Below are positions 1 through 50,433 of a stretch of DNA of 50,433 nucleotides, one piece after another; the stretch's first letter is position 1; the number at the start of each line of letters is the position of its first letter. Where the stretch lies: contig CALENB010000135.1 of NCBI GenBank assembly GCA_937910235.1, positions 1-50,433 of the forward strand. The letters run 5' to 3'. The translations under genes were made by a program, and so were the position numbers. The stretch is from an uncultured Myxococcales bacterium (GTDB lineage: Bacteria; Myxococcota_A; UBA9042). A model generated the notes under the pieces. The model had not been told where the DNA came from. It saw only the letters and a program-made list of their open reading frames with translations, and did no database searches.

Positions 1-108
1 CTGGTCGAGATGCTGGTCTCCCAGTTCGTTGGACGCTGGCGGATGTTTCGGGTGACTAATCATAAAGCGGGAAAGAACCCGGAAGGGACTTTGGATCGAC
101 GGTACTAG
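1..108 (+). CDS. Possible C-terminal end of a gene cut by the window edge
   Basis: Reading frame 1 is open from the first base to a TAG at 106-108 and gives 35 residues, beginning LVEMLVSQFVGRWRMFRV and ending TLDRRY. Third positions are mostly G or C in the first half, as expected for coding DNA here. It would converge with, and overlap by 4 bp, the minus-strand gene ending at 105. I do not recognise the family, and so short an open frame can occur by chance in GC-rich DNA. Confidence 0.3.
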   Translation: MVEMLVSQFVGRWRMFRVTNHKAGKNPEGTLDRRY

Positions 109-1697
109 CTGCGGATCTTCGCCGGCGTGACCTCGACTTCCCGTCTGTCGACCGGCGTGCCAAGCCACAGCCGCAGCTGTCCGCCCGCCATATCGGGGCC
201 TGCGCCCAACTCCGTGACCAGCATCAGCGGGTTCTTCTCGGCCGCAGCGCAGCGCCAGCGCATCACCGTCGCGGCCTCCAACGTGCGCGGACCCGGCTCC
301 GGCGTCGCCCCAGCCGCCGCCTCACCACCCGGCAGCTGCGTGAACGCTTGCTCGACTTCCGTCCCGTCCGCCGCGGTGCCGACGTGGGTCACCTCGTGGT
401 TGAACGCCAGCTCCCCCGGCCGCCAGTCATCCCGCGTCGGCTCCTCGAAGAGCCACGTCTCATCGCGATCGAGCAGCTCGGTGCGTGTGCCGGGTTTGAA
501 GCCGTTTGGCGCGTAGTACACGCTGAGGTGCGTCGGGCCGCCCTCGCGCCACGCCAGCAGAAACAGGGGCTGCTCGCCGATCTGCTGCAGCTCCGCGAGC
601 ACGGCGTCCCACGCGCCCGTCGCGCCTCGGAAACGGACGAGCGAGGCGACGCGGAAGTCGTCGCCGTAGCGCACCCCCGCGGGGCCATCGAGCGCGTCTT
701 CAAACGCCTGGAAGTCGTGGATGACCACGAAGTCGTCGACGGCGAGCTGCATCCAGTAGTCGGGGTGGGCCGCGTCGTCGTGGCGGATACCCGGTGGCGG
801 CGCCAGTGCTTGGCGTGACGCGGCTAGGCTCTTGGCCTTGGGTGTGGCGCCGAGCAGGCTGCGTTTGATGGCGCGCAGCACGACGAAGGCGACGATGAGC
901 AAGAAGACAAACAGGCCGGCGCCGACCGCCAGCGCGATCAACCAGAACCAGCCGCCGGAGCTGCTTGAGCGCACGCTGCTGCTGCCGCCCTTCGGCCCCC
1001 AATAGTACCCCGCCGTGGCCATGAGGCTGCTCGTGGCGGCCCGATCGGCCTTGAGATCGTAGGGCACGAGCTTGCCGTTCTTCTGCACGGCGTAGCTCTG
1101 GAGCGTGCTGGACCACACCACCGGGCGCTGCTCGCCGTTGACCTCCGACGTCGCCGGAACGTAGCTCGGTCGCGGCGCCGGCTCGGCTGCGAAGCCCACG
1201 GGATAGCGCGAGAGGTGGGTGCGCGCGAAGTGGTCGCGGGCGAGCGCGTACGTCGCGAACGCGAGCCCCATGGACGCCGCGCGACGATAGGCGAGGCGGG
1301 AGGCGGTGCCGCCCATCATGCGGCGACTGCCGTAGCGCGAGCCGCGACCGGTCATCCGGCGCGCTTGGTTGGCGCGATACAGCGTGCGCGCGGCCGACGA
1401 GCCAGTGGAGGAGGGCCGGCGTCCGCGGGTGGTCGTCGTGCTGCGAGTGCCGCTGGGCACGCTGCGCCGCCGCGTTGGCGGGCGCGTGCTCGGCGCGGAC
1501 CGGCGTGTGCTCGGGCGATACGTCGACCGGCGCCGCGAGGAGCCGCCCCACGAGCGGCGCGACGAGCGAAAACGCGAGCTCCGGAAGCCGCGGGCCTCCG
1601 CGTCGCCGCCGCTGAGGGCGACAAATCCGGTGATGCCGCTGGTCAGCATGAGGCCAACGACGGCCCAGGAGACGACGGTGTGCAGGGGGCGGATCAT
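105..1697 (-). CDS. Membrane-anchored Arg/Ser-rich protein, partner of the DUF350 protein
   Basis: This is a 530-residue protein of unknown function. Residues 1-30 form a hydrophobic signal or anchor segment. Residues 37-140 are a very basic, low-complexity Arg/Ser/Thr stretch. Residues 250-275 form a strong transmembrane helix (FWLIALAVGAGLFVFLLIVA). Residues about 315-530 look like a folded soluble domain containing a DETWLFEEP stretch. The start ATG overlaps the stop of the DUF350 gene (ATGA) and has a good Shine-Dalgarno GGAGGTGA about 4 bases upstream, so the two are translationally coupled. DUF350 genes often sit beside partners such as DUF2491 or DUF4178 proteins; I cannot assign this C-terminal domain to either by eye. 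A membrane or envelope role is inferred from topology and partner only. Confidence 0.85.
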   Translation of the reverse strand: MIRPLHTVVSWAVVGLMLTSGITGFVALSGGDAEARGFRSSRFRSSRRSWGGSSRRRSTYRPSTRRSAPSTRPPTRRRSVPSGTRSTTTTRGRRPSSTGSSAARTLYRANQARRMTGRGSRYGSRRMMGGTASRLAYRRAASMGLAFATYALARDHFARTHLSRYPVGFAAEPAPRPSYVPATSEVNGEQRPVVWSSTLQSYAVQKNGKLVPYDLKADRAATSSLMATAGYYWGPKGGSSSVRSSSSGGWFWLIALAVGAGLFVFLLIVAFVVLRAIKRSLLGATPKAKSLAASRQALAPPPGIRHDDAAHPDYWMQLAVDDFVVIHDFQAFEDALDGPAGVRYGDDFRVASLVRFRGATGAWDAVLAELQQIGEQPLFLLAWREGGPTHLSVYYAPNGFKPGTRTELLDRDETWLFEEPTRDDWRPGELAFNHEVTHVGTAADGTEVEQAFTQLPGGEAAAGATPEPGPRTLEAATVMRWRCAAAEKNPLMLVTELGAGPDMAGGQLRLWLGTPVDRREVEVTPAKIRS

Positions 1698-2785
1698 GGC
1701 GTCACCTCCGCCGCGGCCGTCGCGGGTAGCGGTGGATGGGCCGCGTCGTCGCCCACTGCGGGCGTGTCGTGGCTGTCATCGGATTCACGATCATCGTGTT
1801 CGCTGTCATCGTGTTCGCTGTCATCGTGTTCGCTGTCGTCGTGTTCGCCGTCGTCCAGGAGGTCGGGCTCGGCACCCACGTCGAGCGCGTGGATCGCCTC
1901 AGCACCCGCGGGCTGCGCGTTCGGGGTTGGGTGCAGCGCCGCGGCCAGCAACCAGGCCGTGGCCACAAAAGACGCGGCGACGACGGCTCCCACCGCGACA
2001 TTGCGGTCTTCGACCAGCTCTCGCGCCACCGGCACGCCAGGCAGCAGCACCCGATCGAGCAGCACCGCGGCGCCGCTCATCACCACCAGCCCCATCAGGC
2101 CCCACGCTGCGATCACCCCCAACTCGACGACGACATCGCTCGACGCGCCCTCCAGCGCTGCGCGCACCAGCAGGCCCATCCCGACGAGGAAGCCGCCAAA
2201 GGCGAGCCCGACCGCGGCGTTGTCGTCGTGTTCGATGCGCTCATGCACGTCAAAGGGCATCAGCTTCTGAAAGACTACGCCGGCGAGCAGCAGCAGCGCC
2301 TGCCCGGCCGCCCAGTAGACCAAGATGTCGCGCACCAACAGCAGCAGACCGTCGCTGTGGCCGGTGAGCGCGCCTTGGATGACCAGCCCCGTGGCGAGGC
2401 TGGCGCCACCGACCACAAATCCGGCGCCCAGGTTGCGATCGCGTGTGATCTCGAGGACCACCGGATAGCCCCGCAGCAGACCACGATCGCAGAGCCACGA
2501 GCTGAGCGGCAGCAGGATCAGCGTCGCCACTCCGCCGATCCCGACCGACATCAGATCATGCACAGGATCGCCATTTGCGCCGAAGAGGGCACCACACAAG
2601 GCCAACGCCGCGGCGCCCATGAACCCAACGAGCACCGCGGCGAACGCCGGATTGTCGGCCTCGGCTATCTCGTGGGTGACGTTGTAGGGCGTCACCCGCG
2701 GAAACAGCCAACGGGCTAGAGCGAGAAAGAGCAGCGCCGCCACGAATCGGGGGAGCGCCAGTAAGATCGGTTCAAGTGCATGCAT
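1694..2785 (-). CDS. DUF350-family polytopic membrane protein with acidic/His repeat tail
   Basis: This is a 363-residue integral membrane protein with about eight hydrophobic helices. It is built as two DUF350-like halves: each carries an EI-x3-DN or ERIEHDDN segment followed by a Gly/Ala-rich helix, and later an RN-[LV]-x-[AV]-G helix pair. The C-terminal tail is hydrophilic with four EHDDS-type pentapeptides encoded by a 15-bp DNA repeat. I chose the ATG at 2785 (MHALEPILLALPRF) because the longer frame begins with TTG at 2869 and adds only an unlikely hydrophilic leader. DUF350 proteins (E. coli YjfL family) have no settled function. The gene is first in a two-gene operon with the Arg/Ser-rich protein. 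Confidence 0.85.
   Translation of the reverse strand: MHALEPILLALPRFVAALLFLALARWLFPRVTPYNVTHEIAEADNPAFAAVLVGFMGAAALALCGALFGANGDPVHDLMSVGIGGVATLILLPLSSWLCDRGLLRGYPVVLEITRDRNLGAGFVVGGASLATGLVIQGALTGHSDGLLLLVRDILVYWAAGQALLLLAGVVFQKLMPFDVHERIEHDDNAAVGLAFGGFLVGMGLLVRAALEGASSDVVVELGVIAAWGLMGLVVMSGAAVLLDRVLLPGVPVARELVEDRNVAVGAVVAASFVATAWLLAAALHPTPNAQPAGAEAIHALDVGAEPDLLDDGEHDDSEHDDSEHDDSEHDDRESDDSHDTPAVGDDAAHPPLPATAAAEVTP
1791..1850. repeat. 15-bp minisatellite inside the DUF350 gene
   Basis: Four adjacent 15-bp units (tcatcgtgttcgctg and one variant tcgtcgtgttcgccg) encode the EHDDS repeats in the protein tail. The unit is a multiple of three, so copy-number change keeps the reading frame. Confidence 0.9.
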
Positions 2786-2907
2786 GGCGTGAGCATGGGC
2801 CGCGGGCCGCCACCGGATCAAGGGCCACCACGGCGATGGTGCGCTGCGATCCCGAAAAATCAGCCTCAACGCTGACGCATCACCCGGTTGCCAGCCCTGC
2901 GTTGCCG

Positions 2908-4368
2908 CTACTTCACGCGCTTACCATGCGACCAGGTGCCCCGCTCCGAGCGGCCGTTCTTGTCGGTTAACACGCCCGCTCCGTGCGCCTCGCCGCGCAC
3001 GAAGGTGCCCACGTGCCGCGAGCCGTCTTTGTAGTGGCGGGCGCCTTGGCCGTGCATCTGGTCGTCTTGCCAGGCGCCATCGTAGCTGCCGCCCTCGGCG
3101 TAGCGATGCAGCCCCCTGCCACGTTTGTGCCCCGCCACGAAGTCGCCGGTGTAGGTGCTGCCGTCCGCCCAGGTGTAGGTGCCCTTGCCGTGCATTTGGT
3201 CTGCGCGCCACTGCCCTACGTAGCGATGCTGGTTGGGCCACAGCCGCGTGCCGGTCCCCTCTTGTTTGCCGCGCCGCCAGCCGCCGACGTAGCTGCCGCC
3301 GGCTTTCCAGCGCTTCGTGCCGCGCCCGGTGGGGATGCCGCGGTCGAATCCGCCGGTGTAGCTGTCGCCGTTGGCCCAGGTGTAGGTGCCGTTGCCGCCC
3401 ATGACGCCCTTGCGCCACATGCCGACGAAGCGATCGCCGCTCTTCCAGCGCCGCTCGGCTTGGCCCGTCATCGCGTCGTGCACAAAGTCGCCGGCGTACG
3501 TGCCGCCATCGGGGAGCTGCTGCGTACCCTTGCCATGGCGCTCGCCGCGCACAAATCGGCCGGTGTAGCGGTTGCCGTCCGGCCACGACTTGGTGCCGGT
3601 GCCATGCGCCGCGCCGTCCGTGATGTCGCCGACGTAGGTCGTCTTGGAGGTCCAGGTCTTGGTGCCCTTGCCGGTCAAGTGGTCTTGGGAGAACGAGCCG
3701 ACATACGACGTGCCGTTCGCCCAGAGGTAGCGGCCTTGGCCCTGCCGTCGGCCGTTGACCCAGGTGCCCTCGTAGCGCGAACCGTCTCTCCAACGCCACG
3801 CGCCTTGGCCGTGCGGGCCTGAGGGCGACCAGCCGCCGCGGTAGCTGTCGCCGTTCTTCCAGGTCGCCACGCAGGTGTCGCCCGGTGACCGACTTTGCTG
3901 GCCGCGCACAAATCGCCCCGCCCACGTCCGCCCGTCGCGCCAGACTTTCTTGCCCGTGCCATGAGGGTTGTCGTCTCTCATCTCACCGCTGTAGACGCTG
4001 CCGTCGCGAAAGGTGCGCTCGCCGCGGCCCGCCATGCGGTCGTCGACCCACGCGCCGCTGTAGCTGCCGCCGCGCTTGATGGTGAAGGTGCCGGTGCCGT
4101 GCATGCGCCCCGATCGCCACTGGCCGACGTAGCTATCCCCGTTGGCCCAGATCATGGTGCCCTGGCCGTGGCGTTGGCCATCTTTGACCGCGCCGGTGTA
4201 GCGGCCGCCATCGGCGTACTTGAGCGAGGCTGGCTTGGCGCTCGCGGTGGCGACGCCGACCACCGGCGCGCCGACCAGCAGGATCGTGGTCAGGACCATC
4301 GCGCGGATCATGACGGGGACCTTGGCCGGGCGGACGGCGTCGAGGCGAAGCGTGGATGTGTGGCGCAT
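2908..4368 (-). CDS. Exported MORN-repeat protein
   Basis: After a signal peptide (hydrophobic stretch MVLTTILLVGAPVVGVATASA), nearly the whole 486-residue protein is about 18 MORN repeats plus a partial one. Each is about 22 residues with the pattern [YW]-x-[DN]-G-x-x-Y-x-G-x-[WF]-x4-x-x-G-x-G. MORN repeats form long beta-solenoids that bind membranes or act as scaffolds; here the signal peptide places the array in the periplasm or outside the cell. Unit 5 is irregular and carries a Cys (GDTCVATW). The ATG at 4368 is preferred because it has GAGG upstream; the longer frame starts with TTG at 4422, and an ATG at 4311 directly before the hydrophobic segment is also possible. No catalytic domain is attached, so the function is unknown. 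Confidence 0.88.
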   Translation of the reverse strand: MRHTSTLRLDAVRPAKVPVMIRAMVLTTILLVGAPVVGVATASAKPASLKYADGGRYTGAVKDGQRHGQGTMIWANGDSYVGQWRSGRMHGTGTFTIKRGGSYSGAWVDDRMAGRGERTFRDGSVYSGEMRDDNPHGTGKKVWRDGRTWAGRFVRGQQSRSPGDTCVATWKNGDSYRGGWSPSGPHGQGAWRWRDGSRYEGTWVNGRRQGQGRYLWANGTSYVGSFSQDHLTGKGTKTWTSKTTYVGDITDGAAHGTGTKSWPDGNRYTGRFVRGERHGKGTQQLPDGGTYAGDFVHDAMTGQAERRWKSGDRFVGMWRKGVMGGNGTYTWANGDSYTGGFDRGIPTGRGTKRWKAGGSYVGGWRRGKQEGTGTRLWPNQHRYVGQWRADQMHGKGTYTWADGSTYTGDFVAGHKRGRGLHRYAEGGSYDGAWQDDQMHGQGARHYKDGSRHVGTFVRGEAHGAGVLTDKNGRSERGTWSHGKRVK

Positions 4369-4477
4369 GGGGACGAACCTCTGGCTCGGATTTGTCGCCA
4401 TCCTAGCGAACCCAGCCCGCAAACGCGCGGAGAATTCGGTCTCCTAGGCGGCTGGGAAGCCGTGGCGCGCTGTGCGA

Positions 4478-5989
4478 TCAACTAGCCTGGGCGTCTGCGC
4501 TGGCGATGGCGCGGTGCACCAACCCCTCCACGTCGTCCGCGACGATGGCGACGGCGACACCGATCTTGAGGCGCTGCAGAAACGAGTGACCTTGGATGAC
4601 GTAGGCCCGGTCCTCGATCGCCGTGCGCAGACGGCGGACCACGATGGCGACCTCCATCTCGCGCACTTGCGTCAACACGGTCAGGATGCGTCCGGTTGGT
4701 TCGATGCCACCTACGTCGGCGCCGCGCAAGGTGGCGCGGACGCGGGCGCCGGATTCACTCAAGATGGCGTCCCGGTAGGCATAGCCGCGATGCCACGCCG
4801 CCTCTTCGAGGCCGACGAGCTCCATGGCGACCACCGCGCATCCCCGACCGTCGCGCGTGGGCTGCTGCAGCGCGCTCAGCAGCTGCGCGCGGAGGTGGCC
4901 CGGCCGCGCGAGCAGGGTCACCGGGTCGACCTGGGCGCCGTATTGCCGAACGAAGCCTGTGCGTGCCTGCTGCCGCATCGCGTCGTTCAACGCGTCGACC
5001 TGCGCGGCGTTCTGGGCGTGGGCGACGAGCGCCGACTCCATCGCAAGCAGGCGTCTGAGCAGATCGCGGAGCTTCTGATCTTCAGTGCGGCGGCCGAGCG
5101 GATCGACCGGCAGGTGGCTCAGAATCAGGCGTCCGATCACGTGCACGCTGCCGAGGTAGATGCCAAGTGGCAGCCCGATCCGGCCGTGAACACGGCCGAG
5201 CCGCAGCCGCGCGTTGACCCAAGCGTCACTCAGCGGATCGTCCGCGAGGCCGCTGAGGTGCTTGTGCAGGATCGCGACCATGCGACCGCGGTCGGCGTCG
5301 GAGCCGAGGAAGATCTTGGCCTGCGGATGCTGGCTCATCTCGGCGAAGAAGGCCGTGGCGATGGCGTCGAGGTGCGGGGTGATGACGTCATGCTGCAGCT
5401 TCGCCGCCAGCAGCCGATCGGCCGGTCGCCACGCCACCAACGGCAGCAGCAACGCCAACGCCGCCGCGCTCTCGCTCATGGCGCGGTGCATGCCCGTGTC
5501 CGCGAGCGGTCGGACGCGCTTGGCCGGCTTGCTCACGACCGCCTCGGGTTCGTCGTCGATGGCCGGCATCGCCGTGACGGACACGGTGCGCTCCTCGGCG
5601 GCGTTCACGTCCGCTTGCGGCATCGACCCAGCCGCCACCGAAACAGACCCCGTGGCGTCGAGAGTCGACTCGGCCGTCGCCGTGATCGACACCGCCGGGT
5701 AGTCCGCGGTCGGCGCCTCGACCTCGAGTTCACGGGCTTTTCGCGCGGTCCGCGGCAGCCCCGGTGCCCCGCCCTGGCCACCGCGTGGCGACCAGGTCGC
5801 CAGATCTCCCTGCGTGACCTCGGTGTCGGCGAAGGCGCCGGTTTGCGAGAGATCGTCCCGCCACTCGGCTACGTTCGCGTCGTCGCCAGCCGCGTCGTCG
5901 CCAGCCGCGTCGTCGCCAGCCGCGTCGTCGCCAGCCGCGTTGTCGCCGACGATCAGCGCGTCGCGTTCGTCTGGACTCTGTTTCGACAT
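4478..5989 (-). CDS. Globin-coupled sensor with degenerate GGDEF domain
   Basis: Residues 1-165 are disordered and begin with five GDDAA-type repeats. Residues about 180-300 resemble a protoglobin-type sensor domain: the segment RLGRVHGRIGLPLGIYLG matches the F-helix region, with His268 as the likely proximal haem ligand. Residues about 350-500 resemble a diguanylate cyclase domain (DPVTLLARPGHLRAQLLSAL corresponds to the usual D-x-LTGLxNR-x-x-L start), but where GGDEF should be (about 431-435) the sequence reads PTGRI. Haem-globin/GGDEF fusions such as DosC sense oxygen and make c-di-GMP; this one probably senses gas but cannot cyclise GTP in the usual way. The start MSKQSPDERD at 5989 is a proper ATG; the longer frame to 6058 looks like non-coding leader. 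Confidence 0.75.
   Translation of the reverse strand: MSKQSPDERDALIVGDNAAGDDAAGDDAAGDDAAGDDANVAEWRDDLSQTGAFADTEVTQGDLATWSPRGGQGGAPGLPRTARKARELEVEAPTADYPAVSITATAESTLDATGSVSVAAGSMPQADVNAAEERTVSVTAMPAIDDEPEAVVSKPAKRVRPLADTGMHRAMSESAAALALLLPLVAWRPADRLLAAKLQHDVITPHLDAIATAFFAEMSQHPQAKIFLGSDADRGRMVAILHKHLSGLADDPLSDAWVNARLRLGRVHGRIGLPLGIYLGSVHVIGRLILSHLPVDPLGRRTEDQKLRDLLRRLLAMESALVAHAQNAAQVDALNDAMRQQARTGFVRQYGAQVDPVTLLARPGHLRAQLLSALQQPTRDGRGCAVVAMELVGLEEAAWHRGYAYRDAILSESGARVRATLRGADVGGIEPTGRILTVLTQVREMEVAIVVRRLRTAIEDRAYVIQGHSFLQRLKIGVAVAIVADDVEGLVHRAIASADAQAS
5881..5940. repeat. 15-bp minisatellite in the globin-sensor gene
   Basis: Four exact 15-bp units (cgtcgccagccgcgt on the plus strand) encode the acidic GDDAA repeats near the N-terminus. 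Exact identity of all units, including wobble bases, points to recent slippage or expansion. Confidence 0.92.
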
Positions 5990-6304
5990 GGTCGGTCTCT
6001 CGGGTCGTGGCGGCTGGGATTGCCGGTAACCATAGGGTGGTTCGCGGGCAGACCACAAGGACGCCGGTAGTAGACCCTCGCCAGGGCCACCGCGGTGTCG
6101 CTGTGACGATTCCGTGGCACGCCGAAGCGGCGAACAGCTTGATTTCTTGGGCTATGAGGGCGATGTTGCCGCCGCGAGCGCGCAGCTCTCGCCGCTGAGT
6201 GGTCACGGACGCACGGTCGCACGAGGGACCTCACAGCAGCGAATAGACGTCGCGCCAGCGGTCTCACGCTGCCCAACCGTCGGCAGCCTCACAGGATTGG
6301 CGCC
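5990..6304. other. Divergent intergenic region, no gene seen
   Basis: This 315-bp spacer separates the minus-strand globin-sensor gene from the plus-strand lipoprotein gene and must hold both promoters. I see no convincing -35/-10 pair, RNA gene or repeat. Short frames here have no plausible start and no recognisable product. Confidence 0.5.
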
Positions 6305-7378
6305 ATGAATCTACCGAAGACCCTCCTCGTCTGTGCCCTGTTGACGTGCTTCCTAGGCTGCGGCGCTGGGACGCCAGCCGCGAACACGACGGACACCGCC
6401 GCAACAGCCGACGCGAACGCTGCGCTGGACGGCACCGCTGCAGCGAGCGACGCCCTCGCTGCGGGAGATGGCGATCACCACGAGGATGGCGAAGCCCACG
6501 CGGACGGGGATCATCACGCGGACGGCGAGCATCATGAGGACGGCGATCATCACGAGGATGGTTCACACGCCGAAGACGGCACGCACGAGGAGGATGGCCA
6601 CGACCACGGCACCGGCTCCCTCACCACCCACATCCACATGATCGACTTCTGGGGCGCCAACAACCAGGAGATCGCCCTCGGCACCCACACCGGCGTGTAT
6701 CGCACCGAGGCTGGCAGCAAGCAGCTGGTCAAAGTCGGCGGCGAGGCTGATTTCATGGGCTTTGTGCGCGATCCCTTTCACCCCGACACGTACTGGGGCA
6801 GCGGCCACAACCCTGAGGCCGGCCTGGGTCTGTGGGGGTTTATCGAGTCCACAGATGGCGCCAAGAGCTGGAAGGTCAAAAGCTTGTCGGGCAGCGCGGA
6901 CTTCCACCAGCTCGACGCGAGCCCGACCGTCGAGAAGTTGGTCGGCGGCACCTGGGGCGCGAAGCTGTGGGTGAGTGTCGACGCGGGCGCGACGTGGAAG
7001 AGCTACGCTTGGACGACGTCCGCGACGGGCGTGCAGTTTGAGAGCGCCAGCAGCGTCTTGCTCGCGTCGCAGGCCAATGGGATTGAGCGCGTGACGTTGC
7101 CGGCCTTGACCTCGAAGGTGTTGGTCCAGAGCGCCGTGTCCGGGTTGTGTCGCCACGGCGCCGGGCTGATGTACGGCACCTACGACGGCAAGGTCCACGT
7201 CTGCGACGCGGACGCGGCAGCCTGCACGACGCTGAAGGGACCGAGCCCGGCGCGGGTTATCCAGTGCCTCGTTGACCCTAAGAATACGGCCCGTCTGTAC
7301 GTCTTGGTGTCAGGATCGGAGGTCTACCACAGCGATGACAGCGGCAAGTCATGGGAGCTCGTCGCGGGCGGGATCTGA
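6305..7378 (+). CDS. BNR/sialidase-fold lipoprotein with His/Asp-rich metal-binding segment
   Basis: This is a 357-residue lipoprotein: a short signal peptide ends in FLGC with the lipid-bearing Cys at 19. Residues 57-105 are a His/Asp/Glu/Gly array of six-residue units (DHHEDG, EHHEDG and similar) that should bind divalent metals. Residues 108-357 form a beta-propeller-like domain with TTHIHMIDF, GTHTGVY, DFMGFVRDP, SGHNPE, STDGAKSW, DFHQLD and a closing HSDDSGKSWE. This order resembles the F510_1955-type BNR-repeat family, proteins often found near copper or heavy-metal genes; their activity is not established. The context here gives no further clue. Metal chelation at the outer or inner membrane is inferred from composition. 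Confidence 0.8.
   Translation: MNLPKTLLVCALLTCFLGCGAGTPAANTTDTAATADANAALDGTAAASDALAAGDGDHHEDGEAHADGDHHADGEHHEDGDHHEDGSHAEDGTHEEDGHDHGTGSLTTHIHMIDFWGANNQEIALGTHTGVYRTEAGSKQLVKVGGEADFMGFVRDPFHPDTYWGSGHNPEAGLGLWGFIESTDGAKSWKVKSLSGSADFHQLDASPTVEKLVGGTWGAKLWVSVDAGATWKSYAWTTSATGVQFESASSVLLASQANGIERVTLPALTSKVLVQSAVSGLCRHGAGLMYGTYDGKVHVCDADAAACTTLKGPSPARVIQCLVDPKNTARLYVLVSGSEVYHSDDSGKSWELVAGGI
6473..6598. repeat. 18-bp degenerate tandem repeat encoding the His/Asp-rich segment
   Basis: Seven in-frame 18-bp units, for example gatcatcacgaggatggt, encode hexapeptides of the form [DEG]-[HA]-H-x-D-G. Units have diverged at several bases, so this array is older than the exact 15-bp arrays elsewhere in the window. 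Confidence 0.85.
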
Positions 7379-7380
7379 CA

Positions 7381-7410
7381 CCGGCGCGCGGCGAGAGCGG
7401 GCTGCGCCGG
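7381..7410. terminator. Weak hairpin between convergent lipoprotein genes
   Basis: A perfect 7-bp inverted repeat (CCGGCGC at 7381-7387 and GCGCCGG at 7404-7410, 16-base loop) begins three bases after the upstream stop codon. There is no T tract on either side, so it would have to act as a Rho-assisted or bidirectional stop, or may be chance in GC-rich DNA. Confidence 0.25.
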
Positions 7411-7456
7411 GGCGGTGTGATGCCGCGACGCACCCAGCGTGTGTCGGGGCGACCAG

Positions 7457-8686
7457 CTACGGCGCGGGGATGATGTTGCGGGCGCGACGGCAGCGCAGCA
7501 CCCAATCGCCCTCCAAATGGTTCACCCACTTGTCGAGGCCGGGGTTGCTGTTGGAGCTGACCTGCAGCAGCGTCTTGAACGTGGGGTTGACGGCCAGCGG
7601 CGCGAAGGCGAGCGAACCGTCCGTGCGGCGCACGTACACGTTCATCGAGAAGTAGAAACCGCCCCAGAAGCTGCCGGTCGGCGGCGCGAGGGCCTGAGTC
7701 AGCACCTGCACATCGGCGGCTGTAATCTCGTTCAAGTCGCCCTCATTGAGCATCCGCCAGTCGCTGCCCAGCTTGAGACCACAGATGTCGACTTTGTGCA
7801 CCAACTGCGGGATCCAATAGGGTTTGGCGGTGTATTTCTTGTAGCTGCACTCTGCGGTGGCGTTGTAGTTGGCCTGGAGCTGCGACGGCGTGAGCAGCCC
7901 GCCGCCGGCCGGCAGCAGCGTAATCGCCGGATAATCGGCTTTGCAGACGTTCAGCAGATAATCGAACGTCAGCGCGGCGTTGGTCGCGACGGTCTCCATC
8001 TTGGCCTGCGTGCCCGGAAAGTTGGCGTTTTCGTAGCTGTAGAGGACCTTGGTGCTCGGCAGGAGCGGCGCAGAGATCTCGACGAACGCGACGATGCCGC
8101 TCGCCAACGTGTGATGGAAGGCGACGCCGCCGTTGTACTGCGTGCCGGAGAGGGCCTGACCTGCGGGGATCCAACCGGGGCCGCCGGGCAGGCCTGCGGT
8201 GTCTGTCACAAGGGCGTCGTTTGCGCTTGTGGCGTCGCCGATGCTGGTGTCCGCGGCGCTGGCGTCGCTCACCGCGGTGTCATTGGCGCCGGCGTCGGCG
8301 GTGCCAGCGTCGGTCACCGCAGCGTCTGGCGTCCCAGCATCGGTCGCTGCAGCGTCGAGCTTTGCAGCGTCGGTCGTTGCAGCGTCGGTCGTTGCAGCGT
8401 CGGTCGTCGCAGCGTCGGTCGTCGCCGCGTCGGTCGTTGCGGCGTCGACCGCAGCGGAGTCTGGCGCAGGCGCGTCAGCCGCCGAAACGTCGCTTGCCGC
8501 GGCGTCGTCCGCTGTGAGGCCCGCTTCGGTCGCGGCCTGCGTGTCTGCGGATCCATCGGAGGTGGTTGGCGCCGCGTCGCTGGCGGCTGGCGAAGCACAG
8601 CCCGCGGCGGTGGCGGCGGTGGCGGCGATCAGGAGCAACAGCGCCAAGGCGCCTGTGTTTTGGGACTTGGAGGCGGGCGGGCGCAT
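7457..8686 (-). CDS. Lipoprotein with Asp/Ala/Thr-rich linker, unknown function
   Basis: This is a 409-residue lipoprotein: an Ala/Leu-rich signal peptide ends ATAAGC with the lipid-bearing Cys at 30. Residues 31-165 are a low-complexity linker dominated by DAATT repeats, like the long spacers of surface lipoproteins in myxobacteria and Bradymonadota. Residues about 170-409 form a folded domain rich in aromatic residues with several Cys (CKADYP, AECSYKKY, DICGLKLG, LRCRRARN). I do not recognise this domain. The gene converges with the His-rich lipoprotein gene and is not obviously in an operon. A surface-exposed or outer-membrane location is inferred from the lipobox and linker. Confidence 0.82.
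   Translation of the reverse strand: MRPPASKSQNTGALALLLLIAATAATAAGCASPAASDAAPTTSDGSADTQAATEAGLTADDAAASDVSAADAPAPDSAAVDAATTDAATTDAATTDAATTDAATTDAAKLDAAATDAGTPDAAVTDAGTADAGANDTAVSDASAADTSIGDATSANDALVTDTAGLPGGPGWIPAGQALSGTQYNGGVAFHHTLASGIVAFVEISAPLLPSTKVLYSYENANFPGTQAKMETVATNAALTFDYLLNVCKADYPAITLLPAGGGLLTPSQLQANYNATAECSYKKYTAKPYWIPQLVHKVDICGLKLGSDWRMLNEGDLNEITAADVQVLTQALAPPTGSFWGGFYFSMNVYVRRTDGSLAFAPLAVNPTFKTLLQVSSNSNPGLDKWVNHLEGDWVLRCRRARNIIPAP
8341..8445. repeat. 15-bp minisatellite encoding the DAATT linker
   Basis: Seven consecutive 15-bp units on the plus strand (consensus cggtcgttgcagcgt) differ from each other at zero to three bases. Read on the minus strand they give the DAATT pentapeptides. 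The period keeps the reading frame. Confidence 0.9.
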
Positions 8687-9001
8687 GTTCGGTTCCTCGG
8701 TCGTGTTTACGGCCTCGATGCTACCTTCTCCGCGGCTGCGGGAAAGGGTGGGAGACGTATTCGGGCGCGTAGCTGACCCATTTTGGCCGTCGCCCAGCGC
8801 TTGAATCTCGGCGTCGCAGCTTGAATCTCCGACACCTGCCTGCGCTCCACTTGTATCGCGGGTCAGTGCGCCACCGCGACAGCGACGAAGCTCGGGCGGC
8901 GGTCCGACCTTGATCCATCGTCCGGTGGACGTCCCGATCAGCGCCGGTCACGGACTCAAAGTTGCGCACACCAGCGTCCGACCCGACAAGGATCGCTACC
9001 C
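8687..9001. other. Intergenic stretch, no gene recognised
   Basis: This roughly 315-bp stretch lies upstream of the DAATT-linker lipoprotein gene and presumably holds its promoter. Open frames on either strand lack family resemblance and plausible starts. With the adjoining Cys-rich remnant it makes a 579-bp gene-poor gap. Confidence 0.5.
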
Positions 9002-9238
9002 TACGCCAGCGAGCTGCGGCCCTGGTTCACACGCACCGGACCTTGGGGAAACACGGACTGTTCCCAGCTCGGCGGCTGCGCGCTGAAAGGCTTCTCCGAT
9101 TGCGACGACGCTAACCCATGCACAGCGGACACGTGCGCGGTGAGCAGCGGGCCACGCGCTTATGTGCCGATTTCTGGCGTGGTTTGCGGTGTGGGCAAGG
9201 TGCGCAAGGTGTGCAAGTCCGGCGCTTGCAGCCAATGA
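9002..9238 (+). pseudogene. Remnant of a Cys-rich 'NPCTADTC' secreted protein
   Basis: The plus-strand frame ending in TGA at 9236-9238 encodes about 60 residues with eight cysteines, including CALKGFSDCDDANPCTADTC, then GVVCGVGK and KVCKSGACSQ. The D-x-N-P-C-T-x-D-x-C pattern is the hallmark of Cys-rich repeats in large secreted proteins of myxobacteria and related bacteria. No start codon or signal peptide lies upstream in the same frame: the sequence before 9002 becomes low-quality (RRSRTQSCAHQRPTRQ), and the other frames do not continue it cleanly. I read it as the 3' stub of a decayed gene. A short intact gene with an unusual start is the alternative. Confidence 0.45.
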
Positions 9239-9265
9239 GGGTCGCAAGCCCTCCTTGCCACCGCC

Positions 9266-10627
9266 TCACGGCGCCCCGACCTGCTGCGGCGACTCGAACC
9301 CTTCCTTGGTCGGCTTGGCCTTGCCGTTGCCCACCTGGCCGACCTCGTTGGCGCCCCAGCAGCTCACGCTCCCCACACCGCGCACCACACACACGTGCCG
9401 ATCGCCGGTGGCCACGGACACCGCGTCGGTCACGCCGTCGACGGCCAGCGGCTTGGTCGACAGGTTGCTGAACTTCTTGCCGAGCTGCTGCTCCGCGTTG
9501 CGCCCCCAGCACGAGAGCTTGCCCTGGCCATGAATCGCGCAGGTCAGGTGCAGCGCCGCGCTGAGGGATTGCACGTCACTGAGGCCCTGCACCACCACCG
9601 GTTTGCTCGAGATCTTCTGCGACCCGTTGCCCAACTGGCCATAGTTATTGAGCCCCCAACACACCGCGGTGCCGTCTTTCAGCGCCGCACACGTGTGGTG
9701 ACCACCGGCTGTGATGGCCACGACGCCGCTCAGCCCCGCCACCAACACTGGCGCCGCTTTGGCCTTGAATCCCTCGACGGGCTGCCCGAGCTGGCCGCCA
9801 TTGCTCAGCCCCCAACACCAGACTTCACCGGCGTCGGTCAGCGCGCAGAAGTGGCCGCTGCCGCCGGTGAGATCGATCACCTGCTTGTCGAACAGCACCT
9901 TGAGCGGCGTGTTACTGGACTTTGGCGTGCTGCCGCCCTGGCCGAGCTGGTAGAAGTTGTTCCATCCCCAGCAATACACGCCGCTCGATCCCGACGCGCA
10001 GACGCTGTAGTCCGTGGACGCGATGTGGTCGAACGTGTGCCCGCCAGAGACCGCTACGGGACTCGGCGTCGACAGCGTGGCGGCGCCCAGCTGTCCGTTG
10101 GTGTTGGCACCCCAGCACCACGCCTTGCCCGCCACCAAACCGCAGGTGTGGAAGAACCCCGCGGCCATCGTGGTCGGCTCGACGTTTGAGCTGAGTCTCG
10201 GGCTGTAGGCCGGGGTCTTGGTGCCGTCACCCGCTTCGCCGAACTGGTTATGACCCCAACAAAAGCTCTCGCCGCAAACGCTCACGGCGCAGGTGTGGCG
10301 CTGCCCAGCGAAGACGGCGACCGCCCAGGAGTCGTCCTTCAGCGTCTTTAAGCATGGGTCCGGCGGGGGGGCTGCATCGGCGGTGGCGTCACCCACATCG
10401 GACCCGGCGCTGGTGTCGATCGCCACGCCGGCGTCGGTCGATGCGCCTACATCGGCGCCCGGATTTACGGCGTCTTCGCTGGAATCGGTCGCTTCCAAGC
10501 CGTCCCCGTGGGCGTCTGCGTAGGACGTCGGCGCGGTGGCGGCCGGGTCCACGTTCGCGCAGCCAGCGACCAGCGAGGCGAGGACGATGGCGAGGGTGAC
10601 GTCGAGGAGTCGGGTGGTTCTGAGCAT
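9266..10627 (-). CDS. RCC1-repeat lipoprotein (seven-bladed propeller)
   Basis: This is a 453-residue lipoprotein. The signal peptide from MLRTTRLLDVT ends LVAGC with the lipid-bearing Cys at 23, followed by an Asp/Ala/Thr linker to about residue 95. The rest is seven RCC1-type repeats, each with an H-x-C-A or similar strand, a C-W-G turn and a G-Q-L-G end. The paired Cys in each unit probably form disulphides, which fits an exported protein. RCC1 propellers are protein-interaction platforms, and such lipoproteins are abundant in myxobacteria with unknown ligands. I chose the ATG at 10627 because the longer frame begins with TTG and would bury the signal peptide. It lies 153 bp downstream of the molybdenum hydroxylase operon on the same strand. 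Confidence 0.88.
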   Translation of the reverse strand: MLRTTRLLDVTLAIVLASLVAGCANVDPAATAPTSYADAHGDGLEATDSSEDAVNPGADVGASTDAGVAIDTSAGSDVGDATADAAPPPDPCLKTLKDDSWAVAVFAGQRHTCAVSVCGESFCWGHNQFGEAGDGTKTPAYSPRLSSNVEPTTMAAGFFHTCGLVAGKAWCWGANTNGQLGAATLSTPSPVAVSGGHTFDHIASTDYSVCASGSSGVYCWGWNNFYQLGQGGSTPKSSNTPLKVLFDKQVIDLTGGSGHFCALTDAGEVWCWGLSNGGQLGQPVEGFKAKAAPVLVAGLSGVVAITAGGHHTCAALKDGTAVCWGLNNYGQLGNGSQKISSKPVVVQGLSDVQSLSAALHLTCAIHGQGKLSCWGRNAEQQLGKKFSNLSTKPLAVDGVTDAVSVATGDRHVCVVRGVGSVSCWGANEVGQVGNGKAKPTKEGFESPQQVGAP

Positions 10628-10780
10628 AATAGCGTCCGCGGTGTAGTGAGCGGGCCTCGGCCTGACGCCCCGAAGCTTGGACGGATGGTACGGCAACGGG
10701 ATCCCTTCGGGTCGACGCGGCGTCCCCGGCGCGCCGCTGCGATGCGGGGCTCACGCGGTCTAGTCACAGCCGCCGCGCCC

Positions 10781-11449
10781 CTAGCGACTCAGCCCATCCC
10801 GATTGAAGTTGGCGCAGATGCTCGGGTCATCGACCTCCACGTCGACACGAACCTCCGCGTCGAGCGCTTGGATGAGCCGGTCGAGCCGCCCCGTCGTTGG
10901 GTCGGCGTCGCGCACCGCCTGCACCAGCGCCGGACTGAGCAACACCGGGTGACCGCGCCGCGGGCCCGTCGGCGTCTGCACCCAGGGCCGGATCACCTGC
11001 CAACGGTGGCCCCGCAAAGTCAGCGTCGCAGCGCGGCGCAGCAACGTCGCGAACACGCGCTCGGGCGGGCATGGGCAGTCGACGGGCAGCAGGAAGGTCG
11101 GCTGCGCCTCGGTCGCGACCGCCGCCAGACCCACTTGCAGGGAGGCCAGCATCTCGGCGTCGGGATCGGCGGGGACGACGACGACGTCCGCCGGCAGCGT
11201 CACGCTGTCTGCGTTTGCCGACTCCAACGCCTCGGGCGGCACAGCCGGCTCGGGCGACGTGGGCGGCACGGCGCTCGGATGCAGCACCGCCGCGATGTGA
11301 CCACAGCCAGCGGCGCGCAGCGCCGCCACCTGCCAGCGCCACATCGCCACGCCATCCCGTATTTTCAAGGCTTTGGGGCCGCCGGCGCGTCGCCCGTGGC
11401 CGCCGGCGACGAGCACCGCGTTGGCCGTTGTGGTCGCGTGGTCGCTCAT
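10781..11449 (-). CDS. mocA: MocA/MobA-like molybdenum cofactor nucleotidyltransferase
   Basis: This 222-residue protein opens with VLVAGGHGRRAGGPKALKIR, the nucleotide-binding start (L-A-G-G-x-S-x-R-x-G-x-x-K) of the MobA/MocA NTP-transferase family. LLPVDCPCP corresponds to the metal-binding D-x-P segment, and RGHPVLLSPAL to the R-G-H-P motif. Such enzymes attach CMP (MocA) or GMP (MobA) to molybdopterin. Beside XdhC and a xanthine dehydrogenase-type enzyme, making molybdopterin cytosine dinucleotide is the natural role; which nucleotide is used cannot be read from the sequence. Its ATG overlaps the xdhC stop by 4 bp (ATGA). The serine of the usual L-A-G-G-x-S motif is a His here (GGHGRRAG). 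It is the last gene of the operon. Confidence 0.85.
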   Translation of the reverse strand: MSDHATTTANAVLVAGGHGRRAGGPKALKIRDGVAMWRWQVAALRAAGCGHIAAVLHPSAVPPTSPEPAVPPEALESANADSVTLPADVVVVPADPDAEMLASLQVGLAAVATEAQPTFLLPVDCPCPPERVFATLLRRAATLTLRGHRWQVIRPWVQTPTGPRRGHPVLLSPALVQAVRDADPTTGRLDRLIQALDAEVRVDVEVDDPSICANFNRDGLSR

Positions 11450-12546
11450 GTCGCGGTCGATTCCGAGTGGCTGAGGGTGGCGATACGCACCATCAGCTCC
11501 GCGGCGACAGACGTCGCGATCTCGCCGGGGCGCTTGCCGCCAATCGGCCGCTCCACGCCTGACGCGTCTGGTTGGCGCAGCCCGATGGGCGCGACCAAGC
11601 GTGCCAAGGCCGCCTCGCTCACACCCTGGCCAGTCAGGCGTCGCCGCAGGGTGGTGATCTTCGTCCTCGAGCCGATGACACCCACGTGCGCCAGCGGCCG
11701 CTCACCCACATCAGGGCGTCGCAACAGCGCCCACGCCAGCTGTCGATCCAGCTCATGGTCGTGGGTCATGATCAGCGCCAGTGTGCGGGACGGGTCGGGA
11801 GCTGGGCCCGTGACGGCTGCGGCCACGTCATCCTCAGCGGCCAAGGCCGGTGGTGCGGCTTGGTCCGTCGTCGCTCGCGCAGCCAACCAGCCCCACGCCG
11901 CCAAGACCGCCACCGGCGGCGCCGCGTGCACCTCTGTGGTCGGCGGAAACGCCGACGCATGGGCCCATTCAGGTCGCGCATCGACGACCACGACCCGCCA
12001 AGGCTGCACCTGCAGCACCTGCGCCAGCGCTCTGGTGACGTGGCCTGCGCCAAAGATGACGACCGTCCACGGCGCGGTGGGTCGCTCCGTCAGCTGATGA
12101 TCCCCGACGCCCGTCACGAAGGGCGCGCTGGACGCCTCAGCGGCCCGCAGCTTCGCCGCCAACGCCCAGGCCGCCGGTGCCGTGAGGGGCTCAAGCCGCA
12201 CCGCGACACGGCCACCGCAACACTGCGCCAGCGCTGGGCCGAGCGCCCAACTGCGCAGCGAGGCCGGAAAATCGATGTTTTCGGTGAGTAAGCCGCACGC
12301 CTCATGCATGGCGCGTCGCTCGAGGTGACCGCCGCCGATGGTGCCGGCGAGCAGCCCACCATCGCGCACCAGCATGCGCGCCCCAGGGCCGCGGGGCGCT
12401 GAGCCCTGGGCGCGCACCACCGTCACGAGCGCCGCGGGCGCCGCACCTTCGGCCAGGAGCTCTGGCAGCGACGCGACGAGCGCCTGGCCGTCGGCGTCCA
12501 TGGGTGGTCCGTCGTCGAGGTGCGTCACGTCGCCTGCGTCCGTCAC
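11446..12546 (-). CDS. xdhC: XdhC-family molybdenum cofactor insertion/sulfuration protein
   Basis: XdhC proteins bind molybdenum cofactor, protect it, promote its sulfuration and insert it into xanthine dehydrogenase. The N-terminal XdhC/CoxI domain shows TVVRAQGSAPRGPGARMLV and GTIGGGHLE. A Rossmann domain follows (VVIFGAGHVTRALAQVL, VVVVDARPEW), then THDHELD and VGVIGSRTKITTLRRRL near the C-terminus. The PIGL motif is followed by a longer segment than usual before the P-G-E-I-A-T-S helix. The reading frame stays open upstream to 13221, but that part is a shadow of the FAD gene. I favour GTG at 12546, whose GTGA overlaps the stop of the FAD gene, matching the coupling of the other operon genes; ATG at 12501 is the alternative. 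Confidence 0.88.
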   Translation of the reverse strand: MTDAGDVTHLDDGPPMDADGQALVASLPELLAEGAAPAALVTVVRAQGSAPRGPGARMLVRDGGLLAGTIGGGHLERRAMHEACGLLTENIDFPASLRSWALGPALAQCCGGRVAVRLEPLTAPAAWALAAKLRAAEASSAPFVTGVGDHQLTERPTAPWTVVIFGAGHVTRALAQVLQVQPWRVVVVDARPEWAHASAFPPTTEVHAAPPVAVLAAWGWLAARATTDQAAPPALAAEDDVAAAVTGPAPDPSRTLALIMTHDHELDRQLAWALLRRPDVGERPLAHVGVIGSRTKITTLRRRLTGQGVSEAALARLVAPIGLRQPDASGVERPIGGKRPGEIATSVAAELMVRIATLSHSESTAT

Positions 12547-13433
12547 GATGGCCGCGTCTCGCGAATCGCCTGGCACACCAAGCGATGGAACACCTCGGCC
12601 CGATACGCAGCCGTGGAGCGGACGTCGTCCAGCGGTCGCAAGTCGGCGTCCTGGGCGCGGCGTAGCCCAGCGACGGTGGCCTGGTCGAGCGTCGTGAGGC
12701 CGCGTAGGGCGTTCTCGAGGTGGCGCGCGCGGCAGATGGTGGCGGCCATGGAGGTGGCGACGATCCGCGTGTCGGCGATGGCGTCGTCCAGCCAGGTGAT
12801 CCGCGCGCTCAGGCCGACCTTGGTGATGGCTTGGAACGCCCGCGTGCCCACCTTGCGAAAGAACTGCTCGCGCGTCGGGCCGGGCTGCTTGGGCACCGTG
12901 AGCGCGCTGATGAGCTCGTCTGCGCGCCGCGCGGTGCTGCGATACCCCGTGTAATACGCCTCGAGCGGCACCGTCCGCTCGCCGCGGCTGCTCTGCAGAT
13001 GCACCACCGCGTCCAGCGCGAGCAGGGCGGGGGCGGCGTCGGCGGCTGGGGAGCCGTTCTCGACGTTGCCCGCGAACGTGCCGCGCGCTTGGATCTGCGT
13101 GGCGCCCACCAGCCCCGCCGCCTGCATCAAGATCGGCAGCTCGGCGTGGCTTCGCGCGTCGGCGAGCAGGGTCGCATAGGTGCACATCGCCCCGATGCGC
13201 AGGCTGCCGTCGTGCGCCCAAGTGAAGCCACCCAACGCCGCTTTCAGCCCGGAGAGATCGAGGAAATCGCGCTGCCGCAGCCCGCCGTGGTTGGCCTCGA
13301 CCATGATGTCGGTGCCACCGGCGAGCGGCCGCAACGGCGCGTCACGCACGGCCGCGTCGGCGAGCTGATCGAGCGCCTCGGCGAGGGAGGTGGGGCGGCT
13401 AACGCGGACTGCGCTGTGGGCGATGGAGGACAT
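12543..13433 (-). CDS. Molybdenum hydroxylase FAD-binding subunit
   Basis: This is the 296-residue medium subunit of a xanthine dehydrogenase-type enzyme. It passes electrons from the iron-sulphur clusters to FAD and on to NAD or another acceptor. FAD-binding motifs are AGGTDIMVEANHG near residue 40 and GATQIQARGTFAGNVENGSP near 110, both typical of the CO dehydrogenase flavoprotein family. The C-terminal domain includes FFRKVGTRAFQAI and ends about 60 residues after it. No extra 4Fe-4S loop is seen. The gene follows the phytochelatin synthase-like gene after 12 bp and overlaps xdhC by 4 bp, so its product joins the subunits encoded at 14213 and 14746. Confidence 0.92.
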   Translation of the reverse strand: MSSIAHSAVRVSRPTSLAEALDQLADAAVRDAPLRPLAGGTDIMVEANHGGLRQRDFLDLSGLKAALGGFTWAHDGSLRIGAMCTYATLLADARSHAELPILMQAAGLVGATQIQARGTFAGNVENGSPAADAAPALLALDAVVHLQSSRGERTVPLEAYYTGYRSTARRADELISALTVPKQPGPTREQFFRKVGTRAFQAITKVGLSARITWLDDAIADTRIVATSMAATICRARHLENALRGLTTLDQATVAGLRRAQDADLRPLDDVRSTAAYRAEVFHRLVCQAIRETRPS

Positions 13434-13445
13434 GGCTTGGCTCCC

Positions 13446-14216
13446 TCAAGAGGCGCCCGGCAGGCGCACATGCACCCAGCCGCGGCTCAGGTTTGCGCTG
13501 CTGTCGACCGCCGTCATCGCGGTGAAGAGCGCCGCGGTCTCGATCCAGACCGGCGGGTATTTGTAGCTGGAGACGTCGAGGACCAGGAAGCGGTCGGTCT
13601 TGTCGTCGTAGGCCGCGACGGGCGAGATGTGGCCGCCGCCCTGCTGTGCGATAGCCTTGCGATAGTAGTTCACGAGCAGCACGTCACCGCCCGGTCCACC
13701 GCCGCTCTCAACGTTGGCGCGGGCTTCCGTGCGGAACGCGTCGACGCTGCTGTCGCTGGCGTGCACCACCGTGGTCGTCGCGCCGTGGCTACGGAGCAGG
13801 CCGCCGAGCTGATCGAGCGTCATCCCGCCGAAAAACACGTCTTTGGCTTTGCGGACGGCCTCAGTCGCCGGCACGAAGAACCCCGACTGGGTCGTGCCCT
13901 TGCGGCCAAGCACCTTGAGCGCGATCACCGCGCTGGCGACGCCGCAGTAGCTGCCGTAGACCTGCGTCTCAAAGGCCGCTCGCAGGGGCGCGAGGTCGGC
14001 GTCGGCTGCGTTGCGCGTCGTCACCGCGGTGCCTGCGCCCGTCTCGATCGCCCACAGCGCCGTCGGCAACGGCAGGTCTTGTTGCGCTGGCCGGTAGATG
14101 CGCCAGAACCTGCGCGCCGGCTGCCACGCAAAGGCGACGCCTGCGACCACCGCGATGGCTAGCACCACGGTGACGACGCGACGCTTTCTCGATGCTGCAG
14201 GTGCGGTCTGGCTCAC
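13446..14216 (-). CDS. Membrane-anchored phytochelatin synthase-like peptidase
   Basis: This 256-residue protein has one N-terminal membrane anchor (residues 13-31) and then a bacterial-size phytochelatin synthase domain. The papain-like triad is visible: Cys91 in YGSYCGVASAVIALKVLG, His196 in GGGHISPVAAYD, and Asp214 in FLVLDVSSYKYPPVW; MTLDQLGGLLRSHG and HASDSSVDAF also match cyanobacterial relatives. Bacterial members cleave Gly from glutathione or its S-conjugates and make little phytochelatin. The topology suggests the domain lies in the periplasm. Its GTG start overlaps the stop of the 2Fe-2S subunit gene (GTGA), and the FAD gene begins 12 bp after it, so it is embedded in the molybdenum hydroxylase operon, an unusual position. 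No role in hydroxylase maturation is known; a link to thiol or metal stress is inference. Confidence 0.88.
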   Translation of the reverse strand: MSQTAPAASRKRRVVTVVLAIAVVAGVAFAWQPARRFWRIYRPAQQDLPLPTALWAIETGAGTAVTTRNAADADLAPLRAAFETQVYGSYCGVASAVIALKVLGRKGTTQSGFFVPATEAVRKAKDVFFGGMTLDQLGGLLRSHGATTTVVHASDSSVDAFRTEARANVESGGGPGGDVLLVNYYRKAIAQQGGGHISPVAAYDDKTDRFLVLDVSSYKYPPVWIETAALFTAMTAVDSSANLSRGWVHVRLPGAS

Positions 14217-14749
14217 GCGTCGGCTCCGTCGGCGTCCGAGGCTGGCGCTTTGGCGTCACCCAGCGCCGCGGCGACGCTCGCGACGATGGCGGAGTAGCCC
14301 GTGCAGCGGCAGATGTTACCCGACAGCTTCTCGCGAATGGCGCTGGCGTCGAGCTTGCGATCGACCATCCACGCCGCCGTCACCACCATCCCGGGGGTGC
14401 AGATGCCACATTGCGCGCCGCCGTGCTGTACAAAAGCGGCCTGCACCGGATGCAGCGCGGCGTGGTCCGCGAGGCCTTCGACCGTGACGATCGTGCTGCC
14501 TTCACACTGGATCACCGGCACGAGACAGGCGTTGACGGGCTCGCCGTCGATGAGCACGGAACACGCGCCGCACTCGCCCTCACCGCAGCCTTCCTTGGTG
14601 CCGGGCAGGGCCAGATCGGTGCGCAAGACGTCGAGCAACCGCCGAAACGGCCGCACCATCAGCGCGCGCGGCTCGCCGTTGAGGGTAAAACTCACCCGCT
14701 GCGGCGGCACCGCGTCGGCTAGATGGCTATGGGCGTGGCTGACAGTCAT
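14213..14749 (-). CDS. Molybdenum hydroxylase 2Fe-2S subunit
   Basis: This 178-residue small subunit carries two 2Fe-2S clusters. The plant-ferredoxin-type cluster uses CGEGECGAC and the later Cys in VNACLVPV. The helical-domain cluster uses CGICTPGM and ICRCTGY. These are diagnostic of the xanthine dehydrogenase/CO dehydrogenase small-subunit family. It relays electrons from the molybdenum site to FAD. The N-terminal 20 residues are His/Ala-rich and without the twin-Arg signal seen in periplasmic aldehyde oxidoreductases, so the enzyme is probably cytoplasmic. The ATG overlaps the stop of the Mo subunit gene by 4 bp. Confidence 0.93.
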   Translation of the reverse strand: MTVSHAHSHLADAVPPQRVSFTLNGEPRALMVRPFRRLLDVLRTDLALPGTKEGCGEGECGACSVLIDGEPVNACLVPVIQCEGSTIVTVEGLADHAALHPVQAAFVQHGGAQCGICTPGMVVTAAWMVDRKLDASAIREKLSGNICRCTGYSAIVASVAAALGDAKAPASDADGADA

Positions 14750-17205
14750 CGGATCTCCTGGGCCTGTGCGTTGAGGACGGCCCGCATCAAGCGCTCCGGC
14801 GAGGCGGGCAGGGCGTCGATGTCGATCCCGAGGGCGGATGAGATGGCGTTGAGGATCGCCGGCGCCGGGCCATCCATCGGCAGCTCACCGATGCCCTTGG
14901 CGCCCCAGGGCCCGTAGGCGTAGGGGCTCTCCTGGAACAAGACGCGCACGTCGGGTACGTCGGCGAACGTCGGCACCACGTAGTTGGTCATGTTTGGGTT
15001 GCGCATCTGGCCGTCGACGTAGATTTGCTCTTCCAACAGCGCCCAGCCCATCGCCTGGACCACGCCGCCCTGGATCTGGCCCTCGGCGAGCATGGGGTTG
15101 AGGACCCGACCGATCTCTTGGCTGGCGACAAAATCGACGATGCGGGTCTGGAACGTCGTCAGGTCCACCTCCACGTCGGCGACGTAGGTGGCCCAGGCGA
15201 AGGTGCCGTACGCGATGCCTTTGTACGCGACGTCATCCCACTGACCTCCGGGCGGCCGCTCGTAGGTGGCCCAGCCCTCAAGCGGCCCGGATTCCTGGGT
15301 CGCGGCGGTGCAGAGCGCCCTACGAAGCCGATCGGTTCGGTACTTGCGGCCATGTGCGTCCGAGAGGGCGGAGGCGCGGTCGTCGTCGGGATCTGAGCGC
15401 AGATCGTCGTCGCTCAGGGCTCCACTGACCTCGAGGTTGCGCACCAGATCGTCGCTGGCACGGGCGACGAGGTGGCCGACCACCATCGAGGTGCGCGAGG
15501 CGACCGTCGGCCCGGAGTTGGGCACCTGATCGGTGTCAGGCCGCGCGATGGAGATGGCGTCGAGCGGCAGCCCCAGCGCGTCGGCAGCGATCTGGGTGAA
15601 GACGGTGATGGCGCCCTGGCCGATCTCCGTGTTGGCCGTGCACACCTCGACCCCGCCCTCGCCATTGGCACAGACCCGCGCCCGCAACATGACCTCCGAG
15701 GCCAAGCGATCTTCCCCAGCGCCCGTAAAACCAGCGCCGTGCATGAACGTCGCGACACCGACACCGCGCCGCAGCGGGTTGCCGCTGATCTCAGCTTCGG
15801 TGTTGAACAGGGCGTGAGCCTGCCGCCGCTGCTCGTAGCGCGCGGCCGTGAGGGCCTCGTCCATCCACTTGTGCAGCTCGATGGGTTCGTCGATGCGCTG
15901 ACTGATGGCCAAGGTGTCGCCGCGCACGATGAGATTGCGCCGTCGCAGCTCCACCGGATCGAGCCCCACCGCTCGGGCACAGCGGTCGAGGTGGCGCTCG
16001 AAGGCGAACACGGTCTGCGGCGCACCAAAGCCGCGAAAAGCCCCATGTGGCGGGGTATTGGAGAGGGTGACCCGGTTGTGGACCCGCACGTGGTCGACCC
16101 GATACGGCCCGATCGCGTGGATCGCGCCGCGCGACAGCACCACCGGCGACAGGGTCAGGTAGGCGCCGCCGTCCATGGTGACGTCCATGTCGATGGCCAG
16201 CAGATGCCCGTCAGCGTCCAGCGCCGCGCGCACTCGGGTGTGGCTGGGGTGGCGCTTGGTCGACGCGGCCATATCCTCGACACGATCGTAGATCAGCTTC
16301 ACCGGCCGGCGGGTCTTGAGCGCGAGCAGGCCGGCGTGACCAGCGATGATGGACGGAAACTCCTCTTTGCCGCCAAACCCACCGCCCGTCGCGGCCTGGA
16401 TGATCTGGACCGCCTTGTCCGGCAGCTGAAACAGGCTCGTCATGGCGCTGTGCACGTAGTAGGGGCACTGCATCGAGCCTTCGACGATCAACTTCCACGG
16501 CTTGCGCGGCCACACGGCACCTTCCGCGTCCTCCGGGGCGACCTCGACCCGCGCGATCATGCCGTTGGGTTCGATGTAGCACTGCTCCTGCGCCTGGGTC
16601 TCGTAGACCGCGGCGACCACATGGGCGGCGTTGTCGAAGACCTCGCGGAACGCGGCCGCGCTCTCATCGGCGGCGCCTTTGCTCACGAGGATGCGCTTGA
16701 AGACGTTGGCGTCGGGGCCATCTTCGCCGTGCTGCACTTGGTCTGGGGTGGGCGGCACGCGGTAGTCGTGCTGGGCAGTGGCCGCTTCGGTGCGGATCTC
16801 AACGAGCTGCACAGCGCGGCGCAGCACCTCTGGATCGGGGTGCGCCAGCAGCGCAACGGGCTCGCCGACGTGCCGGAATTCGTCGCGCACCAGAAAGGGC
16901 TGATCGCGGATCAGCAGCGAGACGAGGTTCGGATCGAGGCCGTCGAGCTTGGAGATCCGCGGGATGTCCTTGGCAGTGACCACGGCGATCTCACGCCAAT
17001 CGACGCCGTGCTCGCTGCCATCCCGAAAACGCAGCCCCGTGATGCGCCCCCGCGCGGTTTGGGTCCGCACGGTGGCGCCGTACAGGCCGTCGAACGGGAG
17101 ATCGTCGACGTAGTGCAGCGCTCCCGTGACCTTGTCTTTGGCATCTGGCCGGGGAATGGAGCGACCGACGCGATGGTCGCTAGAGAGCTTGTTTCCGTCG
17201 GGCAT
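14746..17205 (-). CDS. Molybdenum hydroxylase large (molybdopterin) subunit, xanthine dehydrogenase-like
   Basis: This 819-residue catalytic subunit holds the molybdopterin cofactor. Visible motifs are ATGGGFGGKEEFPS (substrate and cofactor pocket Gln-like loop), GAFRGFGAPQ (Arg that positions purines in xanthine dehydrogenases), EIGQGAITVFTQIAADALGL (cofactor binding) and GAKGIGELPMDG with the presumed catalytic Glu. The FRGFGxPQ form argues for a purine or aldehyde oxidoreductase and against CO dehydrogenase, which has a Cys-containing loop there. The exact substrate (xanthine, hypoxanthine, nicotinate or an aldehyde) cannot be fixed. It is the first gene of the operon; its ATG at 17205 lies 219 bp from the divergent arsR. 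Confidence 0.92.
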   Translation of the reverse strand: MPDGNKLSSDHRVGRSIPRPDAKDKVTGALHYVDDLPFDGLYGATVRTQTARGRITGLRFRDGSEHGVDWREIAVVTAKDIPRISKLDGLDPNLVSLLIRDQPFLVRDEFRHVGEPVALLAHPDPEVLRRAVQLVEIRTEAATAQHDYRVPPTPDQVQHGEDGPDANVFKRILVSKGAADESAAAFREVFDNAAHVVAAVYETQAQEQCYIEPNGMIARVEVAPEDAEGAVWPRKPWKLIVEGSMQCPYYVHSAMTSLFQLPDKAVQIIQAATGGGFGGKEEFPSIIAGHAGLLALKTRRPVKLIYDRVEDMAASTKRHPSHTRVRAALDADGHLLAIDMDVTMDGGAYLTLSPVVLSRGAIHAIGPYRVDHVRVHNRVTLSNTPPHGAFRGFGAPQTVFAFERHLDRCARAVGLDPVELRRRNLIVRGDTLAISQRIDEPIELHKWMDEALTAARYEQRRQAHALFNTEAEISGNPLRRGVGVATFMHGAGFTGAGEDRLASEVMLRARVCANGEGGVEVCTANTEIGQGAITVFTQIAADALGLPLDAISIARPDTDQVPNSGPTVASRTSMVVGHLVARASDDLVRNLEVSGALSDDDLRSDPDDDRASALSDAHGRKYRTDRLRRALCTAATQESGPLEGWATYERPPGGQWDDVAYKGIAYGTFAWATYVADVEVDLTTFQTRIVDFVASQEIGRVLNPMLAEGQIQGGVVQAMGWALLEEQIYVDGQMRNPNMTNYVVPTFADVPDVRVLFQESPYAYGPWGAKGIGELPMDGPAPAILNAISSALGIDIDALPASPERLMRAVLNAQAQEIR

Positions 17206-17295
17206 GCTGGCATCCGATTGCGAGAGGGCGCGGCGAGAGGGCGCTTGTGCGAGAGGCGGCTAGGATAGCGCGGTTAGGGGACGAATCAAAACGGC

Positions 17296-17351
17296 GTCGA
17301 TAGGTGCCAGGCGTTTATCAGCGGGGTCGATAGGTGCCAGGCACTTATCAG
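17296..17351. repeat. Pair of REP-like palindromic direct repeats
   Basis: Two 26-bp copies (17296-17321 and 17326-17351; 24 of 26 bases identical, 30-bp period) each start gtcgataggtgccaggc. The second contains GATAGGTGCCAGGCACTTATC, a near-perfect palindrome with GTGCC/GGCAC arms; the first has a changed right arm (GGCGTTTATC). Palindromes with a GTGCC-x-GGCAC core recur in many bacterial genomes as REP-like elements. No transposase is seen nearby. They sit between the divergent molybdenum hydroxylase and ars operons. Confidence 0.7.
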
Positions 17352-17389
17352 GGCACGTATCCCGCTCGGCGCCCGTAAAAGCAGGGCCC

Positions 17390-17417
17390 TTGACAATCAA
17401 TTCGAAAACACTAAAAT
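17390..17417 (+). promoter_or_regulatory. arsR-arsM promoter
   Basis: A perfect -35 box TTGACA (17390-17395) and a -10 box TAAAAT (17412-17417) are separated by 16 bp. Transcription would begin at about 17424-17425, that is at or one base before the arsR ATG, so the mRNA is predicted to be leaderless. The AT-rich block stands out against the GC-rich surroundings. Confidence 0.72.
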
Positions 17418-17442
17418 TCGAAACATGTCGAATTATCGAATT
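17399..17442. promoter_or_regulatory. Nested ArsR operator palindromes over the -10 box and start codon
   Basis: AATTCGA occurs at 17399-17405 and 17415-17421, and its complement TCGAATT at 17428-17434 and 17436-17442. The inner pair makes a perfect 7-6-7 inverted repeat (17415-17434) that covers the -10 element and the ATG. This is the expected placement for an autoregulated ArsR/SmtB repressor site; binding itself is inferred. Confidence 0.7.
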
Positions 17443-17853
17443 ATCTCCGCCCCCGAACTCGTCGCCCTCTTCGCCGCGCTGGGCAACCCCCATCGCCTGG
17501 CGCTCTTCCAGCGCCTCGCGACCTGCTGCGTGCCGGGCACCCGCTGCTCGCTTGACGCCGCGACCCGCATCAGCCTCAGCGACCTCGGCGCTGACCTCGC
17601 CATCGCGCCGTCGACGCTCTCGCACCACCTCAAGACCCTCCGCAACGCCGGCCTCGTCAAGACCGAGCGCGGCGCCAACGGCGTGACGTGCTGGGTCGAG
17701 CCTGCGGTCCTCGTCGCGCTCTCGGGCTTCTTCCTCGCGCCCCTCGCGCCCCTCGACACACGCGACGCCGACCCCACCGCCGCCGACCCCACCGCCGCCG
17801 ACCCCACCGGGCCCACCAGCCCCACGCCCACCGGAGCACGTCCCCATGGCTGA
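17425..17853 (+). CDS. arsR: ArsR/SmtB-family repressor of the arsenic methyltransferase
   Basis: This 142-residue protein carries a winged helix-turn-helix: LFAALGNPHRLALFQRLATC (helices 1-2), then LSDLGADLAIAPSTLSHHLK and TLRNAGLVKTERGANGVTCW (recognition helix and wing). Cys34, Cys35 and Cys41 in the segment CCVPGTRC are candidates for trivalent arsenic binding, placed differently from the E. coli ELCVCDL type. The C-terminal 30 residues are a DPTAA low-complexity tail encoded by three 15-bp repeats. It overlaps arsM by 8 bp. In this family the free repressor sits on its own promoter and lets go on binding As(III); the palindromes over its start codon fit this. Confidence 0.88.
   Translation: MSNYRIISAPELVALFAALGNPHRLALFQRLATCCVPGTRCSLDAATRISLSDLGADLAIAPSTLSHHLKTLRNAGLVKTERGANGVTCWVEPAVLVALSGFFLAPLAPLDTRDADPTAADPTAADPTGPTSPTPTGARPHG
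17767..17811. repeat. 15-bp minisatellite in the arsR tail
   Basis: Three 15-bp units (gccgaccccaccgcc, the last ending ggg) encode the DPTAA tail of ArsR just before the arsM start. Confidence 0.88.
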
Positions 17854-18727
17854 CACCACCGCCTCCTGTTGCCCGCCGCGCACGCCCGCCAGCAGCGCCG
17901 CCGCCACACCAACCGCCGTCGACCGCGACGCGCTGCGCAACGACGTCCGCGGCGCCTACGCCCAAGTCGCCCTGGGCGAGACCGCCGGCGAGACGGTCGG
18001 CACCGCCGGCAGCTGTTGCGGCGTGTCCGACGACGCCGCTATCAACACCCTCATCTCCACGCGGCTCGGCTACTCTGAGCGCGAGCTCAGCAGCGTCCCC
18101 AAAGGCGCCGATCTCGGCCTCGGCTGCGGCAATCCCAAGGCCATCGCCGCGCTGCAGGTCGGCGAGATCGTCGTCGATCTCGGCTCCGGCGCTGGCTTCG
18201 ACTGCTTCCTCGCGGCCCACGAGGTCGGCGAGAGCGGCCTGGTCATCGGCGTCGACATGACCCCCGAGATGATCTCCAAAGCCCGCGCCAATGCGGCCAA
18301 AGGCGGCTTCAGCAGCGTCGAGTTCCGCCTGGGCGAGATCGAACACCTCCCCGTCGCCAACGGCACGGTTGATGTGATCATCTCCAACTGCGTGATCAAC
18401 CTGTCGCCCGACAAACCCCAGGTCTTCCGCGAGGCGTTCCGCGTCCTCAAGAAGAACGGCCGCCTCGCGATCTCCGACGTCGTCGCCACCATCGAGCTGC
18501 CCGAGGCGATGCGCAACGACAAGGCGCTCATCGCCGGCTGCATGGGCAACGCCGCCCTGATCAGCGACCTGGACGCCGCCATGGCCGCGGCCGGATTCGT
18601 CGATATTCAGATCGCCCCAAAGGACGCCTCGCGCGACTTCATCAAGGACTGGGCGCCCGGCACCGGCGTCGAGGACTACGTGTTGTCAGCGACCATCGAA
18701 GCGCGGAAGCCGGGTGGCTGCTGCTGA
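17846..18727 (+). CDS. arsM: Arsenite S-adenosylmethionine methyltransferase
   Basis: ArsM methylates As(III) with SAM to volatile or less harmful methylarsenicals in the cytoplasm. The 293-residue protein has the SAM motif VVDLGSGAGFDCFLA (residues 109-123) and the conserved cysteines of the family: Cys94 in GLGCGNP, Cys182 in SNCVINLSPDK and Cys232 in AGCMGNA, which match the arsenic-binding triad of algal ArsM. Further pairs are found at the N-terminus (Cys8-Cys9, Cys57-Cys58) and as a C-terminal Cys-Cys end. It overlaps arsR by 8 bp and is certainly cotranscribed. Length agrees with bacterial ArsM. It converges with the MuiA gene, with a 15-bp gap. Confidence 0.93.
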   Translation: MADTTASCCPPRTPASSAAATPTAVDRDALRNDVRGAYAQVALGETAGETVGTAGSCCGVSDDAAINTLISTRLGYSERELSSVPKGADLGLGCGNPKAIAALQVGEIVVDLGSGAGFDCFLAAHEVGESGLVIGVDMTPEMISKARANAAKGGFSSVEFRLGEIEHLPVANGTVDVIISNCVINLSPDKPQVFREAFRVLKKNGRLAISDVVATIELPEAMRNDKALIAGCMGNAALISDLDAAMAAAGFVDIQIAPKDASRDFIKDWAPGTGVEDYVLSATIEARKPGGCC

Positions 18728-18742
18728 GGCCGCACCGTTCAA

Positions 18743-20581
18743 CTAGCGCGCCATCGCCTCATAGTCCTTCTGCATGGCCCGCATCATCCCGGTCGCCTGT
18801 CGGCCCACGTGTTTGTCCTTCGCGTACTTCATCTCGAAGCGATACGTGATGTCCATCGCCTTGGCCCCCTGGCTGCCCTTGCCGACCTTGAGATCCCAGC
18901 GCAAAATCCCGCGCGATCGATCATCTCGCTTGTAGACGGGCTCAGCCGACAGCGTCCGGTTCGTCTTAGTCAGCTTGATCTCCAAGTCCTTCGTCTTGCT
19001 CGCAGGGATGCGGTCGTACAGCCGCACCTGCACCGCCTCGTGCTTGTAGCTCTCGATGCGCAGCCGGTAGTCAAACGTCTGGATGCGAGAGCCCCACGAG
19101 GTGTCGTTGCTCTTGTCGAGCAGCTCGCGATAACACCGCAGCTGCGTGTCGGCGCCGAGCCCGATGGTGAAGTCCTCTCCCCGCGCGATCACCGGCACCG
19201 TGCCGCGGCCGACAAACTCTCCGTCGCTAAAAGCCCGGTAACTCCCGGCCAGCAGCGGCAGATTGCTGGTGTTGATCACGCGGGCATAGCGGGTCACATA
19301 CGATGAGAACAGCGGCACCGCCTCGTAAAAGATCTCCGCCTCCAGCGCCAGGGTCGCCACTTTGACCAGCTGCCGGTCCGACCGACTCTCAAGCTTCATC
19401 GTGCCCTTGAGCTTGTAGCTCACCGCCAAGGCCTCCTCCGTCGCCTTCACCGCCCGACGCCCCGCTCGCACGACCTCGCGATCGGCGTTCAGCTCCATGT
19501 TCTGCCCCTGCGCGGCGAGCTTGTTCATCATCCAACCCGCACGCGCCCGACCCGGTCGATTGCGCAGGTTCTGCTGCTGGACCCGAATGCGGCTCTGTGA
19601 GGAGGCGTACGACTTGAAACTCAAGCTCTTCTTCGGCTGCGGCCGTTGACCGCTATCGCTGAAACCCAGCCACAGCGGCCCCAATAGCGGGCTCTCCGCG
19701 CTCATCTGCGGCGTCGCGGTCGAGAGCGTCACCGTCACACCGTCCCACGCTTCGCCGCTCATCTGCTGCACCTCGGCGAGGTACTCGATGTTGACGCCGC
19801 GACCGTCACGCGTCGCGCGCACGTTGTAGGTCGGGGTCCAGCCCGCGCTGCTGACGAGGTAGTCCAGCCGCAGCGTGGTGCGCGCGGCGCGGGTTTTGGC
19901 GATGTAGATGATCGCCTCTCGTTTGTGCAGCTGCCGCCCCCGCGTCAGCTCGCTCCGCTTGCGATGGAGCAAGCGATACGCCTTATCCAGCGCCTTCATC
20001 GCCACCTGCCGCTTGATCTTCGCCGCCACGATGGCTTCTCGCGCCGCCAAGTTGGCCTCGGTGATGATCGTGAGCTTTTTGGGATCGAGCACGCCCTTCT
20101 TCATCTCGTGTTTGGCCGTCGGCGCCACGAAGCCCATCTGGCCGGTGTAGACCTTGTATTTGTCGTCCAGCAGCCACACGTACTGCCGATGCACCTCGTG
20201 ATCCGCGCGGTTGGTCTCGATCTGCTTGTCGAGCTCCGCGATCTCCGGGTTCACCGCCTGCGCGACCGCTGTGCGCTGATAGCGCACCGACCGCACCGTC
20301 ACCCCCGCGCCGTGGGCCTGGGCCGTCAGGCTCGAGGCGTTGACCCGATTGGGCAGGCCGTCGACGACCAGCTGCAGCTCGCCCGTCCCCGCGGGCACCT
20401 CGACCGTCCGGCTCACCAGCGCTTGGCCACGATACAGCGTCACCGAGGTCACCTTACTGGGGGTGATCGGCAGGTTGGACACGGCGGTCGGCGCGGCGAA
20501 CACAGGCGAGGGCATCACGGCCGCACCGAGCCCGACCGGCGCGATGAGCAACGTCAGGAGGGCCAGAGGGCGAATAGACAT
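18743..20581 (-). CDS. MuiA-family exported protein (DUF4139)
   Basis: This 612-residue protein has a signal peptide (residues 1-29). Next comes an N-terminal beta domain of the DUF4140 type (VTSVTLYRGQALVSRTVEVPA), a long helical region about residues 110-230 likely to form a coiled coil, and a C-terminal DUF4139 beta domain (LRLDYLVSSAGWTPTYNVRA, later SYRAFSDGEFVGRG). These are the parts of 'mucoidy inhibitor MuiA' proteins, whose biochemical role is unknown. I chose the ATG at 20581, preceded by a GGAG 8 bases upstream; the longer frame begins with TTG at 20656. It stands alone, divergent from the nuo operon. Confidence 0.88.
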   Translation of the reverse strand: MSIRPLALLTLLIAPVGLGAAVMPSPVFAAPTAVSNLPITPSKVTSVTLYRGQALVSRTVEVPAGTGELQLVVDGLPNRVNASSLTAQAHGAGVTVRSVRYQRTAVAQAVNPEIAELDKQIETNRADHEVHRQYVWLLDDKYKVYTGQMGFVAPTAKHEMKKGVLDPKKLTIITEANLAAREAIVAAKIKRQVAMKALDKAYRLLHRKRSELTRGRQLHKREAIIYIAKTRAARTTLRLDYLVSSAGWTPTYNVRATRDGRGVNIEYLAEVQQMSGEAWDGVTVTLSTATPQMSAESPLLGPLWLGFSDSGQRPQPKKSLSFKSYASSQSRIRVQQQNLRNRPGRARAGWMMNKLAAQGQNMELNADREVVRAGRRAVKATEEALAVSYKLKGTMKLESRSDRQLVKVATLALEAEIFYEAVPLFSSYVTRYARVINTSNLPLLAGSYRAFSDGEFVGRGTVPVIARGEDFTIGLGADTQLRCYRELLDKSNDTSWGSRIQTFDYRLRIESYKHEAVQVRLYDRIPASKTKDLEIKLTKTNRTLSAEPVYKRDDRSRGILRWDLKVGKGSQGAKAMDITYRFEMKYAKDKHVGRQATGMMRAMQKDYEAMAR

Positions 20582-20705
20582 GCGGGACTCCGGGGAAGCG
20601 GCGGCTTCAGGTTGGCTCGGGCCACGCAGTGTGAGGACTGACCCGCGACGGCGCAACTTGGGCGCGCAGGGTGCGTTTTTTTTCCCCCGCGAGGGCGTCG
20701 TAGAC

Positions 20706-20734
20706 GTGACGGCAGCGTTCCCGAGGCCTATACT
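20706..20734 (+). promoter_or_regulatory. Possible nuo operon promoter
   Basis: GTGACG (20706-20711, 4 of 6 to the -35 consensus) and TATACT (20729-20734, 5 of 6 to the -10 consensus) are 17 bp apart, giving a leader of about 95 bases before nuoA. A T8 run at 20677-20684 lies upstream. This is the best candidate in the 253-bp divergent spacer. Confidence 0.45.
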
Positions 20735-20834
20735 CGGCGCGATCGTGCCCCTGGCACCCCCCCGTCGCCCCGTTTTTGCGGTCCACGGAGCAAGCCGGAG
20801 ACAAGCGCATGGTCTCTCCTAGGAGGTACCCGCC

Positions 20835-21197
20835 GTGACTCAGCAGTGGCTCCCAGCTTTCGCCTACCTCGCCATCGCAGCGTCGGCCTCCGCGATCATG
20901 ATCATCGCCGGGTTGATCCTGCGCGTGAAGGCGAAGGTCGACGAACCCTCCAAGTACGACACCTACGAGTGCGGCGAAGAGCCGGACGGCAACACCTGGA
21001 TTCGCTTCCACCCGCGGTACTACGTCGTCGCGCTGGTGTTTGTGCTCTTCGACGCCGAGGCCGCGTTTGTGCTGCCGTGGGCGCTGAACCTCCGAGAACT
21101 CGGGCAATTCGCCATCCTTGAGATGTTCCTGTTTCTCGCCGTGCTGATGGTGGGGTGGCTGTACGCGGTGCGGAAGGGAGCGATCCAATGGCAGTAA
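20835..21197 (+). CDS. nuoA: NADH-quinone oxidoreductase subunit A
   Basis: This 120-residue membrane subunit of complex I has three transmembrane helices. The conserved loop YDTYECGEEPDGNTWIRFHPRYY carries the Cys that reports on the active/deactive state in mitochondria, and LVFVLFDAEAAFVLPWA is the conserved second helix. It sits at the junction of the membrane and peripheral arms near the quinone entry. Translation begins at a GTG with an ideal Shine-Dalgarno AGGAGGT 7 bases upstream. It is the first gene of an eleven-gene nuo operon and overlaps nuoB by 10 bp. Confidence 0.95.
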   Translation: MTQQWLPAFAYLAIAASASAIMIIAGLILRVKAKVDEPSKYDTYECGEEPDGNTWIRFHPRYYVVALVFVLFDAEAAFVLPWALNLRELGQFAILEMFLFLAVLMVGWLYAVRKGAIQWQ

Positions 21198-22108
21198 CGC
21201 AGGACGATCCCCAGACCGACGCCGTGACGCCGGACGCCGCGCCGACGGACGCCGCGCCGACGGACGCCGAGGCCGCGTCATTTGCCGAAGCGCAGGCGCT
21301 CGCCAGCGCCGTCCTGGGTGGCGTTGCCGCTCCGACCGCGCTGGACCGCGACAGTCGGTCCTACTCCAACCCGCTGCTCGACAAGGTCATCTCCGTTCCA
21401 GGCCTCGACGTGGCCGTCGCCACGGTCGAACGACTGCTCGATTGGGCCTCCTCCAACAGCTTCTTCATCTTCCCCATGGCGACGTCCTGCTGCGGCATCG
21501 AGTTCATGGCCGCCGCCGCCTCGCGTGTCGATCTGGACCGCATGGGCGCCATTATCCGGCCCACACCGCGGCAGTGCGACGTCATGGTTGTCGCCGGCAC
21601 CATCACCGTGAAGATGGCGCCGCGGGTGCGAAAGCTCTGGGACCAGATGCCTGAACCGAAGTGGTGCGTGGCTATGGGCTCGTGCGCTATCAGCGGCGAC
21701 TTCTATCGCGACATCTACTCGGTGGTGCCTGGTGTCGACACGTTCATCCCCGTCGATGTCTACGTGCCCGGCTGCCCGCCGAACCCCGAGGAGCTGATGA
21801 AGGGCCTCAAGCGCTTGCAGGTGAAGATCGGCATGCAGCGCGACGGCACCTGGCAGCGCAGCGGTATGCCGGCGGAGGCGCGGCCCGAGACGAAGTCCCT
21901 GAAGCTCGGCGGGTTGCTGCGCATTGGCGATCCCGACCGCGCCGCCGGCCTCAGCGACGCCCAGCGTGACGCCTCCCGGTCGCTGGGATTTGACGGCGCT
22001 GAGCATCGCGGCGCGGATGAGGACCACGGCAACCTGTTCGATCCGCCCGAATCGCCGCCCGCTAGCCAAGCCGCGGCAGCCGAGCTGGAGGCCACCCATG
22101 AGTCCTGA
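21188..22108 (+). CDS. nuoB: NADH-quinone oxidoreductase subunit B
   Basis: NuoB holds the terminal 4Fe-4S cluster N2 that reduces quinone. Ligand positions are visible as the tandem Cys101-Cys102 (ATSCCGIEF), Cys166 (AMGSCAISG) and Cys196 (VPGCPPNPEEL). At 306 residues it is far longer than the usual 160-220: about 60 low-complexity residues (DAAPTDAAPTDA) precede the core and about 85 hydrophilic residues follow it. The ATG at 21188 has GGGAG upstream and overlaps the nuoA stop; the frame extends upstream to 21155 but inside nuoA. It overlaps nuoC by 11 bp. Confidence 0.94.
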   Translation: MAVTQDDPQTDAVTPDAAPTDAAPTDAEAASFAEAQALASAVLGGVAAPTALDRDSRSYSNPLLDKVISVPGLDVAVATVERLLDWASSNSFFIFPMATSCCGIEFMAAAASRVDLDRMGAIIRPTPRQCDVMVVAGTITVKMAPRVRKLWDQMPEPKWCVAMGSCAISGDFYRDIYSVVPGVDTFIPVDVYVPGCPPNPEELMKGLKRLQVKIGMQRDGTWQRSGMPAEARPETKSLKLGGLLRIGDPDRAAGLSDAQRDASRSLGFDGAEHRGADEDHGNLFDPPESPPASQAAAAELEATHES

Positions 22109-22613
22109 GCTCGAAGCCGAGATCGCCGCGCTGCTGGCCGACCCTCCCGCCGACCCTCCCGCCGACCCGCCCGCCGACCCGCTGCAGGTCATCGCCGAGG
22201 GCATGATCGTGCCCGCAGCCCACCACCACGCCCTCGCCACGCTGCTCAAAGCCCATGGTTACGGCCTCTACGTCACCGTGGCGGCGAGCCACTGGCCGCA
22301 AGAGAAGGCGTCGCGCAAAGAGCCCAACCCGCCGCCGGAGCGTTTCGAGGTCGCGACGGTGCTGCGTAACCCGACCGCTCCTGGCGCGCCGGCCTTTTGG
22401 TGGAGCGTGCACCTCGCGCCCGCCGAGGCCATCGACTCTATCGTCGATCTGTTCGCTGGCGCCGACTGGCAGGAGCGCGAGCAGTGGGACCTGGTCGGAG
22501 TGGTCTTCGCCAACCACCCGAATCTCAAGCGCCTGATGCTGCCCGAAGACTGGCAGGGCCACCCGCTCCGCAAGGACTACGCCATCGACACGCCGCACGC
22601 GCCCTGGAGATAG
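22098..22613 (+). CDS. nuoC: NADH-quinone oxidoreductase subunit C
   Basis: This 171-residue peripheral-arm subunit corresponds to the 30-kDa complex I subunit. The diagnostic C-terminal part is WQEREQWDLVGVVFANHPNLKRLMLPEDWQGHPLRKDY, here read as separate motifs EREQWDLVGV, HPNLKRLMLP and GHPLRKDY. The N-terminus has a DPPA repeat encoded by three 12-bp units at 22140-22175, not seen in ordinary NuoC. The true start is the ATG at 22098, which overlaps nuoB by 11 bp; the open frame upstream of it is a shadow. NuoC and NuoD are separate here, unlike the fused NuoCD of E. coli. Confidence 0.93.
   Translation: MSPELEAEIAALLADPPADPPADPPADPLQVIAEGMIVPAAHHHALATLLKAHGYGLYVTVAASHWPQEKASRKEPNPPPERFEVATVLRNPTAPGAPAFWWSVHLAPAEAIDSIVDLFAGADWQEREQWDLVGVVFANHPNLKRLMLPEDWQGHPLRKDYAIDTPHAPWR
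22140..22175. repeat. 12-bp repeat in nuoC
   Basis: Three 12-bp units (gaccctcccgcc twice, then gacccgcccgcc) encode the DPPA repeats near the NuoC N-terminus and keep the frame. Confidence 0.88.
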
Positions 22614-22619
22614 CCCCCC

Positions 22620-23843
22620 ATGTCGACCGACCACGCCAGCACCCACGTCGTCACCCCTTGGACCGCCCTCACCCCGCCGCCCCGCGTGGATCCCTACGTC
22701 GATCTGAGCGAGTTCGAAGCCGACGGCGATCTGATGGTGCTCAACCTCGGGCCGCAGCATCCCAGCACCCACGGCGTCTTTCGCATCAAGCTCGTGCTCG
22801 ACGGCGAGGTCATCGTCAAAGCCGTGGGCTATCCGGGCTACCTGCATCGCGGTGTGGAGAAGCTCTGCGAGAAGCTCACCTTCGCCAACATCACGCCAAT
22901 CCTCGACAAGAACGACTACCTCGCGCCCATGACCAGCGAGCAGTGCTTCAACATGGCGCTGGAGAAGATCGCAGGGGTCGAGGTGCCGCGCCGTGGCCGT
23001 TGGATCCGGACCTTGCTCGCTGAGCTGCAGCGCATCGCGTCGCACCTGATCGCCATCGGCACCTTCGCCATGGACATCGGCGGCGCGATCGGCGGCGGCA
23101 CCAACCTGTTCATGTGGACGTTTCGCGAGCGCGAGCTGATCTTGAACGCCTTCGAGGAGCTCACTGGCTCGCGGTTTCACTACAACACGTCGTGTTTTGG
23201 TGGCCAGCGCCACGACCTGCCGGCGGGCTGGGATCTGGGGGTGATCAAGGCGCTCGACCAGATCGAGCGACGCATGGTGGAGTACGCCGACTTCGGTACG
23301 GCCAACCCCATCTTCGTCAACCGCTGCCGGGGAATCGGCGTGCTGGGGCGCGATCTAGCCCTGGAACTCGGCCTCTCAGGGCCCTTGGGTCGCGCCAGCG
23401 GCATCGACCACGACCTGCGCCGCGACGCGCCGTATCACTGCTACGACGAGCTGCAGATCAACGTGCCGGTGCTCACCGCGGGCGACTGCGAGGCGCGGTA
23501 TGACATCCGGGTGCAAGAGGTGCGCGAGAGCATTCGGTTGAGCCGGCAGCTGCTGGCGGGGGTGCCCGAGGGGCCGATCTGCAGCGAGAAACCCAACATT
23601 GGACCGACGTCCGTGCGGGTGAAGGGCGCGCCAGCCTACGTCGCGATCGAGGGCCCGCGCGGAGAGCTGGGGACGTTCCTCATCCCGACCGACAAAGGCA
23701 CCCAGCCCTACCGCATGAAGATCAGGCCGCCGAGCCTGCACGCCGTCGCGGTGGTGGAGCATCTGCTGCCGGGCAACAACCTGAGCGACGCGGTGGCCAT
23801 CCTCGGATCGCTGGATCCCATCATGGGGGAGGTTGACCGATGA
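22620..23843 (+). CDS. nuoD: NADH-quinone oxidoreductase subunit D
   Basis: This 407-residue 49-kDa-type subunit forms most of the quinone site with NuoB. Conserved stretches are NLGPQHPSTHGVFR (the His that contacts the quinone headgroup), GYPGYLHRGVEKL, KNDYLAPMTSEQCFN and ELQRIASHLIAIG. As in all complex I forms, the nickel ligands of the related hydrogenases are absent. The final GSLDPIMGEVDR is the standard C-terminus. It starts 6 bp after nuoC and overlaps nuoH by 4 bp (ATGA). Confidence 0.95.
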   Translation: MSTDHASTHVVTPWTALTPPPRVDPYVDLSEFEADGDLMVLNLGPQHPSTHGVFRIKLVLDGEVIVKAVGYPGYLHRGVEKLCEKLTFANITPILDKNDYLAPMTSEQCFNMALEKIAGVEVPRRGRWIRTLLAELQRIASHLIAIGTFAMDIGGAIGGGTNLFMWTFRERELILNAFEELTGSRFHYNTSCFGGQRHDLPAGWDLGVIKALDQIERRMVEYADFGTANPIFVNRCRGIGVLGRDLALELGLSGPLGRASGIDHDLRRDAPYHCYDELQINVPVLTAGDCEARYDIRVQEVRESIRLSRQLLAGVPEGPICSEKPNIGPTSVRVKGAPAYVAIEGPRGELGTFLIPTDKGTQPYRMKIRPPSLHAVAVVEHLLPGNNLSDAVAILGSLDPIMGEVDR

Positions 23844-24892
23844 CCGTCGCGTCCAACGCATCCAACAGCTTCATCATGAGCCTGCCCTCGCCGGTGCCGG
23901 AGATCCTGACCCACCCGGTCGGCCACGGCCTCGTGATGGGCACGATCATCCTCACGTTTTTCATGCTGATCAGCGCGTGGTCCATCTGGTTCGAGCGCCG
24001 CTTCGCTGGACGCATGCAGAGCCGCGTCGGGCCCAACGTGGTGGGACCCGCCGGCCTGCTGCAGCCCATCGCCGACGCCATCAAGTTGCTGCGCAAGGAG
24101 AACTTGGTGCCGAGCGGCGCTGACAAGGTGCTGTTTTGGCTGTCGCCACCCATGACGCTGTTTTTCACCCTCGCCACCCTCGCCGTGATCCCGCTCAGCG
24201 AGGACCTGCTCGTCGCCGAACTCGACATCGGACTGCTCTGGGTGCTCGCGTTCTCGGGCTTATTGCTCTTCCCGACGTGGATCGCCGGTTGGGCCAGCAA
24301 CAACAAGTACACCCTCTTCGCCTCGATGCGCGCCGTCGCCCAAGGCATCTCCTACGAGATCCCGCTCCTGTTCAGCGCCATCGTGCCGGTCGTGGTGGTC
24401 GGCTCCCTCAGCATCTCCGACATCGTGCGCTACCAGGGCGAGCACGGCTGGCTCCTGTTCTGGCCCTTGGGGCCCGGCGCCCTCGGCTTCCTCATCTTCT
24501 TCGTCGCCAGCTTGGCTGAGGCCAACCGCATCCCGTTTGACGTGCCCGAGGCCGAGAGCGAGCTCGTCGCCGGCGTCACCGTCGAGTACTCCGGCATGAT
24601 GTACGGCCTCTTCCCGATGACGGAGTACGTGCACACCCTCATCACCAGCGCCCTCGCCTCGGCCCTGTTCCTCGGCGGCTGGTACGGCCCGTTCGGCTGG
24701 GCCCCCGGCGTGCACTGGATGGTCGGCAAGACCTTGTTTCTCTTCTTCGTCATCTTCTGGGCGCGCTGGTCCTTGGTGCGCTTCCGCAGCGACCAGCTGA
24801 TGCGCCTGTGCTGGGTCTGGTTGGTGCCGCTGAGCCTGCTCTGTGTCTGCGGCGCCGCGCTCTGGGTCGTCTATGTAGGAGGCGTGGCATGA
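23840..24892 (+). CDS. nuoH: NADH-quinone oxidoreductase subunit H
   Basis: This 350-residue membrane subunit has about eight helices and links the quinone cavity to the proton channels. Signature segments are ERRFAGRMQSRVGPNVVGP, LLQPIADAIKLLRKE, ASMRAVAQGISYEIPL and EANRIPFDVPEAESELVAG, all close to consensus. The N-terminus overlaps nuoD (ATGA) and the C-terminus overlaps nuoI (ATGA). The absence of nuoG between nuoD and nuoH is notable, because in E. coli nuoE, nuoF and nuoG lie there. Confidence 0.95.
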   Translation: MTVASNASNSFIMSLPSPVPEILTHPVGHGLVMGTIILTFFMLISAWSIWFERRFAGRMQSRVGPNVVGPAGLLQPIADAIKLLRKENLVPSGADKVLFWLSPPMTLFFTLATLAVIPLSEDLLVAELDIGLLWVLAFSGLLLFPTWIAGWASNNKYTLFASMRAVAQGISYEIPLLFSAIVPVVVVGSLSISDIVRYQGEHGWLLFWPLGPGALGFLIFFVASLAEANRIPFDVPEAESELVAGVTVEYSGMMYGLFPMTEYVHTLITSALASALFLGGWYGPFGWAPGVHWMVGKTLFLFFVIFWARWSLVRFRSDQLMRLCWVWLVPLSLLCVCGAALWVVYVGGVA

Positions 24893-25599
24893 AGACGCTG
24901 ATCTACTCGCTGCGATCGATGGCCATCGCCCTGCGAAACGCGATTCGTCCGCCGACGACCGAGGGTTTCGGGTATCCGGAGCGCGTGCGGCCGGAGCGCT
25001 ATCGCAACTCGTTTGCGCTGGTCCACGAGCCCGTTGGCCCCGACACGCCCGAGAGCGGCCCTGAAGAGGCTTGCATCGGCTGCCGCAAGTGCGAGCTGAT
25101 CTGTCCGAGCGAGATCATCGTGGTGACACCAGCCGGCAAGGCCGTCTCGCCCACCACCGGCAAAAAGCGCGGCTATCTCGAGAGCTTCATCCTCGACATG
25201 AACGCCTGCATCTTCTGCGAGCTGTGTGTGCAGGTCTGCCCGACCGACGCCATCGTGATGTGCCAGGAGCCCACCGCGCCGGTGTTCTTTCGCGAAGACC
25301 TGCTGCTCACGCGCGAGAAGCTCTACGCCAACGAGCACCAGCGCACGCCGGCGTGGGCCACCGGCGCCAAGCTGGTCGACATGCAAGATCCCGACAAACT
25401 CAGCCCGGAGCAGCAAGCCGCCAAAGACGCGCTCGCTGCAGAAGCTGCTGCCAAAAAGGCTGAGCTTGCCGCCGCCGCCGCTGCCGCCGCCTCCGCCGCC
25501 GCCGCCGAAGCCGCCGAACCAGCGCTCGTCTCCGAGGTCGACAAATCAGCCTCGGAGCCACCTGAAACGCCCGCCGAAGGCGCCGAGGAGGTCAACTAA
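24889..25599 (+). CDS. nuoI: NADH-quinone oxidoreductase subunit I
   Basis: This 8Fe ferredoxin-type subunit carries clusters N6a and N6b, which relay electrons to N2. The ligands are Cys62, 65, 68 and 72 (CIGCRKCELICP) and Cys107, 110, 113 and 117 (CIFCELCVQVCP). The 236-residue protein has an unusual C-terminal extension of about 70 residues: an Ala/Lys/Glu-rich helix with a run of eight alanines, then an acidic tail. The start is the ATG at 24889, with GGAGG upstream and an ATGA overlap with nuoH; the open frame from 24808 is inside nuoH. Its stop shares one base with the nuoJ start (TAATG). Confidence 0.93.
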   Translation: MKTLIYSLRSMAIALRNAIRPPTTEGFGYPERVRPERYRNSFALVHEPVGPDTPESGPEEACIGCRKCELICPSEIIVVTPAGKAVSPTTGKKRGYLESFILDMNACIFCELCVQVCPTDAIVMCQEPTAPVFFREDLLLTREKLYANEHQRTPAWATGAKLVDMQDPDKLSPEQQAAKDALAAEAAAKKAELAAAAAAAASAAAAEAAEPALVSEVDKSASEPPETPAEGAEEVN

Positions 25600-26087
25600 T
25601 GCTAGGCATCGTCGCGCTCAGCCTCATCGCCCTCTGCATCTTTGGCGCCGGACTCATGGCCGTCCGCAGCGGCAACTTGGTGCACTCGGTGTTGTGGCTC
25701 GCCGTCGCCCTCGCCAGCACGTCGGCGATGTACCTCGTCGTCGGCGCCACGTTCCTCTCGGCGGTTCAGATCATCCTCTACACCGGCGGCGTAATCACCC
25801 TGATGCTGTTTGGCGTGATGCTCACCGACCGCAACGAGACCACCAAGATCGGCAACCCCAGCGGCCGCAGAGCCCTCGGCGCCATCACCGCGTTGGCCAT
25901 GTTTGGTCTCATCGTCGCGGCCGTCTCGCAGACTGATTTCCTGGGCGGCGGCGGCACCCTAGTCGACACCCAAGCCCTCGGCCGCGCCCTGCTCACCGAC
26001 CACCTCCTGGCCTTCGAGGCCCTGTCGATGTTGCTGCTCGCCGCCATGCTCGCCGCCATCGTCGTCGCCCGCAGGAGGGACCCATGA
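25599..26087 (+). CDS. nuoJ: NADH-quinone oxidoreductase subunit J
   Basis: This 162-residue membrane subunit has five predicted helices. The conserved segment LVVGATFLSAVQIILYTGGVITLMLFGVML contains the Tyr/Gly-rich third helix of the family (here AVQIILYTGGVITLMLF). It lies between NuoH and NuoK in the membrane arm. A Shine-Dalgarno GAGGAGG precedes the TAATG junction with nuoI, and the gene overlaps nuoK by 4 bp. Confidence 0.94.
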   Translation: MLGIVALSLIALCIFGAGLMAVRSGNLVHSVLWLAVALASTSAMYLVVGATFLSAVQIILYTGGVITLMLFGVMLTDRNETTKIGNPSGRRALGAITALAMFGLIVAAVSQTDFLGGGGTLVDTQALGRALLTDHLLAFEALSMLLLAAMLAAIVVARRRDP

Positions 26088-26401
26088 TCCCGGTCAATGG
26101 AGAGGTCCTGCAGCTGCTGCTGATCTTGGGCGCCGGGCTCTTTGCCTTGGGCCTGTACGGCGTGCTGACCCGTAAAAATACGATCGGCCTGCTCATCGGC
26201 CTCGAGCTGATGGCCAACGCCGTCAACCTCAACCTGGTCGCCTTCGGTCGCTATCACGGCGGCACCGACGGCCAGGTCTTCACCCTGTTCACCATCGCGC
26301 TCACGGTCGCCGAAGTGGCCGTCGGTCTCGCGCTTGTCATCTTGCTGCATCGCTCGCGTCGCTCCACTGATCTGGACGCCGCCGCTGACTTGCACGGCTG
26401 A
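26084..26401 (+). CDS. nuoK: NADH-quinone oxidoreductase subunit K
   Basis: This 105-residue, three-helix membrane subunit contains two conserved membrane Glu residues that relay protons, in LLIGLELMANAVNLNLVAF and in ALTVAEVAVGLALVILL. Size and spacing match the family closely. It overlaps nuoJ (ATGA) and is followed after 17 bp by nuoL, which has its own Shine-Dalgarno sequence. Confidence 0.95.
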   Translation: MIPVNGEVLQLLLILGAGLFALGLYGVLTRKNTIGLLIGLELMANAVNLNLVAFGRYHGGTDGQVFTLFTIALTVAEVAVGLALVILLHRSRRSTDLDAAADLHG

Positions 26402-26418
26402 CGCCCCGGAGGATCCGC

Positions 26419-28263
26419 GTGACTCACGACCTGCTAGCGCTGCTCGCCCTGTTGTCGCCCCTCGTGGCGGCCGTGGTGCTGTTCATCATCGCCCCGCTGC
26501 GCGTGCGCGGCGCGGTCTCGGCCGCCCTCACCATCGGCGCTACCAGCGTCTCCCTCGTCGCGTCGGTGCTCCTCGCCGCGGCGCGCATGTTTGGCGCCAC
26601 GGCGCCCAACGTCGATCTGCAGCTGGCCTGGCTGCCGGGCGGCGCTCAGACGCTGGCCACCGTCGGTGTCTACGTCGATCCCGTCGCCGCGCCGATGATG
26701 GTCGTCGTCGCCCTCGTCGCCCTCTGCGTCCAGGTCTATTCCGTTGGTTATCTGGGCCACGAGCCGAGCCGCGACCGCGGTCGCTACTTCGCCTACCACG
26801 CCCTCTTCGCCTTCTCGATGCTCGGTCTGGTCATGGCGCCGAACCTGCTGCAGCTCTTTGTCTGCTGGGAGCTGGTCGGCCTCGCCTCGTATCTGCTCAT
26901 CGGCTACTACTGGACCAAACCCTCCGCCGGTCAGGCCGCGCTCAAAGCCTTCTGGGTCACTAAGTTCGCCGACATGGGCCTCATGCTGGGTCTCATGGTG
27001 CTCTACGTGAAGACCGGCGGTTTTGACTGGAACGTGCCGGTCGGCCAGGCCCTCATGACGGCTGACGCAGAGACCATCGCCGGCCTGTTCTTCCTCGCCG
27101 TGGTCGGAAAATCAGCGCAGTTCCCCATGCACATCTGGCTACCGGACGCCATGGAGGGGCCCACACCCGTCTCGGCGCTGCTGCACGCCGCCACCATGGT
27201 CGCCGCCGGCGTGTACCTCATCGTGCGGGCGTATCCCATCTTCATGCTCGCGCCGACGGTGCTGACGGTGATGGTCTACCTCGGCGCCTTCACCGCGCTG
27301 TTCGCCGCCGTCGTCGCGGTGTTTCAAGACGACATCAAAAAGGTGCTCGCCTTCTCCACCTGCTCGCAGCTCGGCTACATGGTCGCCGCGCTGGGCACCG
27401 GCTCCATGGTCAGCGGCTACTTCCACCTCACGACGCATGCGTTTTTCAAGGCGCTGCTCTTCCTCACCGCCGGCTCGCTCATCCACGCCGTGCACAGCAA
27501 CAGCCTGCACGACATGGGCGGCCTCTGGGCCAAGATGAAGCCCACCGGCATCCTGCTCATCATCGGCTCGCTGGCCCTCGCCGGCTTCCCCATGACCGCA
27601 GGCTTCTTCTCCAAAGATCTCATCCTCGAGGAGCTGCTCCACGCCGGCCACTACCTCCCGCTCGGCGCCGCCATCCTCGCCGCCGGTCTGACCGCGTTCT
27701 ACATGACCCGGGTGGTCATGCTGTCGCTCTTCGGCGCGCCCTCCGAAGCCGCTGAGCACGCCCACGAGAGCCCCGCCGTCATGCTCGCGCCGATGGTCCT
27801 GCTCGCCGTCCTCGCCCTGGCCGGTGGTCTGCTACACGGTGATTTTGCCCGGATGGCTGGGGTAGAAGCGGCCTTTCACGTCACCCCGGTCGGTGTCGTC
27901 GCGACGCTCGTCGGGTTCTCTGGCATCGGTCTTGGCCTCTGGCGCTTCTCGCCCGGCCGCCGCACCGCGATCGGGACGCAGTGGGTCAGCGCGCCGATGC
28001 GTTTGCTGACGTGGCTGACCGCCAGCAAGCCGGTCGACGTCTTCTTCGCCGGGTTCTATCGCCAAGCCATGCTGCGCGCCGCCGCCGGTATCGCGTGGTT
28101 TGATCGCTACATCATCGACGCCCTCATCAACCTGAGCGGCTGGGCCGTGCTGCGGGGCGCTGAGCGCTTTCGCGAGCTACAGACCGGCCAACCCACAGAC
28201 TACGTGTACGCGGTCGTCGGCGGCTTGATCGTCCTGACGGCCATGGGGGTGTTCACCGCATGA
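26419..28263 (+). CDS. nuoL: NADH-quinone oxidoreductase subunit L
   Basis: This 614-residue antiporter-like subunit is the distal proton pump of complex I and includes the long lateral helix at its C-terminus. Conserved elements are FVCWELVGLASYLLIGYYW (channel Glu), VGKSAQFPMHIWLPDAMEGPTPVSALLHAATMV and KKVLAFSTCSQLGYM (channel Lys), with TTHAFFKALLFLTAGS after them. The start codon is GTG with CGGAGGA 6 bases upstream. It overlaps nuoM by 4 bp. Confidence 0.95.
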   Translation: MTHDLLALLALLSPLVAAVVLFIIAPLRVRGAVSAALTIGATSVSLVASVLLAAARMFGATAPNVDLQLAWLPGGAQTLATVGVYVDPVAAPMMVVVALVALCVQVYSVGYLGHEPSRDRGRYFAYHALFAFSMLGLVMAPNLLQLFVCWELVGLASYLLIGYYWTKPSAGQAALKAFWVTKFADMGLMLGLMVLYVKTGGFDWNVPVGQALMTADAETIAGLFFLAVVGKSAQFPMHIWLPDAMEGPTPVSALLHAATMVAAGVYLIVRAYPIFMLAPTVLTVMVYLGAFTALFAAVVAVFQDDIKKVLAFSTCSQLGYMVAALGTGSMVSGYFHLTTHAFFKALLFLTAGSLIHAVHSNSLHDMGGLWAKMKPTGILLIIGSLALAGFPMTAGFFSKDLILEELLHAGHYLPLGAAILAAGLTAFYMTRVVMLSLFGAPSEAAEHAHESPAVMLAPMVLLAVLALAGGLLHGDFARMAGVEAAFHVTPVGVVATLVGFSGIGLGLWRFSPGRRTAIGTQWVSAPMRLLTWLTASKPVDVFFAGFYRQAMLRAAAGIAWFDRYIIDALINLSGWAVLRGAERFRELQTGQPTDYVYAVVGGLIVLTAMGVFTA

Positions 28264-29846
28264 TGCACGAACTGACCGCCACGCTGCGCCCCATCCTCGC
28301 CACGCTGCCGCTGCTGCACATCGTCGTCGCCGCGCCCTTTGTCGGTGCGATGCTGCTGCTCTTCATCAACGACTCCCGCCCGACCACCGTGCGCGTCATC
28401 GGCGTCGTCGCCTCGGCCATCAGCATGGTCGCCTCGTTTGCGATCGCCATCGCCTACGACATGGCGGCGGGCGGCGTGCAGATGACGTCCGAGCTCGCCC
28501 TGGTGCCCTCCCTCGGCATCAACCTCAGCCTCGGCGTCGACGGCTGGGGCGTCAGCCTCCTGATCCTCACCGGCCTCATCATGTTCGCGGGCGCCTGGGC
28601 GTCGTGGACGGTGAAAACCCGGGGCCGCGAGTTCTATTTGATGCTCCTGGTCCTGGTTACCGGCGTCTTCGGCGTGTTTGTCAGCTTGGATCTGTTCGTC
28701 TTCTTCTTGTTCTACGAGATCGCCGTCCTGCCGATGTACCTGCTCATCGGCATCTGGGGATCCTCCAACAAGGTCGCCGACGCCGGGCCCTTCAAGTTCA
28801 TCTGGAAGCTGCTCGACATCGGTGGCAAAGAATACGCCGCGATGAAACTCACGCTGATGCTGCTCATCGGCTCGGCCCTCATCGTCGCCGCCATGGCCGC
28901 GATGTACATCGAGGCCGGCTCGACGAGCTTCGATCTGCGCCACCTCGAAAAGACCCGCTTCTCCCTCGGTCTGCAGCTCTGGGCCTTCCCCGCGCTGTGG
29001 GTCGGGTTCGGTACGCTGGCCGGCATCTGGCCCTTCCACACCTGGTCGCCAGATGGCCACGCCTCGGCGCCGACCGCGGTCTCCATGCTGCACGCGGGTG
29101 TGTTGATGAAGCTCGGCGCGTTCGGCGTCATGCGCATCGGCATGGTGCTGCTGCCCGAAGGCGCGCGGGAGTGGGCGTGGCTGGTCGGTGGCGTCGCGGC
29201 GATCAACATCCTCTACGGCGCGTTTGCGGCCATGGCGCAGAAGGATCTCAAGTACATCATCGCCTACAGCTCGGTGTCCCACATGGGCGTGGTGATGCTC
29301 GGCGCCGCGACGATGACGGTGAACGGCTGGAACGGCGCGGTCTACCAGATGTTCGCCCACGGCCTGATGACCGGCCTGTTCTTCGCCCTCGTCGGTCTCA
29401 TCTACGAGCAAGCGCACAGCCGCTGGATCCCTGATTTTGGGGGCTTTGCGAAGAAGCAGCCCTACATCGCCGCTTTTTTCACCCTCGGCTGTCTCAGCTC
29501 GCTCGGCTTGCCGGGCCTGGCCGGCTTTGTCGCAGAGTGGCTCGTCTTCCTCGGCGCTTGGCAGAGCCCGCACGCGTGGTGGGCCATCATCGGTTTGCTC
29601 GGCGCCTGGATCACCGCCATTTACGTCCTGCGCGCCACCCGCCGCATCTTCTGGGGCCCAGCGCCGGACGAGAAGTGGACCGACATCCGCGATCCCCGCG
29701 GCACCGAGTGGGTCGCCCTGTGGATGCTCGGCCTCGCCCTGGTGCTCTTTGGCGCGGTGCCGAGCTTGATCTTGGACTTCATCGACGTCACCACCGTGGA
29801 GACCTTGCCGCGTGTCGCCAACGCCGCGCTGGAGGTGCTGCGATGA
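28260..29846 (+). CDS. nuoM: NADH-quinone oxidoreductase subunit M
   Basis: This 528-residue antiporter-like proton-pumping subunit has fourteen predicted helices. Family motifs are FFLFYEIAVLPMYLLIGIWG, GFGTLAGIWPFHTWSPDGHA and DLKYIIAYSSVSHMGVV, and the essential membrane Glu (FYE) and Lys (DLKYI) are present. ATGA overlaps join it to nuoL and nuoN. An antisense frame of 457 codons covers the gene but has no recognisable product. Confidence 0.95.
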   Translation: MMHELTATLRPILATLPLLHIVVAAPFVGAMLLLFINDSRPTTVRVIGVVASAISMVASFAIAIAYDMAAGGVQMTSELALVPSLGINLSLGVDGWGVSLLILTGLIMFAGAWASWTVKTRGREFYLMLLVLVTGVFGVFVSLDLFVFFLFYEIAVLPMYLLIGIWGSSNKVADAGPFKFIWKLLDIGGKEYAAMKLTLMLLIGSALIVAAMAAMYIEAGSTSFDLRHLEKTRFSLGLQLWAFPALWVGFGTLAGIWPFHTWSPDGHASAPTAVSMLHAGVLMKLGAFGVMRIGMVLLPEGAREWAWLVGGVAAINILYGAFAAMAQKDLKYIIAYSSVSHMGVVMLGAATMTVNGWNGAVYQMFAHGLMTGLFFALVGLIYEQAHSRWIPDFGGFAKKQPYIAAFFTLGCLSSLGLPGLAGFVAEWLVFLGAWQSPHAWWAIIGLLGAWITAIYVLRATRRIFWGPAPDEKWTDIRDPRGTEWVALWMLGLALVLFGAVPSLILDFIDVTTVETLPRVANAALEVLR

Positions 29847-31429
29847 GCGCCGTAGCCAATGGATTCGCAGCCCTGGATGGCATTGAGATCTTGGCCGTCG
29901 ACGGTCTGCTCGCCGTCAGCGCGCTGGGGCTGCTGCTGGTTGACGTAGCCATGCCCGCCGGCAACAAACGCGTGATCGGCTACGGCGCGCTGCTGCTGCT
30001 CGGGCTGGCCTTCGCCGCGACCTTCACCCTCGACCTGACCGGCACCGCGCTCAGCGGCGCCTACGTCGGCGACGGTTTTGCGATCTGGTGCAAGCGCATC
30101 TTCATCGGCGCCGGATTTTTCGGGGTGTTAGGTGGCCTCGACAGCACCGCGCGCATCGGTCCGCGTCGCCAAGGCGAGTACTACCAGCTGCTGCTGATGA
30201 GCGTGCTCGGCATGACCCTGCTCGCCGGCGCGCGCGACCTCATCTTGCTGATGGTCAGTTTTGAGCTCATGAGCCTGCCGCTCTACGCCATGGCTGCCTG
30301 GGGTGGGATCGGCAACTATCCGGAGCAAAAAGGCCCGATTCCCGGGATGACCATGCCGTCCAAGCGACGCTGGCATCGCCCCGCCGAGGCTGGTCTCAAG
30401 CTCTACCTCGTCGGCGCCGTGTCGACCGTGGTGGCGCTCTACGGCATCAGCCTCGTCTTTGGTCTCGGCGGCTCGACGCGCTTCGCGGTCCTCGCCACGA
30501 CCCTCACCGGCGGCCCGCTGCTCACCCTCGCCGTCGCCATGATCGTCGCCGGGTTCGCCTTCAAGATCGGCGCCGCGCCGTTTCACATGTGGGTGCCGGA
30601 CACCTACGAGGGCGCGAGCACGCCGTTTGTCGCCTTCCTCAGCGTCGCCCCCAAAGCCGCCGGATTCGCGGCCCTCGTGCAGCTGCTGCTCGGGCCCCTC
30701 GCTGGGATGGCCGCCACCTGGACCACCTTGGTGGTGGTGCTGATCGTCGTCAGCTTGCTCGTTGGCAACCTGATGGCGGTGCCGCAGCAGAACATCAAAC
30801 GCATGCTGGGCTTCTCCGGTGTGGCGCAGATGGGGTTTGGCCTGATGGCGTTGCTGGCCGCCGGCTCCGTCACCGCCCACGACGTCGCATCACGCGGCGT
30901 CCGCCCCGAAGGTCTCGCGACGCTGCTGTTCTTCCTGGCGGCCTACATGGTCGCCAACATGGGCGCGTTCTTCACGGTCGAAGCCGTCGCAGCAGCTGGC
31001 TATACGCCCGGAAAGCCGGCCGATGAGCGCGATGACGACGACACCTTGCCGACCTTCGCCGGCCTGCATTCGCGGTCGCCTGCGCTGGCGCTGGCGGGGC
31101 TGCTCTTCGTGCTGAGCCTCGGCGGTATCCCGTTCGCCGTCGGCTTCTGGGCCAAGGTGTGGGTGCTGCTCAGCCTGTGGGCGGCCGGCTTTGGCTGGCT
31201 GGTTGTGATGGCCGCTGCGTTGTCAGCCGCGGGCCTGTTTTACTACCTGCAGGTGGCGCGCTCGATGTACATGAAAGCCCCGGTGGGCGCGGATGGCACG
31301 ACCCTTCCCGCCGTGAAGGTCGGCGGCGGGCTGCTGCTGGCCATCGTGCTGCTGGCGTTGCTGACCATGGGCGTTGGCCTGTTCCCTGGCCCCGTCATGG
31401 AGGCCGCTCGCATCGCCGCTGGGCTGTGA
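29843..31429 (+). CDS. nuoN: NADH-quinone oxidoreductase subunit N
   Basis: This is the third antiporter-like subunit, 528 residues, next to NuoK in the membrane arm. Recognisable parts are LLMVSFELMSLPLYAMAAWG (channel Glu), FKIGAAPFHMWVPDTYEGA, APKAAGFAALVQLLL and IKRMLGFSGVAQMGF (channel Lys). The correct start is the ATG at 29843, overlapping the nuoM stop; the same frame is open back to 29537 but that part lies inside nuoM. An acidic insertion (ADERDDDDTLPTFAGL) replaces the shorter loop of E. coli NuoN. It closes the operon; no clear terminator follows. Confidence 0.95.
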   Translation: MSAVANGFAALDGIEILAVDGLLAVSALGLLLVDVAMPAGNKRVIGYGALLLLGLAFAATFTLDLTGTALSGAYVGDGFAIWCKRIFIGAGFFGVLGGLDSTARIGPRRQGEYYQLLLMSVLGMTLLAGARDLILLMVSFELMSLPLYAMAAWGGIGNYPEQKGPIPGMTMPSKRRWHRPAEAGLKLYLVGAVSTVVALYGISLVFGLGGSTRFAVLATTLTGGPLLTLAVAMIVAGFAFKIGAAPFHMWVPDTYEGASTPFVAFLSVAPKAAGFAALVQLLLGPLAGMAATWTTLVVVLIVVSLLVGNLMAVPQQNIKRMLGFSGVAQMGFGLMALLAAGSVTAHDVASRGVRPEGLATLLFFLAAYMVANMGAFFTVEAVAAAGYTPGKPADERDDDDTLPTFAGLHSRSPALALAGLLFVLSLGGIPFAVGFWAKVWVLLSLWAAGFGWLVVMAAALSAAGLFYYLQVARSMYMKAPVGADGTTLPAVKVGGGLLLAIVLLALLTMGVGLFPGPVMEAARIAAGL

Positions 31430-31552
31430 GGGGCAACGACAGCTGACGACCCGTCACGGCAACATTCGGCCGCCGACGAGACGCCTCTGCCTACATTGAT
31501 CTGCGGTAGCCCAAGTGAGCGATGGCGCGCGCTGGGTCGTGAATTAGGGCCT

Positions 31553-31570
31553 GTCGGTCATCGCACCGAC
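31553..31570 (+). promoter_or_regulatory. Perfect inverted repeat just before a ribosome binding site
   Basis: GTCGGT (31553-31558) and ACCGAC (31565-31570) form a 6-bp stem with a 6-base loop. It ends directly before the Shine-Dalgarno region GGTGAGGTGG of the gene at 31585. It could be an operator or an RNA hairpin acting on translation, or chance. Confidence 0.3.
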
Positions 31571-31584
31571 GGTGAGGTGGCGTC

Positions 31585-32022
31585 ATGAAGAAGAAACAAG
31601 TCGGTATCTGGTTGGACAGCAGGGAGGCCTTCATCATCGAGGTGGAGGGCGAGACCGGGCCCCCTGAGATCATCCACATCGAGTCTGAGATCGAAGACCA
31701 GACGCACTACCACGACGACGAGCCCCGTCGCGGCGTCTTCGCGAACGAGCAGCACATTCTGCCGGAGAAGAAGTTTCAGAATCGGCATGCGCAGCAGGTG
31801 ACGCAGTACGTTCGTGAGCTCGCCGAGCAGTTGGAGGACGCGACGCAGATCTTCATCTTTGGTCCGGGCGTGATGAAGACGCACCTAGCCAAGCACCTGG
31901 AGAGCCTGCCGTCGTTCGGTGGTGAGGTGAAGGCGGTCCAGGCCGAGCAGCACCTGACGCAGAACCAGTTGGTCGCCGCGGTCCGGCAGTTCTTTCAGCC
32001 ACGACGCGCTGCGCAGTTCTAA
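31585..32022 (+). CDS. Small protein with eRF1-like fold, translation-associated family
   Basis: This 145-residue protein begins MKKKQVGIWLDSREAFIIEV and has a later strand TQIFIFGPGVMKTHLAKHLE. It ends in a short basic tail. The W-L-D-x-R-x-A start plus F-G-P-G near residue 90 resembles small bacterial proteins described as eRF1-domain-like or translational machinery proteins; I make this link from pattern memory only. It is acidic in the middle with a His/Asp patch (THYHDDEP). It stands alone after the nuo operon, with its own Shine-Dalgarno sequence. A role at the ribosome or in stress is possible but unproven. Confidence 0.7.
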   Translation: MKKKQVGIWLDSREAFIIEVEGETGPPEIIHIESEIEDQTHYHDDEPRRGVFANEQHILPEKKFQNRHAQQVTQYVRELAEQLEDATQIFIFGPGVMKTHLAKHLESLPSFGGEVKAVQAEQHLTQNQLVAAVRQFFQPRRAAQF

Positions 32023-32088
32023 TGCGGCGGCGCGACGGCGGGTGGTGTGCTCGGCATCGCCCGCCGTGGCGCAGGGTCAACCGGTGCC

Positions 32089-32526
32089 CTATCGTCGCCG
32101 ATTCTTCCGATCGGAGGGTCGTTGATTCGGCCTGTACGTTCGACTCACCGGCCCAGATCTTCGCGGGTTCACGTATCGGTACCTGACCCGGTAGTTGGGC
32201 GGCGCCCAGTAGCCGTGCACGAAGTGATGACGACTGCCGCGCAAGACCCACCCGGACCGGACCCACACGTGGCTTGGCGTGGGCGGCGCGGCCCACTGGC
32301 CGGTGATCCATACGTAGGTGAGGCCGCTCCAGAACCAGTATCCAGGGGTCCACACCAACCCGACTTGCGGCGGGTCGCTAGGTGGCTCCTCCTGCGCCGC
32401 TGGCGGCGGCGGCGTCACACCCTCGTGTTCGCTCCAATAACCCGGCGGCGCATAGATCGGCACACAGGCGATCTGCGCGGCCACGAGAAAGACACCAACG
32501 ACGACGCGGTGGATGAGATGGCTCAT
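32089..32526 (-). CDS. YXWGXW-type repeat lipoprotein
   Basis: This 145-residue lipoprotein has the signal peptide MSHLIHRVVVGVFLVAAQIA with the lipid-bearing Cys at 21. The mature part has Trp/Tyr/Pro repeats: VWTPGYWFWSGLTYVWITGQW, here seen as WTPGYWFWSG, YVWITGQWAAPP and FVHGYWAPPNYRVRYRYV. This is the pattern of YXWGXW (BcpO-related) envelope proteins of unknown function. The C-terminus is Arg-rich. A GGAG lies 8 bases before the ATG. The nearest gene on the same strand, pcm, ends 105 bp upstream of this start. Confidence 0.82.
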   Translation of the reverse strand: MSHLIHRVVVGVFLVAAQIACVPIYAPPGYWSEHEGVTPPPPAAQEEPPSDPPQVGLVWTPGYWFWSGLTYVWITGQWAAPPTPSHVWVRSGWVLRGSRHHFVHGYWAPPNYRVRYRYVNPRRSGPVSRTYRPNQRPSDRKNRRR

Positions 32527-32631
32527 TGGAGCGCTCCGTAGGCTGACGTCCGGCCAAGGGCACCGGATCGAAGAACGGGCTACGACCTCTGCGGTTGTCA
32601 GTGTAGGCCCGCCATGCGCGCGATCCGCCCT

Positions 32632-33345
32632 TCAGTTCAACAGCGCGTCATCCTCACGCTGCTGGCGTAGCGGCACAAACGCGACCCGCAGGACTGACCG
32701 GACCGTCAGCGGCAAGTCGTTTGGCTTCGTCTCAAGATCGCCATCGTCCCTGCCTTTCTCGATCAGCATCAGCTCTTGTCCAGTGGGCGTCGTCAGCGGG
32801 AGTACCAGGCGACCGCCGGGGCGCAGCTGCGCGACCAACGCGGGCGGAACCTCGCGGGCACAAGCCGTGACGATGACCGCGTCGAACGGGCTGGTTTCCG
32901 GCCACCCCTTGGCGCCGTCGCCCGTGCGAATGTCGACGTTGTGATAGCCGAGCCGCTCCAAGCGCGCGGCGGCGCTGGCCGCCAGCTCGGGCTCCAGCTC
33001 GATGGAGTAGACGTGACGCGCGAGCGTGGCCAGCACGGCGGTCTGGTAGCCGCAGCCGGTGCCCACTTCCAGCACGTGATCCTCGGGATCTAGCGCCAAC
33101 AGCTGGGTCATCAAGGCGACGATGAACGGCTGCGAGATCGTCTGGCTGAAGCGGATCGGCAGCGGTTGGTTGGACCACGCGAACGGCCGGTCTGCCGGCA
33201 ACACAAACTCGTGGCGCGGCACGGTCCCCATGGCCGCCATGACCCGGGCATCGAAGGCGCGCAGGCCGGTCGCCCGCGCCGTCTCGGCTGCGACGGCTGC
33301 GATCTGCGCCATTAGCCCGCTCCGCTCGCGTTCATAGCCGTCCAC
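32632..33345 (-). CDS. pcm: Protein-L-isoaspartate O-methyltransferase
   Basis: Pcm uses SAM to methylate isoaspartyl residues in damaged proteins so that they can revert to aspartate. The 237-residue protein has the family motifs PRHEFVLP, FSQTISQPFIVALMTQLL, HVLEVGTGCGYQTAVLA (SAM motif I), RLERLGYHNVDIRTGDGAKG and PFDAVIVTACAREVPPAL, then QLRPGGRLVLPL. The start is a GTG with a strong GGAGG 6 bases upstream. It lies 18 bp after the stop of the methionine adenosyltransferase gene, so both are in one operon and the upstream enzyme can supply its cofactor. Confidence 0.93.
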   Translation of the reverse strand: MDGYERERSGLMAQIAAVAAETARATGLRAFDARVMAAMGTVPRHEFVLPADRPFAWSNQPLPIRFSQTISQPFIVALMTQLLALDPEDHVLEVGTGCGYQTAVLATLARHVYSIELEPELAASAAARLERLGYHNVDIRTGDGAKGWPETSPFDAVIVTACAREVPPALVAQLRPGGRLVLPLTTPTGQELMLIEKGRDDGDLETKPNDLPLTVRSVLRVAFVPLRQQREDDALLN

Positions 33346-33363
33346 GATGCCCTCCAGGTTGCG

Positions 33364-34566
33364 TCAGTAGAGCTGAATCTCCCCTGCCAACAGGGCGCGC
33401 CACAGGGTGGGAATGCGTTGGATCTCTTGCCGCGCCACCGCCTCAGCGCCCGGGCGGACGGCCTCCAAGGGCACCCCCGCCTCAGGCGAGAGCCGCAGCA
33501 GCAGCACGGCGGGGTCGTCCACAGGTCGACCGATTTGACTCACCAAGCAGCAATGCGCCGCCGCTAGCCCGTCGACAGATGCGACCGCCGCCGCTGCGAT
33601 CTGCCGGGCCGCGACGTTGTAGAGCTTGCCGACATGCGTCATCGGGTTCTTGCCAGCCACCGCCTCCAGGGTCATCCAGCGAAAGGGCGCGATCAGGCCA
33701 TTGGCCCGGTTGCCGCGGCCCACTTCACCGTCGTCACCCGCCTCAGCCGACGTACCGGTGACGGTCAGGTACAGGCTACCCGTGCCCGGATCATCGCCCG
33801 TGTTGACGTCGACCTCCGCGCTGCATCCCGTCGCCTGCTCGGCCGCATCCCGCGCGAGCTGACTGACACGGGCCTTCTTCTCCAGATAGTCCTCCGTGTG
33901 CAGGATGTGGCGGTCGACAAAGGCGCACCCCACGGTGAGCTGTACGCGGTCACGCTGCCGCACCCCCATGACCTTGATGTCCTCGCCGATCTCCGGGTGC
34001 TGCCGCTTGATCTTTGGCGCGTTGAGGGCGCTCTCCACGGCCGCGACCATAGTCTCGAGCGTCGAGAGCGGCGCTGACCCGACACCGCACGACGTGTCGT
34101 TGGCCAGCATGACACCGGCCGCGTGCTGCCGGGCAAACAACGCCACCAAGTCGGTCGATCCGGGGCGGATCATGCACCGCACCCGCACATGCCGATCGGG
34201 ATCGAGGGCATGGAAGTGCGCCCGAAACCAATCGTGGACACAGCTCTCGGCGAGCGCCTCGATCGGCACATCGACACCCTGAAACTGGCGCGTGGCGCGA
34301 CCGGCCAGGATGATCTCGATGGGCTGCAGCACCTCGCCGCCGCCAAACGCAGGCCGCGATGCGCCGCCGCAGAGCAGCGCTTTATCGACGTTGTGATGCA
34401 AGATCATCCCGAAGTGATCGAGGTAATAGCGCGATAGACGAACGCTCAGGGCTTCGGCGAGCGCGTCGCAGATCGTATCGGGGTGTCCCAACCCCTTGCG
34501 CTCGACGACCTCGAAGGCGGCTTTGTCGATCGGCGTTGCGGTGCTCTGTTCGATCAGGACGTCCAT
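33364..34566 (-). CDS. Archaeal-type S-adenosylmethionine synthetase
   Basis: This 400-residue enzyme makes SAM from methionine and ATP. It belongs to the archaeal MAT family (Pfam AdoMet_Synthase), not the usual bacterial MetK: VVERKGLGHPDTICDALAE, HHNVDKALLCGG, MLANDTSCGVGSAPLS, then the GTGSLYLTVTGTSAEAGDDG segment and GRGNRANGLI, followed by AGKNPMTHVGKLYN, all match it. MetK signatures such as GAGDQG are absent. The archaeal 'RPMSLEA' is RWMTLEA here. It is rare among bacteria and probably came by transfer, though base composition matches its neighbours. It is first in a two-gene operon with pcm. A normal metK is expected elsewhere, or this is the sole enzyme; the window cannot tell. Confidence 0.9.
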   Translation of the reverse strand: MDVLIEQSTATPIDKAAFEVVERKGLGHPDTICDALAEALSVRLSRYYLDHFGMILHHNVDKALLCGGASRPAFGGGEVLQPIEIILAGRATRQFQGVDVPIEALAESCVHDWFRAHFHALDPDRHVRVRCMIRPGSTDLVALFARQHAAGVMLANDTSCGVGSAPLSTLETMVAAVESALNAPKIKRQHPEIGEDIKVMGVRQRDRVQLTVGCAFVDRHILHTEDYLEKKARVSQLARDAAEQATGCSAEVDVNTGDDPGTGSLYLTVTGTSAEAGDDGEVGRGNRANGLIAPFRWMTLEAVAGKNPMTHVGKLYNVAARQIAAAAVASVDGLAAAHCCLVSQIGRPVDDPAVLLLRLSPEAGVPLEAVRPGAEAVARQEIQRIPTLWRALLAGEIQLY

Positions 34567-34686
34567 GGCTGTGTCCCCGTCTCGGTGTGCGGCGACATCC
34601 GTTCAACCGATGTCGTCCACGACCCAGGCCAGCGAAAACCGCCGCGGGCCGCAAGCTCAACCTAGACCGCCGCGACGGCTGGTGTG

Positions 34687-35907
34687 CTACGGGCTTGGTG
34701 GGGTGCGCTGCGCCACAGCGGATGCGACGCGGCGGAGGACACCGCGGGCGAGACGGCTGGGCAGCTGGCCACGCGTCGCCGCCCGCTGTAGGGCCGCTTC
34801 CACGGTGTCCAGCGCGCGCGGCGGCTCCAACTGCGCCACCGCTGCACGAGCGGCCGGGAGGTCGGCGAGCACCCGCAGGGCGACGCGCGCGGCGTCATCG
34901 CCGCTGCCGCTGACAAAGAGATGCACTCCGTCGGGCCGCGCCACCGCATCGGAGGCCAGCGTCGGGGTGCCGAGACACAGCGCTTCTCGCACGGAGACTG
35001 AATCGCCATCGCTGAGCGTCGGCCGCACAAAGAGGTCCGACACCGCCCAGAGATCGCTTCCCTCATCGAGCGCATCAGCGTGAATCAGCAGGCGCGCATC
35101 GAGACCATGAGCCTGCGCCATGGCTTGGTCGAACAACGCCGCGTCGCCGCGCCGGGGCAGCTGAAAGACGAACCCCGCGTTGGGATGCGCCGCCGCCACC
35201 GCGTTGGCGAGGGCGACGAAGGTGTCGAAGCCGTACAGATCACGCCCGTCCTGTGTGGCGACCAGGGCGGCGGCCCCGGCCGAGATGATCGGGCTGTGTT
35301 GGGCGACAAAAGCGCGGAGTTTGGGGGGTAATCGCGCATCTCGTGGCGACGCCGCCTCCGGCGCAATGAACGGCGCGACGTAGGCCACCTTAGCGGCCGG
35401 GATCCCGGAGCGCACCAACCGATCGGCGACGTGCGCGCCGCTGCCAAAGGCGTACGCCAAGCGATGACCGGCGAGCTGCAGTATCGCCCGCTGCGCGAGC
35501 GGCGCCTGTGGGTCAAACGTCCGATAGGAGTGCACCGAGACGATGAGCGGGATCCCAACCGCCTCACAGGCGGCGACAAACGGCACCACCGTCTTCCACG
35601 GCAGGCCGATCAAGTGCAGCTGCGCGACCTCCACCCCGCGCGCCGCCATGACCCGCGCCGCGTCGAGCGCCTGGCGTTTGGATGGCGGCGACGGCAGCAC
35701 CTCGATCCCAGCCGCGGCCGGCACCGTGTGGCCCTGCGTGTCGAGCACCGTGACGCGGTGACCACGCCGCGCTAGCTGCTGCGAGAGCCGCTGAACGTAC
35801 ACAGAGATCCCGCCCCACGGCGTCGGCCAAGGTCCGATCTGAGCGATGTGGAGTCGGTCATTCACGCTCACGCTCACGCTCACCCTCGTTTGTAGCCTCA
35901 GTCCCAT
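34687..35907 (-). CDS. Family 4 glycosyltransferase
   Basis: This 406-residue protein is a GT-B fold, GT4-type sugar transferase. The N-terminal domain opens LHIAQIGPWPTPWGGISVYVQRLSQQLARRGH, seen as IAQIGPWPTPWGG and RLSQQLARRGH, which holds the acceptor-side Gly-rich loop. The C-terminal domain has LFVRPTLSDGDSVSVREAL, where the usual P-S-x-x-E-x-F-G is P-T-L-S-D-G-D-S-V-S-V-R-E-A and the donor-binding Glu is kept. The substrate is unknown. The start is uncertain: ATG at 35907 is preferred, but GTG at 35865, just after a run of GTGAGC hexamers that gives VSVSVSV, is equally plausible. It diverges from the radical SAM gene with about 100 bp between starts. Confidence 0.85.
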   Translation of the reverse strand: MGLRLQTRVSVSVSVNDRLHIAQIGPWPTPWGGISVYVQRLSQQLARRGHRVTVLDTQGHTVPAAAGIEVLPSPPSKRQALDAARVMAARGVEVAQLHLIGLPWKTVVPFVAACEAVGIPLIVSVHSYRTFDPQAPLAQRAILQLAGHRLAYAFGSGAHVADRLVRSGIPAAKVAYVAPFIAPEAASPRDARLPPKLRAFVAQHSPIISAGAAALVATQDGRDLYGFDTFVALANAVAAAHPNAGFVFQLPRRGDAALFDQAMAQAHGLDARLLIHADALDEGSDLWAVSDLFVRPTLSDGDSVSVREALCLGTPTLASDAVARPDGVHLFVSGSGDDAARVALRVLADLPAARAAVAQLEPPRALDTVEAALQRAATRGQLPSRLARGVLRRVASAVAQRTPPSP

Positions 35908-36006
35908 CTCAACCCGCCGCGCCACTCTCCCCCCGAACAAGCGGCGAAATCAAGGTCCTGAACCCGCCGTGTGGTACACCGTCGCCCCAAACTGGAGCGG
36001 CCCCGC

Positions 36007-37761
36007 ATGCAGCCTTATCTACCGGAGCAGGTGCTCCCCAACCCAGACGCCCCGACGTTCGACATCGTCCTGGCGACCCTCAACGCCCGCTACATCCACG
36101 CCGCCTTTGGTCTGCGCTGTCTGCAGGCCAACCTCGGATCGCTGCAGCCCGCCAGCCAAATCCAAGAGTTCACCACCCAGACCCGCCCGCTGGTCATCGC
36201 CGAGACCCTGCTCGCGGCCTCACCACGCATCGTCGGTCTCGGCGTCTACATCTGGAACACAACCGAGACGCTGGCGCTCGTGCGGCTGCTCAAAGCCCTA
36301 GAACCCGGGCTGATCATCGTCTTGGGTGGTCCCGAGATCAGTTTTGAGACCGACCAGCAGCCGCTCTTTGTGCTCGCCGATCACGTCATCACGGGCGAAG
36401 GCGAGCTGGCCTTCGCGGCGCTCTGCCATCAGCTGCTCGGCCCAACCGCGAACGTGCACGCCGCCGCCATGCCGGCTGTGGATCGGCCGCCGCCGCCCAA
36501 ACTCATCCCAGGCGGCCTGCCCGATCCTGCGGCGTTGGCGCTGCCCTATGATCTCTACACCGACGCCGACATCGCCGACCGCGTGCTCTACGTCGAAGCC
36601 TCCCGCGGTTGCCCCTATCGCTGCGAGTTCTGCCTCTCCGCCCTCGACAAATCCGTCCGCCAGTTCCCGCTCGAGGCCTTCCTCGCGGCCATGACTACCT
36701 TGCTCGATCGGGGCGCGCGCAGCTTCAAGTTCGTCGATCGCACCTTCAACCTCTCGCCCCGCACCAGTGAAGCGATCTTGCGCTTTTTCCTCGGGCGCAT
36801 CGCTGAACTGGGCCCAGACGACGGCCTCTTCCTGCATTTTGAGATGGTCCCCGACCGCTTCCCCGTCGCCCTCCGCAGCCTCATCGCCGCGTTCCCGCCG
36901 GGCGCCGTGCAGTTCGAGGTCGGCGTACAAACCCTCAACGAAGACGTGGCCGCGCGCATCGATCGGCGCCAGCGCAACGACAAGGTCTTCGAGAACCTCC
37001 ATTTTCTCGATCAGCACACCGGCGTGCATGTGCATGCCGACCTCATCATTGGCCTGCCGGGCGAAGATCTGGCCTCCTTCGGCCTGGGCTTCGACCGGTT
37101 GCTCGCCACCGGGGTCGACGAGATTCAAGTCGGCATCCTCAAGCGCCTGCGCGGCGCGCCGATCGCCCATCATACCGCAGCGTGGCAGATGCTCTACAGC
37201 CCCCTGCCGCCCTACGAGCTGCTGCGTAACCGCGACCTGACAGCTACGCACATGCAGCAAATGCGCGGTTTCGCCCGGTTTTGGGACCTGTTCGCCAACA
37301 GCGGTCGGTTTCAGCAGACCCTGCCGCTGCTGCTCGCGGGCGACGCACCCTCTGATGAGCCAGACACGTCTGCAGCGCCTCACACGCCGAACACACCAGC
37401 CACGTCCGGTGCGTTTGACGCGTTCTTGCGCTTCTCCGATTGGCTGCGTGACCACGTCGGCCAGAGCCACGCCCTGTCGCTGCAGCGTTGTGTCGGGGCG
37501 CTGTTCACCTATCTCGTCTCGGTGCGAGGCTTGCGGCCTGAAGACGCCGCAGCGCCGTTGGCCGCGGATTATCGGCGTGTCAGCAAGAAGCAACACGTGC
37601 CGGCGGTGCTCCAGCGCCATGTCAAAACGGTCTCTGCGCCCGCGTCGTCGGCGCCAATCGCCTCCGCCTCGGCCGCCACCGTCGCCCCAACCTCTGCCCC
37701 CCCAACCTCTGCCCGCCCGGCCAGCGCCGCGCCCAGTCGTCAGCGCCGTCACCAGCCCTGA
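36007..37761 (+). CDS. B12-binding radical SAM protein with DUF4080-type tail
   Basis: This 584-residue enzyme has three parts. Residues 18-140 form a cobalamin-binding Rossmann domain (VLATLNARYIHAAFGL, IVLGGPEISFE). Residues about 190-400 form a radical SAM barrel, with the 4Fe-4S ligands Cys202, Cys206 and Cys209 in EASRGCPYRCEFCLSALD. The C-terminal domain has the LLRNRDLTATHMQQMRGFARFWD region typical of DUF4080 proteins. Such enzymes use SAM and cobalamin for methyl transfer or rearrangement; the substrate is unknown. The last 60 residues are a Pro/Ala/Ser low-complexity tail. I chose ATG 36007 over GTG 35971, because the family begins near MQPY with no leader. It lies 84 bp upstream of recQ. 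Confidence 0.85.
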   Translation: MQPYLPEQVLPNPDAPTFDIVLATLNARYIHAAFGLRCLQANLGSLQPASQIQEFTTQTRPLVIAETLLAASPRIVGLGVYIWNTTETLALVRLLKALEPGLIIVLGGPEISFETDQQPLFVLADHVITGEGELAFAALCHQLLGPTANVHAAAMPAVDRPPPPKLIPGGLPDPAALALPYDLYTDADIADRVLYVEASRGCPYRCEFCLSALDKSVRQFPLEAFLAAMTTLLDRGARSFKFVDRTFNLSPRTSEAILRFFLGRIAELGPDDGLFLHFEMVPDRFPVALRSLIAAFPPGAVQFEVGVQTLNEDVAARIDRRQRNDKVFENLHFLDQHTGVHVHADLIIGLPGEDLASFGLGFDRLLATGVDEIQVGILKRLRGAPIAHHTAAWQMLYSPLPPYELLRNRDLTATHMQQMRGFARFWDLFANSGRFQQTLPLLLAGDAPSDEPDTSAAPHTPNTPATSGAFDAFLRFSDWLRDHVGQSHALSLQRCVGALFTYLVSVRGLRPEDAAAPLAADYRRVSKKQHVPAVLQRHVKTVSAPASSAPIASASAATVAPTSAPPTSARPASAAPSRQRRHQP

Positions 37762-37845
37762 CGACGCGGCGACCTTCGCCGCAATCGATGCGTCACAGGC
37801 TGACGCACGGTCACGCTACCTGTCTCCCTCACCACGGAGCCCCAG

Positions 37846-39807
37846 ATGCAACCCGCTGAGATGCAGCCCACCGAAACGCAGCCCACCGACACGCAGGCCA
37901 CGCTGAAGTCGGTCTTCGGATTCGACACCTTCCGCCCCGGCCAAGCCCAGACCATTGAGACCCTGCTCGCCGGTCGGCCGGCGCTGGCGATCTTCCCGAC
38001 CGGCGGTGGCAAGAGCCTGTGTTATCAGCTGCCCGCCCTGCTCCTGCCGGGGCTGACGCTGGTGATCTCGCCGCTCATCGCGCTGATGAAAGATCAGGTC
38101 GACCAGCTCCAGCGCCTGAACGTCGCCGCGGCGAAGTTAGATTCGAGCCTGAGCGGCGACGAGGCCCGCGCCATCTACAACCGTATGGAAGACGGCTCCC
38201 TCAAGCTGCTCTACGTCGCGCCTGAGAGGCTGGGAAATGAGGGTTTTCGCGCTCGTTTGCGCCGCGCGCAGCTGAGCATGCTGGCGATCGATGAAGCGCA
38301 CTGCATCTCGGAGTGGGGCCACAACTTCCGGCCGGACTACCTGAAGATCGCCGCTTTTGCCCAGGAGCTCGGCATCGGCCGCATCCTCGCGTTGACGGCG
38401 ACGGCCACACCTGCGGTGGCGGCGGACGTGCGCGCGGCGTTTGCCATCGCCGAGGCCGACCACGTGCAGACCGGATTTCATCGACCCAACCTCACCTTGC
38501 GCGTGCATCGCTGTGCAGGCCCCGATCGCATGGCGAAGCTGATCGAGCGGCTGCACGCCCAAGGTGGCGGCGCGACCATCGTCTACACCACCCTGCAAAA
38601 GACCGCGGAGCAGGTGTCGGCGGCGCTGGGTCGGGCCGGGTTCAACGCGGCCGTCTACCACGCCGGCCTGAAACCGGAGCGGCGCTCGGCGACGCAGGAC
38701 GCGTTCATGGCCGGCGAGGTGCCCATCGTGGTGGCGACCATCGCGTTTGGCATGGGCATCGACAAGGCCGATATTCGCGCCGTTTATCACTACAACCTGC
38801 CAAAATCCCTGGAGGGTTACTCTCAGGAGATCGGTCGCGCCGGTCGAGACGGCGCCCCCTCACGCTGCGAGCTGCTGGCCTCGGGCGACGATCAGGCGGT
38901 GCTCGATAACTTCTCCTTTGGCGACACGCCGACCACGGACGCGCTGCGGGGCGTGGTCGCGGCGCTCTTTGGGGCCGGGGAGGTGTTCTCGGTGTCGCGC
39001 TACGAGCTCTCTCGCGACCATGACATTCGTCCGCTGGTGGTGGCGACCATCCTGACCTACCTGGAGTTGGAGGGGATTCTGCGGGCGACCGGGCCGTTCT
39101 ATGCCGGCTATAAAGTCCAGTTCACCACGCCGCGGGCGCAGATCTATGCACGCTACAACGCCGACCGCGCAGCCTTCCTCGCCTCGGTCTTTGACGCCGG
39201 AAAGATGGGCCGGACCTGGCTGACGCTCGACCCCGACGAGGTCGCCGCGCAGATCGACCAGCCCCGGGACCGCGTCGTGGCCGCCGTGAACTACCTGGAG
39301 CAGCAGGGTGACGTGACCACCCAGCCCTCTGGCCTCCGTCACGGCTATCGGCGGCTGACCGACCCGCCCCAAGCGGACGTCGTCGCCAAGCTCGCCGCGC
39401 TGTTCAGCAAGCGCGAAGCCAACGACATCGCGCGCACCGCCCGTGTTTTGGCCTTCGCAGAGCTCGACACGTGCCTGACGGCGGCGTTGGTCGGCTATTT
39501 CGGCGAGCACCTGGCTGGCCCCTGCGGCCACTGCGGCCCCTGCTTAGGCGAGCCCGGCGGCGCGCTGCCACGCGCCGCGGCCGGCACGCTGGGTGATGCA
39601 GAGCGGCGACTGGTGCAGGAGGTGACCGCGGAGGACCACGCTGCGCTGACGCATCCACGGGCGTTGGCGCGCTTTCTGTGTGGCCTGAGCAGCCCAGCGC
39701 TGCAAGGGCGAAACGGCCTGCAACGCGACCGGCGCTTCGGTCGACTGGGACAACTCCCCTTTCTGCGCGTGCTGGAGATCGCCGAACTGGCAAAATCTTC
39801 GCGCTAG
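37846..39807 (+). CDS. recQ: ATP-dependent DNA helicase RecQ
   Basis: This 653-residue 3'-5' helicase acts in recombinational repair. Motifs are FRPGQAQTIETLLAGRPALA (motif 0/Q), PTGGGKSLCYQLPALL (Walker A), AIDEAHCISEWGHNFRPDY (DEAH box and aromatic-rich loop), LTATATPAV, VYHAGLKPERR and QEIGRAGRDG (motif VI). A zinc-binding region with CGHCGPCLG follows at about residue 560. The C-terminus lacks an obvious HRDC domain and instead ends with a short LTHPRALARFLCGLSSPAL helix unit found in many RecQ proteins. The N-terminal Gln/Pro/Thr repeats (MQPAEMQPTETQPTDTQ) mean the start could also be five codons later. Confidence 0.93.
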   Translation: MQPAEMQPTETQPTDTQATLKSVFGFDTFRPGQAQTIETLLAGRPALAIFPTGGGKSLCYQLPALLLPGLTLVISPLIALMKDQVDQLQRLNVAAAKLDSSLSGDEARAIYNRMEDGSLKLLYVAPERLGNEGFRARLRRAQLSMLAIDEAHCISEWGHNFRPDYLKIAAFAQELGIGRILALTATATPAVAADVRAAFAIAEADHVQTGFHRPNLTLRVHRCAGPDRMAKLIERLHAQGGGATIVYTTLQKTAEQVSAALGRAGFNAAVYHAGLKPERRSATQDAFMAGEVPIVVATIAFGMGIDKADIRAVYHYNLPKSLEGYSQEIGRAGRDGAPSRCELLASGDDQAVLDNFSFGDTPTTDALRGVVAALFGAGEVFSVSRYELSRDHDIRPLVVATILTYLELEGILRATGPFYAGYKVQFTTPRAQIYARYNADRAAFLASVFDAGKMGRTWLTLDPDEVAAQIDQPRDRVVAAVNYLEQQGDVTTQPSGLRHGYRRLTDPPQADVVAKLAALFSKREANDIARTARVLAFAELDTCLTAALVGYFGEHLAGPCGHCGPCLGEPGGALPRAAAGTLGDAERRLVQEVTAEDHAALTHPRALARFLCGLSSPALQGRNGLQRDRRFGRLGQLPFLRVLEIAELAKSSR

Positions 39808-39966
39808 ATTTGGGTGGATTTATCGCTGGTTAACAAGCTGTTAGCGCGACCTGGTGGCCGCGGTGGCGACAAGATGCGGCGCGGGCGTTGATTTGAGCGG
39901 CGACTCGCAGCATGGTCCGGGAGAGGACGGACAGCCGCCGAGGAGACTCGACCTGTTCAACCCCGT

Positions 39967-40040
39967 GCGCTTGTAGCTCAGCTGGATAGAGCATCGGCCT
40001 TCGAAGCCGAGGGTCGCAGGTTCGAATCCTGCCGGGCGCG
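39967..40040 (+). tRNA. tRNA-Arg (UCG anticodon)
   Basis: A full cloverleaf folds by hand. Acceptor GCGCTTG pairs with CGGGCGC (two G-U pairs), the D stem GCTC with GAGC, the anticodon stem TCGGC with GCCGA and the T stem GCAGG with CCTGC. The anticodon loop CTTCGAA gives anticodon TCG, reading CGA. The T loop is TTCGAAT and the discriminator base is G; CCA is not encoded. A 27-bp stretch of its 3' end is repeated at 42191. Confidence 0.93.
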
Positions 40041-40044
40041 CCGA
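40018..40044 (+). repeat. attL-like copy: 3' end of tRNA-Arg
   Basis: This 27-bp segment begins in the T stem and ends four bases past the tRNA. It is repeated in direct orientation at 42191-42217 with 24 of 27 bases identical; mismatches are at offsets 5, 16 and 19. tRNA 3' ends are classic attachment sites for tyrosine-recombinase elements. Confidence 0.72.
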
Positions 40045-40050
40045 GACGAG

Positions 40051-40090
40051 GAGGGGAGACAGCTTGGGCTGGCTTCCCTTTTCTCGTTTT
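40051..40090 (+). terminator. Probable terminator after tRNA-Arg
   Basis: Positions 40051-40057 (GAGGGGA) pair with 40075-40081 (TCCCTTT) through seven pairs, two of them G-U, around an inner AGC/GCT stem. The hairpin is followed by the T-rich run TTCTCGTTTT. It starts 10 bases after the tRNA. Confidence 0.5.
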
Positions 40091-40295
40091 GTGGCTGGCG
40101 GCTTGGTGATCCTGGCCGCCGTCGGCTCGCGACCCTCCTGCCGACTGCCAAGCCACCGAAACGCCCGGAGATCCGGCTCGGCAGACGCATGGCCCTGCGC
40201 TCACGTACCGCGGCGTCTCTTGTCCAGCCTCGTCCAGCCTCGTCCAGTCTTGGCGAGTCGTCTCGTTTCGCCGACACACGCACGCCGCTCCACAT

Positions 40296-40467
40296 GCCGA
40301 ACATGTAAAACATCTCAAATGATGTTTAGACCACAATTATGGCTATAAAACATCAAATATGAACGATTATAACCATGGCGTTTGCCTTCAACGCCGAGAC
40401 CTGATAAACAATCAACGCTGACTCGTTACAAAGGAATCCGCCAGATAAACTTCATAAAAGATGTCCT
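40296..40467 (+). promoter_or_regulatory. AT-rich hipBA control region with inverted repeats
   Basis: The 170 bp before hipB are strikingly AT-rich for this window. AAACATC (40308-40314) and GATGTTT (40321-40327) form a perfect 7-bp inverted repeat around TCAAAT. A further AAACATC half-site lies at 40348-40354 and GATGTC at 40460-40465. Repeated half-sites fit cooperative autorepression by HipB; several TA-rich stretches could be -10 boxes, but I cannot choose one. Confidence 0.6.
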
Positions 40468-40884
40468 ATGAAGCAAGCTGCACCCAAAACCCTCGACACC
40501 CCATACAGCAGCCTCATCAGCGATGAAGCCGCGCTGACCGAGCTGGGCGCGCGTCTGCAACGGCAGCGTCTCGATCGCAACATCACACAAGCATGGCTCG
40601 CGACCGAAGCCGGCATCTCCCTACCCACGCTGCAGCGCCTAGAAGCGGGCGCTTCGGTGCAGCTCACGAGCCTCTTACGTGTCCTGCGCGCCCTCAACTT
40701 GCTCGGCAACCTCGACGCCCTGGTACCGGCGCCCACCATTCAACCCATGGCGTTGCTACGTCGCAAAGGGCGACGACGGCAGCGCGCGTCGTCTGACCAC
40801 GCCGCGACGGGCGATCCCCAATCGGGCCATCCACCCGACGACGCCACGAGGCCCGATCGGCCACCGTGGACCTGGGGCGAGTAG
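40468..40884 (+). CDS. hipB: HipB-type antitoxin, XRE helix-turn-helix protein
   Basis: This 138-residue protein contains a Cro/CI-type helix-turn-helix at residues 25-70 (LGARLQRQRLDRNITQAWLA, then EAGISLPTLQRLEAGASV). In HipBA pairs this protein binds the operon promoter and neutralises the HipA kinase. It is longer than usual: a basic, disordered tail of about 50 residues (RRKGRRRQRASSDH and on) follows the DNA-binding part. The stop TAG touches the hipA ATG directly, so the two are coupled. There is no strong Shine-Dalgarno sequence before its own ATG. The pair lies between the two copies of the tRNA 3' end. Confidence 0.87.
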   Translation: MKQAAPKTLDTPYSSLISDEAALTELGARLQRQRLDRNITQAWLATEAGISLPTLQRLEAGASVQLTSLLRVLRALNLLGNLDALVPAPTIQPMALLRRKGRRRQRASSDHAATGDPQSGHPPDDATRPDRPPWTWGE

Positions 40885-42192
40885 ATGAGCGTGCCCGTCG
40901 CCGTTCAGCTGTGGGGCCGTGTTATCGGCGCGATTGTCGTCCCCGAGGGAGACGAGGTCGCGGCATTTCAATACGACCCCGACTTCGCCCGAAGCGGCAT
41001 CCAGGTCGCGCCGTTCATGATGCCGCTCAGCGACGCAGTCTACCGTTTTCCGGGGCTGTCCCGGCAGAGCTTCCATGGTCTGCCAGGCATGCTAGCGGAC
41101 GTGTTGCCCGACAAGTTCGGCAACGCCGTCATCGACGCCTGGCTCGCACGCCAGCACCGCACCGCGGCGAGCTTTGGCGCGCTCGACCGACTCTGTTACA
41201 TCGGTCGACGCGGCATGGGCGCGCTGACGTTCGAGCCCGCCACGGGCCCAATCGACGCACAGAGTGACGTAGCGCTCAACATCAACGCGCTTCGGCAGCT
41301 CGCCGCGGAGGTGCTGCAGAAGCGCGCCGGCTTCGCTGCCAATAGCGCTGATGCACCCGAGGACGCGCTCCGCGACATCCTACGTGTCGGCACCAGCGCA
41401 GGCGGCGCCCGGGCCAAGGCCCTGGTGGCATGGAACGCCGAGACCGGTGAGCTACGCTCAGGCCAACTCGACTGTCAGCCCGGATTTCGGCAGTGGTTGC
41501 TGAAGTTCGACGGCGTCGCGCGCAACGCAGACAAGGAACTCGACGACCCCCAGGGATACGGCGCGGTCGAGTACGCCTACCACCACATGGCCATGGCGGC
41601 TGGTGTGACCATGAGCCGCTGCCGCCTTTTTGAAGAGGGCGGGAGACGTCACTTCATGACCCAGCGCTTCGACCGACGAGCCGACGGCGCTCGCCTACAC
41701 ATGCAATCGCTCGGTGCGCTGGCGCACTTGGACTTCAACCAAGCACGCGCGCACGGCTATGAACAAGCCTTGCTGATCATGCGGCAACTCGGCCTGCCCA
41801 AGGCCCAAATCGAGCAGCAATTTCGCCGCATGGTCTTCAACGTCGTCGCCCGCAACCAGGACGACCACGTGAAGAATATCGCATTCCTCATGGATAAGAC
41901 CGGCCGCTGGTCGCTCGCTCCGGCTTTTGATGTGACGTGGGCCTACAACCAGCAGGGCAGCTGGACACACCGACATCAGATGACGATCAACGGAAAATCC
42001 GACGATCTCTCCTTCGCGGACTTTGAAGCGGTCGGAGCGCTCGCTGCGCTGCGCCGTGGTCGCCCGCGCGCCATCCTCAACGAGGTCGTCGACGCGGTGC
42101 GTACGTGGCCAACCATCGCCGCCGAGATCGGCGTCGACTCCGCTTGGCGAACCCAGATCGCCGCTAGCCATCGCTTGGACTGGGCGTCGTAG
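40885..42192 (+). CDS. hipA: HipA-family serine/threonine kinase toxin
   Basis: HipA toxins phosphorylate targets such as glutamyl-tRNA synthetase and stop growth. The 435-residue protein has the couple-HipA N-terminal domain (residues 1-115), the Gly-rich, Ser-containing loop VGTSAGGARAKALVAW (168-183) and the catalytic segment NQDDHVKNIAFL with Asp327. The metal-binding FDVT follows, with Asp349. All kinase residues appear intact, so it should be active. SFHGLPGMLADVLPD is the usual N-terminal family motif. Its stop TAG overlaps the first bases of the second att-like repeat, so the gene fills the island to its right end. Confidence 0.92.
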   Translation: MSVPVAVQLWGRVIGAIVVPEGDEVAAFQYDPDFARSGIQVAPFMMPLSDAVYRFPGLSRQSFHGLPGMLADVLPDKFGNAVIDAWLARQHRTAASFGALDRLCYIGRRGMGALTFEPATGPIDAQSDVALNINALRQLAAEVLQKRAGFAANSADAPEDALRDILRVGTSAGGARAKALVAWNAETGELRSGQLDCQPGFRQWLLKFDGVARNADKELDDPQGYGAVEYAYHHMAMAAGVTMSRCRLFEEGGRRHFMTQRFDRRADGARLHMQSLGALAHLDFNQARAHGYEQALLIMRQLGLPKAQIEQQFRRMVFNVVARNQDDHVKNIAFLMDKTGRWSLAPAFDVTWAYNQQGSWTHRHQMTINGKSDDLSFADFEAVGALAALRRGRPRAILNEVVDAVRTWPTIAAEIGVDSAWRTQIAASHRLDWAS

Positions 42193-42217
42193 GTGCGAAT
42201 CCTGCGGGCCGCGCCGA
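42191..42217 (+). repeat. attR-like copy of the tRNA-Arg 3' end
   Basis: This direct repeat of 40018-40044 (24 of 27 identical) carries no tRNA 5' part. It reads aggtgcgaatcctgcgggcc and so on. It begins inside the hipA stop codon and marks the right boundary of the presumed inserted unit. Confidence 0.72.
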
Positions 42218-42307
42218 CATCTAACCCCAAACCGGTCCTAGAAGCTGAAGTTTACGGGCGAAAAGTCGACACCTTCACAACCTGACAGCCCCGCGCAATC
42301 ATCCCGC

Positions 42308-44239
42308 ATGATTACGAACCCCTCCCACGTTCTGTCCCTCGTCGCCGCCTTCGCCCTCATCGCCATCGCCTCCGATCGTATCGGGCAGTGGATCAGCCGC
42401 TGGCGCCTGCCACTCATCACCGGCTTCCTCGGTACCGGCGTGATCGCTGGCCCGTACGCGCTCGGCCTCATCAGCACCGACACCGTCCATGCCCTCGGCT
42501 TTGTCGACCAAGTGTCGCTCGCCGTCATCGCTTTTGCCGCCGGTAACGAGCTCTTCCTGAAAGAGATCCACAGCCGCCTGCGCTCCATCGCCTGGATCAC
42601 CGGGGTGCAGCTCATCACCACCAGCGTCATCGGCGGCACCGCGGTGTTTCTGATGGCGGACTTGATCCCGTTCATGGCCGATATCCCCACCGCCGGCAGG
42701 GTGGGGATCGCCATGCTCGCCGGCGCGATCCTCGTCGCGCGCTCGCCTTCGTCGGCCATCGCCATCGTCAACGAGCTGCGCGCCAACGGCCCCTTCACCA
42801 AGACCGTGCTCGGCGTGACCATGGTCACCGACATCGCGGTGATCCTGCTGTTTGCGGTGGCGTTCTCCATCGCTGGATCGCTGCTCTCAGGCGACGCCTT
42901 CAACCTGATGTCGGTGGTGATCTTGCTCGGCGAGATCGGCGCGTCTGTCGCCGTCGGGGTCGCGCTTGGCGTCGTGCTCGACCGCATCCTGCAGCTCGCG
43001 ATTCATGACTCCCTGCACAAACTCATGGTGCTGGTGCTCGGCTACGCCGTGTTCATGGGCTCCGTCGAGCTGCGCGAGTGGAGTCACGACGCCCTCCACC
43101 ATGCGTTTCATTTGGAGGCGCTGCTCATCTGCATGGTCGCTAGCTTCTGGGTGACGAACTACACGGAGTCGCGCCAAGAGCTCACCGACCTGCTCGAACG
43201 CTTGGGGCCGCCGGTCTACGTGGCGTTCTTCACGCTGACGGGCGCCTCGCTGCGCCTTGAGGTGCTGCCGGCCACGTGGCACATCGCCCTCACGTTCTTC
43301 ATCGTGCGGCTGTTTGGCATCTGGATCGGCAACCACCTCGGTGGCCGGCTCGCCTCGGAGCGGCCGCTGCATAACCGTATCGGCTGGATGGCCTACGTCG
43401 CTCAGGCCGGCATCGCGCTGGGCCTCGCCAAGAACGTCTCGGACGCCTTCCCAGCGTGGGGCGACTCGTTCGCCACCACCATCATCGCCGTCATCGTGCT
43501 CAATCAGCTCGTCGGCCCGCCCTTTATGAAGTTCGCTATCGCGCTCGCCGGTGAAGATCGCAGCCGCCACGACTCGGCCACCTTCGATGGCGTCCGCGAC
43601 GCGCTGCTTTTTGGCGGGGAGGGCAAGACCCTCGTGTTGGCCCGAACGCTCGTGCGCGCCGGCTGGAAGGTGAAGATCGCGTGTCTGGAGCCGGTTCAGC
43701 TGCGCGATGTCGCCGACGAGGACATCTCCATCCACATCATCCAACGTCTCGATGAAGGCACGCTGAACGCGCTCGACGCGACAGCCGCGGACGCCATCGT
43801 CGGCATGATGACCGACGAGCAGAACTTGGCCCTGTGTGAGCTGGCGTTCCAGCATTTCGGCACGAAAGTGATGGTCGTGCGACTCAACGATCGCGCTTGG
43901 CACGCCAAGTTCACCGAGCTAGGGGTCACCGTGATCGATCCGCGCTCGGCGGTGGTGGGTCTGCTCGATCGCGCGGTGCGCTCGCCGACATCAGCGGCGC
44001 TCGTGTTGGGTATGGAGCAGGGTCAGGACATCATCGATGTAGAGGTGATCGACCCCGACGTGCATGGCATGGCGGTGCGTGATCTGCACCTGCCGCTGGA
44101 TGTGGCGCTGACCTATGTTCACCGTGGAACGTCGATGATCTCGTCGAAAGGGACGACGGTGCTGCACGTGGGCGACCGGGTGACGCTGACCGGGCCGGCG
44201 GAGGCGCTGGATAAGGCGGTGCTTCGCTTGGGGGGCTGA
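42308..44239 (+). CDS. CPA2-type cation:proton antiporter with TrkA-N and TrkA-C domains
   Basis: This 643-residue membrane protein has a Na+/H+-exchanger domain with about 12 helices over residues 1-410 (GFLGTGVIAGPYALGL, AFAAGNELFLKEI, ARSPSSAIAIVNEL, VTDIAVILLFAV). A cytoplasmic nucleotide-binding region with a degenerate Rossmann start (LLFGGEGKTLVLARTLVRAG) follows, then a TrkA-C-like domain (VRDLHLPLDVALTYVHRG). The architecture resembles Kef/YbaL-type K+ or Na+ exchangers controlled by nucleotides. The ion is unknown. Its stop overlaps the start of the GH13 lipoprotein (TGATG), suggesting cotranscription with a functionally unrelated gene. Confidence 0.9.
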   Translation: MITNPSHVLSLVAAFALIAIASDRIGQWISRWRLPLITGFLGTGVIAGPYALGLISTDTVHALGFVDQVSLAVIAFAAGNELFLKEIHSRLRSIAWITGVQLITTSVIGGTAVFLMADLIPFMADIPTAGRVGIAMLAGAILVARSPSSAIAIVNELRANGPFTKTVLGVTMVTDIAVILLFAVAFSIAGSLLSGDAFNLMSVVILLGEIGASVAVGVALGVVLDRILQLAIHDSLHKLMVLVLGYAVFMGSVELREWSHDALHHAFHLEALLICMVASFWVTNYTESRQELTDLLERLGPPVYVAFFTLTGASLRLEVLPATWHIALTFFIVRLFGIWIGNHLGGRLASERPLHNRIGWMAYVAQAGIALGLAKNVSDAFPAWGDSFATTIIAVIVLNQLVGPPFMKFAIALAGEDRSRHDSATFDGVRDALLFGGEGKTLVLARTLVRAGWKVKIACLEPVQLRDVADEDISIHIIQRLDEGTLNALDATAADAIVGMMTDEQNLALCELAFQHFGTKVMVVRLNDRAWHAKFTELGVTVIDPRSAVVGLLDRAVRSPTSAALVLGMEQGQDIIDVEVIDPDVHGMAVRDLHLPLDVALTYVHRGTSMISSKGTTVLHVGDRVTLTGPAEALDKAVLRLGG

Positions 44240-45978
44240 TGCGTGGCTTCGGTCTAGGCAGGGGATCGTCGCTGTCGCGACGTTGGGTGCGGTGGTCCTG
44301 CGGCGCCGGGGTCGTGCTGCTGTGCGCTTGCGCCGCGCCCGTTCAGCAAGAGCTGGCGCCGGACGCGGGCACCGCTCGCGCGACGATCGATGGTTCCACG
44401 GGCGACGCCACCGCTTTTTCGCCCGTACCCGCGCGCTGCACGCTGGGCGTGCCGGCCGCCTCGCCAGCGTGGTTGCGGGATGGCGTGGGTTATCAGATCT
44501 GGGTGCGCAGCTTCGCCGACAGCGATGGCGACGGCATCGGTGATCTCAAGGGCATCCTCAGCAAGCTCGACTACCTCAACGACGGCAAGCCGGGTGGCGA
44601 CGACCTGGGCGTCGACGTGCTGTGGCTGAGTCCCATCTTCGTGTCACCGTCCGATCATGGCTACGACACCACCGACTACGCAGCGATCCAGCCGGCCTAC
44701 GGCACCCAGGCCGACCTGAAGGCGCTGCTCGACGCGGCGCACAAGCGTGGGGTGCGGGTGATGCTGGATCTGGTGTTGAACCACTGCTCCGACATTCATC
44801 CGTGGTTTCAGCAGGCCGGCGCTAGCGCCTCGTCGCCGTATCGCCCGTGGTTCAGCTGGCGGGCGGATAATCCGGGCTGGACGCAGCCGTGGGGCAAGAG
44901 CGCGGTGTGGCACAAACACGCCAAGGGTGGCTACTACTATGGCCTGTTCTGGCAGGGCATGCCCGATCTGAACCTGGCTCATGAGCCCGCGGCGGCGGCG
45001 TTGGAGCAGATCGCCAAGGACTGGGTGGCGCTGGGTGTGGACGGCTATCGGCTCGACGCGGCGCGGTATCTCATCGAGACCGGTGGCGGCGCCGGGCAGG
45101 CCGACACGGCGCCGACCCACGCGTTCTGGAAGCGGCTGCGCAAGGCCCTCGTCGCGGTCAATCCGAACGTGGCGCTCGTCGGCGAGGTGTGGACCAACAC
45201 CAAGACCGTGGCGACGTACCTGCAGGGCGACGAGCTGCACGGTGCCTTTGATTTCGACAGCTGCGGCGGCCTGCGCAAGGCCATCGAGCTCCACGCGGCT
45301 GGGGCCTGGCGTACGCCGCTCTGTGACTCCAGCGCGGTGGCGGGCGGGGTGTGGGGGCGCTTTGCCGGCAATCACGACATGCCACGGCTCGCCGACACGG
45401 CGACGACACCCGGCATGCTGAAGCTGGCCTTGGCCGCGGTGCTGCTGCTGCCGGGGACGCCGTGGATCTACCAGGGCGATGAGCTGGGGCTGCCGTCGGG
45501 GCCAGACGGCGGTGATCGCCGCTATCGCCTGCCGCTGCCGTGGACGCCTCAGGCGCCGGGTTTTGGCTTCACCAGCGGCACACCGTGGATGGCGGTGCCC
45601 GCGTCGTATGGTGCCAAGAGCGTCGCGACGCAGGCGTCCGATGCCTTCAGCGCGCTGCGGTGGGTGCGGCGCTTGGTGGCGTTGCGAGCGGCGACGCCGG
45701 CGCTGCGCCACGGGCCAGCGCGGGTCTTGGCGCTCGACCAGACATTTCAGCGTGACATCGACTCGGACGCCGTGGTGGTGCAGCTCGGGGAGCTCACCGG
45801 CGGCCAGGCCGGGCGGGCGCTGGTGGTGCTGAACTTCTCGGCCGACAAAGCCGTGGTGGTGCCTAGCGCGCTGCTCGCGGGCGCTGAGCGCGTGCTGGGG
45901 TTCGTCGGCACCGGGGCTGAGGATAAAGCGCTCGCAGCGACGGTGAGCGCACCCGGGGTCGGGGTCTGGCGTTGGTGA
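44239..45978 (+). CDS. GH13 alpha-amylase-family lipoprotein
   Basis: This 579-residue protein has a signal peptide ending VVLLCAC with the lipid-bearing Cys at 31, so the enzyme is tethered to the membrane outside the cytoplasm. The (beta/alpha)8 barrel shows GYQIWVRSFADSDGDGIGDL, VMLDLVLNHCSD (region I), VDGYRLDAARY (catalytic Asp, region II), LVGEVWTN (acid Glu, region III) and FAGNHDMPRLAD (region IV). DGDGIGDL also suggests a calcium site. These regions fit oligo-1,6-glucosidase or trehalose-type enzymes as well as alpha-amylases; the substrate cannot be fixed. The start overlaps the antiporter stop (TGATG). Confidence 0.9.
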   Translation: MRGFGLGRGSSLSRRWVRWSCGAGVVLLCACAAPVQQELAPDAGTARATIDGSTGDATAFSPVPARCTLGVPAASPAWLRDGVGYQIWVRSFADSDGDGIGDLKGILSKLDYLNDGKPGGDDLGVDVLWLSPIFVSPSDHGYDTTDYAAIQPAYGTQADLKALLDAAHKRGVRVMLDLVLNHCSDIHPWFQQAGASASSPYRPWFSWRADNPGWTQPWGKSAVWHKHAKGGYYYGLFWQGMPDLNLAHEPAAAALEQIAKDWVALGVDGYRLDAARYLIETGGGAGQADTAPTHAFWKRLRKALVAVNPNVALVGEVWTNTKTVATYLQGDELHGAFDFDSCGGLRKAIELHAAGAWRTPLCDSSAVAGGVWGRFAGNHDMPRLADTATTPGMLKLALAAVLLLPGTPWIYQGDELGLPSGPDGGDRRYRLPLPWTPQAPGFGFTSGTPWMAVPASYGAKSVATQASDAFSALRWVRRLVALRAATPALRHGPARVLALDQTFQRDIDSDAVVVQLGELTGGQAGRALVVLNFSADKAVVVPSALLAGAERVLGFVGTGAEDKALAATVSAPGVGVWRW

Positions 45979-46039
45979 GTCGAGCGGGTGAGTCGGGTCG
46001 GCGAGTCGGGTCGGTGAGTCGGGTCGGTGAGTCGCGCGG
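45975..46039. repeat. 13-bp tandem repeat between convergent genes
   Basis: Five 13-bp units (consensus gtgagtcgggtcg) start at the last codon and stop of the GH13 gene and run into the spacer before gnd. The period is not a multiple of three, unlike the coding minisatellites. Outer units differ at two or three bases; the middle three are nearly identical. Confidence 0.9.
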
Positions 46040-46066
46040 CCGGGCCGTCTTTACGGTCTCTCCGGT

Positions 46067-47482
46067 CTACGCTCCCAACTTCTGCAGCTCCGACCAGATC
46101 GTGTGCACGGGCGTCTCTGGCGCGTCGACGCGGCGGTACGTGTGCGCGCCGAAGTAGTCGCGCTGGGCTTGGATCATCGCCGCTGAGCCGCGCGCCTGGG
46201 TCATCGTCTCGAAGTAGCTCAGCGACGCCGCAAACGCAGGCGCCGCCACGCCAGCCTGCGCAAACGCGGCGACCACTTCGCGCAGCGCCACCACACCCGC
46301 CGCGACGTCGTCTGCGAACCCGTCGCTGGCAAACAACAGGCTGAGGCTGGGATCTGCCGTGAACGCGGCGTGGACGCGATCGAGAAAACGCGCGCGGATG
46401 ATGCAGCCGCCCGTCCAAATCCGCGCGGCCTCGGCCCGGTCGATGCCGAAGTCATACGCCGCAGAGCCCGCCGCCAGGAGATCGAAGCCCTGCGTGTAGC
46501 TCATCAGCTTGGCGCAGAGCAGCGCACGCCCGAGCTGGGCGGTGTCGAGGCCCGTCAGCGGCGGAGGCGTCTCGTCAAAGCGCCGCTGTGCCGCCACGCG
46601 GTCGGACTTGCGCGCGCTCATGGCCCGCGCGTCGACCGCGGCCGTGATGGTCGGCACCGGCACGCCCAGCTCAATCGCGGTCGTCGAGGTCAGGCGTCCG
46701 GTGCCCTTCTGGCCGGCCACGTCGAGGATCTCATCCAGCAAAATCCCCGGATCTCCGGGCGCCTGGCTGCGCAGAATGTCGGCGGTGATCTCGATGAGGT
46801 AGCTCGACAGCGCGCCACGATTCCAGTCGGCGAACGTCTCGGCGACCGCCAAGTCGGCGTGCCCCATGCGTCGCAGCGCGGTCCACGCCTCCGCGATCAG
46901 CTGCATGTCTCCGTATTCGATGCCGTTGTGCACCATCTTCACGAAGTGGCCTGCGCCGCCGCTGCCGCAGTAGCCCACGCAGGGGCCGCTGTCGCTCACC
47001 GCCGCCGCCGATTCGAGGATCGGTCGCAGCAGCTGCCACGCCGCCTCGTCGCCACCCGGCATCATCGCGGGGCCCAGCAACGCGCCCTCCTCGCCGCCGC
47101 TGACGCCCATGCCGAAGAAGCGAACACCCCGCTCGGAGCCCCAGATCTCGCGTCGCGCGGTGTCGGTGAAGGAGGAGTTACCGCCGTCGATCACGATGTC
47201 GCCCTCGTCGAGCAGCGGCGCGAGGGCCGCCAGCACCGCGTCCACGGCGTGACCTGCTGTCACCATCAGCAAGATCTTTCGTGGCGCCGCCAGCCCGCCG
47301 ACAAACCCGCCGAGATCACCCGTGACCCGCATCTTCGCGTCGCCATAGGCCACATCGAAGGCGTCGCGCACCGCCGCGCTGCGGTTGTACGCCCCGACGA
47401 GGAGCCCCCGGGAGTGGAAGTTGCGCGCGATGGCGGCGCCCATGACGCCAAGCCCAACGACGCCGATGTCAGCCTTGGTCAT
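46067..47482 (-). CDS. gnd: 6-phosphogluconate dehydrogenase, decarboxylating
   Basis: This enzyme converts 6-phosphogluconate to ribulose 5-phosphate, CO2 and NADPH. The 471-residue protein has the nucleotide fold IGVVGLGVMGAAIARNFHSRG with a following YNRS that fits NADP, plus IDGGNSSFTDTARR, FGMGVSGGEEGA and the active-site KMVHNGIEYGDMQLIAEAW. GQKGTGRLTSTTAIELGVPVP is the conserved C-terminal segment. Length matches the long bacterial form. It overlaps pgl by 14 bp and closes the zwf-pgl-gnd operon. Confidence 0.95.
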   Translation of the reverse strand: MTKADIGVVGLGVMGAAIARNFHSRGLLVGAYNRSAAVRDAFDVAYGDAKMRVTGDLGGFVGGLAAPRKILLMVTAGHAVDAVLAALAPLLDEGDIVIDGGNSSFTDTARREIWGSERGVRFFGMGVSGGEEGALLGPAMMPGGDEAAWQLLRPILESAAAVSDSGPCVGYCGSGGAGHFVKMVHNGIEYGDMQLIAEAWTALRRMGHADLAVAETFADWNRGALSSYLIEITADILRSQAPGDPGILLDEILDVAGQKGTGRLTSTTAIELGVPVPTITAAVDARAMSARKSDRVAAQRRFDETPPPLTGLDTAQLGRALLCAKLMSYTQGFDLLAAGSAAYDFGIDRAEAARIWTGGCIIRARFLDRVHAAFTADPSLSLLFASDGFADDVAAGVVALREVVAAFAQAGVAAPAFAASLSYFETMTQARGSAAMIQAQRDYFGAHTYRRVDAPETPVHTIWSELQKLGA

Positions 47483-48302
47483 GTGATCTCCTCGGGGCTT
47501 CGGCGCTCCAGGCTGCGACGATGCCCAAAGCGGCCGACCGCTCCAGCACCCAGTGCAGCGCGCCTGCGGGTGTGAGTCGCGTCAACGGCAGCGCGCTGTC
47601 CCCATGGTAGGCGGCGGTGAGCATGGCCGCCTTGTCGGCGCCGCGGGCGAGCACAAACGTGTAGGCGCTCCGGTTGAGCACGGGCAACGCCAGGCTGATC
47701 CGCTCGGGCGGCGGCTTCGGGCTGTCGTGCACCGCGAAGCAGACGTCGTGCACCGCCAGCCCCGGATGGTCTGGGAACAGCGACGCGACGTGTCCGTCAG
47801 GTCCCGCGCCGAGGAGCGCGACGTCCACCTCGCCGTTGAATTGGCTCAGGAACGCGCGGCCAAAACGCACGACCTGCGGCCCAATCGCGCCGCCGAAGCT
47901 CATCGGCAGGACGTGTGAGGGGGCGAGCGGCACCGCACCCAGCCAGTGTTCGTAGGCGAGGCGCAGGTTGCTGTCGGCGTGAAACGCGCGCCAATCACAG
48001 GGCTCGTGCGGCGTTGGCTCGGCTAGGTGGCGCTCGTCGACCCAGGTCACAAACAGCTGATCGTACCAAGCCCGCGGCACATGGTCGCGCAGCCAAGCGT
48101 AAAGCGGCGCGGGCGTGCTGCCGCCGCTGAGGGCGAGCCGACATCGCCCGGTCTGGCGGATGCGGTCCGCCATCGCCGCGCGCACCATGGGCCCGGCGGT
48201 CTCAGCGAGGTCGTCGCAGACATGAACCGCCGGCCGGCCAGGGGCGTGGATGGTGAGCACCTGGTGGATCTCGCGCGATTCAGGCCGCTTAGCGTCGCTC
48301 AT
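47469..48302 (-). CDS. pgl: 6-phosphogluconolactonase
   Basis: Pgl hydrolyses 6-phosphogluconolactone from the Zwf reaction. The 277-residue SugarP-isomerase-type protein shows LALSGGSTPAPLYAWL (phosphate loop), FVTWVDERHL and LLGAGPDGHVASLFPDHPGL, the standard DevB-type motifs. The N-terminus begins 20-30 residues before the conserved core. Its ATG overlaps the zwf stop by 4 bp and its 3' end overlaps gnd, so all three steps of the oxidative pentose phosphate branch are encoded in reaction order. Confidence 0.93.
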   Translation of the reverse strand: MSDAKRPESREIHQVLTIHAPGRPAVHVCDDLAETAGPMVRAAMADRIRQTGRCRLALSGGSTPAPLYAWLRDHVPRAWYDQLFVTWVDERHLAEPTPHEPCDWRAFHADSNLRLAYEHWLGAVPLAPSHVLPMSFGGAIGPQVVRFGRAFLSQFNGEVDVALLGAGPDGHVASLFPDHPGLAVHDVCFAVHDSPKPPPERISLALPVLNRSAYTFVLARGADKAAMLTAAYHGDSALPLTRLTPAGALHWVLERSAALGIVAAWSAEAPRRSHDQG

Positions 48303-49798
48303 ACGCCGCCGTGTCCCCAGATCCCTTCGCAGCCGCGGAAGAGGCTGTCGGCCTCCTCAGGGCCCGTAGATCCGGCCTCGTAGCGCCCTGGCGGCGGCGC
48401 GTCGGGGGCGTCCCAGGCGGCGTGGATCGCGTCGCAGAATCGCCAGGCCGCTTCGGCCTCGTCGCCGCGAATGAACAGCGTCGGGTTACCCTCGATCGCG
48501 TCGAGCAGCAAGCGCTCGTAGGCCTCGGGTGAGCGCTCGTCAAAGACGTCCTTGTAGTCAAACCCCAGCGACGCCAACCGCATGACGTTGCCCGGCCCGG
48601 GTTGTTTGACCAAGAAGCGAATGCGGATGCCTTCGTCCGGCTGAATGCGCATCACCAGCTCGTTGGGCTGCATCGAGCAGAAGCTCCCCGCCAGCACCGA
48701 GGTCGTGGGCGCCGTGAAGAGATCCACGGGCGGCGCACGGAAGCGCAAGATGATCTCGGTGTAGCGTTTACGCAGGCTTTTGCCCGTCCGCAGCAGAAAG
48801 GGCACGCCGTTCCAGCGCCAGTTGTGGATCTGGGCGCGGATGGCCACAAACGTCTCGGTGGCGCTGTCTTCGGCCACGCCGGGGGCCTGCAAATAGCCCG
48901 GATTCTCCGACGGATCGACGTACTGCGCGCGCACGACGTCGCGCCAGACGTCCTCCGGGCTCGTGAACGGCACCAGCGCTCTGAGCACCTTGACCTTCTC
49001 GCTGCGCACCGCCTCCGGCGACATCGACGTCGGCGCCTCCATGGCGACCAGGGCGAGCAGCTGCATCAGGTGATTTTGCACCATGTCACGCAACGCGCCG
49101 GCGTGATCGTAGTAGCCGCCACGGTCCGCGACACCGACGGCTTCGCAAACGGAGATCTCCACCGAGTCGACGTGCGCACGGTTCCAGAGCGGCTCCCAGA
49201 TCGCGTTGGTGAAGCGGAAGGCCAGCAGGTTCTGCACGGACTCTTTGCCGAGATAGTGGTCGATTCGGTAGATCTGGTCCTCGCGCAGATGCCGACCCAG
49301 CACGATGTTGAGCCACTGCGCCGTCGCCAGATCGGTCCCAAACGGCTTCTCGATGACGACGCGACGCCAGCCCTCCGCGCGCAGCGGATCTGACGTCAGC
49401 ATGCCGATGTGCGCCAAGCGCTCCACCGTCGGCGCAAACAGGCGTGGCGCCAGCGCGAGGTAAAACAGCCGGCCACACGTCGCGGCGTGCTCGCCAGCCA
49501 GCTCGTCCAGATCGGCGGCCAGCTCCTCAATCGACGCTGGATCGTCCACGTCGGCCTGGGTGTAGAAGACGTTAGGCGCGAACGCATCCCACGCCGCGCG
49601 CTGGTCGTCGCTGAGCCACGTGGCCAGCTCGGCCCGCCAGGACTCCGAGGTCTTCGGGTGTCGCGCGACGCCGATGATCTGCACCGGCGTCTGAAACGCG
49701 CCGCGACTGGCGTTGTCGACGAGCGCGGGAATCAACTTGCGGGCGGTCAAGTCGCCAGAAGCACCGAAGATCACCACTTGCACGGGGTAGGTCGTCAT
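48299..49798 (-). CDS. zwf: Glucose-6-phosphate 1-dehydrogenase
   Basis: Zwf oxidises glucose 6-phosphate with NADP to start the pentose phosphate branch. The 499-residue protein has VVIFGASGDLTARKLIPALV (nucleotide-binding loop), VVIEKPFGTDLATAQWLN and the active-site RIDHYLGKESVQNLLAFRFTN with its catalytic His. The start is the ATG at 49798 (MTTYPVQ); the longer frame starts with GTG at 49834 and adds a Cys-rich leader without family support. It is the first gene of zwf-pgl-gnd. Confidence 0.95.
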   Translation of the reverse strand: MTTYPVQVVIFGASGDLTARKLIPALVDNASRGAFQTPVQIIGVARHPKTSESWRAELATWLSDDQRAAWDAFAPNVFYTQADVDDPASIEELAADLDELAGEHAATCGRLFYLALAPRLFAPTVERLAHIGMLTSDPLRAEGWRRVVIEKPFGTDLATAQWLNIVLGRHLREDQIYRIDHYLGKESVQNLLAFRFTNAIWEPLWNRAHVDSVEISVCEAVGVADRGGYYDHAGALRDMVQNHLMQLLALVAMEAPTSMSPEAVRSEKVKVLRALVPFTSPEDVWRDVVRAQYVDPSENPGYLQAPGVAEDSATETFVAIRAQIHNWRWNGVPFLLRTGKSLRKRYTEIILRFRAPPVDLFTAPTTSVLAGSFCSMQPNELVMRIQPDEGIRIRFLVKQPGPGNVMRLASLGFDYKDVFDERSPEAYERLLLDAIEGNPTLFIRGDEAEAAWRFCDAIHAAWDAPDAPPPGRYEAGSTGPEEADSLFRGCEGIWGHGGV

Positions 49799-49890
49799 GG
49801 CAGCCAGTGTAGCGCTGCGCCCGCAGCAATGCACACGCCGCAGCAGAGCCGATGCGCCAGTAGGCTAGCAGCGGTGCACCCGAGGTCGGG

Positions 49891-50433
49891 CTAAAAGCAG
49901 AAGCCGATGCTGAGCTCGCCGTCGATGCCGATTGGGATGAACGCGAGCAGCGCGTCAACGGCTTCGACGGCCTCCTTGGCGCTCGGGTCGGTGCTGTCCG
50001 TGGTGACGTTGTACTTCGCCCAGCCGAGGCCAAAGCGAAACGTGATGTTGATGCCCGGGCCGAACACCCAACGCTTGCCGAAGTTGGCCGTGAGCGAGAG
50101 CGCTGTGGTGCTGAGGTCGATGGCGCGGGTGCCAGCGCTGTCGGTGATGGTCGCCTCCGCAGAGCCGACGTTGTAGGCGCCCATCACCCCGACAAACCAG
50201 CTTCGTTGCGTGCCGTTGAAGTGAAGACGCCAGCCGAGCGCGACACCGCCGCTGGTCGACGTGTTGGCGTCGTTGGACGACGAGGAGAACTGCCCTTCGA
50301 CGATCAGACCGTGGTGCGGCGTCACCAGACGCTCAAAGTTGACGGAGTAGCTGCCGAACGCGACGCCAAGCGGGCTGAGGTTGACGCTGTTGGGCGCATA
50401 GAGCCGGCCGTCCAGCTGAGGGCCCGCCGGTGC
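49891..50433 (-). CDS. Outer-membrane beta-barrel protein, N-terminus beyond the window
   Basis: This minus-strand frame stays open to the right edge, so the gene is cut at its 5' end; 180 codons are visible. It has alternating polar and aromatic residues and paired strands such as GVALGWRLHF, SWFVGVMGAYNVG and NITFRFGLGWAKYNV. The protein ends ELSIGFCF, a C-terminal aromatic as in outer-membrane barrels. The frame continues upstream of the internal GTG at 50325 (GSYSVNFERLV), so that is not the start. I see no specific family. Confidence 0.72.
   Translation of the reverse strand, partial: APAGPQLDGRLYAPNSVNLSPLGVAFGSYSVNFERLVTPHHGLIVEGQFSSSSNDANTSTSGGVALGWRLHFNGTQRSWFVGVMGAYNVGSAEATITDSAGTRAIDLSTTALSLTANFGKRWVFGPGINITFRFGLGWAKYNVTTDSTDPSAKEAVEAVDALLAFIPIGIDGELSIGFCF

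Follow-up and report, generated by a model that had tools for sequence, protein, structure and literature searches.

A half-length phytochelatin synthase gene within a molybdenum hydroxylase operon of an uncultured Myxococcales genus

A stretch of 50,433 nucleotides from an uncultured Myxococcales bacterium, here called the window, carries a gene of the phytochelatin synthase (PCS) family between two subunit genes of a molybdenum hydroxylase. What is such an enzyme doing there: does it serve the hydroxylase, or does it share its operon for other reasons? The role of bacterial half-length PCS is itself unsettled, the Nostoc enzyme being good at cutting glutathione and poor at making phytochelatins.

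Operon architecture and conservation within the genus

Six genes on the minus strand, running from 17205 to 10781, form a compact operon. The first (14746-17205) encodes an 819-residue large, molybdopterin-binding subunit of the xanthine dehydrogenase type (PF02738/PF20256/PF01315). It is followed by genes for a 178-residue 2Fe-2S subunit (14213-14749; PF01799/PF00111) whose N-terminus has no Tat motif, a half-length PCS of 256 residues (13446-14216; PF05023, E 5.2e-46), and a 296-residue FAD subunit (12543-13433; PF00941/PF03450). The operon ends with an XdhC maturation factor of 366 residues, read from a GTG start in a checked frame (11446-12546; 196 bits against the TIGR02964 cut-off of 161.6 in a profile search), and a MobA-like nucleotidyltransferase of the molybdenum cofactor cytidylyltransferase type (10781-11449; PF12804), which matches TIGR03310 weakly. 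The junctions measure, in order, −4, −4, +12, −4 and −4 bp. A prior sequence-only reading of this DNA had described a six-gene unit with a PCS-like gene lodged between those for the 2Fe-2S and FAD subunits and coupled to its upstream neighbor; the coordinates, the position and the coupling all hold, with a 4 bp overlap at every junction except the 12 bp gap between PCS and FAD. The MobA-like proteins of two other genomes (G010, L077:11403-12341; G019, L018:6966-7916) have a DUF309 domain at the N-terminus, which the window's protein lacks.

A PF05023 profile search covered the four members of the genus (G000, G019, G020 and G021) and 48 other genomes of the class. The family is present in all four and in none of the 48, and in each of the four the gene lies between those for the 2Fe-2S and FAD subunits, extending the arrangement beyond the window genome and ruling out a peculiarity of one assembly. 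The distance to the 2Fe-2S gene is −4, −4, 0 and +8 bp, and that to the FAD gene +12, −4, +18 and −4 bp, in G000, G019, G020 and G021, respectively. Because the same junctions recur in four independent genomes, the arrangement is real, due neither to chance nor to misassembly. The surroundings differ: next to the operon, G019 and G021 have none of the genes that flank it in the window, and G020 has some of them, so that the operon and its PCS stayed together as the DNA around them changed.

The four PCS proteins share 52-62% identity with a dN/dS of ~0.4, denoting purifying selection, among species whose synonymous sites are very divergent (dS 0.7 to over 2). The large and 2Fe-2S subunits are less variable, at 72-85% identity, while XdhC is about as variable as PCS. 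In the PCS tree the four proteins form one clade (support 100/99), and the nearest sequence outside the genus comes from another family (G070), where the gene adjoins dnaJ and a pseudouridine synthase gene and has no telling neighbor. The arrangement is limited to one lineage and points to a single insertion event in the ancestor of the genus.

The phytochelatin synthase-like protein and its predicted compartment

The protein belongs to peptidase family C83: it scores 156.9 bits against a PF05023 cut-off of 24.9 and covers positions 3-210 of the 210 in the profile. Its catalytic triad, C91/H196/D214, is complete and consists of exactly the residues that had been proposed from the letters, and its oxyanion Gln is Q85. 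The second-substrate or cavity residues named for Nostoc PCS (Gln64, Arg173, Lys206 and Tyr207; PMC3855540) are retained in the alignment as Q85, R186, K219 and Y220. An AlphaFold model built with 17 aligned relatives has a mean pLDDT of 93.7 and opens with a helix spanning residues 10-41. The best solved Foldseek match of this model is 2bu3 (TMt 0.92-0.95; for 2bu3_B, E 2.4e-22, TMt 0.92 and rmsd 1.4), the acyl-enzyme structure of Alr0975, with which it shares a papain-like fold. Profile and fold together confirm the PCS-like identity.

The protein stops after the catalytic domain, the C-terminal domain of eukaryotic-type PCS being absent. The four conserved Cys of the true, eukaryotic-type enzymes, which in AtPCS1 are C90, C91, C109 and C113 (PMC11314372), are likewise not present as a set, and the sole Cys of the window protein is C91. 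Elsewhere, two PCS-family proteins (L109 in G087 and L111 in G099) have the catalytic Cys replaced, reading NWSAPA and EWGGVA instead of xYCGVA; these probably either lack activity or catalyze a different chemistry.

The N-terminal helix, at about residues 10-41, is a membrane helix, which bears out the membrane anchor claimed earlier, and a hydrophobic helix opens the PCS proteins of all four genus members. PCS relatives in alphaproteobacteria, Gallionellaceae and Chlamydiota have N-termini that resemble cleavable signal sequences. Export is the simplest reading of this element and would place the catalytic domain in the periplasm; because the helix of the window protein has Arg residues on either side, its orientation is likely rather than certain. 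Export signals were seen in none of the 2Fe-2S, FAD and large-subunit sequences. If PCS is exported, it and the dehydrogenase would act in different compartments.

The hydroxylase and its orthologs

In alignment, the large subunit keeps the equivalents of bovine E802, R880, R912, F914, F1009, T1010 and E1261, residues with defined roles in the xanthine dehydrogenase pocket. At these seven positions L090, the genome's second hydroxylase, reads S, Y, R, H, Y, C and E, five of them different. Two other genera of the family, g7 (G010, L077) and g2 (G001, L080), encode the large subunit, 2Fe-2S subunit, FAD subunit, XdhC and MobA-like protein in the same order. PCS is absent from both of these operons, the 2Fe-2S gene leading directly to the FAD gene at +3 and −4 bp, and the PF05023 search found none anywhere in the two genomes. 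All seven pocket residues are identical in the PCS-bearing and PCS-less orthologs. To judge by these sequences, PCS is dispensable for the persistence of the operon in the sister genera, and an essential part for it in the hydroxylase is ruled out. The sequence-only reading had itself singled out, as counting against it, a gene confined to one genome or missing from the operons of near relatives: the first is not what is found, the gene being in four genomes, and the second is, in the sister genera. Large-subunit homologs about 58-63% identical also occur at L078, L081 and L082 (G011, G014 and G017), where no 2Fe-2S or FAD genes were detected beside them.

The G010 operon diverges from a urate-degradation cluster (L077:177-4825) encoding HIUase, an allantoicase/OHCU decarboxylase fusion, an amidohydrolase and urate oxidase (PF06181), with transposase pieces in between. 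This neighborhood and the pocket residues indicate that the hydroxylase is most likely a xanthine dehydrogenase, one that does not need PCS. It is nonetheless not a member of the curated equivalogs: its structural subunits score under the NCBIfam cut-offs for pucD (456.8 bits against 783.65) and XdhA, and XdhC alone passes. No HIUase turned up in G001 or in any of the PCS-bearing genomes, so that the four genus members may process urate by another route. The xanthine dehydrogenase-type pocket and the urate oxidase, HIUase, allantoicase and OHCU decarboxylase genes beside the sister operon also speak against the earlier suggestion that products of glutathione conjugates feed the hydroxylase, as these would be unlikely substrates.

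Readings of the arrangement and comparison with known systems

The reading we favor, at about even confidence, is that an exported glutathione or γ-Glu-Cys peptidase was captured for co-expression and takes no step in hydroxylase chemistry or maturation. The half-length PCS would be membrane-anchored and exported, with its catalytic domain on the periplasmic side. Because its residues match those of the Nostoc half-PCS, which is fast at removing glycine from GSH and slow at making PC2 (PMC3855540), a γ-Glu-Cys thioester most likely forms at C91 and is then hydrolyzed, the substrate being glutathione or related γ-glutamyl thiols. The products would be glycine and γ-glutamylcysteine, and the latter could be degraded further by the cell's γ-glutamyltransferase. 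Genes for that enzyme and for a GSH-synthetase-type protein are present in the genus genomes elsewhere than in the operon; a glutamate-cysteine-ligase-type gene, also away from it, occurs in three of the four members and did not turn up in G019, which is 67% complete. The genus ancestor would already have had the xanthine dehydrogenase operon; the PCS gene would have entered it at the 2Fe-2S/FAD boundary and been retained there under translational coupling, the operon providing co-expression with purine breakdown. The benefit may be the joint recovery of nitrogen and sulfur from nucleotides and thiols, the purpose we prefer, or a response to shared stress; with one insertion event, such a benefit and plain operon inertia can hardly be told apart.

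A possible though unlikely account is that the gene landed by chance, has an independent function and draws nothing but a promoter from the operon, with no common physiology. The single origin inside one genus and the unchanged pocket of the PCS-less hydroxylases are in keeping with this, as is the faster evolution of PCS than of the large and 2Fe-2S subunits; XdhC, however, evolves about as fast in the same operon, so speed alone says little. Against a chance arrival stand the tight coupling on both sides of the gene and the keeping of the same site in four species despite their synonymous divergence and rearranged flanks.

It is doubtful that the operon is a metal(loid)-stress unit in which PCS makes or trims thiol peptides for As and Cd tolerance under joint control with the genes next to it. 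An ArsR-type regulator (17425-17853, plus strand) and an arsenite methyltransferase, ArsM (17846-18727, plus strand), diverge from the window's operon, and the same divergent pair stands in G020; the PCS cavity residues are kept, and plants use phytochelatins to detoxify Cd and As(III) (PMC9917255). In G019 and G021, however, neither ArsR nor ArsM is a neighbor of the operon, and since the pair accompanies it in two of the four species, the case for ArsR control of the operon is weak. Moreover, the conserved ATTCGAAAC block of the intergenic region adjoins the arsR start, not that of the large-subunit gene, and half-PCS are poor phytochelatin makers (PMC3855540). The region between the large-subunit gene and arsR also contains, at 17297-17343, a 17 bp element, TGCCTGGCACCTATCGA, present twice 30 bp apart, one copy with a mismatch; as an exact match, the 17-mer GTGCCTGGCACCTATCG is present a single time in the genome, and G020 has CTGGCACTT repeats at the corresponding place.

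The remaining readings turn on the surroundings of PCS genes in other bacteria. Within the phylum, 379 genomes yielded 35 other matches, and the neighborhoods of 30 of these were examined, together with 11 loci from 398 Pseudomonadota genomes, 13 genome_contigs loci and three plasmid loci; at some, the sequence reached only 1.5 kb to either side or stopped where the contig ended, and for the plasmid loci the verdict relied on annotation. A molybdenum hydroxylase lies near none of the 57 loci examined, and a wider pattern of PCS adjoining such enzymes was accordingly not found. Eleven loci of alphaproteobacterial type (L006, L011-L017, L127, L128 and L135) embed PCS in a different conserved redox operon, in the order multicopper oxidase, cytochrome c, PCS, small subunit and GMC oxidoreductase, as on the Salipiger sp. 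CCB-MM3 plasmid NZ_CP014600.1 (L135:4000-9975). The small subunit is of the sugar-dehydrogenase (FAD-SLDH) type, and most of these operons also encode a protein of about 485 residues with no assigned identity. Their PCS proteins form one clade (100/94), separate from that of the window genus. A γ-glutamyltransferase gene adjoins PCS in Methylosinus, where it is profile-confirmed, and on a Pantoea sp. JZ29 plasmid, where genes for DsbB, a PCS-like protein and γ-glutamyltransferase stand in a row (L136:4222-7452); these two cases, both outside the genus clade, do not make a general rule among the loci seen. Around the Pantoea genes lie ATP-grasp, amidinotransferase and MFS genes that resemble a small-molecule cluster.

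The independent embedding of PCS in two unrelated dehydrogenase operons, the xanthine dehydrogenase operon of four species and the GMC operon of 11 loci, would suit a working partnership in which PCS supplies or removes a thiol or γ-glutamyl group, or processes a component, for the dehydrogenase around it. We regard this as very unlikely here: orthologous xanthine dehydrogenase operons that have no PCS keep the same active site, the dehydrogenase subunits carry no export signals while PCS carries one, and PCS is the sole homologous part common to both redox systems. The broader idea that exported PCS-like peptidases are recurrent dehydrogenase partners, captured independently by both kinds of operon and sharing a needed thiol or γ-glutamyl step, is improbable. 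Least tenable is the idea, put forward in the sequence-only reading, that PCS provides thiols or sulfur with which the molybdenum cofactor is sulfurated; the presence of XdhC in the operon and the thiol nature of PCS products would suit it, but it is extremely unlikely since PCS and the dehydrogenase would act in different compartments, sister operons contain XdhC and no PCS, and sulfuration in the R. capsulatus XdhC system is a cytoplasmic process carried out by a cysteine desulfurase.

The arrangement is built from known parts and kept within a genus. It is undescribed in the literature searched, where no paper brings xanthine dehydrogenase and phytochelatin synthase together with an operon; nor was the GMC-type operon found described there, the two papers that contain both PCS and GMC oxidoreductase appearing from their titles to be unrelated. 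The window locus, the GMC operons and the γ-glutamyltransferase neighbors provide genomic contexts, namely an exported enzyme, redox operons and glutathione breakdown, that make the question of half-PCS function testable.

Compared with three-subunit bacterial xanthine dehydrogenase operons of the pucABCDE and xdhABC types, the window operon has the same large, 2Fe-2S and FAD subunits, XdhC, cytidylyltransferase-like protein and pocket residues, and has PCS as an additional gene between those for the 2Fe-2S and FAD subunits. The PCS itself is closest in kind to Alr0975/NsPCS of Nostoc sp. PCC 7120 (PDB 2BTW, 2BU3, 6TH5 and 6THO), with ~41% identity, a single catalytic domain, the same fold, and the same triad and second-substrate cavity residues. 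Several differences set the two apart. The Nostoc gene does not share the xanthine dehydrogenase operon setting of the window gene, and PDB titles calling the crystallized form 'mature' imply an N-terminal leader in the Nostoc protein, whereas the window's N-terminal helix looks like a retained anchor. Tyr/His stands in place of the Nostoc Asn three residues ahead of the Tyr-Cys pair, and the loop after the catalytic helix is ~11 residues shorter, so the substrate may differ from that of Nostoc PCS. The GMC operons offer the nearest parallel in layout, an exported half-PCS amid dehydrogenase subunit genes with overlapping neighbors. Despite this likeness, their PCS belongs to another clade, ~32-41% identical to the window's, and their dehydrogenase is wholly different from xanthine dehydrogenase and apparently periplasmic.

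Follow-up and report, generated by a model that had tools for sequence, protein, structure and literature searches.

On balance, we favour the reading that the hipBA locus described here is a decayed tRNA-Arg island, similar to the cis-mobilizable elements (CIMEs), in which hipBA are the only surviving genes. In kind the locus is ordinary, a CIME-like remnant that carries a toxin-antitoxin (TA) module, and if it is a decayed tRNA island, it illustrates how an addiction module can outlast everything else in an island. The locus lies in the window, the whole 50,433-nt stretch of DNA from an uncultured Myxococcales bacterium that was analysed, and has the following features:

37846-39807, + strand: RecQ-type helicase gene (recQ; Pfam), left neighbour, outside the insert
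39967-40042, + strand: tRNA-Arg, anticodon TCG (ARAGORN; Rfam RF00005, 70.3 bits), the sole tRNA of the window
40013-40044, + strand: left repeat copy, comprising variable loop, T arm and acceptor 3' strand of tRNA-Arg plus GA (repeat search)
40043-40090, + strand: terminator-like hairpin right behind tRNA-Arg (fold of -26.6 kcal/mol, z -2.7)
40222-40247, + strand: 2.6 exact copies of the 10-mer GTCCAGCCTC (TRF)
40290-40467, + strand: control region of hipBA, AT-rich, in which a TAAAACATCnnAAATGA-like element occurs three times (repeat search, composition)
40468-40884, + strand: hipB, antitoxin with an HTH domain, 138 aa (Pfam HTH_31, HTH_3)
40885-42192, + strand: hipA, HipA-family kinase toxin, 435 aa (Pfam HipA_C 6e-51, Couple_hipA 5e-18)
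42186-42217, + strand: right repeat copy, a degenerate, attR-like tRNA-Arg 3' end, 28/32 (repeat search)
42308-44239, + strand: Na+/H+ exchanger gene with TrkA domains (kefB; Pfam), right neighbour, outside the insert

Results

A duplicated tRNA-Arg 3' end brackets hipBA

The first-pass annotation had reported a direct repeat of the tRNA-Arg 3' end, with 24 of 27 matches between 40018-40044 and 42191-42217. This was confirmed, and the real repeat is slightly longer: ungapped extension gives 28 of 32 matches between 40013-40044 and 42186-42217, and the left copy begins in the tRNA-Arg(UCG) variable loop and runs 2 nt past the end of the gene. With at most three mismatches, the 20-nt core matches twice in the window against 0.01 matches expected, and a simple 66% GC model puts the chance probability of a match of at least 28/32 within 3 kb at about 7e-9. 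The 27-mer, made degenerate at three variable positions and searched with at most three mismatches, has three sites in the 7.1-Mb genome (reversed control, 0). As the annotation had raised the case that the 27-bp similarity might be a repeat found in many places, it matters that, besides the two copies, the only further site is a tRNA-Arg 3' fragment on another contig of this genome (C134); thus, the repeat is not dispersed. Core-match expectation, chance model and whole-genome count together rule out a chance match or a dispersed repeat.

In the right copy, the invariant T55 of the T loop is changed to G, and the acceptor strand, GGGCCGC, no longer pairs with GCGCTTG at the tRNA 5' end; judged by its letters, the right copy is a worn tRNA-Arg fragment. 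Rfam detects no structural RNA besides tRNA-Arg in 39800-42400, and no fold comparable to the hairpin behind the left copy was found after the right copy. The tRNA-Arg(TCG) gene is solitary here and in a genome of the same genus (G002), and in other genera of the family it stands within a His-Arg-Lys-Leu tRNA cluster.

The insert contains an intact hipBA module and no integrase

Between the copies lie about 0.4 kb of non-coding DNA and an intact hipB-hipA pair as the sole genes, so that the earlier remark on a missing integrase is borne out by open reading frames and Pfam. The insert had also been described as an AT-rich region plus intact hipBA; the intact pair as only gene content stands, while the AT-rich part is just 40290-40467 (39% GC), the stretch 40043-40290 having 67% GC. 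Several relatives have related ACATCAAAAnTGAT elements upstream of hipB. At one locus, L092, operator-like ACATCAAATATGAT elements are found upstream of hipB and also directly behind the hipA stop.

An HTH antitoxin gene adjoins the HipA kinase gene on its upstream side, with Pfam matches above gathering scores; the NCBIfam couple_hipB match of HipB is under the cut-off. The hipB-hipA order, the HTH antitoxin and the HipA_C and Couple_hipA domains are those of hipBA type II TA modules, and the difference is in the genomic bracket alone, the module itself being unchanged. A defence-system label for HipA was dropped, as PADLOC gives no match. The hipA stop codon, TAG at 42190-42192, falls inside the right copy, as the annotation had it. 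HipA ends in ...HRLDWAS and its relatives end at nearly the same position, which means that hipA is full length with a stop codon supplied by the right copy.

tRNA-Arg fragments mark island ends in the family

Several genomes of the same family contain displaced tRNA-Arg 3' fragments of 43-49 nt that begin at the anticodon or close to it and are marks of island ends there. The one in this genome (G000) is at C134:21361-21408 (48 nt), with similar ones in G001, G003, G007, G008 and G012, the last (on contig C5) having a Phage_integrase gene 125 bp away. The duplication at hipBA, 32 nt at 88%, is shorter and less exact than these other tRNA-Arg duplications of the family. In its fragmented assembly, the present genome has only two Phage_integrase proteins, of 325 and 344 aa, and both look like XerC/XerD by length and sequence.

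CIMEs are decayed ICE/IME remnants, integrase-less and att-flanked, of 1.2-13 kb, known also at tRNA genes (PMC7563491). The hipBA locus resembles them in its att-type direct repeats, which lie at a tRNA 3' end, in lacking genes for recombination or transfer, and in its length of 2.2 kb, within the classical 1.2-13 kb. It differs in that no tandem ICE/IME is seen, one att copy is degenerate and the cargo is hipBA alone; both att-type copies are present, the right one with changes at T55 and along its acceptor strand. No parent element (ICE/IME) matching the insert was found. Likewise, the locus shares with Islander-type tDNA islands an intact tDNA with a displaced 3' fragment oriented the same way, as well as the T-stem/junction sublocation, a crossover site used in 1836 of 3919 Islander islands and one of two known crossover classes (PMC4383910); unlike them, it has no tyrosine integrase gene between its ends and thus falls outside the Islander definition.

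Related genomes and the distribution of hipBA

Across three same-genus genomes, neither neighbour gene of the recQ/kefB locus is syntenic, and the empty tRNA-Arg site that the annotation had recommended looking for was therefore not found in them: the recQ contig of G001 ends 120 codons before the end of the gene, i.e. short of the tRNA, and in both G001 and G003 the genes beside kefB differ from those here. In G002, tRNA-Arg(UCG) lies at a different locus, has just one 3' end and is not accompanied by hipBA.

The distribution of hipBA is patchy, with close relatives in 21 of 379 genomes of the phylum, in two of four genomes of the genus and in none of the other family members listed. The window HipA is sister to that of G001 (tree support 97*, 64% identical), whose hipBA (L008) is at a different locus and has no tRNA within its 1.5-kb flanks. 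The pattern shows no more than a relocation of hipBA or its independent acquisition from related donors, and a clear foreign origin of hipBA shows neither in the phylogeny nor in the composition, which is host-like with normal GC. Spread of this HipA subfamily by plasmids was rejected, the best plasmid HipA being less than 60% identical. For the 0.4-kb left region, the 19 related genomes give merely weak short matches and none that convinces. The flanks of L008 (G001:C49, about 2540-2800 and 4900-5025) place that hipBA between members of a repeat family of about 100 bp with many copies in G001, for which reason these repeats were rejected as a clean flank duplication.

Direct repeats at other hipBA loci

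Any direct repeat around hipBA was sought at loci of the HipA subfamily, with shifted windows as controls. Ungapped repeats scoring at least 20 were seen at 8 of 80 hipBA loci and in 1 of 291 controls, and gapped BLAST repeats at 10 of 98 loci and in 4 of 218 controls (p=0.0018), the present window being included in both counts. With it excluded, long imperfect flanking direct repeats are present at 9 of 97 loci against 4 of 218 controls (p=0.004); three of the nine (L008, L123, L152) have repeats with further copies elsewhere, and leaving out all such repeats gives 6 of 97 against 3 of 218 (p=0.027). L197, too, has long imperfect direct repeats at both hipBA ends. The clean flank repeats are:

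L157: 259 bp, 94%
L142: 237 bp, 89%
L154: 174 bp, 84%
L134 (Luteimonas): 360 bp, 77%
L209: 122 bp, 77%

The adjacent gene is intact at L157 and L142, and it is its 3' end that is repeated. In the coding cases (L157, L142, L154 and L209), 62 of 92 differences fall on third codon positions (p about 3e-11) and no gap breaks the frame; this means that the divergence took place while the copies were working genes, before they were joined, and it points to one-sided homologous recombination with a donor flank or to integration of a circle through homology rather than to fresh target duplication. These flank repeats suggest homology-driven insertion at the hipBA loci concerned. Loci of hipBA thus tend to have flank repeats, an unexpected and interesting pattern for which larger sampling is needed.

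Discussion

We propose that a tyrosine-recombinase element once inserted into the tRNA-Arg(UCG) 3' end, so that the intact tRNA flanked it at one border and a displaced 3' end at the opposite one, and that deletion then stripped all but hipBA. One deletion endpoint would lie in the final hipA codons, so that the displaced tRNA end now gives the stop codon. As an ordinary type II TA module, HipB would bind operators of the AT-rich region and neutralise the HipA kinase; loss of hipBA would then be costly, which would account for this piece outlasting the rest of the island. Several observations favour such a decayed island. The repeat coincides with the tRNA 3' end and begins by the T arm, at a known class of crossover site; displaced tRNA-Arg 3' fragments are present in the family and on C134, one of them near a Phage_integrase gene; and integrase-less, att-flanked remnants are a described class. 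The change of T55 and the unpaired acceptor strand are expected of a drifting displaced end, and the tRNA-Arg(UCG) of G002 has one 3' end and no hipBA, though at a different locus. Against the decayed island counts that no integrase remnant is seen in the insert, that the duplication is short and inexact for the family, and that the same-genus HipA sister and host-like composition do not show a foreign origin. The hairpin counts against it as well: in plain integration, the host's terminator ends up behind the right copy, unless the element brought its own, whereas here only the left copy is followed by it, a point in favour of a native left side.

The terminator is more at ease with an unlikely but serious alternative, namely that hipBA was inserted by homology with duplication of a flank, the tRNA end being one such flank, since the native-looking terminator then stays with the left, intact tRNA. 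Incoming hipBA with an adjoining homologous stretch would recombine at one end and close illegitimately, or a circle would integrate, so that the resident and the donor version of the flank bracket hipBA. Homology-facilitated illegitimate recombination is described in PMC3240628. The excess of flanking direct repeats at other hipBA loci and the four coding examples speak for this route, but as a substrate for homologous recombination 32 bp at 88% is short, a random event would be unlikely to hit a tRNA 3' end, and the excess shrinks when only strictly two-copy repeats are counted. The 32 bp at the tRNA 3' end are better explained by an integrase than by flank duplication, though the tRNA case could be one. 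A broader proposal, which we regard as quite improbable, is that the hipBA pairs of this subfamily spread by themselves, as cassettes of two genes lacking any mobility gene, recombination bracketing them with copies of adjacent sequence (gene ends or, here, a tRNA 3' end) and addiction stabilising the repeats. If true, it would be the TA counterpart of restriction-modification systems, which are described as inserting together with long duplications of their target (Nobusato 2000, Furuta 2010, as cited in PMC3874152). As presented in that source, these insertions likewise place an addiction module alone between direct repeats without a mobility gene; their duplications are of about 100 bp of any target, in contrast to 32 bp of a tRNA end, and at other hipBA loci, the coding flank repeats have diverged in the manner of donor and resident copies instead of looking freshly duplicated. 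Our literature search found no report of hipBA insertion with a long target duplication. How TA pairs without mobility genes spread is seldom explained, and the hipBA flank repeats would offer a route that is concrete and testable.

It is also conceivable, with a low probability, that hipBA is resident and the right copy a stray tRNA-derived fragment, e.g. the attR of an older island that later turned into the hipA end. The same-genus sister of HipA and the normal GC agree with residence, but the same-genus hipBA sits at another locus, and hipBA would lie exactly between two tRNA-Arg 3' ends by coincidence. Still less credible is the proposal of the first-pass annotation, a minimal mobile or addiction module mobilised in trans, that is, a functional integrase-less mini-element excised and moved by the integrase of another island. 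Both tRNA-type ends are still there, the short GTCCAGCCTC repeats could, by pure conjecture, be arm sites, and the family hosts tRNA-Arg integrases. The proposal is nevertheless not supported: the recombinases of this (fragmented) genome are XerC/XerD-like only, the right copy is degenerate, the 0.4-kb left region lacks a convincing counterpart in the related genomes, and no second tRNA-bracketed copy was found in the genome or among about 108 HipA relatives.

The search of other genomes for hipBA beside a tRNA gene with a duplicated 3' end, which that annotation had recommended, thus returned 0 cases among the approximately 108 relatives, and a class of tRNA-bracketed hipBA units was rejected, with none in the 80 named loci, the relatives or viral contigs; the tRNA bracket around hipBA is so far a single case. 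Among the 80 named HipA loci, a tRNA 3' end faces hipBA within about 0.6 kb at L094, L132 and L169, with a duplicated end at none of the three, and at L122 a tRNA gene lies 66 bp from hipBA, with no second 3' end. At L201, from a relative in the phylum, Rfam and ARAGORN call no gene near 2873, where a tRNA/tmRNA 3' end, GGTCAGGGGTTCGACTCCCCTCAGCTCCACCA, with the rest of its gene missing, lies on the minus strand about 80 bp past the hipA stop.
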